56,288 bases of DNA, taken from positions 1 through 56,288 of the forward strand of contig JAKFVC010000038.1 of the NCBI GenBank assembly GCA_021732415.1. Direction: 5' to 3'. The notes beneath the pieces are model-generated. The model was not told where the DNA came from and ran no database searches. It saw only the letters and a program-made list of their open reading frames with translations. The position numbers and the translations under genes are program-made. Within the stretch, counting starts at the first letter, position 1. Every line of letters begins with the position of its first letter. Positions 1-56,288 of the stretch are shown one piece after another. Source of the stretch: Planctomycetaceae bacterium. GTDB taxonomy: Bacteria > Planctomycetota > Planctomycetia > Planctomycetales > Planctomycetaceae.

Positions 1-39
1 CGCCCGCTTTGCCTGCCACGCCCTAAACGGGAGATGCCG

Positions 40-2124
40 ATGCTCCATCGAATTTCACTCCATTCTATTCCGTCGAACGCCGGTCGTGATGTCCGTGGAT
101 TTATCAAAATTCGGACGCTGGTGTTTCTGGTAGGATTGCTGGCCATCGGTGGGGGAACCAGCTGGGCCGTCGTGACCGGGCGGATTTCTTTGGGGACAGC
201 CAAGACCGTCAACTACATCACAGAGACCGTGAAGCGCGGACCGCTGGAGGTCTCGATCACCGAACGTGGCAGCCTGGACAGTGCGGCCAACGTGACTCTG
301 GTGAGCAAGGTCGAAGGCTCGACGACGATCATTCGCATCGTTGAGGAAGGGACCAGCGCGAAGCAGGGCGAGGTCCTGGTGGAACTCGATTCGTCCAAAT
401 GGCGCGACTCAGAGACCCAGCAGCGGATCGTGGTCGAACAGGCTGATGCCGCGCTGAAGCAGGCCATCGAGAAGCGTGAAATCCAGATCACGCAAAACGA
501 AAGCGACATCGCCGCCGCCGTGCTTAAGATGGAATTGGCGATTCTGGATCTCGATCAGTACAAAAACGGTGACTTTGGAAAAGAGAAGGATGATCTGGAA
601 GGCAAACGGACTCTCGCCGAGGAAGAGCTGAAACGCGCGGAAGAGAGCTACGAATTTTCCCTGCAAAATGCCAAGAAAGGCTATGTCTCACAGACCGCAC
701 TCGAAGCGGCGCGAATTTCCAAAGTCCAGAAGTTTCTGGCAGTTGACGTGGCACGTACTGCCGTAAACGTTTTGAAGAAATACACTTGGACCCGCCAGAT
801 TAAAGAGAAAGAAGCGAACGCCACCGAGTTCGAAAAAGAACTCGGGCGAGTTAAACGCAAAGCGTCTGCAGCGATGGCTCAAGCTGAAGCCGATCTCTCC
901 GCCGCCAAGTTGACCGCCGAAGTTGAGAAATCAAAGCTCGACAAGCTACGCGATCAGATTGCGGCTTGCACGATGCGGGCTCCACAGGATGGCGAGGTCG
1001 TCTACGCGAACAACTCGTCTTCTGATCGCCGTGGCGGCAGTTCAGATCAAGCGGCGATTATGGAAGGCGCGCAGGTTCGCGAACGCCAGAACATCATCAA
1101 TCTGCCCGATTTCACTCGCATGCAAGTCAATGCCCGAGTCCACGAATCTCGCATTGGGTTCGTTCGCGAGGGACTGCGTTGCGTAGTGCGTACGGAAGCC
1201 AATCATGGGGAGGACTTCAACGGCATTATTCAAAGCGTGTCGTCGGTCCCCCTGTCCGGCAACTGGCCGAATCGCGACCTCAAGGAATATGCCACGATCA
1301 TCCGTCTGACGGATTCGGTAGAGAAGGTCCGCAAGTTGAAGCCTGGACTGTCAGCAGAGGTGATCATCAAGGTCGATTACTTGCCGAGTTGCTTGCAATT
1401 ACCCGTGCAAACGGTCGTGACGATTGGGTCGAAGCACTACGCTTTCCCCATCATTAACGGCAAGTTGTCACAGCAAGAAGTCACAGTTGGTATGACCAAT
1501 GACATCAATATCGAGATCAAGGGCGGCCTGAAAGAAGGCGACGCCATTGTCATGAATCCGCGGACCGTAGCGTCTGCGGAGATTGGCAAGCTCGAAGATC
1601 TCGTGAAGGCGGAAGAAGAGAAATTCAAAACAGAAGAGGCGAAGACACGGAAGGCCGATGTAATCGCCCCGATGGATGGCCCGAGCGGCGGATTGAAAGC
1701 ACCCAGCCCCGGTGGACCAGGTGCCGGAGGGCAGTTCGCGGGTGGTCCTGGCGGTCCCGAAGGTCGCGGTCGTGGTGGGCCGGGTGGTCCTGGCGGCGCT
1801 GAAGGGGGCGGTCAAGGCCGTGGACCTCGTGGTGAGGGCGGCGGTCCTGGCGCAGGTGGTGGACCGGGTGGAGGTGGACCGGGTGGCGCTGGGTTTGATC
1901 CTGCTGCCATGTTTGCTCGTAACGATCAGAATAGCGATGGAAAGCTGACCGGAGACGAAATCTCCGGACGCATGGCTGATCGTCTGGCGGAAATCGATAC
2001 CGATGGCGACAAGGCCATTTCCAAGGACGAATTCATGGCCAACATGGCCAAACGCCGGGCCGCGGGTGGTGGCGGCGGAGGTGGTGGAGCACGAGTGGCT
2101 CCGGCTGCGGGAGGTTCGCTGTGA
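40..2124 (+). CDS. HlyD/MacA-type periplasmic adaptor with C-terminal EF-hand pair
   Basis: Membrane-fusion (adaptor) subunit of an efflux or export ABC system. It has one membrane segment near residues 25-45, a lipoyl/barrel-sandwich half (RGPLEVSITERGSLDS), a long Lys/Glu-rich coiled-coil hairpin at about 120-310, the returning half (MRAPQDGEVVYA) and a beta-barrel. The C-terminal 150 residues are a Gly/Pro-rich linker followed by two EF-hand loops, DQNSDGKLTGDE and DTDGDKAISKDE (about 631-642 and 655-666, counted from an ATG at 34). An ATG at 34 sits directly on the GGGAG at 29-33, so the ATG at 40 with a 6-base spacer is preferred. The stop overlaps the next gene's GTG start, so the two are co-translated. 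The EF-hand tail is unusual for the family. Confidence 0.9.
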   Translation: MLHRISLHSIPSNAGRDVRGFIKIRTLVFLVGLLAIGGGTSWAVVTGRISLGTAKTVNYITETVKRGPLEVSITERGSLDSAANVTLVSKVEGSTTIIRIVEEGTSAKQGEVLVELDSSKWRDSETQQRIVVEQADAALKQAIEKREIQITQNESDIAAAVLKMELAILDLDQYKNGDFGKEKDDLEGKRTLAEEELKRAEESYEFSLQNAKKGYVSQTALEAARISKVQKFLAVDVARTAVNVLKKYTWTRQIKEKEANATEFEKELGRVKRKASAAMAQAEADLSAAKLTAEVEKSKLDKLRDQIAACTMRAPQDGEVVYANNSSSDRRGGSSDQAAIMEGAQVRERQNIINLPDFTRMQVNARVHESRIGFVREGLRCVVRTEANHGEDFNGIIQSVSSVPLSGNWPNRDLKEYATIIRLTDSVEKVRKLKPGLSAEVIIKVDYLPSCLQLPVQTVVTIGSKHYAFPIINGKLSQQEVTVGMTNDINIEIKGGLKEGDAIVMNPRTVASAEIGKLEDLVKAEEEKFKTEEAKTRKADVIAPMDGPSGGLKAPSPGGPGAGGQFAGGPGGPEGRGRGGPGGPGGAEGGGQGRGPRGEGGGPGAGGGPGGGGPGGAGFDPAAMFARNDQNSDGKLTGDEISGRMADRLAEIDTDGDKAISKDEFMANMAKRRAAGGGGGGGGARVAPAAGGSL

Positions 2125-2822
2125 GCGGAATGGCCGCTGAGGTCAAGGATCTCCAGAAGCGATACTATCTGGGGCCGGTCATTGTGGATGCCTTGCGAGG
2201 CGTTTCGCTGCAGTTTCCCAAGGGTGATTTTGTCGCCATTATGGGAACGTCCGGCAGCGGCAAGAGTACGCTGCTCAATCTGTTGGGGTGTCTCGATCGC
2301 CCTACGGGCGGCGAGTACATCCTGGGCGGGCAGGATGTCGCCAAGCTGAATGATGACGAACTGTCAGCAATTCGTAACAAGCTGCTGGGATTCATCTTTC
2401 AGTCGTACAATCTGATTGCTCAGTACACCGTGCTGGAAAACATAGAAGTCCCTCTGCACTACCGCAAGGGGTATCCGCCCATCTCGGCGGAAGATCGCGA
2501 ACATTGCGAAGCGTTGGCCGAGAAAGTCGGACTGACCGGCCGCATGGACCATCGTCCGTTTCAGCTTTCCGGCGGTCAGCAGCAGCGCGTGGCGATTGCC
2601 CGGGCACTCGTCAATAATCCTGAAATCATTCTCGCCGATGAGCCCACGGGTAATCTGGACTCGGCAACGGGTGAGGAGATCATGCAGATGCTGGAGGCCC
2701 TGAATCGTGAGGGCCGTACGATTGTCATGGTCACCCATGAGAATGACATTGCCCTGCGTGCGAAACGGCAGATCCATATGAAGGACGGCCGCGTGGCAGG
2801 CGAAGGGATTTTCAAGGGGTAA
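2121..2822 (+). CDS. ABC transporter ATP-binding protein, MacB/LolD type
   Basis: Cytoplasmic ATPase that would energise the adaptor encoded just upstream. It has a Walker A (GTSGSGKST), the family-typical [11 protein letters not shown], a Q-loop region (FIFQSYNLI), the signature [15 protein letters not shown] and a Walker B ([12 protein letters not shown]), in 233 residues as usual for MacB/LolD ATPases. The GTG start overlaps the preceding stop; CGGGAGG at 2108-2114 with a 6-base spacer supports GTG 2121 over the ATG at 2130. No FtsX/MacB-like permease follows; it may lie upstream of the window. Substrate unknown. Confidence 0.93.
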
Positions 2823-3175
2823 GCTTTGTAGCCTGACTCTCCAGAGTCGGGCGCGCTGCAACCCGGCTCAAGTGTCATCAATCACTACGCCTTCGATCGG
2901 GTGCCACTGGCTATGCCAGTGCGAGTGGTCTTTCGGTGCCCTATCCGGCAAAGCACTGGCATAGCCAGTGGCACCCAGAATCTAGCCTATTGAAGCATAC
3001 TGCGGTTGCCTTGCGGGCCCCAAATGGTCGACTGCTCGCAGTCAAATTTTGCCCGACTCTGGAGAGTCAGGCTACCGAGGAATTCGTCCCTGATTTTCTC
3101 CGTGTGAAGTTTTCGCTATGATGCGGCTGAGTATTGGGCCACCTCCTTCTGTCCGCTTTTCGGCGTCTGCCTTTC
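2823..3175. other. Intergenic region with two nested inverted repeats
   Basis: No credible gene. Outer arms 2829-2852 and 3051-3074 are perfect 24-base complements (TAGCCTGACTCTCC..., itself holding the hairpin GACTCTccAGAGTC). Inner arms 2899-2922 and 2953-2976 are perfect 24-base complements of an unrelated sequence (GGGTGCCACTGGCTATGCC...). Confidence 0.85.
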
Positions 3176-5023
3176 ATGGAACACGCATTCCGTATCACAA
3201 TCTTCGAAGGCATTCGACTCGTCTTTGAAAAAGAAGTCGTGGGAGCCATCGAGCTGGGGCGACAGCGCAAGGAAGAGGCTGGCCCGTTGTCGATGCAACA
3301 GGTCGGCGATGGAGTCCGAATCGTCGTTGCGGAATTGACCGAGACCTCGGTTTCTCGCCAGCAGGTGCGGATTGAAGCACGTGTGGACGGACACTTCCTG
3401 GTCCGCAATCTGGGGACCAACAGCCCCATTCAGTTGAAGCCGCCGCGCACGCTCGAGCCCGGTCAATCGTGGGTCTGCGTCGGGACGACTCGGATTCAAC
3501 TGGGCTCGCGGCTGGTGTGCGTCGAGATGGTCCCGATCATCACTTCGGAGACCGAGGTGACGGAGAACAGTTCGGTCCTCAGTCTGCAGTCGGCCACAAT
3601 TCTGCCCGGCGCGCGATTCGGGTTCGACTCGGATCTGGTGAAATCGGTCCGGTCGGCCCCGATCGCCGATCAGCTCGAGCCGATGATTCGTAACCTGCAG
3701 GCGGCCATCGATGTCTTCCAGGGTGCCAGCACCACTTTGGACTTTTATCGTCACGCAGTGCAATCGGTCGTCGATCTCGTCGGTCTGGATACCGGCCGCG
3801 TCCTGCTGTGGTTGGGAGACCATTGGAAGCTGGTCTCGATGGCCACCGCGGAAAAACTCGAAGATCAGACGGTCATTCCCTACAGTAACTTCGTGCTGAA
3901 TAAGGTCCGCGAGCAGAAACGAACTCTCTGGCAGATGGGTGGAGGTCAGGACGTTTCGGCCAGTTTGATCAATGTGCAATCGGTGGTCGCATCGCCGATC
4001 TTGAACAGCCGTGGCGACTTGATTGGCGTCCTGTATGGCGACCGCGGTTACGGCGGTCTCACGGCCGAACGCGAAATCACGCGTTTCGAGGCCATGCTGG
4101 TGGAACTGCTGGCATGCAGTGTGGCGTCAGGTCTGCTGCGCGTTCAGCAGGAAGAAGCACTGCAGGCCCAGCGGTTGCGATTCGAACAGTTTCAATCCAA
4201 AAAGCTGGCCGAACAATTGGAAAGCCAGCCCGACCTGCTGAAGGGGCGTGAGGTTGATGTCTCGGTGCTGTTCGTCGACATCCGCCGCTTCAGCAAGATC
4301 AGCGTCGACCTGGGGGCGGCAACGACGTTTGAATGGATCAACGACGTCATGTCCGCGCTGTCGGAATGTGTTAATGAAACCGATGGCATTATCGTCGATT
4401 ACGTCGGCGACGAAATCATGGCGATGTGGGGGGCTCCCGACCTCCAACCCGATCATGCCGCACGGGCCTGCACGGCGGCCTTGCGCATGTTCGAACAGAT
4501 TCCGGTCATTCATGCCAAGTGGAAATCGCATCTGCCCGAGCCCTTCGCGATCGGGATCGGCATCAATACGGGACCAGCACAGGTGGGCAATATCGGCTCG
4601 CACCGTAAGTTCAAATACGGTCCGCTCGGCCCCACCGTGAACATGGCCAGTCGCATGCAGGGTTGCACCAAGTATTTGCGCTGCCCGTGCGTGGTCAGCG
4701 CGATGACGCGCGCTGCCCTGGGCCCCGAATGGTTTACCCGACGCCTGTGCGAAGTACGGGTCGTGAATATCTCGCAGCCGGTTCCCTTGTTTGAATTGAC
4801 AAATGGGCAAGCGATCAACTGGGGCCCCTTGCGTGAGAACTACGAAGCAGCGTTAACCGCTTTTGAGCAACGCGAGTTTCGCAAAGCGGCGGCGCTGCTG
4901 GGTGCGCTCCTGGAACGCTATCCGGATGACGGGCCGAGCCTGGTCTTGATGTCCCGAGCGGTTCAGGCATTGCTGGAGGCGACAGATACGTTTGATCCCG
5001 TGTGGAACATGCCGGGCAAATGA
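3176..5023 (+). CDS. FHA-GAF-class III nucleotide cyclase
   Basis: Predicted cytoplasmic signalling enzyme making a cyclic nucleotide. Order: FHA-like domain (about 1-115, with VSRQQVRI, a phosphothreonine-binding type motif), GAF domain (about 185-345), class III cyclase domain (about 355-530), then a short helical TPR-like tail. Metal-binding Asp368 (FVDIRRF) and Asp412 (GDEIMAMWG) are present, as are Asn489 and Arg493 (VNMASRM). The base-selecting positions look non-standard: Tyr409 where Lys is usual and Gly482 where Asp/Thr is usual, so the substrate is uncertain. An in-frame TTG at 3134 exists, but the ATG at 3176 begins the FHA homology. It follows the ABC gene at 350 bases and is probably a separate unit. 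Confidence 0.87.
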   Translation: MEHAFRITIFEGIRLVFEKEVVGAIELGRQRKEEAGPLSMQQVGDGVRIVVAELTETSVSRQQVRIEARVDGHFLVRNLGTNSPIQLKPPRTLEPGQSWVCVGTTRIQLGSRLVCVEMVPIITSETEVTENSSVLSLQSATILPGARFGFDSDLVKSVRSAPIADQLEPMIRNLQAAIDVFQGASTTLDFYRHAVQSVVDLVGLDTGRVLLWLGDHWKLVSMATAEKLEDQTVIPYSNFVLNKVREQKRTLWQMGGGQDVSASLINVQSVVASPILNSRGDLIGVLYGDRGYGGLTAEREITRFEAMLVELLACSVASGLLRVQQEEALQAQRLRFEQFQSKKLAEQLESQPDLLKGREVDVSVLFVDIRRFSKISVDLGAATTFEWINDVMSALSECVNETDGIIVDYVGDEIMAMWGAPDLQPDHAARACTAALRMFEQIPVIHAKWKSHLPEPFAIGIGINTGPAQVGNIGSHRKFKYGPLGPTVNMASRMQGCTKYLRCPCVVSAMTRAALGPEWFTRRLCEVRVVNISQPVPLFELTNGQAINWGPLRENYEAALTAFEQREFRKAAALLGALLERYPDDGPSLVLMSRAVQALLEATDTFDPVWNMPGK

Positions 5024-5331
5024 TCCGCATCCGCGGACAGCGCCAATATATATCAAACGACACTTCTCCCCTCGCCCTGGTACTCCGGGGAGAGGGGTCG
5101 GGGGTGAGGGGCAGTCCGAGCGTCGCTCGACTGGCCATTCAAAAGCGTTCTTTTTCCGGGAAGTATTAGGATTCACGTCGCTGGTCGATCGTGCCCCTCT
5201 CCCCGGAGTACCAGGGCGAGGGGAGCCAGATTCATTCTTACTCAGACTCACAAAATCTCCTTTGACGATTCATCAAACGCGGCCTAGCGGCGGCCACGGC
5301 GGTCTCGACAAGCCTCCTGCGCACTTCTAAC
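5024..5331. repeat. Inverted repeat with 32-base arms
   Basis: Arms 5066-5097 and 5194-5225 are perfect complements (CTCCCCTCGCCCTGGTACTC...). They lie between the cyclase gene and the marR-like gene, both on the plus strand. A third copy of the left arm plus 12 flanking bases recurs at 56245-56288, at the window edge. No gene is visible between the arms. Confidence 0.9.
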
Positions 5332-5838
5332 ATGGGCTGGATGAATCCACGGAAATCAGACACCACCGAGCCGCCGTGCACTCGTCGATTCGACTCGCTC
5401 GCGCAGGAAGCCTTCCTCGTCCTCTGGCGGACGTACGACCGTCTGCGGATCCTGGAAGACGACTTATTTCAGCGGTTCGATATCACGGCCCAGCAGTACA
5501 ACGTCTTACGACTACTGCGAGGCGAACATCCGGGCCGCCTGCCGACTCTGGCGCTGGCCTCGCGGCTGGTGTCGCGTGCCCCCGATATTACCCGGATGTT
5601 GGATAAGCTCGCCGAACGCAAATTCATCGAACGTGAGCGGTTGCCGGAAAACCGGCGCGTCGTGCAAGTTGGCATCACACCCAACGGCTTAGGGCTGTTG
5701 AAGGAACTTGATGTCCAAGTCCGCGCCTGCCACCAGACGCAATTGGGACACATGTCAGAAGAGGAACTGCACCAGCTGATTGGCTTGCTGAATCAGGCTC
5801 GGCATCCACATGAGGATGGGCAAAGCGTGTGGAAGTGA
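5332..5838 (+). CDS. MarR-family transcriptional regulator
   Basis: Winged-helix DNA-binding regulator of 168 residues, the usual MarR length. Features: an N-terminal dimerisation helix (AQEAFLVLWRTYDRL), the helix-turn-helix region (ITAQQYNVLRLLRGEHPGRLPTLALASRL then APDITRMLDKL, about residues 48-90) and the wing with the hallmark DxR-like turn (ERERLPENRRVVQVGIT). C-terminal helices complete the dimer interface. No divergent target gene is adjacent; the next gene is convergent. Ligand and regulon cannot be read from the sequence. Confidence 0.88.
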   Translation: MGWMNPRKSDTTEPPCTRRFDSLAQEAFLVLWRTYDRLRILEDDLFQRFDITAQQYNVLRLLRGEHPGRLPTLALASRLVSRAPDITRMLDKLAERKFIERERLPENRRVVQVGITPNGLGLLKELDVQVRACHQTQLGHMSEEELHQLIGLLNQARHPHEDGQSVWK

Positions 5839-5876
5839 GCTCGAGCGCCAAAGAGATAGGGTGAGCTATTGCGGTC

Positions 5877-5965
5877 GATGGGAGGGCGAGGCTCCCGCCG
5901 AGCTGCATAGTCTTTCGAGAACCGATAGACGCTTGCGGTTCGGCAGGAGCCTCACCCTCCCATCA
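5877..5965. repeat. Inverted repeat between convergent genes
   Basis: Left arm GATGGGAGGGCGAGGCTCCC... (5877-5903) and right arm ...AGGAGCCTCACCCTCCCATC (to 5965) are near-complementary. This is the GGGAGGGtGAGGCTCC family found also at 22950, 25270 and 40254. It sits between the MarR gene and the convergent propeller gene, where it could end transcription both ways. Confidence 0.8.
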
Positions 5966-5985
5966 ACTATGTCCTGCGACTGGGC

Positions 5986-7242
5986 CTACTTCTTCTTGCC
6001 GATGCACCACAGGAACTCTTCGCCTCGAATGAAGAGCTGTCCGTCGCTGGCGGCGGGTGATGATGAGCACCCGTCGCCGATTTCGTTGGTAGCAACGACT
6101 TCGAGTTCCGGCCCCGGCTTGACGATTTTGGTCACGCCGTCGTCATCCAGGAAATAGACCAGTCCGTTCGCGGTCAACAGCGAACCGCTGTAGTGCCCGG
6201 CCAATCGCTTCTGCCAGGCGATCTTGCCGGTCTTCGCTTCGAAACAGGTTCCCACGCCATCATCGGCGGCGACCAGGAAGTAGTCCCCTACCGCGACTGG
6301 TGAGGGGACATACGAAACTCCACTCCGCAGATGGTGCCAGACCACGTTGGTCTTGGTGACGTTTCCGGTGCCGGTTGGGTTGATCGCCATGATGTGACGT
6401 TCCGGGAAGCCGCCGGTGACGAACAACAAGTCGTGCTGGTAAACCAGCGACGCCACGAATTGCTCAGTAGGACCGTCAATGATCCACTGGCGGACTCCCG
6501 TGCGCGGGTCGTAACTGGCCACACACTTGTTGCCCGACAACATCATCTGCGTCCGGCCATTGATTTCGCGAATGATGGGCGTGCAGTAACTGCGCGTGCG
6601 GTTCTCGCGCGGCGTCTTCCAGACGGTCTCGCCAGTTTCTCTGTCGAGAGCTACCAGATACGAGTCGCCGTCGTGATCTCCGTTCACGATCACCAGATTT
6701 TCAAACAAGATCGGCGAACTGCAGTAACCGTGGACGCTCGAAAAGACTCCGGGCTCAACCTTCCATGCCACGTTGCCTTCGAAGTCATAAGCCGTCACGT
6801 GCATCTGCTTCTCATTGAGGAAGCTGACGTAGATCCGCTTGCCGTCGGTCGCGGGGGTACTCGAAGCGTGGCTGTTGAGCTTGTGAATCCGCTCCAGCGG
6901 TGCTTTCAGTACCAGTTGCTCCCAGCGAACCTCGCCAGTCGCTCGATCCAGGGCCGTCAGCGTGCGAGCTGTTTCATCAAGCTTCGCACCGACCACGAAG
7001 ACATGCTGTCCCCAGACGATGGGTGAGGCGTGGCCGCCAGCATGGACTTTGACCTTCCACTGCACGTTTTCGGTGGCCGACCACTTTGTCGGAAGTTGAG
7101 GTTCCTCAGCCGATCCATCGCCGCGCGGGCCGCGCCATTGCGGCCAATTCTCCGCGTAGGCGCTGTCTGACTTGGAACAGAACACGACCAGCACTGTGAC
7201 TAGGACCGTCAGAAGGCGCCAGAGGTTACCGCGGAATCTCAT
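5986..7242 (-). CDS. Secreted PQQ-type beta-propeller protein
   Basis: Exported protein of 418 residues. The N-terminus has a signal peptide (RLLTVLVTVLVVFCSKSDSAYA, cleavage after residue 30), followed at once by the planctomycete hallmark ENWPQWRGPRGDG. The rest is repeated propeller blades with the PQQ-repeat consensus A-x-D-x-x-T-G-x-x-x-W: LDRATGEVRW, LDRETGETVW, YDPRTGVRQW, EAKTGKIAWQ. Such proteins resemble BamB or quinoprotein dehydrogenases; no catalytic dehydrogenase residues can be identified, so a non-enzymatic or unknown role is likely. A second member of the family lies at 33079. Confidence 0.9.
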   Translation of the reverse strand: MRFRGNLWRLLTVLVTVLVVFCSKSDSAYAENWPQWRGPRGDGSAEEPQLPTKWSATENVQWKVKVHAGGHASPIVWGQHVFVVGAKLDETARTLTALDRATGEVRWEQLVLKAPLERIHKLNSHASSTPATDGKRIYVSFLNEKQMHVTAYDFEGNVAWKVEPGVFSSVHGYCSSPILFENLVIVNGDHDGDSYLVALDRETGETVWKTPRENRTRSYCTPIIREINGRTQMMLSGNKCVASYDPRTGVRQWIIDGPTEQFVASLVYQHDLLFVTGGFPERHIMAINPTGTGNVTKTNVVWHHLRSGVSYVPSPVAVGDYFLVAADDGVGTCFEAKTGKIAWQKRLAGHYSGSLLTANGLVYFLDDDGVTKIVKPGPELEVVATNEIGDGCSSSPAASDGQLFIRGEEFLWCIGKKK

Positions 7243-8179
7243 GTGTTTTCGCCCTATGGAGTGCGTGGCAGATCTTGAGTCGCGAAAGTTCGCTTATTCA
7301 CACTATATAAACGATTGCGTATGTCTGCTGCGATCGCTGTCGGTAATTTCTTCAATCGAAATGAGAAATAATTTCAATGAGTGAAAATTCCTCCATCAAA
7401 AAAGTGATAATTCACGATGGGTTGCCTTGCATCGAGTTTAACGGATGTGCAAGATGGGTACTGTAGATTCATGGTGAGAAAAGACACCAAAACTGCAGCG
7501 ACTCTTCGGCTTACGGCGTCCTATGATGATTGAGGGAGCGGTCCGGCTCCTCTCATGTATGAGCTCGGCTCGGGGTTCGAAGATCATCTGTTTGGAACGT
7601 TGATTGCTGCGAGCAGAAGGACGACAACCCGCGCGAAACCATGTCGTTCGTACGCAAAGTTTTGGGAGCCTGAGAAAAACTCACCGCTCGTGCTGACTCG
7701 TGGGATGGTTTGGGGAACTGAATTGCCTGTCCCGCGAAGTTCAGCGTTTACCCGTGTGTCACATCAATCTGTGTTCAGGATGACTTGTGGTCGAGGTGCG
7801 TTTTCGATGGCTTGACTGAGACGTGACTGATGAAAAGTTGAGGGATGCTGACCCGAGGGGCTTGCCTCCTGGCCCAGATCTCGCGCGTTAGAATTGAACT
7901 CTTTAAACTCGTCGTTGCAGTTTAACAGCGGTTTGATTCAAGTTCGGTGGGTCAGTAGGAATTCGCTAGAGTCCCCAGTCATCTCCAGCTTATGTTGTAA
8001 GAACAATAGGTATCATCGTCTTGAGATCTCGTTTTCCTGATGGTAGGGACCGAATCGGTTTTGCATCGGGGAGCGTTTCTGTGGAAAATATCGGCAACTC
8101 AGGACAAGCCAGCGGCAGCGGTCAGGGTGTCTGACCAACTTTGCACCAATAGAACACGCAGCATTGAAGAGAGGGGAAC
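7243..8179. other. Long gene-free stretch
   Basis: About 940 bases between the divergent propeller gene and the Cys-rich protein gene. Small open frames here lack ribosome sites and recognisable protein features. I see no strong hairpins or repeats. It must hold the promoters of both flanking genes. AGAGGGGAAC just before 8180 is the ribosome site of the next gene. Confidence 0.6.
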
Positions 8180-9544
8180 ATGAAACATTTAGGGGCTGGG
8201 ATCATCGCCGTACTGGTGATGTTCTCAGGAACAGGGCCTTCCGAGGCTCAGGCTGGTCGTTATTGTGGGGGCGGCTGTTACAGCGGCTGTCCCGTGCAAG
8301 CTTGTGCGCAATCCTGCTGCTACACGCAGTACCAGGTCCAGCGACAAACTTGTTACCGCACTGTCGCCGAGACTGTCTGGGACCGACAGGAATACACCGT
8401 TAATCGCAACGTGTATGAAACCGTCTGTGAAGATCGCCCCGTGACCTGCATGCGCACGGTCATGGATCGTCAGGAACGTGATGTTCCTTACACGGTTTGC
8501 CGCCAGGTTCAGGAGTGCTCGCAGCGTGAAGAACGCTACACCACCTGTCACCCGGTTTGGGAAACCGCCTGCCGCGAAGTCACTCGCGTTGTTCGCCGAC
8601 CGGTCTTCCAAGACCACGTGCGGACCGAGAACTACACTGTCTGCCGCCCCGTGTGTGAGACCATCATGCGCGAATGCCGGCAGACCGTCATGCGTCAGGT
8701 CTGTGAAGTGGTTAATCAACCCCGTTGCCGGACAGTCATGCGGCCAGTCGTTGAAAACCGCTGCGTAACGGAAATCGTTCCGAACTGGACGACCCAGCAG
8801 GTTTATCATCCCGGCCGTTGTGTGCCGCGAACTTATGTGGATGCCTGTGGCTGCCCACGAACCTGCATGGTGCAATGTCCTGGCTTCTACACCTGTCAGC
8901 GGATCTACTGTCCGCAAACGGTGCAACGCCAGATTTCATGCACTCGTTATGTGCCTGAAGTCATCAATGAAACAGTGCCCGTCCAGGTGATGCGGTGCGT
9001 GCCGGAAGTGGTTGTCACTCAGGTTCCGCAACAGGTCACACGGATGGTTCAGCAAGTGTGCCAACGCCAGATTCCGTATCGCACCTGTAACTGGGTTTGC
9101 GAAAACGTCGTCGATCGCGTTCCTTATCGCACCTGCCGGATGGTGACTCAGGAACACGTTCGCTCGGTCCCCGTCGTCACTTGCCGCATGATCCAGGAAC
9201 AACGCGTTCGTCGCGAAGTGTACTGTGTGCCGCGTCAAGAATCCTATGTGGTGACTCAGCGAGTTGCTCGTCCGGTTTGCCGGGTTGTGCAACAGCAGAT
9301 GTGCCGCATGGTTCCGCGACAGGTTTGCCGTCAAGAGCCTTATGAAATCTGCACGATGGTGCCAGTCCAGGTTTGCCCGCAGGCGACTCCGTGCTGTGGT
9401 TTGCCGGCCGGTGCTGGTCCTTCAGTAGGCAATCCGACTCCGGTGGAAGCCGCCAAGCCGGTGCCGACACCCGAGCCCGCCGCTCCGCCAGCTACCGACG
9501 CCCCGCCGAAGCCCGAAGCTGACAAGCCTGGTCCGTCTGCCTGA
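8180..9544 (+). CDS. Cys-rich secreted YTV-type repeat protein, probable cell-wall protein
   Basis: 454 residues with a signal peptide (cleavage near GPSEAQA, residue 25). The body is a Cys-, Arg-, Val- and Gln-rich array of short repeats of the form C-R-x-V-x-x-x-V, with YTV motifs (QEYTVNRN, VPYTVCRQ, ENYTVCRP). Cys recur about every 10-20 residues, suiting an extensively disulfide-linked structure. The tail is Pro/Ala-rich (TPEPAAPPATDAPPKPEA). YTV proteins are known from proteomics of the planctomycete Rhodopirellula as wall-associated; assignment here is by motif and composition. Start is supported by AGAGGGGAAC. A perfect GCAA-capped hairpin follows the stop. Confidence 0.8.
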   Translation: MKHLGAGIIAVLVMFSGTGPSEAQAGRYCGGGCYSGCPVQACAQSCCYTQYQVQRQTCYRTVAETVWDRQEYTVNRNVYETVCEDRPVTCMRTVMDRQERDVPYTVCRQVQECSQREERYTTCHPVWETACREVTRVVRRPVFQDHVRTENYTVCRPVCETIMRECRQTVMRQVCEVVNQPRCRTVMRPVVENRCVTEIVPNWTTQQVYHPGRCVPRTYVDACGCPRTCMVQCPGFYTCQRIYCPQTVQRQISCTRYVPEVINETVPVQVMRCVPEVVVTQVPQQVTRMVQQVCQRQIPYRTCNWVCENVVDRVPYRTCRMVTQEHVRSVPVVTCRMIQEQRVRREVYCVPRQESYVVTQRVARPVCRVVQQQMCRMVPRQVCRQEPYEICTMVPVQVCPQATPCCGLPAGAGPSVGNPTPVEAAKPVPTPEPAAPPATDAPPKPEADKPGPSA

Positions 9545-9624
9545 AATGTGTTCAAGCATGCGTCAGTGCATGGTATCAATATCATGCACTGGCCGCTGGC
9601 TGATTGATTTGAACTGACTTGCTG

Positions 9625-9656
9625 CAGGGCACGTTACCGCAAGGTAACGTGCCCTG
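9625..9656 (+). terminator. Perfect 14-bp hairpin with GCAA loop
   Basis: CAGGGCACGTTACC and its exact complement flank the tetraloop GCAA, 80 bases after the Cys-rich protein stop. The following TGGCATTCTTT is moderately T-rich. It probably stabilises or ends that transcript. Confidence 0.75.
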
Positions 9657-9685
9657 TGGCATTCTTTGGGGCTGCGAGTGCCGAC

Positions 9686-9779
9686 TTATGTCCCTTATGT
9701 CCTTTCCGTCCTTTATGTTCCTTTCCTACTCCTCTTAATGCAAAGGACGGAAAGGACGGAAAGGACATAAGGGACATAA
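9686..9779. repeat. Inverted repeat of reiterated AAGGACGG/ATAAGGGACATAA units
   Basis: Left arm 9686-9714 (TTATGTCCCTTATGTCC...) pairs with right arm 9742-9779, which contains one extra GGAAAGGAC unit. Arms are built from short tandem units, like those at 13127 and 26179 (CATAAGTCCCAT units). Confidence 0.85.
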
Positions 9780-9930
9780 ACAATAGCGTTTCCGATCGGT
9801 GACCACTGATGCGAAATGCTGCAGAAAAGCAACACATCGGTGCCATCGCACCCCAGTTATATACACCTCTACACAGCCAATCGGAATTCCTAGAAAAATC
9901 TCCCGAACACGATTTGACTCTCCTTTTGTG

Positions 9931-9944
9931 TGACCTAGGTTTGT
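9931..9944 (+). promoter_or_regulatory. Shared motif TGACCTAGGTTTGT upstream of flp
   Basis: Identical 14-mer occurs at 43849-43862 upstream of cpaB; its first 12 bases occur at 16030-16041. The core ACCTAGGT is a perfect palindrome. CAAGG follows in both the flp and cpaB copies, with 5 extra bases here. It lies 320 bases before the pilin start. Role as operator or promoter element is inferred. Confidence 0.5.
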
Positions 9945-10263
9945 GCTGTCAAGGGTCTGATTTGGCACTGACGGTGTGGCGAAATGCTCCAGATGTCAGC
10001 CGACTGCCGATGGACCCGCGACTGTTTGTGATGAACGTCGCAAACAGCCAGTGACCACAGAAACCAAACACCTGTGGTGTTCCTAGGGTCAAACCTCGGC
10101 GTCGAGGTTAACGGGATATTGAGCTGATTCTCAGACGGCGACGGCACATTGCCAGTCTGACAGTTTCCCGGCTCCTGTCATGTTGTGTGTCTCACTGAAT
10201 CGGATCGGGCCCCGAGCCGCCGAAGATTGAGACAAGAGAGTCAATTCAGAAAGAGAGATCGCC

Positions 10264-10440
10264 ATGTTGAATTCAGTCGTCCAAAGTGTCAAGAAGTTTG
10301 TTGTCTCCGAAGACGGCCCGACCGCTGTCGAATACGCAGTCATGCTCGCCTTGATCGTCATCGTCTGCTTGACCTCGATCAGCGCGATCGGCACCAAGGC
10401 CAACAGCACGTTCGACTCGGTGCAAGCCGCAATGCCGTAA
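10264..10440 (+). CDS. flp: Flp/Fap type IVb pilin
   Basis: A 58-residue prepilin, the major subunit type of Tad (Flp) pili. It begins MLNSVVQSVKKFVVSEDGPT and contains the type IVb cleavage signature G|PTAVEYAVMLALIVIVCL: cleavage after Gly18, Glu at +5 and Tyr at +6, followed by the hydrophobic assembly helix. Length is typical. AGAGAG just upstream is a weak ribosome site. The prepilin peptidase gene lies 530 bases downstream, and the assembly genes cpaB, cpaC and cpaE are 34 kb away. A hairpin at 10507-10543 probably terminates a short, abundant pilin message. Confidence 0.92.
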   Translation: MLNSVVQSVKKFVVSEDGPTAVEYAVMLALIVIVCLTSISAIGTKANSTFDSVQAAMP

Positions 10441-10506
10441 GGTGCTTAGCCACCGGCTGCTGATGTCAGTGGCGGGTTCGGCGAACCCTTCGGGTTTCGA
10501 ATCAAG

Positions 10507-10543
10507 CCGTCCAGTGGGGAAGTCAGACTTCCCCTCTGGGCGG
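10507..10543 (+). terminator. Probable terminator after flp
   Basis: CCGTCCAGTGGGGAAGTC pairs with GACTTCCCCTCTGGGCGG (two mismatches, two-base loop) and is followed by TTCTTTC. A smaller hairpin GGGTTC-GGC-GAACCC at 10474-10488 precedes it. Confidence 0.65.
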
Positions 10544-10607
10544 TTCTTTCACAAGCCCCAATCGCCAATCAATGCAATCAGTTTTTACGAAGACAAGGTG
10601 GGCTGTC

Positions 10608-10715
10608 ATGTTTCCCTTCTGGATGGATTTCACAGCGAATTCACTGTCAACGCTGCTGGTCACATTGGCCGGTACTGTGTCGGTGTTGCTGAGTGTGTTT
10701 GCCGCACCCCGGTGA
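10608..10715 (+). CDS. Possible 35-aa single-span membrane peptide in the pilin cluster
   Basis: ATG at 10608 opens a frame for 35 residues: MFPFWMDFTANSLSTLLVTL followed by AGTVSVLLSVFAAPR. It is one hydrophobic transmembrane stretch (about residues 13-32) with a short Pro-Arg tail. AAGGTGGG lies 8 bases upstream, a good ribosome site. It sits between the pilin and the prepilin peptidase. No family is recognised; it could be a small Tad-associated membrane protein. It may equally be a chance frame, since only length, hydrophobicity and the ribosome site support it. Confidence 0.45.
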   Translation: MFPFWMDFTANSLSTLLVTLAGTVSVLLSVFAAPR

Positions 10716-10975
10716 ACTCTGACCATATCGCACACTTCCAAGAAGTACCTGTTGCCTGCGGGGCAACATGACCGCTCATTTTGTAGACCAAGGGCAGTGC
10801 GGATCTGACGAACGATCGCGTCCACTAAATCATTGCCCACAGTCGCCTCCAAACCAAATCACCCCTCCAGGAACAGAATTGCCCACTGGCTGAATTCGAT
10901 TCACCTGATCTAGGAATGTATCAGGACTCCAGTGGCATTCGTTCCGTGTTAAAAAATCCCTGGAAAGGAATGGCT

Positions 10976-11551
10976 GTGTCGATGGACTGGACTCACTTAG
11001 TTACGACTCAAGGTCACGTGCTGGTCGTCAGTGCGATTTTGATCTGGGCCGCCTGGATTGACGGTCGCGAATTGCGAGTCCCGAACTGGCAGACCTTCCC
11101 CATGATTCTGGCGGGTCTCATCTTCAATACGTACTACAGTGGCTGGGCTGGCTTACAGTTCGGTCTCTGGGGCGCGGCCGTCGGCCTGGCCTGCCTGCTC
11201 CCGCTCTACGCGGTTGGTGGGATGGGTGCAGGCGACGTGAAGTTGATGGCCGGCATCGGAGCGTGGATGGGCGCCAGTATCGTCTGGAACGCCTTCCTCG
11301 TCTCAACGGTAGTTGGTGGTGTCATGGCAGTCTGCATGGTGGCCTATCGCGGCACATGGATGAAGCACTACGGCAACTTCATGATGATCCTGCAGGAATT
11401 CCGCACGATCAAGAATCCCGCCGAGTTGTCACGCATCGCCGCCGAACGCAAACCGAACATGTTCCTGTTGCCGTATGGTATTCCCATCTGCATCGGGACC
11501 CTGGGCTACTTCATCTATCAAATTGCGACGCACTCAAAGGTCGTTGGTTGA
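10976..11551 (+). CDS. Prepilin peptidase, A24A type (TadV/CpaA)
   Basis: Inner-membrane aspartic protease that removes the leader from Flp prepilin. About 190 residues and five to six hydrophobic segments, with the two catalytic Asp motifs: AAWIDGRELRVPNW in the first loop and GMGAGDVKLMAGIGAWMG (GxGD) in the second. It is the short form without the N-terminal methylase domain, as in TadV/CpaA. AAAGGA at 10964-10969 gives a 6-base spacer to GTG 10976; ATGs at 10970 and 10982 are alternatives, and the frame is open back to ATG 10916. Location next to flp supports the role. Confidence 0.88.
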   Translation: MSMDWTHLVTTQGHVLVVSAILIWAAWIDGRELRVPNWQTFPMILAGLIFNTYYSGWAGLQFGLWGAAVGLACLLPLYAVGGMGAGDVKLMAGIGAWMGASIVWNAFLVSTVVGGVMAVCMVAYRGTWMKHYGNFMMILQEFRTIKNPAELSRIAAERKPNMFLLPYGIPICIGTLGYFIYQIATHSKVVG

Positions 11552-11577
11552 CCTCAGTTCGTCGACAATTAGATTAA

Positions 11578-11621
11578 GCACACAGCCCGCGTGATTCTTA
11601 CGAATCACGCGGGCTGTGTGC
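11578..11621. terminator. Perfect 20-bp stem after the prepilin peptidase
   Basis: GCACACAGCCCGCGTGATTC and its exact complement surround the loop TTAC, 26 bases after the stop. No T-run follows, so it may protect the 3' end rather than terminate intrinsically. Confidence 0.75.
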
Positions 11622-11703
11622 ATTTGAGGTCGCAATCAAGCCTCGGTCAGATTAACGGTGCCACGACATTGATACGTCGCCGGACTAATTCACAACAGAA
11701 TTT

Positions 11704-12059
11704 GATCAGGCGAGCCGGGCAGCGTAAGCCCCCCGGATTCTTTTTCATTCAGATTTGGAAACACAGAGGCACAGAGGACACAGAGAAATGCAACGACTCT
11801 GTGTCCTCTGTGCCTCTGTGTTTTGATTTCTTCGCTACCAAACCGACGTTGACACAGATGGAACGAAGAATCCTGGGGCTTACCGGCTAGTTGATTTAAT
11901 CAAGTCCCAATCGCGTATTTTCGTTTTCGCGGCAGTTGCTACCCGTTGAACATAGGTTTGAACGCTTAAACCGGATCACCGTTCACATTAAGTATACTGA
12001 CATTATGTTTACATTCTGATTAAATCAACAGCCCGTTACGCCGCCGGGCTCGCCTGATT
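11704..12059. repeat. Multi-layer nested inverted repeats
   Basis: Four arm pairs. A: 11704-11727 with 12036-12059 (24 bases, 3 mismatches). Inside A, B: 11725-11743 with 11866-11883 (one indel). Inside B, C: 11761-11784 with 11798-11821 (perfect, CAGAGGCACAGAGGACACAG type). Beside B but inside A, D: 11890-11902 with 12017-12029 (perfect, GTTGATTTAATCA). No gene is visible in this stretch. Confidence 0.85.
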
Positions 12060-12103
12060 ACTGGTTTAGTTGGCGGCTGTTTTGACGCTTGTGACTCGGT
12101 AAA

Positions 12104-12133
12104 AACCATCCGGCTTACGCCGGACGCTCGCCT
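12104..12133. repeat. Solitary copy of the CCATCCGGCTTACGCCGGACG element
   Basis: Contains the self-pairing TCCGGCttacGCCGGA core. Other copies at 34771-34802, 36841-36875, 36983-37017, with a divergent one at 48571-48609. This copy abuts the 3' end of the minus-strand isomerase gene. Confidence 0.85.
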
Positions 12134-12144
12134 GGGCGATTGGG

Positions 12145-13038
12145 CTAAACGTCACACACAGCAACGGCATCTTTTAGCCCTTGCAGCGGCTCGCGGGTCG
12201 GAATGAATTCGTGCCCCACATATCCCGTGTATCCCACGTCAACCAGGGCCTGCATAATGGCCCCATAGTGAATCTCCTGCTTCGCATCCAGCTCGCAACG
12301 GCCTGGATTGCCCGCAGTGTGGATATGGCCCAGATACTCTTTGTGCTGCCGGATGCGGCGGATCACATCGCCGTCCATGATCTGCACATGATAGATATCA
12401 AACAACAGCTTCAAGCGCGGCGAGCCCACCTGCTTGATGATGTCGATGCAGTATTCGGTGTGGTCTCCCTGGTAACCGGGGTGACCTTTCATCGGATGAG
12501 AATCATCGCGTGAGTTCAGCATCTCCAGGCACAGGGTGACCTTCTTGTCCTCGGCATATCCGATGATCTTCTTATAGCCTTCAACACAGTTCTTCAGGCC
12601 GACATCATCGGGGATGTTCTCGCGCATGCCGGTGAAAGTGATCACGTTCGGAACGCCCATGACCGATGCGTCATCAATGCGTTTCCGCAAGATCTCGAAA
12701 CAATAATCCCAGTGAGCCGGGTTATTCATCCCTTTCACAAACCCATGGCTGCTGGAGATGGCGCAGGTCAGCCCCATCTGTTTGAGCAGCGGCCAATACT
12801 TGGCTTCGACGAGTTCGACACTCACGCACCCCAACTGCTTGGCGACCGCCGCGAGTTGCTCGACCGACCACGTTTCCCGGAAGCACCAGTAGCAAATCGA
12901 TTGCTTGATGCGCCCCTTGTTCGCCGGGGCTTGAGCGGCCATCGAATTCGTCGCCAGGAGCCCGGTCGCGGCAGCGGCGGTTAAACGCAATGTGTCGCGA
13001 CGTGACAGCAAGTTATTGGAAGAAGTGGTGGAATCCAT
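12145..13038 (-). CDS. Tat-exported sugar isomerase, hydroxypyruvate-isomerase-like TIM barrel
   Basis: AP-endonuclease-2-type TIM barrel of 297 residues. The N-terminus carries a twin-arginine signal (LSRRDTLRLTAAAATGLLATNSMAAQA), so it is exported folded. Metal and substrate residues sit in typical motifs: VELVEAKYW, CLEMLNS (metal Glu), LLFDIYHVQIMDGD (Asp/His), GHIHTAGNPGR and GYVGHEFIPTREP (last Glu). These match the Hyi-like family that interconverts hydroxypyruvate and tartronate semialdehyde, but the substrate in planctomycete exported members is unknown. ATG at 13038 starts the Tat signal; the frame stays open to 13086 without supporting features. Confidence 0.88.
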   Translation of the reverse strand: MDSTTSSNNLLSRRDTLRLTAAAATGLLATNSMAAQAPANKGRIKQSICYWCFRETWSVEQLAAVAKQLGCVSVELVEAKYWPLLKQMGLTCAISSSHGFVKGMNNPAHWDYCFEILRKRIDDASVMGVPNVITFTGMRENIPDDVGLKNCVEGYKKIIGYAEDKKVTLCLEMLNSRDDSHPMKGHPGYQGDHTEYCIDIIKQVGSPRLKLLFDIYHVQIMDGDVIRRIRQHKEYLGHIHTAGNPGRCELDAKQEIHYGAIMQALVDVGYTGYVGHEFIPTREPLQGLKDAVAVCDV

Positions 13039-13126
13039 TTTCGCTCGTTCCAGGATGAATGTCGGGGTCCGCGATATCCAAATCATAGCTGCCGCCGCCG
13101 ACCCGGGAAATATCGCCGCAAGGCAT

Positions 13127-13218
13127 TCCCATAAGTCCCATCCGTCCCATAAGTCCCATGAATTTCTAAGAAGGAATGGGACTTATGAGACCAGTCGGAC
13201 GTAGGAGACTTATGAGAT
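13127..13218. repeat. Inverted repeat of CATAAGTCCCAT units
   Basis: Left arm 13127-13159 pairs imperfectly with 13176-13218 (ATGGGACTTATGAGA... GACTTATGAGAT). Same family as 26179-26257. It lies just before the minus-strand isomerase gene. Confidence 0.8.
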
Positions 13219-13339
13219 CAAGGCGATCGATGCCGCCGCAAAAACGAAACCGCCCTGCGACAGATTCCCATCGCAGGGCGGATTTCAACTTCGGTCACAG
13301 TGCGCGGCCACTTGCAACGCCGGACTTCCACATCTGCGA

Positions 13340-14083
13340 TTATTTGTCGCGGATGTCGGTGTGGCAGCTATTGCACGACTTGGCCGATTCCAGGAACAGA
13401 GCCTTACCGTCGGCATCCTTCTTGTCCTTCAACGCAGCCGCAATCTTGGTCATCGAGACCTGCAGGTCCTTGGAGTACTTCTTCCACTTTTCGATGTCAG
13501 CCTTGTCCTTCACCTCGTGGGTGTCGGCTTCGATGACCAACGCCAGAACGGCCAGCACGCTGGCGTCACGTGAGGCGGCGGCGTGGTCTTCGGGAGCCTT
13601 GCGGAAGGCCTTCCGCAGGTTCCCATTCCGCTTGCTGACTTCGGCCATCAAGCTGTCCATGTCGATCAGCTTGTCCCAGGCGTGTTCGACCTTGGCACCG
13701 CCGGCCTTGCCGCCAGCCGCCGCCTTGACCGCGTCCAAACCCTTCTTGGCATCGTCCAACGAACCAGCCTTGATGATCGCCAACGCACCATCTCGGATGT
13801 CGGCAGCCGACTTCTTCCAGGCCGAATCTTCATCGTGCTGGGCAATGCCCTGGGCCAACATGGCCAGTGTGCCCGCTGCTTGCGGAACACCCTTCTTCTT
13901 CGCCTTGGTGTAGCTGTCGTTATCCGCCAGCAACGCTTCGATGTCCTTGATCTTCGTTTCCGCTTCCGTTACCAGGTCGGCGACCGGGGTCACGGTTGAG
14001 AGCTTATCGGCGGCTTGTGCGGGCACGAGGCACGCACCGGCCAACAAGGTCAACGCCAGCGGGAGCCACATTTTCTGCACCAC
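13340..14083 (-). CDS. Secreted c-type cytochrome of the helical-bundle kind
   Basis: Periplasmic mono-haem protein of about 247 residues. A signal peptide (PLALTLLAGACLVPAQAA) is followed by an all-helical Lys/Ala/Asp-rich region with an inner duplicated pattern, and the only haem site, CNSCH, is 5 residues from the C-terminus, as in cytochrome c'/c-556-like four-helix proteins. AAGGAG in TTAAGGAGTGTCCCGTGGTG has a 6-base spacer to GTG 14083; ATG 14071 is too far from it. Electron partner unknown. It is monocistronic by spacing. Confidence 0.82.
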   Translation of the reverse strand: MVQKMWLPLALTLLAGACLVPAQAADKLSTVTPVADLVTEAETKIKDIEALLADNDSYTKAKKKGVPQAAGTLAMLAQGIAQHDEDSAWKKSAADIRDGALAIIKAGSLDDAKKGLDAVKAAAGGKAGGAKVEHAWDKLIDMDSLMAEVSKRNGNLRKAFRKAPEDHAAASRDASVLAVLALVIEADTHEVKDKADIEKWKKYSKDLQVSMTKIAAALKDKKDADGKALFLESAKSCNSCHTDIRDK

Positions 14084-14947
14084 GGGACACTCCTTAATTC
14101 GAACAGGGCAACAAGATGAAAGCCCGAAATCTTCCACGGTCGAGCCATTTCAATCAGGCTCGCGGCAGCAGTATTTCGGACACGGTCGGTCGGTAACCAA
14201 TTTTTGAATAGTCTTCTTCAGACTGATGCTGCGCGTTCCCAGGCAACCTCAGACAGGGCAGGCGGGTTGTATTGAGACACACGGCCCCGGTGCATCTCTA
14301 CGTCAGGCAGGCCCATTTCTAAACTTCCATTATCGAGAGCGATGGGCTCAAGTGCCACGCACTCCCCGACAACGGCTTCCTCTTCTACTTCTCCATTGTG
14401 ATTTGAGTGCGATTTGGTTGTCAACCCTGTGGAGACAGACCTGCAGGTCTCCATTCGTGCGGCAAACACTCCTTAAGTAACTGTGCGGGCGAAGTTCTCG
14501 CAGGGCAAATACCAAGTATGGCAGACCGGACAGATCTGCCACACCGCTCTCAATTCGCGCAATCACGCTAAGGCAACCTGTCTTTCCCGATTTCCAGCCG
14601 GTTCAGTTTGACTGGGCATCCCAGTTCCTACAACCACTCCAACACAATCTCCTAGCGTCAGGTCGGATTCAAAAACGCTGGAAAACACGGCTTTTTCATA
14701 GTCAAGCGAATCAGTCGGATATCCCCGGATTATTCACCGCACTCTTCCGGCAACTCTCAAGCTTCCCAAATTATCTAAACTTTCCTTTCTTCCTAGTCGA
14801 AAAAGTATGCCAGGAACACTCAGTGGCATGCCGGGATCAGGTCAGTATCTCGTGTCTTGCCGGGGGATCGAACCACCGCCACGCGTGCTGCCGTGTGGGC
14901 TCGATCTCAGAAAGGAACCAGTAGTTTTTTTTTGAGGAGACGCGACG
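14084..14947. other. Gene-free stretch between divergent genes
   Basis: About 860 bases without a convincing gene. Contains the 14-base palindrome AGACCTGCAGGTCT (14437-14450) and the hairpin TGGCAGAccggacagATCTGCCA (14519-14541). GAGGAG plus a run of eight or nine Ts immediately precedes the Cys-rich gene at 14948. Confidence 0.55.
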
Positions 14948-15616
14948 ATGAAATGGTTTACAATGACTGTTGCTGCTTTCGCGCTGTGTATGATGAACAC
15001 CGCCGCCGAAGCCAAGCAATGCGGGTGCTGTGCCCCCGCCCCGACGACCTGCTGCCAACCAGCTCAGGTCAAGTGCTGCAAGGCACCGAAAGTGAAGTGC
15101 TGCAAGAGCAAGTGCAACAGCTGCGGAAACAGCTGTGGCAAGAGCTGCGGCAACGGCTGTGGAAACAGCTGTGCTCCGTCATGTGCCGCTCCTGCGAGCT
15201 GCGCTGCCCCGGCCGCTTGTGGCCCCGCTGCTGCCCCGAGCTGTGCCGCTCCGGCCGCTTGTGGTCCGGCTTGTGCTCCGAGCTGTGCCGCTCCCGCTGC
15301 TTGCGGACCGGCTTGTGCTCCTTCTTGTGCCGCTCCGGCGACCTGCGGTTCGGGCTGCAACAGCGGTTGCAACTCGGGCTGCGGCAAGTCCTGCTGCAAA
15401 GCTCCGAAGTGCTGCAAGCCCAAGTGCTGCAAGGCTCCCAAGTGCAAGAAGACCAAGTGCTGCAAGAGCAGCTGCAACAGCGGTTGCGGCAACAGCTGCG
15501 GTTCGACCTGTGCTCCTTCCTGTGCCGCTCCCGCGAGCTGCGCTGCTCCCGCGAGCTGTGCCGCTCCGGTCATGGCTCCCGCTGCTCCCGCCGTTGCTCC
15601 CGCTCCGGCTGCCTAG
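14948..15616 (+). CDS. Cys/Ala/Pro-rich low-complexity secreted protein
   Basis: 222 residues; signal peptide MKWFTMTVAAFALCMMNTAAEA, then repeats in blocks: CCK units (KCCKAPKVKCCKSKC), CGNSCG units, a tandem array of the form CAAPAACGPACAPS, a second CCK/CKK block (CCKAPKCCKPKCCKAPKCKK), and a closing APAAP tail. Roughly every fourth residue in the array is Cys. No known fold; a metal-binding or disulfide-cross-linked envelope protein is plausible. GAGGAG at 14934-14939 is a strong ribosome site. The complementary strand carries a long Gln/Leu frame that is only a compositional shadow. Confidence 0.8.
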   Translation: MKWFTMTVAAFALCMMNTAAEAKQCGCCAPAPTTCCQPAQVKCCKAPKVKCCKSKCNSCGNSCGKSCGNGCGNSCAPSCAAPASCAAPAACGPAAAPSCAAPAACGPACAPSCAAPAACGPACAPSCAAPATCGSGCNSGCNSGCGKSCCKAPKCCKPKCCKAPKCKKTKCCKSSCNSGCGNSCGSTCAPSCAAPASCAAPASCAAPVMAPAAPAVAPAPAA

Positions 15617-15717
15617 TCTTGAGAGATTGTCACCAGGTCATGGCCACGGCAACCTGTGTTAGTTGAAGTGAGTCAGTGAAATTTGCAGGTGTTCATCGTC
15701 ACGGCAGCACCGTCTGG

Positions 15718-15746
15718 ATGGCTGGGAGCCTCTAGCTCCCAGCCAT
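15718..15746. terminator. 12-bp hairpin
   Basis: ATGGCTGGGAGC and GCTCCCAGCCAT flank the loop CTCTA, about 100 bases after the Cys-rich gene. No T-run follows. Confidence 0.65.
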
Positions 15747-15919
15747 CGGACAGCCGCCTCCGAGAAAACAAGCCTGGCCATCGCCTGGCAGACAAAAGTT
15801 CGAACACGACGTGAGTCTGAAGAACGCTCCGAACGACTTAACAACCCCGAACTGCATTCTTGTGATGCACGTAAGGGGTTTCGTCGTTCTTTGGGACGTC
15901 GAAGGCGTCGCAGCGTGCC

Positions 15920-15989
15920 GTAGCCACGGTCGCCAGACCGTGGGATGCGTCCGGCAGGGCAACCCCCACGCTCTGGCGACCGTGGCTAC
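15920..15989. repeat. 25-base inverted repeat
   Basis: GTAGCCACGGTCGCCAGACC... (15920-15944) and its complement (15965-15989) with one mismatch. Forms a cruciform-type structure in the 460-base gap before the small gene at 16074. Confidence 0.85.
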
Positions 15990-16029
15990 AGCGCAATTCA
16001 CAAGGAATTATTTGCCAAGTCACGATTCG

Positions 16030-16041
16030 TGACCTAGGTTT
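16030..16041 (+). promoter_or_regulatory. Shared motif TGACCTAGGTTT
   Basis: First 12 bases of the 14-mer found upstream of flp and cpaB, here 32 bases before a small plus-strand gene. Suggests a common regulator or sigma factor; inferred. Confidence 0.45.
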
Positions 16042-16073
16042 AACTCGCGAGCCAAATTTTCTGGAGTGAGATT

Positions 16074-16307
16074 ATGCTGGAAGCAGCCGTACCTGAAACA
16101 CCCAACTTCGTTGATCGCCGACAATCGTCAGGCGCCCGTACTGACGGGTCTGAACGTCGGCAGTTCATCAACGCCCGACAAGCCGGCCGTCCTGAAGTCC
16201 AGGAACTGGCCGAAGCGGTCGACCAATACAAACTGCGTCATCGCCGACGCTTTATCACTTTCGAAGAACTCTTCGACGTGATGGCGTCACTCGGCTACCA
16301 TAAGTAG
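16074..16307 (+). CDS. Small conserved-looking hypothetical protein
   Basis: 77 residues, soluble and charged. The N-terminal half is Arg/Ser-rich and likely disordered; the C-terminal half (PEVQELAEAVDQYKLRHRRR then FITFEELFDVMASLGY) is helical with a basic RHRRR cluster. TGGAG with an 8-base spacer supports the ATG. The TGACCTAGGTTT motif lies just upstream, and a perfect 22-bp hairpin follows the stop, which argues for a real transcription unit. Function not recognised. Confidence 0.65.
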   Translation: MLEAAVPETPNFVDRRQSSGARTDGSERRQFINARQAGRPEVQELAEAVDQYKLRHRRRFITFEELFDVMASLGYHK

Positions 16308-16339
16308 TTCCGAGCAGCGCGGTGGCGCAACAATACAAA

Positions 16340-16406
16340 CTCGAAGCGCAAGCGAGTGCATCTCCCCCTATTTAACTAAGGGAAATGCACTCGCTTGCGC
16401 TTCGAG
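16340..16406. terminator. 22-bp inverted repeat between convergent genes
   Basis: CTCGAAGCGCAAGCGAGTGC... (16340-16361) pairs perfectly with 16385-16406. Placed between the convergent genes at 16074 and 16425, so likely a bidirectional transcript end. Confidence 0.8.
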
Positions 16407-16424
16407 CATGTACTCGTGTCGCGT

Positions 16425-16802
16425 CTATTCTTCGTCGATAACGCGGACTCGCCGCCGATTGCGATAATACGGCGCCCGCACGCGGGTATCTCGAGCCCCC
16501 CGTTCGTCCAAACCGCCGATGCGGCCTGAGCACAACCGGTGAATCAGCAGGAGCACCAGGGCTCCTCCCACGGCAACGGCAAATCCGATCGGGGTAATCA
16601 AATCTCGGATCTGATCGCCACCCGCCCAGGCATACAGAGCGGCACCAATGAGCGCACCGCCCAAGCCCAGGATCAATGTCACGACTGCTCCGCCGGGATC
16701 GCGGCCGGGCAGGATCGCCTTGGCCAGCAAGCCGCTGACCATTCCGAAGCCGATCCAAGTCAGGGCTTCGTGGACATAATGATGGATCGTAATGGGGTCC
16801 AT
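16425..16802 (-). CDS. GlsB/YeaQ/YmgE family membrane protein
   Basis: 125-residue integral membrane protein of the transglycosylase-associated family (general-stress type). Three hydrophobic segments with the family pattern GMVSGLLAKAILPGRDPGG then LILGLGGALIGAAL. The C-terminal tail after residue 95 is Arg-rich (RAPYYRNRRRVRVIDEE), longer than in E. coli YmgE. AGGAGT with a 7-base spacer fixes the ATG at 16802 rather than the longer frame. Role in stress is known only by family association. Confidence 0.85.
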   Translation of the reverse strand: MDPITIHHYVHEALTWIGFGMVSGLLAKAILPGRDPGGAVVTLILGLGGALIGAALYAWAGGDQIRDLITPIGFAVAVGGALVLLLIHRLCSGRIGGLDERGARDTRVRAPYYRNRRRVRVIDEE

Positions 16803-17035
16803 ATGGGAACTCCTGAAGTCTCGCGGTTCGCTCCAGCTCAGCGCAACAAACACGGGCACGGCTAAGCCGCGCCCGAGATTGATCTAGTAGATAGTTCGCT
16901 GATATCTCGCATGATCTCAACGACTTCGATATGGCCCGCGAACAATTTCGCACTCCCTCCCCACCGGAATTCTGGTACAGGAAACTCGCTAGCGAGAATC
17001 CGGTAACGACCAGACAGGCCGGAGTGCGGCAGTGA

Positions 17036-17302
17036 CTAGTTGACCGGAGGCCCAGGAGTCGGCGCCGGGCCACTCTGATCGAGACCCTGCTGGCGTAGTT
17101 TGTACGCTTCCAGGGCCTCAACCTGACGGCTGAGGCGGAACTCAGGCCCCATCGGGAAGTATTGGACGTCGTCGTTGAGGTAGTAGGCTGAGGGGAGAGT
17201 CTGTCCCCCAACTGTGGTCTGACAGCCCACGGCCGTCATGCCCAACAATGCGCACCCGACGAGTGCGAACCGCTTACTTTCAAACAACTTGTGGATAGCC
17301 AT
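17036..17302 (-). CDS. Small exported protein, possible lipoprotein
   Basis: 88 residues. The N-terminus KLFESKRFALVGCALLGMTAVGC is a basic-then-hydrophobic signal ending in AVGC, a loose lipobox. The mature part, QTTVGGQTLPSAYYLNDDVQ then YFPMGPEFRLSRQVEALEAYK, ends in a Pro-rich tail. I recall similar sequences as conserved planctomycete hypotheticals, without known function. The ATG at 17302 starts the signal sequence directly; the upstream extension to 17356 is not needed. Confidence 0.7.
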   Translation of the reverse strand: MAIHKLFESKRFALVGCALLGMTAVGCQTTVGGQTLPSAYYLNDDVQYFPMGPEFRLSRQVEALEAYKLRQQGLDQSGPAPTPGPPVN

Positions 17303-17466
17303 CTTAGCTCTCGCTGTGCTTCGAGATTCCGTATCTGCCAAGAACGCTGCCGTCAATTCCTGAATTTTCGGCTCAACCGTTCCTGCCTAACTCTCATTAT
17401 CGACCGTTACAACTCGTTTCTTCGGCACAAACCGGTAAAGTCGGAATAATTCCTACAGAATGACAA

Positions 17467-17501
17467 AAGCCGAGGTGTCTCGCACTGAGACACCCCGGCT
17501 T
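17467..17501 (-). terminator. Rho-independent terminator of the GspE-like gene
   Basis: AAGCCGAGGTGTCTC pairs with GAGACACCCCGGCTT around GCAGT-type loop; read on the minus strand it is followed by TTTTGTCA. It lies 33 bases past the stop at 17534. Confidence 0.88.
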
Positions 17502-17533
17502 CCTGTAGTCTTAATCATCTATCAATTCAGGGC

Positions 17534-18853
17534 TTACGTCGCCTTAAAGACTCGTTGTACTTCTTCTAGGGAGGTTTTCCCCTCGGCCACAAGACGCAGG
17601 GCATCTTGCTGCACGGTCAGCATCTTCTCTTTTTTCGCCTGAGCGCGGATGGCCGAAACGTCCGGCTTCGTCGCAATCAACGCCCGCATCTCGTCCGACA
17701 TTTCGAGAAGTTCAAACATGGGGACCTGGCCATAGTATCCCAGGTCGCCACATTTCTCGCAGGAATCGGGCTCGGGTTCGTCTTCTTCGACCTTCGGCTT
17801 GCGGTACAGGACCTTCAGGTCTTCCGGCAACCCGACCTTTTTCAAGAACTGCGGGTTCGGGCGGTAGGCTTGCTTGCACTTGCTGCACAACGTGCGGATC
17901 AGCTTCTGCATGATCAGCCCATTGAGCCCCTTCGAAACTTTTGCGGCATCGCCGACCCATTCCGAAAGTTGCACCACCGCCGCGGGAGGATCCTTGCCGG
18001 GCATTTCCGCGATCAACGCCGCTTTGTACCCATCATCTTCATCGGGATTGAACAGCATCTTCGCAGTCTCAGCGTCTTTCACATCTGGGGTCACAACGAT
18101 GTCCCCGTCAACGCGATAGATACGTCCGAGCGTCTGCTCGACAGTGTCACCTTCGTTGGCTTTGAAGGCCGTGACGTTGTCCAGTTTCCGGCCCGATTCA
18201 CCAATCGTAAAGATCTGGTGCGTAAAGCAGTCGACGCCGCGGACGATGACAAATTTCAATGTCGTCACGCCAGAACCCGCGGGCCCCACAATCAGGAAGA
18301 CACCTGGCTTGGAAGCCAGCGCCCGACATTTCTGCTTGAATGCGTCCGTAAATCCCAGATCGCTGGGAGTATCCAATTTCACCTTGGTGTCGGTGCAGCG
18401 GACGGTCAACCGTTCGCCCCCTTCGGCCGGTTGGCTGATGATCTGCAATTCATACGGCTTTTCTTCAAATTCCGCCTTCAGGCCCCCTTGTTGAGGGACC
18501 TTGCGTTCCTTGATATCCAGACCGGCCAGCAGCTTCATCACTTGGGTAATCGCGAGAGCTTCCTGTTTGGAAACGCGATCACCCGGAAAAGCGACGCCGT
18601 CAATGATAAATGTGACTTGCGACCGTTCCCCCTTGGGATCGAGACGAATCGATCCCGCCCGGCGGGACAGCCCATTGGTCACCAATTCCTTGGCCAACAT
18701 GAGACCCGCACTGACCAGGCGAGCATTCTCTTTCATGTTGGGCTGCACGCCGTTCAGCGCACCCTGGAACAGGACGAGATCAAGCTCCTCTTCGTCTTCA
18801 TCGTCATCATCGTCGTCATCGGCTTCTGCGCGTTTTCCCCACCCAAATACCAC
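17534..18853 (-). CDS. GspE/PilB-like protein with degenerate ATP site
   Basis: 439 residues from GTG 18853, chosen because GGAGG lies 9 bases before it (TTG 18883 is the alternative). An acidic N-terminal run (ADDDDDDDEDEEELD) precedes an N2-like domain and a secretion-ATPase core. The P-loop reads GPAGSGVTT: Val196 (codon 18266-18268) replaces the essential Lys. The Walker B/Asp-box region reads VVTPDVKDAETAK where VGEIRDxETA is usual, so the Glu is lost. The tetracysteine zinc site remains (CSKCKQAYRP ... CEKCGDLGYYG) along with the C-terminal FELLEMSDEMRALI helix. It therefore looks like a structural or regulatory pseudo-ATPase. No T2SS or T4P genes adjoin it. Confidence 0.82.
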   Translation of the reverse strand: MVFGWGKRAEADDDDDDDEDEEELDLVLFQGALNGVQPNMKENARLVSAGLMLAKELVTNGLSRRAGSIRLDPKGERSQVTFIIDGVAFPGDRVSKQEALAITQVMKLLAGLDIKERKVPQQGGLKAEFEEKPYELQIISQPAEGGERLTVRCTDTKVKLDTPSDLGFTDAFKQKCRALASKPGVFLIVGPAGSGVTTLKFVIVRGVDCFTHQIFTIGESGRKLDNVTAFKANEGDTVEQTLGRIYRVDGDIVVTPDVKDAETAKMLFNPDEDDGYKAALIAEMPGKDPPAAVVQLSEWVGDAAKVSKGLNGLIMQKLIRTLCSKCKQAYRPNPQFLKKVGLPEDLKVLYRKPKVEEDEPEPDSCEKCGDLGYYGQVPMFELLEMSDEMRALIATKPDVSAIRAQAKKEKMLTVQQDALRLVAEGKTSLEEVQRVFKAT

Positions 18854-19402
18854 GGGAATATTCCTCCAAACACGAACGGTCAACAGAATGGAAATTGGAT
18901 CCTGACAAGCCCGGAACGCAGCGGAACGACGAGCGTCGAATCGATCATTTGATCTTAACCGCTATCTCTATTTTCGCAATCAGCACGCCCACGGAAAGGG
19001 CTCGCCGACCGGCAGACACGATCGATCATACGTCGTACGACAAGAAAAACGGGGGATTTGCAAGTCGAGATCTCAAACGTCAACGGACTCGCGGAAGTCG
19101 CGTTACCGAGTCGCCGCGCCACTGGAGATGACCACGAGGCAAAACACCCAACCCTACCATTTATCCCATATTTAACACCGTACCAGTTGCCGACTTTCGC
19201 GATCACGTGCTAAAGTTGGGCACGAGAACCTCGCCGACAGCCATTCGGTTTCCCAGTCAAGGGAAGGCCCGGTTTGTCCCTGCGTCACGCGCAGGATGCC
19301 GATGGAATCCTGCTTATCCCAAGACTGCCTGTCGGCACACTGTCTCCTTGCCGATCTCGCGACTCGCTCACAACGACGAACACTCAAGAAAAGGCACCCA
19401 CG
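18854..19402. other. Gap between divergent genes
   Basis: About 550 bases with no convincing gene, repeat or hairpin. The frame of the next gene is open upstream to 19274 but carries no ribosome site or protein homology there. Confidence 0.55.
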
Positions 19403-22400
19403 ATGTTTGTGACCAACTGGCTATCCGGGCTGAATTTTCGCTTGGGATTCCTGAACAATGCTGGCCGGCGTCAACGTCGGAGCCAGGTCGTGTCGAACTT
19501 CTCGGCTCATGTTTCGCTGCTGGAAGTGCGCTTAATGATGGCCGCGGATATTCCGATTCCGATCCCAGCATCCAATCCCGTCGTGGAATTATCGACGATC
19601 TTCTGGAACGGCGAAGCGACCCCCCTCAATACAGACAAGGGCCTGAACGGTATTCCTTCGCCGGCTGCTGCCGGCGCGGCCAAGACCATCACCCTCACGA
19701 ACTTCTCGCCAGATACCATCTATCCGTTTCTGCGGACTTCGAATGATGGAAAAGATCCCAATGATTCGCAAAAGCGACTCTATGACCCCCAGGACCTGCA
19801 GCACAAAGAGTTTCGCCAGTACGTAGGCTACGCCATGGCCGATGGGTCGAAATACCTGGGGCTGCCCGCAGGTGCGACCATTACCTTTCAAATACCGCTG
19901 GTCCTGTGGGATGGAGACAACATCAGCCTGGTGACAGATGGCACATACCTGACCGCTTCGGGCGATGCGCCAGGTAGTAAAGTCTTCAACTACAATGATC
20001 AGGCGAAAATCACCATCGCGGGGAGTGAACAGATCAGCGGCACCCAATGGGTGACAAACGGCGCCAATTACCCCAACGGTGAAACTCCGCTGGTCATGTT
20101 CTATTTCGACAACACCGACCCCAAGACTGTGCCCAACGATGCCCCGGCACAACTCGCGGAATTGACGTTCAGAGATCCTTACCTCAAACACTTCATCGAT
20201 GATCCCTTTCAAACATTCCCGCTCCTTAACTACGACCTCTCTTATGTGAATACTCTGGTGGCCCCCGCAGCCATGGAGGGCAGCAATGTGCCGGTCACCT
20301 CGGGATCTGTCCAATCTGGCAATCTTGAGTACCACGAACCGAACCAGGACTTCGGCTGGCACGGTTCCAGCGCGGACACCAAATCGTTTAATCTGTTGAT
20401 CAAACAATTCGTCAACAACTCGGGGAAGGCCAGCATCGGAGCGTATTTCGGCGGCGAGGGCTGGCCGGAGTATTACAATCCTGTATCCGACGATCTCATC
20501 ATCCCCTCCGGCGCCAATTTGTTTGACAACAGCCCGCTGGTCGCCACAGCCGCAACGCCCCCGGTGAATGTGTCGAACTACGACAATAACCGATGGCTGC
20601 TTTCGAGCAGCGGCGGCGGGCCAATCGCGGCCCCGGCCGGTGGTACGGTTTTAAATGACGCCCATGCGACGGAACTGCCGCTGCTATTCAATGATCAGGC
20701 CCAGCGCGAGGATTTCGTTCAAAACATCAAATTGATGCAGGCGAGCAAGCAGACAATTAACCTGACGATCGCCACCAGCGATTCAGACTACCAGGGAGTG
20801 CTGGGAACGTTTGTGGATTACGACCCCTCTTCGTCAGTCAACAGCTATATCGTCGAGAACGGCGGATCGGGCTATAGTCAAAACACCAGGGCGATAGTTG
20901 CAGATGGTGGCGGCAAGGGGGCGGAGGCCGACGTCCATGTGAGTCCCGAGGGCGTGATAACGTCGATCGGACTGGATCCGGCTCGCGCGGGTAGTGGCTA
21001 CACGTCGCCGCCCACAATCAGATTCGTCGACCCCGGCCACAAGGGCGCGGACGCAGTAGCCAGGGCGACCATTACAGGGGGCACGGTCACGGTACAACTC
21101 GCCGAGGGCCGCACCCTGCCCACCGGCGTCGGCATCTCGTACGTATTCCAGCGGACAGGCACTGATTATGCATCCACCGCCATCACAGACCTCTGGTATT
21201 CATGGGCGCAATATTATGTCGACCAATACCAGGATTTTACGCCAGAGTCGGCTCAAGGTACTCTCGTCAAAAAGGGTATCGACGGTGGCCCCCTGCTCGT
21301 GACGAACGAAATCACGCTGGGTTCCTTGCCCGCGGTTCCCCTGGCTGTGGGGATGACAGTGACCGCCGACAATGGGATTCTCGCAGGGACCACGATTCTG
21401 AAGATCGAAGGGAACACCGTCTTTCTCAGCCAGGTCCTGACTTCCGATACGCCGCTGAGTCAGCAATACACATTCGGCAAGCCGCAGGCGCTGGTTATCG
21501 ACCCCATATCGGCTAAATATACGCACCCGTATACTTTGACATTCAGCGCCGCCGACGCGCCAAACGCGAAACTCTTCGCAGGGTCCGTTTATGAAACGAT
21601 GGCGGTCGAGGCCCTCCAGCTTCCGGCGGCCGCGTATCTTCCCATTACGATGAATGTGGTGGACCATGTGATCAAGTTTTATGCGGACCTTCCGACCCAT
21701 GACTCCCCCTGGGGTACGATTCTGGTCGGTGAAGTCCGCGACATCGTGAAGTCCATCTTGCGCGGCGTTTTTGATTACTATCAGGTCCCCGATCAAACTC
21801 TGTGGTATCCGGACCCGAAAACACCTGCGGGCGGCCAGAAATTCAACGTCTTTAACCTGGATCCCTATGTGTGGTTCGTGCATCAGGTCGAGGGCTTGAC
21901 GGGGTACGGTTTCTCCGTCGATGACGATGTGGCCAATCCGTCCGCAACAGGCCCACGGGGCGATGACACTAACCACGAACCCAGCAATCTTCAAATTGGG
22001 TTTGCGGGCATCAAAGGGACTGGTAAGCAGAGTGATGCCACCCCGCTGGGCAATCAGAACGAATGGTTCCCGACCACGAAGTGGGGCAGTCTCGCAACCA
22101 CGGCGACCATCGGCGTGTGGCAAGGGCAACCGGATGACCCCTACAACGGATATTCTTATATTACCCTGACCGGTCCAGATCCCCTCCGGACGCTCAACCA
22201 AATTATTACACCAGGGCCAGGGCAGATTGGAGCATACATCTCGGCCCCAGGATTCATTGTCCCGGGGACGAACCTGATCTACTTCCCGGAAGGCGTGGGC
22301 TCGCCGAAGATTATCCTGAGTCAGAAGGCGATCTCGACCAGCGCGTCCATCCCCGTGACGATTGATGCCTCGCAGTTCAACATCCCCAAGGCTTCCCTCA

Positions 22401-22927
22401 AGAACCCGGGGTTCACGACACCAGCGCAGACCAGCACCCCCTACTTTGTGATTGACCCGAAGGGGGCGAACGTCGGTTGGGATTTCACGGGATCCGCGGG
22501 CATCGCCGGAAACGGCAGTATTTACACAAAAAACAACCCTGCACCGGTGGGTACGCAAGTCGGCTTCATCCAGAACACAGGCAGTATCAGTCAGTCAGTG
22601 TCGCTCGCACCCAACTTGGCATATGCGGTCAGCTTCCTGGTGGCACAGCGACGGCTCGACAATGGCAGCATCAACGCACAGACACTACGGGTGCGGATCG
22701 GCGATCAGGTGATCGGCGAATTCAAACCCACGCCGACCAGTGACGGAAAATATGTTCTGTATACCAGCAGCGCGTTCACGGTCCAGAACGGTGGTCGACA
22801 AAACCTCGTCATCGAGGGGACCAACACGGAAGGGGGCGACAATACGGCCTTGATCGACCAGGTCATCGTCACAGGCGGGGCACGTCTGCTGCCGCTACGT
22901 CGAGCCGCGATCAGGAAACACCGTTGA
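19403..22927 (+). CDS. Giant surface/secreted protein with LEPR-like signal and galactose-binding-like C-terminus
   Basis: 1174 residues. The basic N-terminus (RRQRRSQ) leads to VSLLEVRLMMAAD, a variant of the planctomycete LEPR-XLL motif that marks exported proteins. Region about 60-160 (TITLTNFSPDTIYPFLRTSN ... YVGYAMADGSKYLGLPAGAT) is a beta-rich domain also seen in secreted carbohydrate-related proteins, though no active site is assignable. Two Gly/Asp-rich repeats (GGSGYSQNTRAIVADGGGKG and GSGYTSPPTIRFVDPG) sit near 490-560. The last 180 residues (NPGFTTPAQ, VGWDFTGSAGIAGNGSIYT, GTQVGFIQNTGSISQSV) form a galactose-binding-like jelly roll. No cell-anchor motif is seen. ATG 19403 has AAGG nearby. 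Confidence 0.75.
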   Translation: MFVTNWLSGLNFRLGFLNNAGRRQRRSQVVSNFSAHVSLLEVRLMMAADIPIPIPASNPVVELSTIFWNGEATPLNTDKGLNGIPSPAAAGAAKTITLTNFSPDTIYPFLRTSNDGKDPNDSQKRLYDPQDLQHKEFRQYVGYAMADGSKYLGLPAGATITFQIPLVLWDGDNISLVTDGTYLTASGDAPGSKVFNYNDQAKITIAGSEQISGTQWVTNGANYPNGETPLVMFYFDNTDPKTVPNDAPAQLAELTFRDPYLKHFIDDPFQTFPLLNYDLSYVNTLVAPAAMEGSNVPVTSGSVQSGNLEYHEPNQDFGWHGSSADTKSFNLLIKQFVNNSGKASIGAYFGGEGWPEYYNPVSDDLIIPSGANLFDNSPLVATAATPPVNVSNYDNNRWLLSSSGGGPIAAPAGGTVLNDAHATELPLLFNDQAQREDFVQNIKLMQASKQTINLTIATSDSDYQGVLGTFVDYDPSSSVNSYIVENGGSGYSQNTRAIVADGGGKGAEADVHVSPEGVITSIGLDPARAGSGYTSPPTIRFVDPGHKGADAVARATITGGTVTVQLAEGRTLPTGVGISYVFQRTGTDYASTAITDLWYSWAQYYVDQYQDFTPESAQGTLVKKGIDGGPLLVTNEITLGSLPAVPLAVGMTVTADNGILAGTTILKIEGNTVFLSQVLTSDTPLSQQYTFGKPQALVIDPISAKYTHPYTLTFSAADAPNAKLFAGSVYETMAVEALQLPAAAYLPITMNVVDHVIKFYADLPTHDSPWGTILVGEVRDIVKSILRGVFDYYQVPDQTLWYPDPKTPAGGQKFNVFNLDPYVWFVHQVEGLTGYGFSVDDDVANPSATGPRGDDTNHEPSNLQIGFAGIKGTGKQSDATPLGNQNEWFPTTKWGSLATTATIGVWQGQPDDPYNGYSYITLTGPDPLRTLNQIITPGPGQIGAYISAPGFIVPGTNLIYFPEGVGSPKIILSQKAISTSASIPVTIDASQFNIPKASLKNPGFTTPAQTSTPYFVIDPKGANVGWDFTGSAGIAGNGSIYTKNNPAPVGTQVGFIQNTGSISQSVSLAPNLAYAVSFLVAQRRLDNGSINAQTLRVRIGDQVIGEFKPTPTSDGKYVLYTSSAFTVQNGGRQNLVIEGTNTEGGDNTALIDQVIVTGGARLLPLRRAAIRKHR

Positions 22928-22949
22928 GAACGATATCTGATTCAACGTC

Positions 22950-23036
22950 ATGGGAGGGTGAGGCTCCCGCCGAACCGCAAGCGTAATTCGATATTCGCCA
23001 GACGCTTGCGGTTCGGCAGGAGCCTCACCCTCCCAT
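22950..23036. terminator. 35-base inverted repeat between convergent genes
   Basis: ATGGGAGGGTGAGGCTCCCG... (22950-22984) and 23002-23036 pair with one mismatch, loop of 17 bases. Member of the GGGAGGGtGAGGCTCC family; between the giant protein gene and dapA it can end both transcripts. Confidence 0.85.
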
Positions 23037-23098
23037 CGACTCGAATCAGAGAAATCCGTGGATCAACCGAACAGTCAAATCAACACCAGCGACGAACG

Positions 23099-23989
23099 CT
23101 ACTTCACGAGTCCATATCGTCGCAGAGTCGCGTTCAAGACTTCCTTTTCGCTCGCGGTAAGCGGCGTCAGCGGCAGGCGAACTTCGCCCGTATCGCGGCC
23201 CAGGACCTGCATCGCGGCCTTGATCGGAATCGGGTTCGTTGCGATGCCCAACAGATCACGGCACAGCGGGAAGAGCTTGTAGTGCAACCGCTGGGCGTCT
23301 TCGAGGTTCCCAGCATTGAAGGCTTTGATCATCGCCATCACGTCGCGCGGCACGATATTGCCCACGACCGACACCACGCCGCTCCCACCCAGGGCCATCA
23401 TCGGCAGGGTCAAACTATCATCACCGGACAGCAACGTCAGGTTGGTCAACGCAATGACTTGCGAGGCCTGGTCCATCGAGCCCGTCGATTCCTTAATAGC
23501 CACAATCGATGGCAATTCGGCAATCCGGGCGATGGTTTCAGGCTCGATATTCTTCGCCGTGCGGCCGGGGATGTTGTAGAGCACAACGGGCAAATCGCAA
23601 GCTTCGGTGACCGCCTTGAAGTGCTGGAAGAAACCCTCCTGAGTCGGCTTGTTGTAGTACGGGCCAACCATCAAGGCACCGTCGGCACCCGCCTTCTGGG
23701 CCGCTTTGGTCAGGCGAACGGCTTCGACGGTATTGTTCGAACCGGTCCCCGCCATCACCTTGATTTTGCCGGCTGCCTGCTCGCACACGATCGAGACGAT
23801 CCGTTCGTGTTCGTCATGCAGCGTTGTCGGGCTTTCACCCGTGGTCCCCATGGGGCTGACACAGTTGGTCCCCATTTCGACGTGCCAGTCGACCAGTTTA
23901 CGCAGGGCGGCTTCATCCACGGCACCGTTCTGAAACGGCGTTACCAGAGCGACGGTCAATCCTGCAAACTGCTGTCCCTTGCGACTCAT
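23099..23989 (-). CDS. dapA: 4-hydroxy-tetrahydrodipicolinate synthase
   Basis: Condenses pyruvate with aspartate semialdehyde, first committed step of lysine and diaminopimelate synthesis. 296 residues, the usual length. Schiff-base Lys166 (IVAIKESTG), the catalytic Tyr138 (VLYNIPGRT) and the Thr-Thr pair of [10 protein letters not shown] (residues 48-55) are all present. Start ATG gives the typical N-terminus ([17 protein letters not shown]). It stands alone, not in a dap operon. The presence of dapA fits DAP synthesis, relevant because peptidoglycan in planctomycetes was long disputed. Confidence 0.95.
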
Positions 23990-24137
23990 TACAAAAACTC
24001 CCCGGTCGACCCAGCATTCTTTTCACGTTCAATGAAATGCGGTCAACGGTTCCACAAAAATTCGCGTCAGCCCGACGCAATACAGATTAGAGGTTTATTC
24101 TACGATTGAGAGACGGTTAAGGCCAATGAGACTGGGG

Positions 24138-24203
24138 CCCGTGGCCGACGCTGCCAGCGTCGGCGTCCGAACCAACACCGACGCTGGCAGCGTCGGCCAC
24201 GGG
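24138..24203. repeat. 29-base inverted repeat, GTGGCCGACGCTGCCAGCGTCGG family
   Basis: Arms 24138-24166 and 24175-24203, one mismatch, 8-base loop; each arm also contains GACGCTgcCAGCGTC. Further copies at 30292-30321, 30561-30586 and 50875-50903. Lies between two minus-strand genes. Confidence 0.88.
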
Positions 24204-24217
24204 GGATTCACGGCGAC

Positions 24218-25135
24218 CTAGCGTGCTTTCCAATCCACACCGGACATCTGAGCCAGCGCCAATTCCAAAGCATGAGTCCCATGCCGGCCATACCCCAGCG
24301 ACTTCACCGACACATACAACTGATTCGCCAATGCCAGCCCCGGCAGGCACAGGCCCATCTGTTTCGCCTCGCTGAGGGCGATCCCCATGTCCTTGATGAA
24401 GTGCTCGACCAGGAAGCCCGGATCAAAGTTGTTGTCCATGATTCGCGGGCCGAGGTTGTTCAACGACCAACTCCCTGCGGCACCGCTACCGACTGATTTC
24501 AACACGGTGGGCAAATCCAGTCCCGCCTTGTAGGCATACAACAACGCCTCACAAACACCGATCATGTTCGACGCAATCAAGATCTGATTCACCGCCTTGG
24601 TGTGCTGACCGGCACCTGGCCCGCCTTGATGCACCAGAGTCTTGCCCATGGCATTCCAGCAGGGAGTCAGGGCTTCAACGATCTCTTTGTCGCCCCCGAC
24701 CATGATCGACAATGCCGCGTTCTTAGCGCCGATATCGCCGCCCGATACGGGAGCATCGACGCTATAGACACCCTTCGCCTTCGCTGCTTCATAGATCTCC
24801 ACAGCCAGAGAAGGTTCACTGGTCGTCATATCCACCAGGACCGAACCGGCCTTTGCACCCGCCAGAGCGCCGGTTTTGCCGAGCAACACTTCACGAACAT
24901 CCGCGGGAAAACCCACGATGCTGAAAATGACGTCCGAAGCCGCGGCAACAGCCTGAGGAGTCTCCGCCCATTGGGCCCCCTGCCCTAGCAGTCCAGCGGC
25001 TTTCTCTTTCGAGCGGTTGAAAACGGTGGCCGAAAAGCCGGCCTTGATCAGATGGCCGACCATGCTGGTCCCCATGATACCCGTACCAATCCAGCCAATC
25101 CGCGTCTTACCGGGAACAATCGAAGGAGTCGTCAT
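24218..25135 (-). CDS. 3-hydroxyisobutyrate dehydrogenase family oxidoreductase (GarR-like)
   Basis: NAD(P)-dependent beta-hydroxyacid dehydrogenase of 305 residues. Rossmann motif [17 protein letters not shown] (13-29), the substrate-binding [22 protein letters not shown] (128-149) and the catalytic Lys180 in [13 protein letters not shown] are all present. Family members act on 3-hydroxyisobutyrate, tartronate semialdehyde or related acids; the sequence alone does not separate them. A tartronate-semialdehyde role would fit the Hyi-like isomerase at 12145, but the genes are 11 kb apart. Separated from dapA by an inverted repeat, so probably its own unit. Confidence 0.9.
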
Positions 25136-25269
25136 GAGTTGCTATTCCTGAATTTTCAAACTGGCCAAATCGCGCCACCCGTCGCCTGCATCAAGCAATC
25201 AACGCGGCGAGTATACCCGCGGGCTGATGTGAGGGCGAGGCTCCGCCAAGCGTAGCCCGACTCTCTAAG

Positions 25270-25402
25270 TGGGAGGGCAAGGCTCCCGCCGAGCCGAAAG
25301 CGACCGAATGTCGGAGTCCGCCGGAGGCCGGGTTGTTGAAATGCCTCCGGCGGACGCCGAGCTAAAGCTCGTCTTAGGCTCGGCGGGAGCCTCGCCCTCC
25401 CA
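25270..25402. repeat. Nested inverted repeats, two families
   Basis: Outer arms 25270-25295 and 25377-25402 belong to the GGGAGGGcaAGGCTCC family (one or two mismatches). Inner arms 25316-25328 and 25343-25355 are a perfect 13-base repeat, GTCCGCCGGAGGC. Confidence 0.85.
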
Positions 25403-25776
25403 TCGCTACGGTGTGGCGTTGCCACCACAATGATGCCGCCAACGTTGCCCTCAACGGAACTCCCGTCAAGCACTGCGGTTAGGTGATCCGTGCCAAGTTC
25501 GACGCTGGCGCACGTTGATTTTCTGCATCAATCCTCAACGCAGACAGTCACCTGATCATCCAAGATTCGGCGACTGAACGACAGATCGTTACTCCAATCG
25601 TGTCAAGTATTTGCGACAACGAATTAACATCCGTGTAAAGACATCGAAACAAAATGTTCGGATTGGCATACACCGTGCTTTACATCCCTCACATGAACTC
25701 AACCGGTGACCACACAAACCGGTCAACCTGACACCAAGATTCACAGCCAAGTTAAACAGCCAGAAAGCACACAGCC
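25403..25776. other. Upstream region of the pilin-like gene
   Basis: No gene seen in this 374-base stretch. It should hold the promoter of the 25777 gene. Repeated ACCGGT-containing segments (CAACCGGTGACC and AAACCGGTCAACC, 25697-25728) are the only local pattern noticed. Confidence 0.5.
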
Positions 25777-26082
25777 ATGACGAACATCCTCACCAACCTG
25801 TTGAACGACGAAGCCGGTTTCATTGTCTCCGCCGAATTGGTCCTGATCGCCACGATCGGTGTCCTCTCGCTGGTCGTCGGACTCTCCGAAGTCGCCTTCA
25901 ACATCAACCAGGAACTCGAAGATGTCGGCTCGGCCTTCGGTTCGATCAATCAGACCTACCAATACAACGGTGCCGCCGGCAGCAAAGGCCAATCGTCAGG
26001 CAGTGCCTTCTGGGACAACCGCGACGCCGGCGACTGTGACTGCGACATCGTCTGCAACGTGTCGCCCACCGGCGAGCACTAA
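25777..26082 (+). CDS. Type IVb pilin-like protein with Cys/Asp-rich tail
   Basis: 101 residues. The N-terminus (MTNILTNLLNDEAGFIVSAE then LVLIATIGVLSLVVGL) resembles a Flp prepilin: short leader ending in Gly14, a Glu six residues later and a long hydrophobic helix. Unlike Flp it continues with about 60 residues (LEDVGSAFGSINQTYQYNG) and ends DCDCDIVC. It could be a minor pilin (pseudopilin, TadE-like in position) processed by the 10976 peptidase; Glu at +6 rather than +5 and lack of Tyr are deviations. A perfect 13-bp terminator follows. Confidence 0.7.
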   Translation: MTNILTNLLNDEAGFIVSAELVLIATIGVLSLVVGLSEVAFNINQELEDVGSAFGSINQTYQYNGAAGSKGQSSGSAFWDNRDAGDCDCDIVCNVSPTGEH

Positions 26083-26115
26083 GAGTTATTCACGATCTGA
26101 CCACCGATCAACTTG

Positions 26116-26146
26116 GCACCCCGACTGCAATCAGCAGTCGGGGTGC
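26116..26146 (+). terminator. 13-bp hairpin after the pilin-like gene
   Basis: GCACCCCGACTGC-AATCA-GCAGTCGGGGTGC, followed by TGTCGTTTC; 33 bases past the stop. Confidence 0.8.
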
Positions 26147-26178
26147 TGTCGTTTCATAGCGACTTCGATCGTTCCGAT

Positions 26179-26257
26179 CCCATAAGTCCCATCCGTCCCA
26201 TTGGTCCCATAAGTCCCATTCCTTCTGCAAAAACAGATGGGACTTATGGGATTCATG
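26179..26257. repeat. CATAAGTCCCAT-unit inverted repeat
   Basis: Left arm 26179-26220 carries four CCCAT-type units; the right arm 26236-26257 (GATGGGACTTATGGGATTCATG) matches the outer part. It overlaps the last codon of the helicase gene on the minus strand. Same family as 13127-13218. Confidence 0.8.
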
Positions 26258-29200
26258 CCTTCCGGACCTTCAACCACTGTTCATCCAACCGTTTCGTCGA
26301 CACCGTAATAGCCGTCCGCAATTCCTGAGTAAACAGTGACACGCGGTACTCTTCCAGCATCCAGCGATACAACACCAACTGCGGATCGTAGATCTCGCGA
26401 TCGGCTTGCAGTTTCGCCCGCTCCAAATAGCCTTGCCAACGGACCGACAACTCCGCAGTCAGCTTTTGATCTCGCGCAATCGCGGGTCCCGACAGCTTCT
26501 CACGCCGCAACAAGATCGATTTGAAATACCGCGGGTACTGACTCAACCACTGCCAGGGAGTCGACGTCAGGAACCCGGGAGTAACCAGTTGAGCCAACTG
26601 CGATGCCATATCATCCCGCGCTGGCTTCATGATGGGAGCATGCATCCGCTCGATCGCCAACCGGGCATCGTGATAGCTTTGCATCATGGTTGGCAAGACA
26701 AGTGCCAGGTCCTGCACTGCTAATCCGAGCCGTTGTTTGCCGGCCTTGAGCGCTGCTTCAAACTCCTGAGCCGACCGCGGAATGACTTGATTGACGAAGT
26801 AGGTTCGATCGGCCAGCAGGTCGATCAACTGTTGTTTAAAGACGGGAGCATCCGGCAGGGTCATCGCATACAACTTGATCTTATCCCCATCCGGCAACCA
26901 GTCGATTTGGGCCTTCAATTCGCGTCCGCTGGCCAACGCAAATAGGCGTTGCAAACCTCGGCGTGTTTCCATCGCGGCTCGCTCAGGAGTATCCAGCAAG
27001 CGGAGTGAAACAGAATCCCCATGATCGGACAAAGCCGGGTATCCCGTCAGCGTTAATCCGCCTCGAGGAATCGCAACTTCGGCCGGCAGATCACCAAAAT
27101 CCCACGTTTTAATGCCCGATTTTTGCCACCGGGGATCGGCACCGCTGGTGAAGGTGGCGGTCGCCGTGGCTCCCAGGTCTTCTCGAACGGCCTGCAAATT
27201 GGGGCCACTGGCGAGCGCTTTGCCACCCGGATCAACCACCTTGATATGCATCTGCAGATGAGTCGGAATGGTTGCCGCATCAAGCACTTCCAGTGGCACT
27301 CGTTCACCCGAGATTTCCGCTAGCACTTTGGCTACGGAAGCCGTGAAACTCCCGACACCGAATTTGACGCGTTTCAAGACTTCGCGTGCCGTATCGGGCA
27401 CGGGGACAAACGCGCGGCGATAGTCTTTCGGCAAGCCTTTGATGAGCGCGACAATCTTCTCTTCCAGCAAGCCCGGCACCAGCCAGCCCAGGCGATTCGG
27501 GTCAATTTGGTTGAGTCCCTCTTGGGGCACCACTAGCGTCAGGCCATCATGTTCCGAGCCCGGATCAAACCGGTATTCGATCGGCAATTGCGAATTTCGC
27601 ATCGCCAGCGAATCGGGAAAAGCCTCGTCGGATACGGGTGTTACATCGGGTTCAAGCAGATCGGCTTCCTGCAAATGCAGGAGAAACGGGTTCTGCCGTT
27701 CCGCTTCTTTTCGCCACTTCTCGAACCAGTGACCGTCGGTAATCCCCTGCGGCAGAATCTTGTCGAAGAACTCGTAACGAATCTGCTCGGGCAGCACCAT
27801 GTCCCGGCGCCGTGACTTCGTCTGCAAGGCTTCCAACCGCTCAACCAGTTCCCAATTGTGTTGCTGGAAACTGCCACGCGTCTCAAATTCATTAAGTACC
27901 AATGCGTGGTGAATGAAGATCTCGCGCGCCAAGGCGGGCTCAACGTGACCATACTTCACGAGCCGGCGAGGCGTCACCACCAGTCCGAAGAGCAGCACCT
28001 TTTCATACGCCATGACTGCCGCGGCCTTCTGGTCCCAATGCGGCTCGCTGTAGTTGCGATTGACCAAGTGCTGGGCGAGGGGTTCGATCCAGGCGGGATC
28101 GATTCGCGCCACGGTCCGCAGAAACTTCTTGCTGGTTTCAATTTGCTCGGCAGCAACGATCCATTTGGGCTTCTTGGCAAACACGCTCGAACCCGGCCAG
28201 AGCTGCATCTTGCCGCCACCGCCAACGGTGTATTCGTTGGTCTCACCTTTGAAGGCCACGTTCGATAACAGGCCGGTTAATAGCGCTCGATGGATCGCCC
28301 CATAATCATTCTGCCGAGTCCGCGTCTTCAGCCCGGTCTGCTGGACGACTTCGTGCAACTGGCGATGCAGATCCTGCCATTCCCGAATCCGATTAAATGA
28401 CAAGAAATTCTGGCGACAGGCTTCACGCAGGCGACTCTTCGACAAATCATCCCGCAGCTTGTGGACGAAGTCCCACAGCGTGAGATAGCTGAAGAAATCC
28501 GACTCCTCGTGCGTAAACCGGGCATGACTTTCATCAGCCGCCTGCTGTTTGTCGATCGGTCTCTCACGCGGGTCCTGGAGTTCCAAGGCGGAGGCGATGA
28601 TCAGGATCTCGTGGAGACAGTTCTCGTGGTCTCCCGCCAGAATAATGCGTCCAATCCGCGGATCCACAGGAATGCGACTGAGCTGCGTCCCGATCTCGGT
28701 GAGCTCGTTTTTCTCCGTCAAAGCCCCGATTTCGAAGAGCGTCTTGTAGCCATCTTTGATCGCATCAGGCCGCGGTGGATCGAGGAACGGAAAATCCTCA
28801 ATCTCCCCCAGCTTGAGCGACTTGATCTGCAAGATTACCGAGGCGAGATTCGTCCGCTGGATTTCCGGCGGGGTAAAGCGGTCTCGATTGAGAAAATCTT
28901 CCTCACTAAACAGCCGCACGCAGACACCAGGGCCCACGCGACCGCAACGCCCTTTCCGCTGATCAGCCGAGGCCTGCGAGATGGCCTCAATCGGCAATCG
29001 CTGCAGCTTCGATCGAGTCGAATACCGACTGATACGCGCGGTCCCCGGATCGATCACGTAGCGGATTCCGGGAACCGTCAGCGAGGACTCAGCCACGTTT
29101 GTCGCGATGACAATCCGCCGGTGCTTGTGCGGCGTGAAGATTCGATTCTGATCACCACCTGCCAACCGAGCATACAGCGGCACGATCTCCGTCTGAGCCC

Positions 29201-30176
29201 CCGGAGTATCGCCCGGCAATCTGCGGCCGCGCAACAACTTGGCCGTTTCGTGAATGTCATGCTCAGTCGGCATGAAAATCAGGATGTCGCCGCGTCCTTC
29301 GTGGCAGACTTCTTCGACTGCCGTGGCAACCGCTCGTTGCCAGTCAGGGTCGCGATCGTCATCGTCTGCCTGCAGCGGTCGGTAACGCAATTCAACCGGA
29401 TAAGTCCGCCCCGAAACCTGAATAATCGGGGCTGGCCCAGCGGAACTGCCGAAATGCTCGGCAAAGCGTTCGGCATCAATCGTCGCCGAGGTAATAATCA
29501 GCTTGAGATCGCGCCGCTTGGGGAGCAACTGCTTGAGATAACCAATCAACAGATCGATATTCAGCGACCGCTCGTGAGCTTCGTCGATGATGATCGTGTC
29601 GTACTGATTAAGAAACCGGTCCCCCTGCGATTCCGCCAGCAGAATGCCATCCGTCATCAACTTGATGTAAGAGTGCGGACTGGTGGTATCGGTGAAGCGG
29701 ATCTTGAAGCCCACCGCCTTACCCAACGGTGACTGCAATTCCTCAGCGATGCGGGCCGCGACCGAGCGTGCCGCAATTCGCCGCGGTTGAGTATGCCCGA
29801 TCAAGCCGTCAATGCCGCGCCCGAGTTCCAGGCAAATCTTGGGAATCTGCGTCGATTTTCCCGAGCCGGTCTCGCCACAGATCACGACCACTTGATTGTC
29901 GCGAATCGCATTGGCAATCTCTTCACGCCGTTCCGAAACGGGGAGCGACGCGTCATATTCGATCTTCGGGACGTCTTTCAGCCGATTCTGCCGCAGGTCG
30001 ATCGAGCGTTGCAGCTCATCCTGCAGCCGAGCCAGATTCTTGTCGACGGGCTTTTTATTCCGCAGCGCATCTTCGACCTGGCGCAACCGAGTCCGCAGGC
30101 GATACCGATCGGTCCCCATGGCCGTCCGAATCCGCCGCTCCAAGTCCCGCACATTCACCGTCGGCTGCCGTTCCAT
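26253..30176 (-). CDS. hrpA: ATP-dependent RNA helicase HrpA
   Basis: DEAH-box RNA helicase of 1307 residues, close to E. coli HrpA. From ATG 30176: Walker [10 protein letters not shown] (101-109), DEAH in [20 protein letters not shown] (near 200), SATIDAERF (motif III), and [12 protein letters not shown] (motif VI). Helicase-associated and OB regions follow, then the long HrpA-specific C-terminal domain (DUF3418), starting near RREKLSG... in its final part. The open frame extends to 30344, but that stretch includes a repeat arm and no homology. In other bacteria HrpA resolves collided ribosomes; a similar role is inferred. Separate unit. Confidence 0.94.
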
Positions 30177-30291
30177 GACACGTAAACCAAATTCGCAATC
30201 GTCAACAGCCCGAGACAAGACAAAGTAGGAATCAAAACAGACACCACAGCGGGCCAAGTGGTTCACTCTAACAGGTTGTGTCAGGATCAGC

Positions 30292-30586
30292 ACCCGTGGC
30301 GGACGCTGCCAGCGTCCGTTCCCCGCCAGCAAAAGGAGTCTCAAGAACGCCTATCGAGACCTGGAAATTGTGGCTTTTCACTCATAGAAAGAGCGACGAT
30401 TTCGTTTTAACCACGAATAACTCGAATGACACGAATTTGTCGGATAGATAGCAATTCCGATGCTGCAATTCTCAGAATTTCTGATTCGTGTCATTTGTGT
30501 GATTCGTGGTTAAGAATCTCATGATCGACTGAATGTCGTGTTCCTTGATCTTAGGAAACCGCCGACGCTAGCAGCGTCGGCCACGG
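30292..30586. repeat. Nested inverted repeats, two families
   Basis: Outer arms 30292-30321 and 30561-30586 are imperfect copies of the GTGGCCGACGCTGCCAGCGTCGG family. Inner arms 30407-30436 and 30484-30513 (TTAACCACGAATAACTCGAA... type) pair with about five mismatches. No gene lies in this 600-base gap between the divergent hrpA and pheT. Confidence 0.8.
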
Positions 30587-30779
30587 GGGCCGGGGCATTA
30601 CGGCACCCGGCTCACCTTCCTCGCGTCGGCGGCGAACCGTGGTTGTCTCAAATGCCTCTACCACTGTAAACTGCCGACTTGGCATCGCGCGGGGTCGTCC
30701 TCCCAACCGAAGCCCGTCAAAACTCAAACAGCGATAGAGAAATTGCGCCAGCCGCGGTTGGCACGAAGAAGGTTGCGAA

Positions 30780-32810
30780 ATGCTTGTCAGTTGGAATTGG
30801 CTCAAGGAATACGTCGCGCTCGACATGTCGGTTGAGGCATTGACTGACCGCTTGATGATGTCCGGTTTGAATCTTGAGGAATTCGGGGATCATAAGGAAT
30901 CCGGCGACATCCTGATCGACCTGGAAGTCACCAGCAATCGCCCCGATTGCCTGGGCCAGTTGGGGATCGCGCGTGAAACGTCAGTTCTCTTCCAGAAAGA
31001 GCTGCGAATTCCGCCGGCCCTCGTGAAAGAAGTGGCTACGAAGACATCGTCAGTCACTTCCGTCGCGATTGAATGCCCGGATCTCTGCCCGCGCTACACG
31101 GCCCGCGTCATTCGCGGCGTGAAGGTCGGTCCCAGTCCCGTGTGGCTCGTGCGTCGGCTGCAGACGATTGGCGTGAAGAGCATCAACAACGTCGTCGACA
31201 TTACGAACTACGTCATGATGGAATGCGGCCAGCCGCTGCATGCCTTCGACTTCGACCAACTGCACGGTCAGAAGATCATCGTCCGGAACGCGAAACCCGG
31301 CGAAAAACTGGCAGCCATCAATCACGAAACTTACCCGCTGACTCCCGACATGTGCGTCATCGCCGACTCCGATCACCCCGTGGCCCTGGCCGGCGTAATG
31401 GGCGGCCTCGATACGGAGATCTCTGACAAGACAACGAACGTGCTGATCGAAGTCGCCGAATTCGCACCACGTTCCATCCGGGCGACCGCTCGTAAGTTGG
31501 GACTGCATAGCCCGTCGTCGTATCGCTTCGAACGTGGAATTAATGCGTACAACCTCGATTGGGCGAGCCGCCGTTGCTGTGAATTGATTCTGAGTCTGGC
31601 GGGAGGAGAACTCCTGGCCGCACCGGTAGCGGCCGGTGCCGGTGCTCCTGCGCCGCGTGCTCCGATCACCTTGCGATTCTCACAGATCACGCGCATTCTG
31701 GGGATTGAGATTCCCCGCGATGCCGTCGTGCGTATCCTGCATGATTTGGGTCTGGAAACGACTGGAACTGAAACGGAATCATCCGTGTCACTGGTCCCGC
31801 CGACTTGGCGTCGCGATCTCGAACGTGAGATTGATTTGATCGAGGAAGTCGCCCGCATCTATGGCTATGACAAGATTCCCGAAGATCGCCCCGTGCCGCT
31901 GACTGTGTCCTCGGCAACGCTGCAAGATCGAGTCCGCGAAAAGGCTGCCGATCTGCTGGTGGGAGCGGGCTTCTTCGAGGCCGTGACCGTGTCGTTCGTC
32001 AACGCGAAGACGTTCGCCATCAATCGCCCGTGGGGAGACTTGCCCGCGTTGAGTGTCGATCACTCGACGCGTGTGGAAGAGAATCTGCTGCGCCAGAGCA
32101 TCATTCCCAGCCTGCTCAACAGCCGCCGGCACAATGAGCGGCACGGGAACTTTGACGCCAGATTGTTCGAACTGGCAAAGGTCTTCTTGCACGCCAAGTC
32201 CGATCGTACAGATGAGCTCGCCGAGCCCGAGGTTCTGAGCTTCGTCACTGAGCAGTCTTACGGCGAAGTAAAGGGTCTCGTGGAAGCCATCGCCGCGGCC
32301 GTCAATCCTGCCGCACTGGTCACTGTGCGGCCGACGGCCCTGCCCTGCTTCGAAGCGGGCCGGGGTGCTGAAGTGTTGCTCAATGGCAAGCCATGGGGTT
32401 GGCTGGGCGAAGTCGCGGGCAGCGTCCGCGAGCAACTCGATTTGCGAGACGCCGTGAGTGCCGCCGAACTGCGGATGGCTCCGTTGCTGGCCGTTGCCAA
32501 CTTGATTCCCAAGTACGTCGAAGTGCCGAAATTCCCGGTCAGCGAACGGGACCTCAACTTCGTCCTGGACGAGCAAGTCCCGTGGCAAGAGCTGTCCGAG
32601 GTCGCCCACGATGCGGCCGGTCCGTTGCTGGAAAGCCTGGCTTTCGCGGGGCAGTATCGCGGCCAGCAGATTCCACCCAACAAGAAATCGTACGTCGTCC
32701 GGCTCAACTATCGATCGACCGAACGGACATTGACCAACGAAGAAATCGAAGCAGCCCAGCAACGGATCGTTCAACAGTGTACGGCCAAGTTGGGTGCCGT
32801 GCTGCGGTAA
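30780..32810 (+). CDS. pheT: Phenylalanine-tRNA ligase beta subunit, short form
   Basis: Non-catalytic, tRNA-handling and editing subunit of PheRS (alpha2beta2). 676 residues against about 795 in E. coli. After the N-terminal MLVSWNWLKEYVALDMS it passes directly from SGLNLEEFGDHKESGDILID to LEVTSNRPDCLGQLGIARE, so the OB-fold tRNA-binding insert (about residues 40-150 in E. coli) is absent. B3/B4 domain (RYTARVIRGVKVGPSPVWL, NNVVDITNYVM, QPLHAFDFDQL), B5 domain and the C-terminal FDX-ACB anticodon-binding domain (PKFPVSERDLNFVLDE) are intact. pheS is not adjacent. Confidence 0.95.
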   Translation: MLVSWNWLKEYVALDMSVEALTDRLMMSGLNLEEFGDHKESGDILIDLEVTSNRPDCLGQLGIARETSVLFQKELRIPPALVKEVATKTSSVTSVAIECPDLCPRYTARVIRGVKVGPSPVWLVRRLQTIGVKSINNVVDITNYVMMECGQPLHAFDFDQLHGQKIIVRNAKPGEKLAAINHETYPLTPDMCVIADSDHPVALAGVMGGLDTEISDKTTNVLIEVAEFAPRSIRATARKLGLHSPSSYRFERGINAYNLDWASRRCCELILSLAGGELLAAPVAAGAGAPAPRAPITLRFSQITRILGIEIPRDAVVRILHDLGLETTGTETESSVSLVPPTWRRDLEREIDLIEEVARIYGYDKIPEDRPVPLTVSSATLQDRVREKAADLLVGAGFFEAVTVSFVNAKTFAINRPWGDLPALSVDHSTRVEENLLRQSIIPSLLNSRRHNERHGNFDARLFELAKVFLHAKSDRTDELAEPEVLSFVTEQSYGEVKGLVEAIAAAVNPAALVTVRPTALPCFEAGRGAEVLLNGKPWGWLGEVAGSVREQLDLRDAVSAAELRMAPLLAVANLIPKYVEVPKFPVSERDLNFVLDEQVPWQELSEVAHDAAGPLLESLAFAGQYRGQQIPPNKKSYVVRLNYRSTERTLTNEEIEAAQQRIVQQCTAKLGAVLR

Positions 32811-32886
32811 TCAGAACAACAATCGTCGCCTCGGCCCTACAATTCAGGTCGCGTTTAACGGATATTGAAAAAGAAGGGGATTTTTT

Positions 32887-33019
32887 GGAACACTAATCTA
32901 CGCTAATCGACACTAATTAAATGCTTCCAAGATCACAGTCTGAACCACTGCTTGACGGCCGGAACATTGAGTTGAAAAATGATCTTTATTAGTGTTAATT
33001 AGCAAAGATTAGTGTTCCA
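32887..33019. repeat. 30-base imperfect inverted repeat
   Basis: GGAACACTAATCTACGCTAA... (from 32887) pairs with ...AGCAAAGATTAGTGTTCC (to 33019), about five mismatches in 30. Lies after pheT and before the next plus-strand gene. Confidence 0.8.
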
Positions 33020-33078
33020 AAACTCTTGGTCTTATGTCCTGAACGATGACAACACCCATTCATGCCCCAACTTCATCA

Positions 33079-34332
33079 ATGAGACATCTCATGGCCCTAG
33101 CTCGCGTTCTAGTGATCTGTTCGCTGTGGATGATTCCGCAGATTGTCCAAGCCGGAGACTGGCCGCAGATTCTCGGCCCGCATCGGAACGGAATCGCGGA
33201 CGGTGAAAAACTGGCGTCGTCGTGGCCGGCAACTGGACCGGAAACTGTCTGGAAGCAATCGGTCGGCAGCGGCCTGGCAGGCGTGGCAGTAGCGGCAGGA
33301 ACGGTCTACATATTTGATCGCAATGGTGACAACGAGCAACTCGCGGCGGTGGATGCCTTGACGGGAAAGCCGCGTTGGAAGCCCGTGACGTGGCCGTCGA
33401 GCTACCAGGATGCGATCGCGGGTGACGACGGTCCACGCGCCATTCCCGTAGTTCAAGGTGACCGAGTCTATGCCTACGGTGCCGCCGGGACTCTGGCATG
33501 CATCAACACCAAGGATGGCAAGATCGCCTGGTCACGTAATCTCGTGACCGACTATCAGGCCGACCTGGGTTATTTCGGAGCCGGCAGCACACCATTGGTC
33601 GAAGGCAAGACGATCATCGTGAATGTCGGAGGGCAGAAGTCTCAGGCCGGCGTGGTGGGGCTCTCCGCAGAGACCGGCAAGGAGCTGTGGAAATCGGTTC
33701 CGGATGCCGCCAGCTATTCCTCGCCGGTGGCCGTGACGATCGATGGAACGCGGCATATCCTGGTGATTACGCGATTGAAACTGGTGTCGCTGGATCCGAG
33801 CAACGGAAAGGTGCGCTTCGAATTTCCGTTTGGAAAACGCGGGCCAACCGTCAATGGCGCCAACCCCGTGGTCGTCAAGGATTGTGTCCTGGCGACAGCC
33901 AGCTATGGCATCGGAGCGACGTTTGCAAAGATCGCCAAGGACCATGCCGACCCGCTGTGGGACGGCGACGAAATCCTGTCGAGCCAGTACACGACATCGG
34001 TTCTACAGGGAGCCTATCTCTATGGAATCGACGGCCGTCAGGACCAAGGAACAGCCAGTTTAAAGTGCTTCGATCCGGTGACCCGCAAAGTGGCCTGGAC
34101 CGAGGACGGCTTCGGGATGGCGACGTTGATTCTGGCCGATAACAAGCTGGTCTGCATGAAGACTGACGGCACGCTGACGTTGGTTGCCGCGAGTCCCAAG
34201 GCGTACCAGGAATTGGCCACGGCCAAGCTCTTCAACAACACGTGCCGTGGGCTACCAGCTCTAGCGAAGGGCCTGTTATATGTGCGTGACACCCAGACGC
34301 TGAAGTGCTTCGATCTGCGGCCGGGGAAATAA
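33079..34332 (+). CDS. Secreted PQQ-type beta-propeller protein
   Basis: Second propeller of the window, 417 residues. Signal peptide ALARVLVICSLWMIPQIVQA, then GDWPQILGPHRNGIADGEKL, the start seen in planctomycete PQQ-like proteins. Blades carry DALTGKPRWKPV, INTKDGKIAWS, LSAETGKELWKS, LDPSNGKVRFEF and FDPVTRKVAWTED. No catalytic residues are identifiable, so it is probably a binding or scaffolding propeller. Three in-frame ATGs (33046, 33079, 33091) are possible; 33079 gives a conventional signal peptide. A hairpin with TTTT follows the stop. Confidence 0.87.
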   Translation: MRHLMALARVLVICSLWMIPQIVQAGDWPQILGPHRNGIADGEKLASSWPATGPETVWKQSVGSGLAGVAVAAGTVYIFDRNGDNEQLAAVDALTGKPRWKPVTWPSSYQDAIAGDDGPRAIPVVQGDRVYAYGAAGTLACINTKDGKIAWSRNLVTDYQADLGYFGAGSTPLVEGKTIIVNVGGQKSQAGVVGLSAETGKELWKSVPDAASYSSPVAVTIDGTRHILVITRLKLVSLDPSNGKVRFEFPFGKRGPTVNGANPVVVKDCVLATASYGIGATFAKIAKDHADPLWDGDEILSSQYTTSVLQGAYLYGIDGRQDQGTASLKCFDPVTRKVAWTEDGFGMATLILADNKLVCMKTDGTLTLVAASPKAYQELATAKLFNNTCRGLPALAKGLLYVRDTQTLKCFDLRPGK

Positions 34333-34342
34333 TTGATCCTAT

Positions 34343-34366
34343 GGTTGGCCTATACGCCAACCTTTT
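34343..34366. terminator. Rho-independent terminator
   Basis: GGTTGGC-CTATAC-GCCAACC followed by TTTT, 11 bases past the propeller stop. It overlaps the last codons of the convergent membrane-protein gene. Confidence 0.75.
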
Positions 34367-34736
34367 GCCTCCGGCCATACTGAAGCCCGGGCCAATCGTT
34401 TCCGGGATGCAGACGGCTCCCAAGAACCAGCCCCAGCCAAGCGCCGAAGAATGTCAATACAATCGCCTGAACGGGTGCGATCAGGATGGCGGTAAAAACA
34501 AGGTTGCCACCATCCGCCGTGGCGTTGACTTTTTCGATCTCAGTCACGGCAGTGCGGTTGCGAATTTCCCACTTCTTTTGGACCGCGAGATTGCCTAATT
34601 GATAGGTCGCAATCAATGACACCACTACGGCAACCAGGAAGATCTTCTGATCATAAATCAGACCTGCGATGATCATGAGTGCTACCGGGACCATCACCGA
34701 AAGGTAGAAATACTCATTCAAAGAACCATCTTGCAT
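34350..34736 (-). CDS. Small membrane protein, function unknown
   Basis: 128 residues with three hydrophobic segments (EYFYLSVMVPVALMIIAGLI; IFLVAVVVSLIATYQLGNLA; VFTAILIAPVQAIVLTFFGA). A hydrophilic loop (KKWEIRNRTAVTEIEKVNAT) separates the second and third. GAGG with a 7-base spacer fixes ATG 34736 rather than the longer frame. No family recognised. It is followed downstream by nothing on its strand until the terminator it overlaps. Confidence 0.7.
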   Translation of the reverse strand: MQDGSLNEYFYLSVMVPVALMIIAGLIYDQKIFLVAVVVSLIATYQLGNLAVQKKWEIRNRTAVTEIEKVNATADGGNLVFTAILIAPVQAIVLTFFGAWLGLVLGSRLHPGNDWPGLQYGRRQKVGV

Positions 34737-34770
34737 GGGATGCCTCGTCGAAGGTTGTAGTAGGTCGCTG

Positions 34771-34802
34771 ACAACCATCCGGCTTACGCCGGACGCTCGC
34801 CT
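34771..34802. repeat. Solitary CCATCCGGCTTACGCCGGACG element
   Basis: Exact copy of the element at 36983-37014 and 12104-12133. Its last two bases overlap the stop end of the hydrolase gene on the minus strand. Confidence 0.85.
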
Positions 34803-35904
34803 ATTTGCCGATGTACTTCACCCAGCTGACCTGCGTGATCAACTGATTCAACGCCGCAAATGAAATCGCCGCATTGGTCGCGAAGCGTGGAGAATCGTTG
34901 CTCGGGAATGTTGCCAGTGACGCATCGCCCACCAGGAACACGTTGAAATCTTTCGACAGATTTTCGTAGCCCGCGGTCGTCCGACAGTAGCACATGTCGG
35001 TGGCGTATCCGGTCAGCAGGACATGGCGTACCCCCTGCTCTTTCAGGAATTTCTTGAGCACCTCATAGCCTTCGGTGTCATAGATCACCACATCTTCCGG
35101 GAAGTAGGTGATGTCGCTCGTCACGGGGATCGGCAAATTCCAGAATCCGGCGTTGTTGAACTTGGCACTCGCGTCAAGACCCGGGAACTGGCGGAAATAA
35201 TCGATCACTGGGGTCGCCTGCGAGAGCTGCATTTCGGCTGGCAGCGGTTGGCCGCGATATTCGAAGGACTTCAGCTTCTGAGTCAGTTCGGCGGCACCGG
35301 CAATTCGATCTTCCGCTGTGGGGCGTCCATGTGCTGACCGATAGATTCTCTTGCGGATTGGATCTTCATTTCCCGGCAGACTGAAGAGGACATCATGGAC
35401 CTTGCCGCGAAGTGATTTTAAAAAGGGATCGATCACGGTCTTCGTATGCCGAGCAGCGAGGTGATTCTTATCGGGCGTGCAGAAATCGCAGACTCCGGCC
35501 GGTTCCGGAGTCGTCCAGCCCTGGCCATCATCAATGCCCCACGGATGCACCATGATGACGGCCGTCTCGGCGGCTCGCAGGCGGTTGGGCATTTCGATGA
35601 TGCCCCGGGCGTTGTAAGAGAAGCGCCAGGCCCGGACTTCCAAGTCGGCCCCGGCGTCATCGACCAGCACTGGGGCCTCGTATCGCACGAGCTCCCGGAT
35701 GGGCTCGATGAATTCAGGGTGATCGGCGAGTAACGGCGGCGGATTTTGCAAGCGTTGCAGACGGTTCCCATAAGTGCGAGTGGGAACGGGATTGGCTCCG
35801 GCACCTTGCAGCGCACGGTCCGATTGATCGACCAATCCGGCCAACACGACGAGTCCGTACGCGAGGCCGCAGCACCACAACTGGCGGGGAATTTTCTTGA
35901 GCAT
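34801..35904 (-). CDS. Exported isochorismatase-like cysteine hydrolase
   Basis: 367 residues with a signal peptide or anchor (CCGLAYGLVVLAGLV) and an isochorismatase-family alpha/beta fold. The first strand is AVIMVHPWGIDDG. The nucleophile region is VLLTGYATDMCYCRTTAGYEN, Cys after TDM as in the family; AHGRPTAEDRI or nearby provides the Lys/Arg. The family hydrolyses amides or vinyl ethers (nicotinamide, isochorismate, carbamoylsarcosine). A large insert (residues 150-240) and periplasmic location make the substrate unknown. Spaced from the small membrane gene by a repeat element; co-transcription possible. Confidence 0.85.
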   Translation of the reverse strand: MLKKIPRQLWCCGLAYGLVVLAGLVDQSDRALQGAGANPVPTRTYGNRLQRLQNPPPLLADHPEFIEPIRELVRYEAPVLVDDAGADLEVRAWRFSYNARGIIEMPNRLRAAETAVIMVHPWGIDDGQGWTTPEPAGVCDFCTPDKNHLAARHTKTVIDPFLKSLRGKVHDVLFSLPGNEDPIRKRIYRSAHGRPTAEDRIAGAAELTQKLKSFEYRGQPLPAEMQLSQATPVIDYFRQFPGLDASAKFNNAGFWNLPIPVTSDITYFPEDVVIYDTEGYEVLKKFLKEQGVRHVLLTGYATDMCYCRTTAGYENLSKDFNVFLVGDASLATFPSNDSPRFATNAAISFAALNQLITQVSWVKYIGK

Positions 35905-35971
35905 GAGGCTTCTTTCCGGGTCAAAACAATTGATCTGCCACGTGAGAAAGACGTTGTGCCGCGAGCCGCTG

Positions 35972-36102
35972 TAGCCTGACTCTCTGAGTCGGGAGCATTA
36001 TACATCCAAGCACCCGACTCGGAGAGTCAGGCTACAGGACCCGACTCAGAGAGTCGGGCTACGGGGCGAAATCCTGGGCCGACTCTGGAGAGTCAGGCTA
36101 CC
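35972..36102. repeat. Cluster of four TAGCCTGACTCTC elements
   Basis: Four copies in alternating orientation (35972-35996, about 36010-36033, 36036-36060, 36081-36102), each with GACTCtnnAGAGTC-type self-pairing. Lies between divergent genes (34801 minus, 36156 plus). Same family as 2829, 3051, 51832 and 51957. Confidence 0.85.
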
Positions 36103-36155
36103 TGTCCGATAGACTACCACCAATCACATTCCACACTGACTATGAGGCTGACTCC

Positions 36156-36833
36156 ATGGGTGACCTGAGCGTCCAACGGTTGACGAAGACCTTTTCTACA
36201 GAGGGGGGCTCGCTGGAGATCCTGCGTGATGTCGAACTGCAGATGAACCGCGGCGATTCACTCGCGATCACCGGGCCGTCCGGGTCTGGTAAGAGTACGC
36301 TGCTGTACATCCTGGGAACGCTCGACCGGCCAACTTCAGGCGATGTGCGGATTCAGGGGCAGGATCCCTTCACCCTGACACCTGAACCGCTGGCTTTGTT
36401 TCGCAATCGGCATGTGGGGTTTGTGTTTCAAGACCATCATTTGCTGCCTCAATGCAACGTGCTGGAGAATGTGCTGATCCCCGCCTTGGCCGGATCTGGG
36501 GCTGGTGCCGCCGAAGAGGAACGGGCCAGAAAACTGCTCGACCGAGTTGGCATGGGAAGCCGGTTGACTCATCGGCCCGCGCAACTGTCTGGCGGTGAGC
36601 GTCAACGCGTGGCCTTGTGCCGGGCACTGATCAATCAGCCGCTGCTGTTACTGGCCGATGAACCGACCGGGAACCTGGATCAGACGACCGCCGAATCGGT
36701 TGGCAAATTGCTGCTGGAACTCAACCAGGAATTGCAGACGTTATTGATCGTGGTCACGCACAGTATGGAGTTGGCGGGGAAATTTCCAAGGCGCGTGGAG
36801 TTGAAGCAAGGGGCGCTGGTGGACAGGGCGTAA
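36156..36833 (+). CDS. ABC transporter ATP-binding protein, LolD-like
   Basis: 225-residue ATPase of the LolD/MacB/FtsE class. Walker [27 protein letters not shown]-loop VGFVFQDHHLLPQCN, signature LSGGERQRVALCRAL and Walker [15 protein letters not shown]. The LxYILGTLDRPTSG and HHLLPQCNVLENV signatures favour the LolD-type lipoprotein-release class or a related FtsX-permease system. No permease is next to it; flanked by repeat clusters on both sides. Genuinely orphan within the window. Confidence 0.92.
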   Translation: MGDLSVQRLTKTFSTEGGSLEILRDVELQMNRGDSLAITGPSGSGKSTLLYILGTLDRPTSGDVRIQGQDPFTLTPEPLALFRNRHVGFVFQDHHLLPQCNVLENVLIPALAGSGAGAAEEERARKLLDRVGMGSRLTHRPAQLSGGERQRVALCRALINQPLLLLADEPTGNLDQTTAESVGKLLLELNQELQTLLIVVTHSMELAGKFPRRVELKQGALVDRA

Positions 36834-36840
36834 CACTCTA

Positions 36841-37017
36841 AGGCGAGCGTCCGGCGTAAGCCGGATGGTTGTTATGCGGCCTTGTCGTCACTCCCGCGTG
36901 ATTCAAACCCTCGATCGCAATCGATAGGGGAATCTCATTCGGCCCACAAGTTTGAATCACGTAGGATAGACCACGACACCGTATAACAACCATCCGGCTT
37001 ACGCCGGACGCTCGCCT
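36841..37017. repeat. Nested inverted repeats, two families
   Basis: Outer arms 36841-36875 and 36983-37017 are perfect 35-base complements (CCGGCGTAAGCCGG family). Inner arms 36897-36908 and 36950-36961 are a perfect 12-base repeat (CGTGATTCAAAC). Between the convergent ABC and pseudo-receiver genes. Confidence 0.88.
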
Positions 37018-37024
37018 AAGCGAG

Positions 37025-37948
37025 CTACGTCGCGGGCTCGCGCATCTGGGCCAGCGGATCGGGCGATGAACCGCACCGTTTTACCAGGGTGATCTCGTTG
37101 CCCTTATCGTTGTACCGAACTTCGTCCATGAACGTGCGAACCAGGAACACGCCCCGGCCGCTGATGCTTTCGATGTTGTCGGGGTCGGTCGGATCGGGCA
37201 GTTTCGAGGGATCGAAGCCCGGGCCTTCGTCGCGGATCGTCACCGAAATTTCTTTCCGGGACAACTCGGCACGCACAAAGATGCTACGGTCTTTGTAGGG
37301 ACTCAACTGACGGCGTTCGGCCACGGCGGATTCCCACGCTTCGCCACTCTCTTTACGAAGCTCGGAACTGAGTTCCAAATTGCCGTGGTAGAGGGCGTTG
37401 TCGAGCGCTTCGGTGAGGGCGACGCACGTGCGGATGATCGTACTTTGATCGGCAAACTTCAGGAGCTGCAGAGTCTCCCGGACATAGCTGACTAGGGCCG
37501 TGACCGTCGTCGAACGATTATCGAGGACGAATTCAGCGGTGGTGCGATACCAGGCTTCCATGAGATCATGGTGCCTGTGATCCGTGCGAATCGTCAGACC
37601 CGTTACACTGCGTAGAGTGCGGAGCAAGCTTTTCTCCAACCTGCGACCAGGAATATAACCAACCGCTCCACGCCTCAGCGCTGCAGTGGTTACCTCATCA
37701 CGATCATGTTCCGTTACAACAACGACCAACGAGCATGGGCGGGTTTCACGAAGTGTTTCTATCAGCTCGACTCGTTCAAACTGCGGGGCTAGTAGTATCG
37801 CCCAAGATTCTACCGGACTCAAGGCCAAGGTGTGCAGGGCTGCAGCATCATTTTCAACGATGATTGTATCAAAGCCTGCATCCGTTAATACTTGATGAAG
37901 GTGAGCAGACAAATCCCCGCCTAATTCGACCAGGAGAACTCGACTCAT
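37025..37948 (-). CDS. Pseudo-receiver fused to an HATPase_c (anti-sigma/RsbW-like) domain
   Basis: 307 residues. The N-terminal 120 form a CheY-like fold (RVLLVELGGDL...GAVGYIPGRRL) in which the acidic pocket is replaced by EL and the phospho-Asp strand reads WAILLAPQFE, so it cannot be phosphorylated normally. After a linker, residues 130-300 are a GHKL ATPase of the RsbW/SpoIIAB sort: VALTEALDNALYHGN (N-box), VTIRDEGPGFDPS (G1), ESISGRGVFLVRTFMDEV (G2). Predicted serine kinase or anti-sigma-type switch protein. GAGGTGG with an 8-base spacer fixes ATG 37948. Confidence 0.85.
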   Translation of the reverse strand: MSRVLLVELGGDLSAHLHQVLTDAGFDTIIVENDAAALHTLALSPVESWAILLAPQFERVELIETLRETRPCSLVVVVTEHDRDEVTTAALRRGAVGYIPGRRLEKSLLRTLRSVTGLTIRTDHRHHDLMEAWYRTTAEFVLDNRSTTVTALVSYVRETLQLLKFADQSTIIRTCVALTEALDNALYHGNLELSSELRKESGEAWESAVAERRQLSPYKDRSIFVRAELSRKEISVTIRDEGPGFDPSKLPDPTDPDNIESISGRGVFLVRTFMDEVRYNDKGNEITLVKRCGSSPDPLAQMREPAT

Positions 37949-38113
37949 TCGTTGTTCCACCTCGTGGTCTGGCTCTGGCGCTGCCCAATACCACTGATCC
38001 GTTTAGCATCATCCGTAACATTTCACCATTGTCCAGAAAAACTCCAGGATTTTTCGACTTCCACATCAACGGATGTCAATGAGTCCCGCTAAAGCCGCTA
38101 TCCGTGTCAATTC

Positions 38114-40120
38114 TTAGCCATTGAGCAGCTTCACCGCGGCTTCAGGATTGGCCAGAGTCATTTGGGCCTCGGCTTCCAGCAGACCATATATTTTACGCGA
38201 GTATGCAAAGTTCTGCTCAAGCGTATCGTCCTTCAAGGCCGTTCCCGCCCCGTCGACTCCCCCCACAATCACCAGCTTCCGCGGCGCCACCATCGCGGCC
38301 AATTGAGGGATATCCCCCACCTCGCGCAGGATCCGCGGAGCCATGATTCCGAGCCGCTGCTGCTCATAAGGTTGATCGCTGACATAGCTGGTCAGCGTAT
38401 CGACGAGCACCACGCTGGCAATCTTGCGCGTATAGATCGCGGTCCCCAAGGCAACAACGCCCGCGGAACCAATCCCAATCAAAGTCGGTTTCGCGAGCAG
38501 TTCCGGGTGGACCTCGGTCACAGCGTCGATGATGCGTCGCACGTCCCAGATCCATTGTCCGAGCAACGGTCGCCCCGTCCACAGCGACCATTCGCACGAG
38601 TTATGATCAGGAGCCCGCATGATCTTGTCTCCCGCGACGGCATATTTGCCCGTTCCACGGACATCGATCACCAGCCGATCCCACCCCAGTTCGGCGAGGC
38701 CTTTCACCACGGGATTCGCCTCGGCATGGGCGAGTCCCTCAAGGTCCAGAATGATCGCCAAGCGACCTTCTTTGCGAGTTCCATCAAAGTGAGTGGCGGT
38801 CACTTCGATGCCGGGTTCACTCTCGGCAATGTAGACCGTTTTCTCGCCACCTTCTGACTTAGTCACCTGCAGTTTGGATTCCGTTCGTTGCGGCCAGCCC
38901 CCGAGCACAGAACTCGCCAAGGCATGCTGCAAGCGTTCGGCGGTGGCGTCCCAATGTTCGCGATGAGCCAGCTTGTCGTTGTCCCAGCGAGCATTGAGCT
39001 TGCGACCTTCCGCCGCGGCAAACTTCGGCAGCGTGATGAAATCGTCGGGGCGAGTCTCCCCGGAGAAACAGCGCAGCGCTTCGGGATCTTCTGGTTTCAA
39101 GGCAGGTTCGGGAATAGGATTGCCCAGGCCTTCCCCCTTTAGATGGAGCGTCATCCAGCCGTACATGGCTTCGCGCATCGCCCTTCCGTAGTCATGGGGC
39201 GATTCGAAAATGTCGTGGCTGATGCTGCCCGCTTTGCCATACATCCGATAGACGTGTTGCGCCACGGCGATCGACTTCTGAGACTCACCGACGGAAAAGA
39301 CCAGCGAGTCCTTGGTGGCGTTGATGACCATCAGCGCCCGCGGGGCCACCAGAGACAGCAAACCCGATTCCTCGGTGTAAGTCAGCGCCCCCGGGACGAC
39401 TTCGCACATGCAGCACGCCGAGCCGATATAGGATTGATATGTCCCCACCGAACAGACCGGCACGACGGCCTTAAACCGTTCGTCGAACGCTCCGGCATAC
39501 ATCGTTTGATTGCCACCACCGCTGGCACCCGTGATACCCAGTCGGCTGCCATCCACTTCGGGACGCGTCAACAGATAGTCGACCGCGCGCATGTTTTCAT
39601 AGACCTGCAGACCCGACAACGGCAAACCGACTGGCAGCAGAGTCGCGGCGACCGTTTCACCGTGGTATTCACCGAGCTTCTTGGACAAGCCACGCTCACC
39701 GGCACCGAAGGCATCCACCACCAGCACAAAAAAGCCCAGCTTGGCGAGACCAATGCAGCGCGACTGCACCACCGGGTCCTGCTTGGCACCCTTCCAGTGA
39801 CCATGCACGCACAGGACCGCCGCACGCTTGCCATCGCCATCGGGGATATAGGCATTCGCCGTCATCCAGATCCCCGGCCGGGTCTGAAACAGGACTTTTT
39901 CGACCCGATACCCATCGCGTTTGAGCTCACCCACAATCTTGGGGGCGAGGTCGCAGGGTTCCGCGGGAAATCCACCCCACGACTTCAGCAGGTTTTGACG
40001 CAGTTGCTGCTTCCGCGATTGCCATTCATCGAGGCTCGCCGGCAGGGTGTCATCGGCACGCAGTTGGGCGGCACGGCCCTGCAGGAATTGCAGGAGTTGC
40101 TGGGCAGGTTCAACAGGCAT
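38114..40120 (-). CDS. Double alpha/beta-hydrolase protein, acetylxylan-esterase-like
   Basis: 668 residues, no clear signal peptide. First hydrolase half: oxyanion region AVLCVHGHWKGAKQDP, nucleophile Ser200 in GITGASGGGNQTMY, and distal Asp/His motifs (MVINATKDSLVFSVGES; SHDIFESPHDYGRAM). A second hydrolase-like half (AIILDLEGLAHA, RLVIDVRGTGKYA, LIGIGSAGVVALGTA) has Gly-Ser-Ala-Gly instead of a Ser elbow and is probably inactive or structural. Planctomycetes encode many such carbohydrate esterase-like proteins. Substrate is unknown. It is monocistronic. Confidence 0.82.
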   Translation of the reverse strand: MPVEPAQQLLQFLQGRAAQLRADDTLPASLDEWQSRKQQLRQNLLKSWGGFPAEPCDLAPKIVGELKRDGYRVEKVLFQTRPGIWMTANAYIPDGDGKRAAVLCVHGHWKGAKQDPVVQSRCIGLAKLGFFVLVVDAFGAGERGLSKKLGEYHGETVAATLLPVGLPLSGLQVYENMRAVDYLLTRPEVDGSRLGITGASGGGNQTMYAGAFDERFKAVVPVCSVGTYQSYIGSACCMCEVVPGALTYTEESGLLSLVAPRALMVINATKDSLVFSVGESQKSIAVAQHVYRMYGKAGSISHDIFESPHDYGRAMREAMYGWMTLHLKGEGLGNPIPEPALKPEDPEALRCFSGETRPDDFITLPKFAAAEGRKLNARWDNDKLAHREHWDATAERLQHALASSVLGGWPQRTESKLQVTKSEGGEKTVYIAESEPGIEVTATHFDGTRKEGRLAIILDLEGLAHAEANPVVKGLAELGWDRLVIDVRGTGKYAVAGDKIMRAPDHNSCEWSLWTGRPLLGQWIWDVRRIIDAVTEVHPELLAKPTLIGIGSAGVVALGTAIYTRKIASVVLVDTLTSYVSDQPYEQQRLGIMAPRILREVGDIPQLAAMVAPRKLVIVGGVDGAGTALKDDTLEQNFAYSRKIYGLLEAEAQMTLANPEAAVKLLNG

Positions 40121-40253
40121 CGGAGGCTCCGCGTGGTCACCGAAGCTGGGCGACTTCAGGGACGTTGAAAAACAAGACCTATCAACTTCGGTGCATATCT
40201 TAACCGAATGTGTATGAAATCACAGGATGCGGCCAAACATCCGGGGTTCGACG

Positions 40254-40343
40254 CGATGGGAGGGTGAGGCTCCTACCGAACCGCTTAATCTAGCGAGAGC
40301 CGAATTACGCTTGCGGTTCGGCGGGAGCCTCACCCTCCCATCG
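40254..40343. repeat. 31-base inverted repeat
   Basis: Arms 40254-40284 and 40313-40343 of the GGGAGGGtGAGGCTCC family, two mismatches. In the 333-base gap between divergent genes. Confidence 0.83.
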
Positions 40344-40453
40344 ATTCAAATGGCGTTCTTCGTGAATCACTGATTCCCGATCCTTGCGAACGCACTGGCC
40401 CACAGTTCTAATGGACCCGCGTTCTTGGTGATCCAACCCTGCTCAGGCCCCAC

Positions 40454-41983
40454 ATGCTCGCGAAACTTGCCACCTATTCCCTGTTCGGCATCCAAGCCGC
40501 TCCGGTCGAAGTTGAGGTGGATATCTCACCGGGGGCCCTGCCGAAAACGACACTGGTCGGCCTGGCCGAGGCCGCCGTTAAAGAAAGTATCCACCGCATC
40601 GAACGGGCATTGGCCAACAGCGGCTATCACCGCCCGCAGGATCATATCGTCATCAACCTCAGCCCGGCAGATCTGCCCAAGGACGCCGCCTCGTTTGATT
40701 TACCGATCGCCCTGGGGCTGCTCGCCGCCAGCAATCAGATGATCGGCGAGAAGTTCGCGACGCACTCAGCGGTCGGCGAACTGGCCCTGGACGGAACGCT
40801 GCGTCCGGCTAAGGGAGCACTGTCGATGGCGATTGCCGCCCGCGATCAAGGCCGCAAGGGACTGGTAGTACCAGCCGCCAACGGACAAGAAGCAGCGGTC
40901 GTCGAAGGAATCGAAGTGATTGCAGTGGCCTCGCTAGCCGAAGCGGTCGGTTACTTTTCAGGTCAACTGCCGTTGGAGCCAGTCGTATTTCAACGGGGCA
41001 AGGTAGTCGAACAATTCGGTCGCTACGACATCGATTATTGCGATGTGAAAGGCCAGGAATTATCCAAGCGAGCAGTCACCGTCGCCGCGGCGGGAGCACA
41101 TCATCTTCTGATGCTAGGCAGCCCCGGTACCGGGAAGACCCTGCTGGCCCAGCGCATGGGCAGCATTCTGCCCGACCTGTCGCCCATAGAAAGCCTGGAG
41201 ACCACGCAAATCTACAGTGCCGTCGGGCGACTGGTGCCTGGACAACCCCTGATGATGCTGCGTCCGTTTCGGTCACCGCATCATACGATTTCGGAAGCGG
41301 GCCTGGTGGGAGGCGGCAGCACACCATCACCAGGCGAGATTTCGCTCGCCCACAACGGAGTCCTGTTTCTGGACGAACTGCCCGAGTTCAATCGCCGCAC
41401 GTTGGAAGTCTTGCGACAGCCGCTCGAAGAAGGGACGATCACGATCTCCCGCGCCATGGGCAGCGTGAAGTTCCCCGCGAATCTGATGCTCGTCGCGGCA
41501 CTCAACCCGTGCCCGTGCGGTTTTCGCGGCGACCCGCGGCGCAAATGCACCTGCAACCCGATGCAGGTCGAACGGTATATGAGTAAAATTTCGGGTCCTC
41601 TACTCGATCGGATCGACATTCATCTGGAGGTCCCACCCGTTCCCTTCCGCGAGATGTCAGACGAACGTCAGGGAACTGGCAGCGCGGAAATGCGCGAGCA
41701 AGTCATCCGAGCTCGTGAAATTCAGCGTCTGCGATTCGGCCAAGATCGCACGCAGCTCAACGGCCGCATGACTCCACGACAGATCCGCAAATACTGCAAG
41801 CTGGATTCCGGTGCGGAAACGCTGCTCAAATCAGCGATGGAGCAGATGGGTCTCTCGGCGCGAGCTCACGATAAGATCTTGCGTGTGAGCCGCACGATTG
41901 CCGACTTGGAGGGGACTGCGAACATCGCTGAGGGACATCTCAGTGAGGCGATTAACTACCGGGCTCTGGATCGGACCTACTAG
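40454..41983 (+). CDS. comM: YifB/ComM-family AAA+ ATPase (magnesium-chelatase-like)
   Basis: 509 residues, as usual. N-terminal lon-protease-like S5 fold (YSLFGIQAAPVEVEVDIS, GLPKTTLVGLAEAAVKES, then INLSPADLPKDAASFDLPIA) then the Mg-chelatase AAA module: Walker A GSPGTGKTLLAQR, Walker B LFLDELPEFNRRTLEVLRQP, sensor region ALNPCPCGFRGDPRRKCTC, and a C-terminal domain (RYMSKISGPLLDRIDIHLEVP). In Vibrio ComM is a branch-migration helicase that aids integration in natural transformation. ATG 40454 begins the conserved N-terminus. Confidence 0.94.
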   Translation: MLAKLATYSLFGIQAAPVEVEVDISPGALPKTTLVGLAEAAVKESIHRIERALANSGYHRPQDHIVINLSPADLPKDAASFDLPIALGLLAASNQMIGEKFATHSAVGELALDGTLRPAKGALSMAIAARDQGRKGLVVPAANGQEAAVVEGIEVIAVASLAEAVGYFSGQLPLEPVVFQRGKVVEQFGRYDIDYCDVKGQELSKRAVTVAAAGAHHLLMLGSPGTGKTLLAQRMGSILPDLSPIESLETTQIYSAVGRLVPGQPLMMLRPFRSPHHTISEAGLVGGGSTPSPGEISLAHNGVLFLDELPEFNRRTLEVLRQPLEEGTITISRAMGSVKFPANLMLVAALNPCPCGFRGDPRRKCTCNPMQVERYMSKISGPLLDRIDIHLEVPPVPFREMSDERQGTGSAEMREQVIRAREIQRLRFGQDRTQLNGRMTPRQIRKYCKLDSGAETLLKSAMEQMGLSARAHDKILRVSRTIADLEGTANIAEGHLSEAINYRALDRTY

Positions 41984-41993
41984 GCAAAGTGAT

Positions 41994-42094
41994 AGTAGCC
42001 TTCATCGCTCCGCGTGAAGTAAGTCGAGCGCGCGGTGGACGTCGAATGCCTCAATCGTTTGCCCGCTATCTTCGCGCGAAGCGTGAAGGCTACT
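41994..42094. terminator. Imperfect inverted repeat between convergent genes
   Basis: AGTAGCCTTCATCGCTCCGC... (41994-42019) pairs with 42070-42094, one indel and a few mismatches, after comM. Confidence 0.65.
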
Positions 42095-42100
42095 CTCTGG

Positions 42101-43183
42101 CTACTGTACCGTTCTCATCGATTGCCCCTGGACTTCAAAACCTGCCTGCTCGAGGGCTCGCCGCGCTTCTCCACCCGCGATTGAGCCGCCCAGGCAGGGC
42201 ATGATGATTTTCTTGTCCTGCAAGTTGACTTCGACATTGTCTGCGTCAATCCAGCCCAGCGGGCGGAGGGCCACGCGCGCGGCGGTCGTGGCATCCACGG
42301 TGCCGCGGTAGCTCACGAGGTTTGTGGAGAGGATCATTTGCCCGCGTCTTCCGGAGCCGGGGGCGTTGGGCCGCGGATTGAACTGTGCAGTCTGGGGAAT
42401 CTGTTGGGGTGAAGCCTCGGGCGCTGGGGCTGCTGGCTCGGCTGCGGCGGGCGGTGTCCAGGCGGGTTGCTGAGGGATCGGTTGGGCGGGGGCCATCTGC
42501 GGCGCTGCAGGTCGGCCTTGCCACCAGTCCAGGGCGTCCTGGCGGTATTGCTGGAAGCCCGCTTTCGGCATTAGAGAGTTACCCACCGCAGGCAGGCAGA
42601 CCGTCCAGCAGATTCCCACCAACAACAAGTGCCGGGTGTTCGCGCTGTCGGGACTGAAGATGATGTAGAGGAAGACTGACACCGGATTCACTATCGGAAC
42701 GACCAGCAGGTTGGTCGGGTTGGCTTTGCACGCGTCGATGATCCCGCCCATAAAGCTGATGGCGATCAACCCGATTCCCGCGAATGCCACACTCATGTGC
42801 ACGAAATATCCCGCACGGCCGAACCAGCCGCCTCCAGCCATCGCCATGAGAAGATAGCCAATGACAAGCCCCGCGGCGATTTGTCCTCGGGCTGTACCAA
42901 ATATCGCGCAAAGAATGCGAAGCAACGCCTCGTTACCGGTGAGGCTATCAAAGAACCGTTGAAGGTCGAATCCCTCGCGCTGTTTGCGGCGCCGCTTGCC
43001 GACTACCCGCGGTGGAAGCTCGAAGCTCTCTTCCTCCTCTTCTTCGATCAAGTCATCCAGATTGTCGACGTCGTCGATGACCATCAAGGCATTGCAGTCT
43101 CGACAGCGGCCCTTCTTGCCCCGGAGGTCGTTTTTAAAGTTGTAGACTCGGGAGCAGTCCTGGCAAGTGACTTTGATACCCAT
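42101..43183 (-). CDS. Zinc-ribbon membrane protein
   Basis: 360 residues. N-terminal zinc ribbon CQDCSRVYNFKNDLRGKKGR then CRDC, an acidic and basic linker (LIEEEEEESFELPPRV; KRRRKQRE), four hydrophobic segments between about 85 and 200, then a Pro/Ala/Gln-rich stretch and a C-terminal soluble domain (QMILSTNLVSYRGTVDATTA, LGWIDADNVEVNLQDKKIIM, ARRALEQAGFEVQG). The last domain resembles a small ferredoxin-like or HMA-type fold. Planctomycete-specific architecture; function unknown. Start ATG 43183 puts the zinc ribbon at residue 7, the longer frame is unneeded. Confidence 0.75.
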   Translation of the reverse strand: MGIKVTCQDCSRVYNFKNDLRGKKGRCRDCNALMVIDDVDNLDDLIEEEEEESFELPPRVVGKRRRKQREGFDLQRFFDSLTGNEALLRILCAIFGTARGQIAAGLVIGYLLMAMAGGGWFGRAGYFVHMSVAFAGIGLIAISFMGGIIDACKANPTNLLVVPIVNPVSVFLYIIFSPDSANTRHLLLVGICWTVCLPAVGNSLMPKAGFQQYRQDALDWWQGRPAAPQMAPAQPIPQQPAWTPPAAAEPAAPAPEASPQQIPQTAQFNPRPNAPGSGRRGQMILSTNLVSYRGTVDATTAARVALRPLGWIDADNVEVNLQDKKIIMPCLGGSIAGGEARRALEQAGFEVQGQSMRTVQ

Positions 43184-43372
43184 GAAGGGCCACGCTGGGG
43201 TTGAAATGGGATTGTGTGGACGACGCCATGGGCGCCCCGGGGGAAAGGCGGAATTATGCCAGTTGGTCACGAGCGAGTCAAATGAACAGGTATTGGCATG
43301 TGTGATTCGCGGCGCGAATGGCGGGTTGTTGGATAGGCTTGGAGCTAGAGATGACTCGACGTCTTGCAGTTT

Positions 43373-43469
43373 GGGGTCGGGCGATCAAATTTCAAAATTG
43401 GCTGGATGCCTTGGGGGTGGTTCGTAGGCCGGTGGGATAGCCAATTTTGAAGTTTGAACACCCGACCCC
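43373..43469. repeat. 31-base inverted repeat
   Basis: GGGGTCGGGCGATCAAATTT... (43373-43403) pairs with 43439-43469, three mismatches. Also contains AAAATTGGCT/AGCCAATTTT. It lies in the 750-base gap before cpaB. Confidence 0.83.
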
Positions 43470-43721
43470 GGCTTTTAGGCCCTTTCCAGTGACACATCCG
43501 CATTCCTATTACCAGCGATGAGAGTGCGATGCTGGAGTGGATTCGAGGATCGGCGGTGATCCCTAACTGATTTCTAGATAAGAAGATCGGGGCTCGTTTC
43601 CGAGTTGTGAACGTGGGAGTGTGGTCAAAGTTTTCGAAGATTGCACAAACGCGCGCAGCGTACAGACTCTGAAGAAGACGGCCGGGGCGGCCATCCTACG
43701 GAGGGCATTCACCCCATTACG

Positions 43722-43753
43722 TTCGTTACAACCGTTTTTTTCGTTACAACCGT
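43722..43753 (+). promoter_or_regulatory. Direct repeat TTCGTTACAACCGT upstream of cpaB
   Basis: Two exact copies, 43722-43735 and 43740-43753, 18 bases apart start to start. A further CCGTTAC follows at about 43780. They sit 180 bases before cpaB and could be activator or repressor sites. Confidence 0.45.
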
Positions 43754-43848
43754 CATAGATTGAAGATCTTACCTGACCGTTACCGATGTTACGGATGGCA
43801 GCTCATTTCGTGGAGCTCCCGCGTCGTGGTCCGTAGAGACGGATTCTT

Positions 43849-43862
43849 TGACCTAGGTTTGT
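43849..43862 (+). promoter_or_regulatory. Shared motif TGACCTAGGTTTGT upstream of cpaB
   Basis: Identical to 9931-9944 upstream of flp. Here TTGAC and GTCAA flank CTAGGTTT as short inverted repeats. It ends 70 bases before the cpaB start. Function inferred. Confidence 0.5.
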
Positions 43863-43932
43863 CAAGGAGACCTCGTGGTCACAGTGCCATGGGGGAAAAG
43901 TTCGTCTATGCAGATCCGAGAAGGGAACTGCC

Positions 43933-45198
43933 ATGCGTGGAAAATCGTTATTAGCGTTTGCGTTGGCCATCGGTTGTGGCTTGGTTGCCATGATCGGCGT
44001 GCAGCAAGTTTTGAAGAAAAATAATGGGAATCCGGATGCGGACAAGGTGACCGTCTTCGTGGCGGCGACCGAGATCATGCCCGGCGAACCGCTCGACATG
44101 AATATGTTGGAACGACGGAAGTTTCTGAAGGGATCGGTCCCCAAGGAAGCGGTTATCGATCCTAAGCAGTTGGAAAATCGGGCCCTGACCTGCAAGGTCA
44201 TGCCCGGTGATATTATCCGGCACGACAAACTGGGAGCCGAGGGTAAGACGGGTGCGTCGATCTCGATTCCAACCGGCATGCGGGTGGTCTCACTGCCGAC
44301 CAATACCACGCAGGCCCATAGCGGAATGTTGCAGGCTGGAGATCGGGTTGACGTGTTAGTTTCGTACCGCGTCCAACCGCAGCAGGGTGGAGGCCGCGAT
44401 TATCCGGAAACAAAGACGATCCTGGGTTACATCCAGGTGTTTGCGACGGATGCGGTTCGAGATAATCATGCCGCTGCCGAAGGTGGCAAAGCGGCTGCCA
44501 TGAAGAACGTGTCGCTGCTGGTGAGTCCCGAACAGGCCCAGGTCCTGATGATGGCTCAGAGTATCGGAACACTGCATCTGTCGCTGAGAAATGCCGGCGA
44601 TAAGAAAGAAGTCGAAGAGACCAACTTAACCCCCGATGAGTTCCGCGATCAGGTTGTCTTGCACGGCCAGTCGCTGGATGAGCCTGATCCCTCGAAACAA
44701 GATCCCAAACGATCTCAGCAGGAGCAGCAGCAATCACCACAACAACAAGGTGAACCGGCGAGTGATTTGAACAATTTCCTGGATGATGCGACCGGCAAGC
44801 CGCAGACGCAACTGGCCGCCGCCAGGACTGCAGCAGCCGCTGCCGCGGAAGCCGCCACCACCGAGTCCTGGGATATTGCCTTCTACAGCCGGGCGGGAGT
44901 GACTGTTGAAACGTTAGAACTTCCGATTCGTCCCGCACCGCCGAAAGAAGTTGCCGAAAGTGACAAGAACCCCAAGGCCTCGGTCATGGGATCTTTGCTC
45001 AATATGTTCCAGCCGCCGAAAGAAACCAAGTCAGAGACACCAGAGAAAGTTGGTGCGGATCAAGTCGTGAAGGCCAAACCGACAACTGGAGCCAGTAAGA
45101 AGTCGGACACCAGTAAAGAAGCGAAGCTCAAGGCGGCCAAGGCGAAGAAATCGAAGTCCAGTCAGAAGTTGCCGAGTAAAACGGTGAGCACGAAATAA
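43933..45198 (+). CDS. cpaB: Flp pilus assembly protein CpaB (RcpC)
   Basis: Periplasmic SAF-domain protein that helps build the Tad pilus secretin complex. 421 residues. N-terminal membrane anchor (LLAFALAIGCGLVAMIGV), SAF-type domain with VFVAATEIMPGEPLDMNMLE then ALTCKVMPGDIIRHDKL, and the RcpC core (SIPTGMRVVSLPTN ... MLQAGDRVDVLVSY). Longer than the roughly 270-residue norm because of a Gln-rich linker (QQEQQQSPQQQGE) and a Lys/Ala-rich tail (SKEAKLKAAKAKKSKSSQK). First gene of the cpaB-cpaC-cpaE run. A TGACCTAGGTTTGT motif is upstream. Confidence 0.92.
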   Translation: MRGKSLLAFALAIGCGLVAMIGVQQVLKKNNGNPDADKVTVFVAATEIMPGEPLDMNMLERRKFLKGSVPKEAVIDPKQLENRALTCKVMPGDIIRHDKLGAEGKTGASISIPTGMRVVSLPTNTTQAHSGMLQAGDRVDVLVSYRVQPQQGGGRDYPETKTILGYIQVFATDAVRDNHAAAEGGKAAAMKNVSLLVSPEQAQVLMMAQSIGTLHLSLRNAGDKKEVEETNLTPDEFRDQVVLHGQSLDEPDPSKQDPKRSQQEQQQSPQQQGEPASDLNNFLDDATGKPQTQLAAARTAAAAAAEAATTESWDIAFYSRAGVTVETLELPIRPAPPKEVAESDKNPKASVMGSLLNMFQPPKETKSETPEKVGADQVVKAKPTTGASKKSDTSKEAKLKAAKAKKSKSSQKLPSKTVSTK

Positions 45199-45332
45199 GG
45201 ATGGCGGCGAGAGGTGCGGATTCAAACTCCCCCACTCACCACTTCTTGAAATCCGCAGTCACCAGAACAGACGGCACATTGCAGCAAGTGTCTTAGCCAG
45301 GATTGGCTGAGAGAACGTCCACGGAGGGTTTG

Positions 45333-47165
45333 ATGATGCGTCGACATGGTTGGTTCCATGGTCTGTTGGCCTGCTTGTTGCTGGGCAGTTCGTTCTGCGC
45401 ACCGGTGCAGGCAGAACGGAAACAGGGGACTCCCTCAAAAACGGATGTCGTCTATCAACCCACCGGCTCCCAGGGTGAGATTACCCTGATGGAAGGTGAC
45501 ACGCGCCTGATCCAGATTCCGAACCGTATCAAAACGGTGGATGGATTCGACGAAGCTCTGATCAAAGTGCTGGCCATACAGGGTGTCGCCAACCAAGTCC
45601 GTGTGACGGGTGTGGCACCCGGGGCAACGAAAGTCATCCTGAAGGACGAGAACGATCAGTACTACACCATCGATGTGTACGTGACTGGCGATACTCGCCA
45701 ACTGGAATCCGTGATCCGCAACGCCTTTCCCGAGGCCAGCATTACGGCGGTCAAAGTGAAGGATGCCGTGTTGTTGACCGGCTGGGTCAATCAACAGGAC
45801 CAGTTGACTCCGATCGTATCGATTGCCGAGCAGTACTTCCCCAAAGTCTTGAATTACATGAAGGTCGGGGGAGTTCAGCAGGTCTTGTTGCGCGTCAAAA
45901 TCATGGAAGTGCAACGCTCAAAGATCCGCCGGTTCGGGTTCAACTTTCTGCAGCTCAGCGAACATGCCTATGTCCATAGTTTGCCGGGTGCGCTGGCCCC
46001 GCTGGCCGGTACCGCGTCGCAAAGTCCCTTGGCGGTTCCGTTCGCTGGAACGTCCTCAGGGGGTATCAGCACGTCAGGTTTCAATAATAGTACGGTGACT
46101 TTCGGAATCGAGGGAGGTGGTCGTTACTTTAACGGATTTCTGGAAGCTTTGAAGCAGGAACGATTACTTAAAGTATTGGCAGAACCGAACTTGGTGACGG
46201 TGAACGGTCGGCAGGCCGATTTCCTCAGCGGGGGGTCATTTCCTGTACCAGTCCCCCAATCGTTGGGAACTGTCACCATTCAATGGAAGGATTTTGGCGT
46301 CAAACTCTCATTCGTGCCCTATGTTTTAGGTGCCGGACGTTTGCGGTTGGATGTCCAGCCGGAAGTGAGTGACCAGGATCCGTCGACAGGCGTGACGTTA
46401 AACGGCACGACAGTCAACGGCTTGAGCACCCGTCGGGTCGAAACACAAGTGGAAATGAATTTCGGACAGACGCTGATGATCGCGGGTTTGCTGAATACGC
46501 GGACGCGATCCTCCGCAGACAAGGTTCCGTTGCTCGGCGATTTGCCGTGGATTGGTGCGGCGTTCCGGCGGGTATTTGAAGACAACTCGGAAACAGAGCT
46601 GCTGGTGATGGTGACTCCAGACCTGGTGGCTCCGCTGGATGCCGAGCAAGTTCCGATGGATTACCCGGGATCGTCCACAACGCAGCCGACAGACGGAGAG
46701 TTGTTTATCAACGGTCAGATTGAAGTCCCCAATTACGGAGCGAGTTGTCCGGATTGTCCGGTTCCCAGTAGTAGTGGTGGTTATCCCGGCGTGGTGCCGC
46801 TGACCCCCACCCCTGATTCAAACATGCCAGTTGGTCAGCCGTATGACAGTAATACCAGCCCGGATGGACAGCCCGGAATCATCACTCCGCCGCCACCTGA
46901 ACCGGGCAATTCGGCTCAGATCCGCTCTTCGCAAGGAGCGGGACAAGCTCGGGTGTCCACGCGGCCGGGATATCTCACGAACCGTTCAGCAGCAATATCC
47001 AATACGGCAAATGTTCGAGTCCAGCAGGCCGGAGTCAGCAACACATCAGAATTAGATTCACAGATTCAGCAGAGCGGTTATACCGTTCCCCAGACACAAA
47101 CTAAGCCCCGGACCATCCTGGCACCCAAGAAACGGGTACCGCGACCGGGCATGATTGCCCCATAA
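45333..47165 (+). CDS. cpaC: Tad secretin CpaC (RcpA)
   Basis: Outer-membrane secretin, exit channel for the Flp pilus. 610 residues from the first of two ATGs after CACGGAGGGTTTG. Signal peptide GLLACLLLGSSFCAPVQA; N-terminal pilus-formation domain (GEITLMEGDTRLIQIPNRIK), BON-like part (ITAVKVKDAVLLTGWVNQQD), then secretin core (QVLLRVKIMEVQRSKIRRFG; VNGRQADFLSGGSFPVPVPQ; EVSDQDPSTG; FGQTLMIAGLLNTRTRSS; VPLLGDLPWIGAAF). The last 150 residues are Pro/Ser/Gln-rich. The gap to cpaB is 134 bases. Confidence 0.93.
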   Translation: MMRRHGWFHGLLACLLLGSSFCAPVQAERKQGTPSKTDVVYQPTGSQGEITLMEGDTRLIQIPNRIKTVDGFDEALIKVLAIQGVANQVRVTGVAPGATKVILKDENDQYYTIDVYVTGDTRQLESVIRNAFPEASITAVKVKDAVLLTGWVNQQDQLTPIVSIAEQYFPKVLNYMKVGGVQQVLLRVKIMEVQRSKIRRFGFNFLQLSEHAYVHSLPGALAPLAGTASQSPLAVPFAGTSSGGISTSGFNNSTVTFGIEGGGRYFNGFLEALKQERLLKVLAEPNLVTVNGRQADFLSGGSFPVPVPQSLGTVTIQWKDFGVKLSFVPYVLGAGRLRLDVQPEVSDQDPSTGVTLNGTTVNGLSTRRVETQVEMNFGQTLMIAGLLNTRTRSSADKVPLLGDLPWIGAAFRRVFEDNSETELLVMVTPDLVAPLDAEQVPMDYPGSSTTQPTDGELFINGQIEVPNYGASCPDCPVPSSSGGYPGVVPLTPTPDSNMPVGQPYDSNTSPDGQPGIITPPPPEPGNSAQIRSSQGAGQARVSTRPGYLTNRSAAISNTANVRVQQAGVSNTSELDSQIQQSGYTVPQTQTKPRTILAPKKRVPRPGMIAP

Positions 47166-47269
47166 GGGAATGTTTTACGACGTGAGGCTACGGAGGGCCA
47201 GCGACAGATTACAGAGATGAGATCGTTACGCGGACTGACACGCGGGCCCTAGATTTGAGATCGTGCACC

Positions 47270-48481
47270 ATGAATTCAGTAGTTCGCCTGGCCATCGTTG
47301 ATCCGAAGGACAGCTCTCGGACTGCCATCAAGAATCTCTTGATGGGCTTGGACACCATGTGGCTGGAAGCCGAATGTTCGCGCTATGACTTCTTCGCGGA
47401 TGTCGTGGCTCAGACACAGCCCGATATTGCCCTGATTTCATTGGATTCCGATCCCGCGAAGGGACTGGCACTCGTCGGTAAGATTACTCAGGAATTGCCG
47501 CAAACCAGCGTGCTGGTGGTCAGCAGCTCGCAAGAGGGAAGCCTCATTCTGCAGGCCATGCGCAACGGGGCGAAAGAGTTCCTCGCGAGTCCGCTGAAGC
47601 TGGAAGATTTTCTGGGAGCGATCGAGCGCATTCAACAGCAGCGCGGCGGCCGGACCGACGTGCAGGTTCGTTCGAGCCGAGTCATCACGGTGGCCGGAGC
47701 ATCGGGCGGCGTGGGTTGTACTTCGCTCGCCATCAATCTGGCATGTATTCTCGCTCGTAACGAACGCAACAGCGTCGCGATCATCGACTTGGATTTTGCC
47801 CTCGGTGACGCCGACGTCTGGCTGGATATCATCCCCGTCTACACCATTCAGGACGTCGCTGAAAACATCAGCCGCCTGGACTATGCCTTGCTAAAACGGT
47901 CGTTGACCAAGCACGCCTGCGGGGCCTTCCTGCTGCCGCGACCTGTGCAGCTCGACGATCACACCTACATGGCACCCGATCAGTTGAAACGCGTGATTGC
48001 CTTATTGAAGGCGACGTTCACGCATCTGGTGATCGATATCAGCAAGTCCTACGGCCCGCTGGATATGACCGCGTTGGAAATGTCCGATATTGCCTTGCTG
48101 GTCACTCAGCTTGACCTGCCCTGCCTGCGCAACGTCGTCCGCCTGATGCAGTATTTCGAACAACGCGAGGGCCTGTCGGATAAGACCCGGGTCGTCGTAA
48201 ATCGCCAGGGACTGGAAGATGCCCAGATCAGTATGAGCAAGGCTCTGGAAACGATCGGCCGCGAGATTTCGTGGACGATTCCCAACGATTACGCCACCAT
48301 GGTCGAAGCCCGCAACAACGGGATTCCGCTGATGGAACAGGCACCTCGAGCCAAGATCACTCGTGCTATGGAAGCAGTCGCGGCGGCGGTTGGCGACGCA
48401 TCGGTGGCACGGGTCGAAGTGGACGATAAAGAGAAGAAGGTCAAACGGGGACTATTCAGCTTCCTGGGAAGCGGAAAATAA
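47270..48481 (+). CDS. cpaE: CpaE/TadZ-like pilus localisation ATPase
   Basis: 403 residues. Receiver-like N-terminal domain (RLAIVDPKDSSRTAIKN ... IALISLDSDPAKGL ... SQEGSLILQAMRNGAKEFLAS) fused to a ParA/MinD-type ATPase. The P-loop reads GASGGVGCTSLAINLA, Cys replacing the usual Lys of GKT/S and without the deviant Walker A first Lys; such variants are known in TadZ. Then VAIIDLDFALGDADVWLDI. TadZ/CpaE localises Tad assembly to a pole. ATG 47270 fits. It is the third gene of the run, followed by a strong terminator, so cpaF, tadB and tadC lie elsewhere. Confidence 0.9.
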   Translation: MNSVVRLAIVDPKDSSRTAIKNLLMGLDTMWLEAECSRYDFFADVVAQTQPDIALISLDSDPAKGLALVGKITQELPQTSVLVVSSSQEGSLILQAMRNGAKEFLASPLKLEDFLGAIERIQQQRGGRTDVQVRSSRVITVAGASGGVGCTSLAINLACILARNERNSVAIIDLDFALGDADVWLDIIPVYTIQDVAENISRLDYALLKRSLTKHACGAFLLPRPVQLDDHTYMAPDQLKRVIALLKATFTHLVIDISKSYGPLDMTALEMSDIALLVTQLDLPCLRNVVRLMQYFEQREGLSDKTRVVVNRQGLEDAQISMSKALETIGREISWTIPNDYATMVEARNNGIPLMEQAPRAKITRAMEAVAAAVGDASVARVEVDDKEKKVKRGLFSFLGSGK

Positions 48482-48511
48482 CTGCTACGAGTGTCCGTGG
48501 GGGGCACATGA

Positions 48512-48551
48512 CAGGCCCGGCTTATTTCACCAATAAGCCGGGCCTGCTTTT
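48512..48551 (+). terminator. Strong rho-independent terminator after cpaE
   Basis: CAGGCCCGGCTTATT-TCACC-AATAAGCCGGGCCTG, perfect 15-bp stem followed by CTTTTG; 30 bases after the stop. Confidence 0.92.
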
Positions 48552-48570
48552 GCGTAGGAATCAACCAAAA

Positions 48571-48609
48571 GGCGAGCGTTGGGCGTGAGCCCAATGGTTG
48601 TCAGCGACG
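48571..48609. repeat. Divergent CCATCCGG-family element
   Basis: AGGCGAGCGTTGGGCGTGAGCC... differs from the standard element by compensating changes in both halves of its own stem (TTGGGC/GCCCAA instead of TCCGGC/GCCGGA). Confidence 0.7.
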
Positions 48610-48658
48610 TTATCCTACCCGAAAAAGTCGATTCAAACCGGTCGGGAGGGCGAGGCAA

Positions 48659-49150
48659 TTAAAACAACGGCGGACGCCCCAATTTACGACGGGTCACGGC
48701 CCATTGCCCAGCATGCATCAACCAATGACTCCCCAGCAACAAGAACGCATCTCCGACAGTCGGAGCATAGTCCTTCATCGAATCGGGAGACGGTTTGTCG
48801 AGATCCGCATCCGTTTGCTTCGACAGTGCCACCGCCGCGGCCGCGCTTTGTGCAGCGGCCAATTTGAGGTATTCCGCCTTCGTGAGAAAGTCCGCCGGAT
48901 TGTCGTTAGCCGCAGTTTCCTTAGAGTGTTTTTCCTTGAATCCCGCGGGAAGGGCCGGCATCGAACCCGGACAAACGCCGTCAATAATCCCATCGCTTGA
49001 TTGAATCAGATGGCCCAATTGCCAGGCAATATGATTGATTCCCGGAACGGGACGCGCCAGGAGTTCGGCATCCGTAAGATCACCCAAGTAGGCGTTGGAA
49101 ATCATGTCGGCCGACTTCCAACTCGCCAGAATTGCACCGCGAGAATCCAT
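48659..49150 (-). CDS. DinB-family protein
   Basis: 163-residue four-helix-bundle protein of the DinB/YfiT superfamily. Metal-ligand His pattern: INHIAWQLGHLIQ in helix 2 and SHWLMHAGQWAVTRRKLGRPPLF at the C-terminus, the standard DinB ending. Family members bind Ni or Zn and are often thiol-dependent (bacillithiol or mycothiol) enzymes or damage-inducible proteins. The frame continues upstream to 49762, but that part lies antisense to the Hsp70 gene and is not credible; AAGGATC before ATG 49150 is the ribosome site. Divergent from the Hsp70 gene, 163 bases apart. Confidence 0.85.
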   Translation of the reverse strand: MDSRGAILASWKSADMISNAYLGDLTDAELLARPVPGINHIAWQLGHLIQSSDGIIDGVCPGSMPALPAGFKEKHSKETAANDNPADFLTKAEYLKLAAAQSAAAAVALSKQTDADLDKPSPDSMKDYAPTVGDAFLLLGSHWLMHAGQWAVTRRKLGRPPLF

Positions 49151-49313
49151 GATGTCTGATCCTTTGTCTTGACGAACAGCGGGAAAATGAACTCCGGTAC
49201 GCCAGACCGGCGACCGCGATAATTCTTTCCAGATCGTACGTTCGCTGCTATGCTCCTGCTTGTGAATCGACTTTTCAAGTCCGCCATCCTCAGGCGAGAA
49301 CTGGTTTAACAAT

Positions 49314-50873
49314 ATGCCCAAGCCGTCCATCAAGCCCGTCGGAATTGATCTAGGTACTACATTCTCTGTCATTGCACATCTGGATGCTGCCGGGCGTCCC
49401 GTGACGATCATGAACGCCGAGGGTGACGCCATCACGCCCAGCGTGCTCTTTTTCGACGGCGATCTGGTGATCGTGGGAAAAGAGGCAGTGAAAGCTGCGA
49501 TCCATGAACCGCAGCATTCCGTCGCGTTTATGAAACGGGAAATGGGCAGCTCGATCTTTTCGCGCCTGGTCAACGGCAAGAAAGTCCCGCCCGAAGTTCT
49601 GCAGTCGTATGTCCTGAAGAAGCTCAAGGCCGACGCGGAATTGAAGCTCGGCGAGATCAAGCCCGCGGTGATCACGGTGCCGGCGTTCTTCGATGATCCG
49701 CGCCGGAAGGGGACTTTCGATGCCGGCAAGATCGCTGGCCTCGACGTACTGAATGTCATCAACGAACCGACTGCGGCCGCGATTGCGTTTGGAGTTCAGG
49801 AAGGATTCCTCAACGAAAAAGGGGAATCGAAGCGGACCGAGCGAGTGCTGGTCTATGACCTGGGTGGCGGCACGTTTGACGTGACCCTGATGGAGATCGA
49901 CGGCAAGAGCTATCGCGCGTTGGCGACCGATGGCGACGTCTATCTGGGGGGAACCGATTGGGATCACCGTATCGTCGACTTCGCTGCCGAAGCCTTCATG
50001 AAGAAGCACGGAGGGAAGGATCCGCGGAAAGATCCGTCGGCACTCACCCGTTGGCTGCATGAGGCCGAAGACGTGAAACGTGCTCTGTCGGCTCGCGAGT
50101 CGACCAACTACACCTGCGACTTCAACGACAAGAAATTGCGAGTGCCAATTTCTCGCGCGCAGTTCGAGGAGCTGACTGCCGACTTGCTGGAACGGACCCG
50201 ATTCACGACATCCAGCCTGATCAGTGAGGCGGGCTTCGGCTGGGACAAGATTACTCGGCTATTGCTGGTCGGGGGTTCGACCCGTATGCCGATGGTTCAG
50301 CAAATGCTGAAGGAAGAAACGGGACGGACGCCAGACAGATCACTGTCGGCCGACGAGGCAGTAGCTCACGGCGCGGCGATTTACGCGGGCTTGCTGATGG
50401 CCACCGGACAGGGGAAGCCTCCTACTGTCACCGTGCGCAACGTAAATTCCCATACCCTGGGAGTGCTGGGCATTGAGAAGCAAACCGGGCGGCCCTGCAA
50501 TCAGATTGTGATCCAGAAAAACACGCCTCTTCCCGTGACCAAGGTTAGCCGCTTTCAAACGGCAAAAACGGGGCAGCGCAGCGTGGTCGCGAACATCATC
50601 GAAGGGGGCGACAGCAGCGGCGGAAATGCGACTCAAATCGGCAAGTGCGTCATCCAGGACCTGCCCGCTAACCTGCCCGCCGGAACTCCGGTCGATGTGG
50701 CGTTTACCTACAGCGATGACGGCCGGTTGACGGTGAAAGCCAAACTGCCGAACCAGGGCAAGATGGCCGTTCTGGTTGTCGAACGGGCGAGCGGTCTCAG
50801 CGAACAACAAGTCAAGAAATGGGGCGACGTCGTTGCCAAGCCAAGCGGACCGTTGGAGTTGAATGAGGATTAA
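49314..50873 (+). CDS. Hsp70-family chaperone without full lid
   Basis: 519 residues, short against about 640 for DnaK. The nucleotide-binding domain is complete: GIDLGTTFSVIAHLD (phosphate 1), INEPTAAAIAFG, VLVYDLGGGTFDVTLMEIDG (phosphate 2), VGGSTRMPMVQQML (adenosine). The substrate-binding beta domain (TLGVLGIEKQTGRPCNQIVI, VTKVSRFQTAKTGQRSV) is present, but the helical lid is missing beyond about 30 residues. This shape occurs in planctomycete Hsp70 paralogues; partner and clients are unknown, and no dnaJ or grpE is nearby. ATG 49314 gives the usual start. Confidence 0.92.
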   Translation: MPKPSIKPVGIDLGTTFSVIAHLDAAGRPVTIMNAEGDAITPSVLFFDGDLVIVGKEAVKAAIHEPQHSVAFMKREMGSSIFSRLVNGKKVPPEVLQSYVLKKLKADAELKLGEIKPAVITVPAFFDDPRRKGTFDAGKIAGLDVLNVINEPTAAAIAFGVQEGFLNEKGESKRTERVLVYDLGGGTFDVTLMEIDGKSYRALATDGDVYLGGTDWDHRIVDFAAEAFMKKHGGKDPRKDPSALTRWLHEAEDVKRALSARESTNYTCDFNDKKLRVPISRAQFEELTADLLERTRFTTSSLISEAGFGWDKITRLLLVGGSTRMPMVQQMLKEETGRTPDRSLSADEAVAHGAAIYAGLLMATGQGKPPTVTVRNVNSHTLGVLGIEKQTGRPCNQIVIQKNTPLPVTKVSRFQTAKTGQRSVVANIIEGGDSSGGNATQIGKCVIQDLPANLPAGTPVDVAFTYSDDGRLTVKAKLPNQGKMAVLVVERASGLSEQQVKKWGDVVAKPSGPLELNED

Positions 50874-50874
50874 C

Positions 50875-50903
50875 CCCCCGTGGCCGACGCTGCTAGCGTC
50901 GGT
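50875..50903. repeat. Solitary GTGGCCGACGCTGCTAGCGTCGG element
   Basis: Single copy between the convergent Hsp70 and isomerase genes; GACGCTgcTAGCGTC pairs with itself. Related to 24138, 30292 and 30561. Confidence 0.8.
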
Positions 50904-50909
50904 ACCGAC

Positions 50910-51749
50910 CTAAGACACAAAATACCCACATTCGCGCAAGGTCATCACGCTATCAGCCACCCGTTGCTGATAGACCGCCAGCGGCAGATCGCTTTCGCCT
51001 TCGATCCCATCCACGTGAATCGAAAACGGAGCGGGAAAAGCCATATCCCGCATGATCTGGAAGACCCGCATGAAATCGACCGCTCCGCCGTATCCCAACG
51101 CGGGAAAATACCAGTAGTCGAATTCGCCCAGGGAATCACTCAGGTTTAAATGCCGCAAATAGGGGGCGACCTTCAACAAAGCGATCTCCAGCACCGGCTC
51201 TTCGTTGTAATAGAACAACGCCCCCGTATCGAAGTTCAGCCAGATCTGCGGATGCTGCACTTCCCGCATGAGTTCCAGCATGCCACGATGGCTGCGACAG
51301 ACGCCGGGCTGCATGTCGAGACAATAGGTCAGGCCCAGTTTTTGGGCCTGGTCACCCAACTCTCGCAGCGCGGATATCAAACTGCTGCGCTGCTCGGAGG
51401 ATTCCAATTCTCCCCCATTGCCAATAACCAGTTTGACTCCAAGCTGAGCGGCGATTTCCATCTTCCGCTTCAGTACCTGCCGCGCCGATTTGAAGAGCGG
51501 GTTGCCCGTATCAATCTGGCAGGCACTCAGTTGTACGCCATGATCTTTGACAAATTGTAGAACGTGCTGGACCGCTTTCTCTGTCGCGTTTGACGTGATG
51601 AGCGGCTCTTCGCCATAGCGTGTGGGTTGCCCCTGCGTCAGGATTGGCAATTCCAGGTAGTGCAATCCGATTTGCCGTAAATGAAGAATCGCAGCCTGGG
51701 CACCGAACGGTCCGTACGAAGATGCCGAACAAGCGATAGTAGCGGGCAT
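50910..51749 (-). CDS. Sugar phosphate isomerase/epimerase-type TIM barrel
   Basis: 279 residues, AP-endonuclease-2 fold. Barrel strand motifs: LHYLELPILTQG, GVQLSACQIDTGNPLF, LVIGNGGELESS, LTYCLDMQPGVCRS, IWLNFDTGALFYYNEE, LRHLNLSDSLGEFDYWY and PAPFSIHVDGIEGES. The metal Glu/Asp/His set appears largely present. It shares fold but little sequence with the exported isomerase at 12145, and lacks a signal peptide, so it acts in the cytoplasm. Substrate unknown. ATG 51749 is chosen because the longer frame to 52064 crosses the repeat cluster. Confidence 0.83.
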   Translation of the reverse strand: MPATIACSASSYGPFGAQAAILHLRQIGLHYLELPILTQGQPTRYGEEPLITSNATEKAVQHVLQFVKDHGVQLSACQIDTGNPLFKSARQVLKRKMEIAAQLGVKLVIGNGGELESSEQRSSLISALRELGDQAQKLGLTYCLDMQPGVCRSHRGMLELMREVQHPQIWLNFDTGALFYYNEEPVLEIALLKVAPYLRHLNLSDSLGEFDYWYFPALGYGGAVDFMRVFQIMRDMAFPAPFSIHVDGIEGESDLPLAVYQQRVADSVMTLRECGYFVS

Positions 51750-51795
51750 GACTGGCAACTGTGTCGGGTGAGATAAGAACTGGTCACACTTGGTG

Positions 51796-52021
51796 TATCG
51801 TGGGACGGGTCTCCAGGCCCGTCCGTCCCGTAGCCTGACTCTCCAGAGTCGGGCGATGCATTTCATAAAAGGACACAACGAACCAAAAGGACATCTGCAG
51901 AGACTTCCCTTTTGTTCCTTCGGTCCTTTTAGTCTCTTACGCACCATCTGCAATTCGTCGCCCGACTCTGGAGAGTCAGGCTGCAAGTGGACGGACGGGC
52001 CTGGAGACCCGTCCCACGATA
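51796..52021. repeat. Three-layer nested inverted repeats
   Basis: Outer arms 51796-51828 and 51989-52021: 33 bases, perfect. Middle arms 51832-51856 and 51957-51981: 25 bases, perfect, the TAGCCTGACTCTCC family. Inner arms near 51866-51892 and 51910-51935: imperfect, AAAAGGAC-type. Occupies almost all of the gap between two minus-strand genes. Confidence 0.93.
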
Positions 52022-52038
52022 TCGCTTGCGATCTCGGA

Positions 52039-53124
52039 TTAGACTGTCGCCTGCAACGCGGCACTCTTCGACTCGATGCTGGCCATCAATTCGTTCCACG
52101 ACTTGACGAACGACTTCGCCCCTTCATCCTGGAGTTGATTGGCCAGGGCATCAATGTCGATTCCCGCCTTCGCGAAACTGTTGAGTACCTCTTCGCAATC
52201 ACTGCCGTCCAGCGGCACCAGAGCACCACGGTCACCGTGATCGGCGAAGGCCTTGAGCGTTCCTTCAGGCATCGTATTGATGGTGTTCGCGGCCGCCAGC
52301 GAGGTGATATACATGACGTCCGAGGCCTTCGGATCTTTCGTTCCCGTACTGGCAAACAAGAGTCGCTGGGGCTGTCCGCCGGCCTGTTTGATCTGCTGCG
52401 AACGCGACGACGCCAGCAACGCGAGAGAGGCTTTGTGAGCCCGCTTGGCGACAGCAATCCCGAGTTGATTCCGCAGAGCCTCGGGTACCTTGTTCGCGAC
52501 GGCGACATCCCAACGGCTGATAAACAACGAGGCCACGCTGCGGACATCCGCTGGCAGACCTGCAGCGATCCGGCGTTCAATCCCACGCAGATAGGCTTCC
52601 GCCGCGGCGAGATACTGCTCGCGCGAAAAGAGCAGCGTCACATTGATGGGGATCCCCGCAAAGATCGAGTCTTCAATGGCCGGCAAACCTTCCGGTGTAC
52701 CAGGAATCTTGATGAACAGATTCGGACGCGCTGCCCGCGCATGCAAATCCTTGGCTGCCGCAACGGTCCCCGCCGTGTCGTGAGCCAGCAACGGCGAGAC
52801 CTCCAGCGAGACCCAGCCGTCAATACCCTTCGTCTGATCATAGATGGGCCGAAACTGATCGGCGGCGCGGCGCAGATCTTCAATCGCTAGATCGAAGAAC
52901 AGATCCTCACCCGACTTGCCGGCTTTGAGCTTCTCGGAAATCGATTCGTCGTAGTCGGTGCTGTCTTTGACGGCCTTCGCAAAGATCGAAGGATTCGAAG
53001 TCAGGCCGGTCACGGATAATTCGGTGACGTAGCGTTTCAGGGTGCCGCTATCCAGGAGATTGCGGCTGATATCATCGAGCCAAAGGCTTTGCCCCAGATC
53101 GTGTAGTTGTTGTGTCGCTTTCAT
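52039..53124 (-). CDS. tal: Transaldolase
   Basis: Moves dihydroxyacetone from sedoheptulose 7-phosphate to glyceraldehyde 3-phosphate in the non-oxidative pentose phosphate pathway. 361 residues, the larger bacterial type. N-terminal LGQSLWLDDISRNLL, GLTSNPSIFAKAV, then Schiff-base Lys139 in NLFIKIPGTPEG, and the following INVTLLFSREQY, SVASLFISRWD, LLFASTGTKDP motifs. Start ATG 53124 follows AATGAAGAGGGAAT, a good ribosome site. Neighbouring isomerase may share an unidentified sugar pathway, but the repeat cluster between them argues against one operon. Confidence 0.94.
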   Translation of the reverse strand: MKATQQLHDLGQSLWLDDISRNLLDSGTLKRYVTELSVTGLTSNPSIFAKAVKDSTDYDESISEKLKAGKSGEDLFFDLAIEDLRRAADQFRPIYDQTKGIDGWVSLEVSPLLAHDTAGTVAAAKDLHARAARPNLFIKIPGTPEGLPAIEDSIFAGIPINVTLLFSREQYLAAAEAYLRGIERRIAAGLPADVRSVASLFISRWDVAVANKVPEALRNQLGIAVAKRAHKASLALLASSRSQQIKQAGGQPQRLLFASTGTKDPKASDVMYITSLAAANTINTMPEGTLKAFADHGDRGALVPLDGSDCEEVLNSFAKAGIDIDALANQLQDEGAKSFVKSWNELMASIESKSAALQATV

Positions 53125-53293
53125 GATATTCCCTCTTCATTGGCGTTGTCGGCGGTTAGAAGGTCGGCCCCAGTCGGAATCGACTGGCCTTGGCGGAATG
53201 GTCACATCTAGCTTCTCACTGCATCTTAGCAACTCGCCAGGAATGAGTCCAAATAGGCCTCTGTTAAAAGTCGAGGCGCAACCTGTGCCGCGA

Positions 53294-54472
53294 TCACTCG
53301 GCCTTCAGTTTCGCAATCTCCTCGGCATGATCGCGGATCTTCCTGGCGGAGATGGCGATTTCCCGTAGCTCTGCGGCCGATTCCGTGAGCAAAATCGGAT
53401 GGTGCAACGTCAACACTTGCTCGTCCGCGCGATCGGCTTCACGCAGCAGGCTGGCAGTCCGAAAGCGGCGGGCGGAATGAATCCGATGCAGACTGCGAAA
53501 CCCGGGGTCGATGGCAATGCCCTCGGCACGCATCGCTTGAGCAAACCGGTCACGAGACAGTCCGCCCCACAACGCGGTCTCGAACTGCAATCCCAGCTTA
53601 TAGAATCCCGGCTGCGAGTCGGTCAGCGACTCGGTAAACGGATGCAATCCTGGGATGGTGAGCAGCAGTTCGCGAAGTTCCTTCACATTGCTGGCCCGTG
53701 TCGCGTTGCGTTGCTCCAGTGCATCCAGCTGCGGGCCCAACACAGCCGCCTGCAGTTCCGAAAGTGGGTACGATTCGTTGCCTCGATGGGCATACAGATG
53801 GACGCGCTGAGCCACGTCCGCACGGTTCGTGTAAAGCAAGCCGCCGCGTCCTGCTGTCAGCAACTTTGAGCCTCCAAAACTCCAGATGCCAATATCACCC
53901 CAGGTCCCTGCTTGTCGGCCACCAATGACGGCCCCCGGCATCTGGCAGGCATCTTCGATCACTGGCAACTTATTTTCTCGAGCAAACTCCATGACCGCCG
54001 GCATCGCGACCATTCCACCGTGCAGGTGGGACACCAGGAGGGCCTTCGTCTGCGGAGTCACGGCCGCCTTAAGATCTGCGGTGCTGAGGTGCCAGTCACG
54101 TTCGCCGACATCCACCAGAACGGGGACAGCACCCAACGTCAGAATGTTTTGAAAGTTCCCCTTGAAATCGTAGGCCGACAGGATGACCTCGTCCCCCGGC
54201 CCGATCTTCAGCCCCCGCAAGGCCAGCTCAATAGCCACGGTGCCGCTCGCACAGGGAATGACGTGTTCGACGGCCAGCATTCGAGACACACGGTCGCTCA
54301 ACTGCTTAACGTGTCCGCCGTGGTAATGGCCCCAGGTCCCTGACTCCCAAGCCAGCTTGAGAACGTCCAGCACGGCCTCATCACGCAACGGCCAGTCCGG
54401 CGGCCCCGATGGGCGTACCGCTTCGCCACCAAGAATGGCTGGGCGAGTGGGACCATTTGAGGGATCAGACAT
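53294..54472 (-). CDS. DegT/DnrJ/EryC1/StrS-family PLP aminotransferase
   Basis: 392 residues. PLP-binding Lys203 in SFGGSKLLTAGRGG, Asp174 in LPVIEDACQMPGA, and HVIPCASGTVAIELALRGLK (Thr/Ser loop) are the family signs. Members transaminate keto-sugars for surface polysaccharide or antibiotic sugars, or use 3-amino-5-hydroxybenzoate precursors. No sugar nucleotide genes are close, so the substrate is unknown. Start ATG 54472 (SDPSNGPTRPAILGGEAVR) is typical. It is followed after 170 bases by tal on the same strand, without clear coupling. Confidence 0.9.
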   Translation of the reverse strand: MSDPSNGPTRPAILGGEAVRPSGPPDWPLRDEAVLDVLKLAWESGTWGHYHGGHVKQLSDRVSRMLAVEHVIPCASGTVAIELALRGLKIGPGDEVILSAYDFKGNFQNILTLGAVPVLVDVGERDWHLSTADLKAAVTPQTKALLVSHLHGGMVAMPAVMEFARENKLPVIEDACQMPGAVIGGRQAGTWGDIGIWSFGGSKLLTAGRGGLLYTNRADVAQRVHLYAHRGNESYPLSELQAAVLGPQLDALEQRNATRASNVKELRELLLTIPGLHPFTESLTDSQPGFYKLGLQFETALWGGLSRDRFAQAMRAEGIAIDPGFRSLHRIHSARRFRTASLLREADRADEQVLTLHHPILLTESAAELREIAISARKIRDHAEEIAKLKAE

Positions 54473-54989
54473 GGGATACGTTACCGGTTGACGTCAAAAA
54501 TTGGACACGCCCTAGAATTGGTGCGGACAAGTCGGACGCAAGTCCGCCCCAACGAATTAGGTTGGATCAATACAAAACAGAATAATCTGGCGGGCCGGGT
54601 GCCGTGAGGCCCCGGACAATTCGATTCACCGACAAAACACAACGTCCAATAGTTGATCCTGATGTTGAAAGCCAACGTTGATACGGATTGTGAAGGTAAT
54701 TCACCGTTTACTCGCCATCAAGGACTCCCAACCGGTTCCCCTTGATTGCAATTCCCGCGAGTGCCGATTAACCTCCAGAATTGGCCGAAGTAGGTCAGTC
54801 ATGGCGGTTTGCGCCGTGAAAAATTACGGCGCGGTAAGATTTTCGGTCCGCTGTTACCGCCGCCGAGGGTTTTGTCATGCTGTTGCTCGTTGAATTTAGG
54901 GACACTGAGCAGGCTGTTACGGCCTTTTGCACTCAAAAATCGCGATCCCGCTCTCGACGATTCATTCCAATCAGTAAGGTCTGTGAATC
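54473..54989. promoter_or_regulatory. Leader/promoter region with overlapping hairpins before sucB
   Basis: No gene in about 517 bases. GCGCCGT (54811-54817) pairs with ACGGCGC (54826-54832). The latter segment also forms the left arm of GGCGCGGTAA...TTACCGCCGCC (about 54829-54864), so the two stems are mutually exclusive. About 120 bases before sucB. Attenuation is possible but unproven. Confidence 0.4.
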
Positions 54990-56186
54990 ATGGCAGTGGA
55001 ACTGAAGGTCCCCAGCATGGGGGAATCAATCAAAGAAGTCCAGATCGGTGAATGGCTCAAGAAAGAGGGCGACTGGGTCAACAAAGACGAAAACGTCTTG
55101 ATCGTTGAGTCCGAGAAGTCGAATGCCGAGATTCCCGCACCGTCGGCGGGGATCCTCTCGAAGATTTTGAGCAAACCCGGCGAGATGGTCTTGGTCGATG
55201 CTGTGGTCGCGCAGATTGACCCGAACGGCAAAGCACCTGCTGGTGGCAGCCCTAAGCCGCCCCCCGGTCCTGCACCTGTCGTAACCCCGCCCGCCGCTCC
55301 GAAAAAAGATGGTGCGCCGATTGTGATGCCGGCCGCCGCCCGCGAACTTTCTGATCGCGGACTGACCGCTGGCCAAGTGACTGCAACCGGTCCTGGTGGC
55401 CGGGTTCTCGTTGGGGATGTTATTCAGCACACGACTCCAGCCGCACCGACAACAGCTCTCCAGCCCTTGGCCGCTGCCGGTGGTGCTCGCCAGGAGGAAG
55501 CGGTGCCGATGTCGATGATGCGTCGCACCATCGCCAAACGCCTGGTGGAAGCCCAGTCGAACGCTGCCTTGCTGACGACGTTCAATGAGATCGACATGAC
55601 CAACGTCATGGCTCTGCGAAGCGAATTCAAAGACGGTTTCCTCACGAAACACGGCGTCAAACTCGGCTTCATGTCGTTCTTCGTCAAGGCGGCCGTCGAG
55701 GCCTTGAAGCTGATTCCCGCGGTCAACGCCGAGATTCGCGGCAACGAAATCATCTATCACAACTACTACGACATCGGTGTCGCGGTGGGGGGCGGTAAGG
55801 GCCTGGTAGTCCCCATCATCCGCAACGCCGAGACCCTGGGCTTCGCTGAAGTCGAAAAGACGATCGAGAATTTCGGCAAGCGTGCCAAAGACAATTTGAT
55901 CAAGCCGGAAGAACTGCAAGGCGGCACGTTCACGATCAGCAACGGCGGCATCTATGGCTCGCTGCTGTCGACGCCGATCGTCAATCCTCCCCAAAGTGGA
56001 ATCCTGGGTCTGCATGCGATTCAAGACCGGCCGATGGCGATCAACGGCCAGGTCGTGATTCGTTCGATGATGTACGTCGCCCTGACCTACGATCATCGCC
56101 TGGTCGATGGCCGTGAAGGGGTGACGTTCCTCAAGCGAATCAAGGAATGCATGGAGAATCCTTCACGGATTTTGTTGGAAGTTTAG
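54990..56186 (+). CDS. sucB: Dihydrolipoyl succinyltransferase (2-oxoglutarate dehydrogenase E2)
   Basis: E2 core of the 2-oxoglutarate dehydrogenase complex, TCA cycle. 398 residues. One lipoyl domain with Lys43 in [13 protein letters not shown], Pro/Ala linker, E3/E1-binding domain ([20 protein letters not shown] then [11 protein letters not shown]), and catalytic domain ending with His369-Asp373 ([13 protein letters not shown]). The inner [20 protein letters not shown] and [19 protein letters not shown] favour SucB over AceF. ATG 54990 opens [17 protein letters not shown], the usual start. Single lipoyl domain is standard for SucB. E1 (sucA) is not upstream; the gene after it lies past the window. 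Confidence 0.94.
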
Positions 56187-56244
56187 AGTGAGTTTGATGA
56201 ATCCATTGGAGGTGGATTGCGGGGCAAAATAAGAGTGATACTGG

Positions 56245-56288
56245 CTCCCCTCGCCCTGGTACTCCGGGGAGAGGGGTCGGGGGTGAGG
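56245..56288. repeat. Third copy of the CTCCCCTCGCCCTGGTACTC arm
   Basis: Identical to 5066-5109, including the 12 bases beyond the arm (TCGGGGGTGAGG). Its likely partner lies past the window edge. Confidence 0.9.

Follow-up and report, generated by a model that had tools for sequence, protein, structure and literature searches.

A three-layered stack of REPIN-like hairpins in a planctomycete genome rich in nested inverted repeats

REPINs are inverted doublets of REP sequences that are predicted to fold as a single hairpin, are extragenic, have arms more conserved than their spacer and are linked to RAYT genes; spacer length and the capacity to form a hairpin are stressed, with 71 bp between the ends of GI, and clusters are described as tandem repeats (Bertels and Rainey, 2011, PMC3116915). 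REPs with a GTAG head that form outward-facing dimers are present in Planctomycetes (Di Nocera et al., 2013, PMC3733652). The nearest precedent for nesting is found in brief remarks of the same paper, by which longer palindromes are the insertion sites of REP dimers in A. variabilis and H. neapolitanus; REP-free copies of those host palindromes were not found in the two species (PMC3733652). REP palindromes are insertion hot spots for full IS elements (Tobes and Pareja, 2006, PMC1525189). The GTAG head guides the cleavage of single-stranded REP in vitro by TnpA-REP enzymes, which came from E. coli, S. maltophilia and Marinomonas, and a REP changed to GTGG is cut at CC according to one passage and at CA according to the sentence before it (PMC8266576). 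These papers are represented here by excerpts, to which the statements and comparisons refer; in the part of the open-licence literature on REPIN/RAYT, nested palindromes and planctomycete repeats that was covered, no report of multilayer nests at the frequency described below was found.

The window (the whole stretch of DNA analysed, 56,288 nucleotides) is contig C42 of the draft genome of an uncultured planctomycete, 9,868,874 bases in 350 contigs. At positions 51796-52021 it holds three nested inverted repeats, a stack whose outer and middle arms belong to families that are called A and B here. As far as the excerpts go, pairs of inverted A-REPs resemble REPINs (PMC3116915) in their inverted doublets, single-hairpin fold, extragenic site, arms better conserved than the spacer and RAYT link; they differ in that the trimmed interiors range from 43 to 339 bp and have differing contents, often with other hairpin families, and in that side-by-side neighbours are scarce. 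Because the spacer varies in length and contents, where a roughly fixed length is typical of REPINs, the pairs are called REPIN-like. Compared with the GTAG REP dimers (PMC3733652), a single A/B-like arm family serves as host to 12 others (by a loose clustering in which A is merged with B-like arms), nests reach depth two and a host is seen both empty and filled; compared with the IS elements that target REPs (PMC1525189), small hairpin repeats and not full IS elements lie inside other hairpin repeats. The head of A is GTGG, with a C before it in 95% of 110 flanks; since either T (68%) or C (29%) mostly stands before that C, the fit to the excerpted account of TnpA-REP cleavage (PMC8266576) is weak. 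The stack is regarded as a multilayer variant of RAYT-linked REPINs, of which the REPINs are known and the multilayer form is new. A genome in which different families of hairpins are nested far more often than adjacent is a natural record of how REPs and REPINs choose their targets, and it predicts the loop as the target.

Architecture of the stack and the A and B families

The outer arms (51796-51828 and 51989-52021) are 33 nt long and 100% complementary by the inverted-repeat search of the window. The left one is an A-REP on the plus strand, with its head GTGG at 51800, its core at 51800-51824 and TATC before the head; the right one is an inverted A-REP on the minus strand (core 51993-52017), its head outward. 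The middle arms extend over 34 nt at 91% (51832-51865 and 51949-51982) and include a perfect 25-nt part at 51832-51856 and 51958-51982. They correspond to a B-REP on the plus strand (51830-51856, head GTAG at 51830) and an inverted B-REP on the minus strand (51957-51984), whose core (51960-51984) has one mismatch and whose head, GCAG, points outward. The third layer, an imperfect hairpin of the AAAAGGAC type at 51866-51931, is weak: its 31-nt arms (51866-51896 and 51901-51931) are 77% complementary, and it gave weak matches to a GTCCTTT-type family (best E = 0.006; window 9685-9779, L119:6052-6140 and L122:8019-8047). The preliminary description had reported perfect outer arms of 33 bases, perfect middle arms of 25 bases and imperfect third-layer arms; all are real, and the left middle arm had been placed correctly but the right one was one base off. 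It had also called the arm families unrelated. Their letters do differ overall, but A and B share a common plan, a GTRG head plus a palindrome, and both have CTCCAG in the loop; by these letters they may be distantly related within a single REP superfamily.

Folded as single-stranded DNA, the stretch 51790-52027 reached -94.9 kcal/mol, as against -32.7 ± 3.8 kcal/mol for 200 dinucleotide shuffles (z = -16.3), none of which was as good; the inverted, heads-out REPs thus fold as one hairpin. The stack occupies a 289-bp gap between two genes on the minus strand, a transaldolase gene at 52039-53124 (PF00923, 256 bits; PRK03343, 457.7 bits, above the cut-off of 367), the stop of which lies 17 bp from the outer arm, and a gene for a xylose-isomerase-like TIM-barrel protein at 50910-51749 (PF01261, 80.3 bits, cut-off 31.1), the start of which lies 46 bp from the outer arm.

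Over the whole own genome, 288 + 297 = 585 copies of the A core and 98 + 93 = 191 copies of the B core were found at up to 3 mismatches, and the reversed pattern gave 0 in both cases. The arms are thus not confined to the locus and belong to dispersed families, both of which have the features of a REP unit (a short palindrome, a GTRG head, high copy number and intergenic position). The recurrence of the middle family within the window, noticed at the outset, was borne out by B at 2828-2852/3051-3075 and at 36077-36101. Three of the 13 genomes searched have A (585 copies in the own genome, 117 in G003 and 10 in G002); the searches of G001 and of nine relatives at the family or class level found none.

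A sample of 1.215 Mb of the own genome, defined below, contained 55 heads-out A pairs, two of which each share 40 bp with a called gene (simple custom gene caller). Their interiors match DNA elsewhere in the sample at E ≤ 1e-4 in 42 cases and match nothing in 13. The flank of A is conserved as GTATC followed by GTGG, and abutting direct repeats of at least 4 bp were found at 1 of the 55 pairs. A MITE of a DDE transposase was rejected on the rarity of such target-site duplications, which together with the conserved flank fits a Y1/HUH enzyme rather than a DDE one; the flank may simply belong to the element. The gaps that hold A pairs were tandem, divergent and convergent in 34, 10 and 9 cases (53 of the 55 pairs scored), against 447, 132 and 105 for all gaps of at least 60 bp, and as the two sets resemble each other, A pairs have no preference for gene ends.

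Nested and side-by-side inverted repeats

Inverted repeats were collected, with a minimum arm length of 16 bp and a minimum arm identity of 85%, from 60 stretches (the window and L075-L133; 1.215 of 9.87 Mb, 12%). Many of these were picked from contigs with listed A or B matches, which may inflate the densities but should matter less for the nest-to-neighbour ratio. About one long inverted repeat was found per 2.3 kb, and the arms fell into 64 clusters. A chance origin was rejected, because an order-2 Markov control made for 20 of the 60 stretches gave 5 long inverted repeats in 431 kb, far below the 537 real ones in 1,215 kb, and because the reversed-pattern controls gave 0. The sample includes the wordy hairpins CCACGGAGACACGGAG, CGCAAAGGCGCCAAGGCGCAAAG and CCACGAATCACACGAAT, which presumably have similar counterparts in many phyla.

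From 577 inverted repeats listed, 538 with arms having at least three other copies in the sample were kept; removal of overlaps left 501, and 488 remained after 13 that lay mostly within called genes (simple custom gene caller) had been dropped. The spacer of another element enclosed 112 of the 488, 10 of them at depth two, whereas sequential random insertion gave 25.9 ± 5.0 nested elements and a maximum of 41 in 1000 runs. Four nests lie in the window, at 2828-3075, 11705-12058, 25270-25402 and the stack itself. The set was then collapsed by dropping every inner-outer combination that held more than half of the inner family (an arbitrary rule for 'obligate' composites) and all same-family nests, which left 420 elements with 44 nests in 26 family combinations; as A and B-like arms cluster together, the A(B)A nest of the window is excluded from the 44.

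Whether families nest beyond random placement, a point raised in the preliminary description, depends on the null. The 44 nests exceed the 25.0 ± 4.8 (maximum 44) of a uniform null, but the excess is absent under a null limited to gaps that are already occupied (52.8 ± 6.8). Neighbours within 200 bp numbered 16, against 86.7 expected under the uniform null (minimum 61 of 1000 runs) and 148.8 under the occupied-gap null (minimum 125), and the count stayed at 16 without the gene mask. The strong signal is this scarcity of side-by-side neighbours. Since neighbours are scarce under both nulls and the nest count is high or ordinary depending on the null, elements that share a gap are mostly concentric, an arrangement that does not fit the mosaic of adjacent REPs that makes up a BIME (16 neighbours in the sample against 87 or 149). 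Uncollapsed counts of nested and side-by-side elements were 117 and 19 in the own sample, 8 and 3 in G003 (151 kb) and 2 and 1 in G002 (93 kb), those of the two relatives coming from smaller pieces, some of them chosen for A pairs.

Copies of the host family AGGCGAGCC were found without an inner hairpin (L102:4187-4274, L096:3309, L101:8129 and, in a short form, L081:14633) and with a central ACACAGAGG hairpin (L081:16671, L104, L110, L127 and L132); the filled hosts may be one lineage. Two hosts were aligned, AGGCGAGCC and GGGAGGG, and both have copies with and copies lacking the inner hairpin; that of GGGAGGG is confined to its host (19/19) and may therefore be part of one element in two forms. 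Among the matches listed, an in-silico search for empty loops gave mainly arm-driven ones. Outer arms are not clearly younger than inner ones: the mutual identity was 91.9% for ACCTTCTGTT hairpins in hosts (n = 16, ungapped columns) and 95.3% for A arms.

The locus in congeners and the RAYT-like genes

The stack is absent at this site in the two congeners compared, G002 and G003, and the intact three-layered structure was not found there. Past the same transaldolase stop in G003 there is a small hairpin (GGACTGCGGTGAT..ATCACCGCAGTCC) similar to the TTTGGACTGCGG family, and G002 has a lone REP-like piece at the site; the gap has thus held other repeats in the relatives. Both keep a common spacer that is missing in the window, which dates the arrival of the stack to the loss of that spacer or later. 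The decay of a single ancestral palindrome, set against repeated insertion in the preliminary description, was rejected because G002 and G003 are without such a structure and have a different, common spacer. An assembly artefact was rejected because two A composites lie at the same site in another MAG, G003 (L122_757 and L113_3456).

Ten of the 55 A pairs could be compared with fetched pieces of G003 or G002. Element-free sites were seen at L113_6325 (17 bp in G002), L128_1830 (40 unrelated bp in G003) and L113_3456 (6 bp in G002, with 42 bp of the own flank unaligned). A clearly related element occupies the same site in G003 at L122_757 and L113_3456, and another hairpin, interior or half-interior was found in the same place at L113_6325, L122_16428, L132_17351 and L122_13897; at L113_1309 and L128_15181 the relatives carry other DNA. 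At these ten sites the comparison of orthologues caught no case of insertion into an A loop, and the orthologues of the window nests at 2828 and 11705 are split over contigs in G002 and G003. The gap of L122 13897-14097 holds an A pair in the own genome, a GTAGCCACGCTCGCCAGAGCG-type hairpin in G003 (L170) and a two-layered hairpin in G002 (L171), which suggests that the gap either is a hot spot or turns over rapidly.

Thirteen places in the own genome carry Y1_Tnp (IS200/RAYT-like). When A and B were looked for in the fetched flanks of all 13, with as many as 5 mismatches allowed, A-REPs were found at one place (L013) and a B-REP at one (L002); B-like hairpins lie by L005, L012 and L286. The RAYT-like ORF of L013 (263 aa, L013:1066-1857) lies between A-REPs at 1077 (plus) and 1870 (minus), both with 0 mismatches. 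RAYT-like genes, akin to the RAYT/REP-type transposase named at the outset as something to look for, are thus present, one of them inside a perfect A pair. The ORF contains the letters PNHVHVI, which we take to be an HUH-type motif. Its protein matched NF047646 (REP-associated tyrosine transposase) at E = 3.4e-16 and 59.4 bits, below the cut-off of 80, and PF01797 with a score of 21, below the cut-off of 23; the genome search, with in-frame neighbours, had scored 23. A-REPs were absent from the fetched flanks of its homologues, of which L286 is from the own genome (65% identical) and L281-L284 and L287 are from G001, G002, G003 and G007; among these pieces only the L013 gene itself (L280) has them. 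The best match to the L013 protein in G003, an assembly 87% complete, has 38% identity despite the 117 A copies of that genome.

Readings of the stack

The reading that we favour, and hold to be rather probable, is a stack of REPIN-like hairpins in which guests land in loops and the composites then spread whole. The outer A-REP pair would bound an element that is non-autonomous and that a RAYT/IS200-like Y1 transposase most likely mobilises in trans, and anything between two heads-out A-REPs would travel along. New hairpins, here the B-REPIN with the third hairpin, would favour the loop or spacer of a hairpin already present as their landing site. Elements would thus pile up concentrically and not side by side, after which the composite A(B(..)B)A could spread as a single unit. 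We infer that a transposase moves these elements and that the steps took this order at this locus; the targeting of loops, perhaps those of extruded, single-stranded hairpins, would be the cause of nesting, and the loop may be offered as a single strand in replication. The element-free sites and the dispersed copies are, at the level of sequence comparison, consistent with mobilisation by a RAYT. The variable contents between A arms suggest that ends of the REPIN type can carry other DNA, which would widen their effects on genomes. The repeated insertion of one element into the loop of another, proposed in the preliminary description, is partly supported, by the dispersed families, by nesting far in excess of adjacency, by the two congeners without the stack and by the RAYT-like genes, one of them within an A pair, but no insertion of B into A was caught between relatives. 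Further points that count against the favoured reading are the loss of the nest excess under the occupied-gap null, the scores of the L013 protein below curated cut-offs, the homologues with no A-REPs in their flanks and the distant best match in G003.

The A-outside-B junction was found 13 times, at 10 loci, over the whole genome (reversed control 0). A(B)A is complete at 8 of these; the other two, C49 and C103, lie by contig ends or are without a second A arm in the fetched piece. In the copies found, the A core and the B head are 0-12 nt apart, in a pattern that allowed up to 30 nt between the motifs, and such short junctions, which are unexpected if B lands anywhere in the loop, speak against the favoured reading. 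One common core is shared by 6 of the 8 complete copies, so that composites probably multiply as units. Other cores occupy the same A(B)A frame in the window (AAAAGGAC) and in C140, where the core has a GGATAGG / CTGTCAG..CTGACAG centre and, by eye, a third layer. The A(B)A copies match the composite of L128 at 76-88%, and the similarity stops at or near the outer edges of the A arms. The nest at 51796-52021 may go back to a single composite that was moved as a whole, with a different centre, and not to a fresh local insertion.

Carried further, to loops as general landing pads, the favoured reading becomes tentative: in this lineage, most later hairpins that enter an occupied gap would enter an earlier loop, a gap would tend to hold one concentric stack, and finished stacks would move and trade cores via their arms. 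If this were true, stacks would record the order of activity of mobile hairpin families, and RAYT-type transposition would have a natural target in the loop.

It is also possible, if unlikely, that A(B)A and a handful of further composites each had a single origin, by whatever route, and moved as units, and that nests are common only through their multiplication, with no preference for loops. The common core of six copies and the match to the L128 composite agree with such an origin, as do inner families found mostly in one host (ACCTTCTGTT hairpins, for example, with 15 of 22 in the A-type family) and similar composites that recur at L113 (three), L114/L117 and L105/L129. It does not account for the 44 nests in 26 combinations that survive collapsing, for three kinds of core in the same A(B)A frame (the window, C140 and the other six) or for the scarcity of neighbours.

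The exchange of cores, by recombination or gene conversion through near-identical arms, would swap REPIN interiors and yield nests without transposition into loops. As the whole explanation it appears somewhat more doubtful still, and as an addition to the favoured mechanism it is a serious one. The element at L122_16428 combines a left arm of the A type with a different interior, and keeps an A' right arm (GCTCGGACGG..CCTACG) like that of the G003 element at the same site; at L113_6325 and L132_17351 the interior or half-interior differs from that in G003. In three orthologous pairs, with gaps left out, differences amounted to 6/174 bp in arms, 81/424 in interiors and 188/1200 in flanks. Against this, L122_16428 is the one clear hybrid and may reflect an independent insertion at the same site, the conservation of arms may reflect selection, and exchange accounts for altered cores but leaves both the first nest and the lack of neighbours unexplained.

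A functional, immobile terminator or mRNA 3' stabiliser of the transaldolase gene is very improbable: a position 17 bp past the stop and a very stable fold would suit such a role, and REPs act on mRNA ends in some bacteria, but no T-run is seen by eye beside either arm, A pairs have neither an orientation bias nor a preference for gene ends, and the two congeners are without the stack, though G003 has its small hairpin past the same stop, so that the structure is, as first remarked, not a simple terminator.

Other arrangements in the same material can be set beside the stack as separate observations. The right A arm of the L113_3456 orthologue in G003 (L167, G003:C917) is interrupted by a palindromic insertion (TTGGGATTACCCTAC ... 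GTAGGGTAATCCCAA) with an apparent 12-bp direct repeat (GGCCAAGAGACC, by eye), for which it seems to belong to a different, duplication-making class of element. The perfect B pair at 2828-3075 of the window encloses a GGGTGCCACTGGC hairpin (2899-2976) and so forms the outside of a further nest; the G002 matches that flank its two sides lie on different contigs. The nest at 11705-12058 consists of two units, 11705-11883 and 11879-12056, which are separate in many copies and joined in few (C52 at 93% and C223 at 85%).
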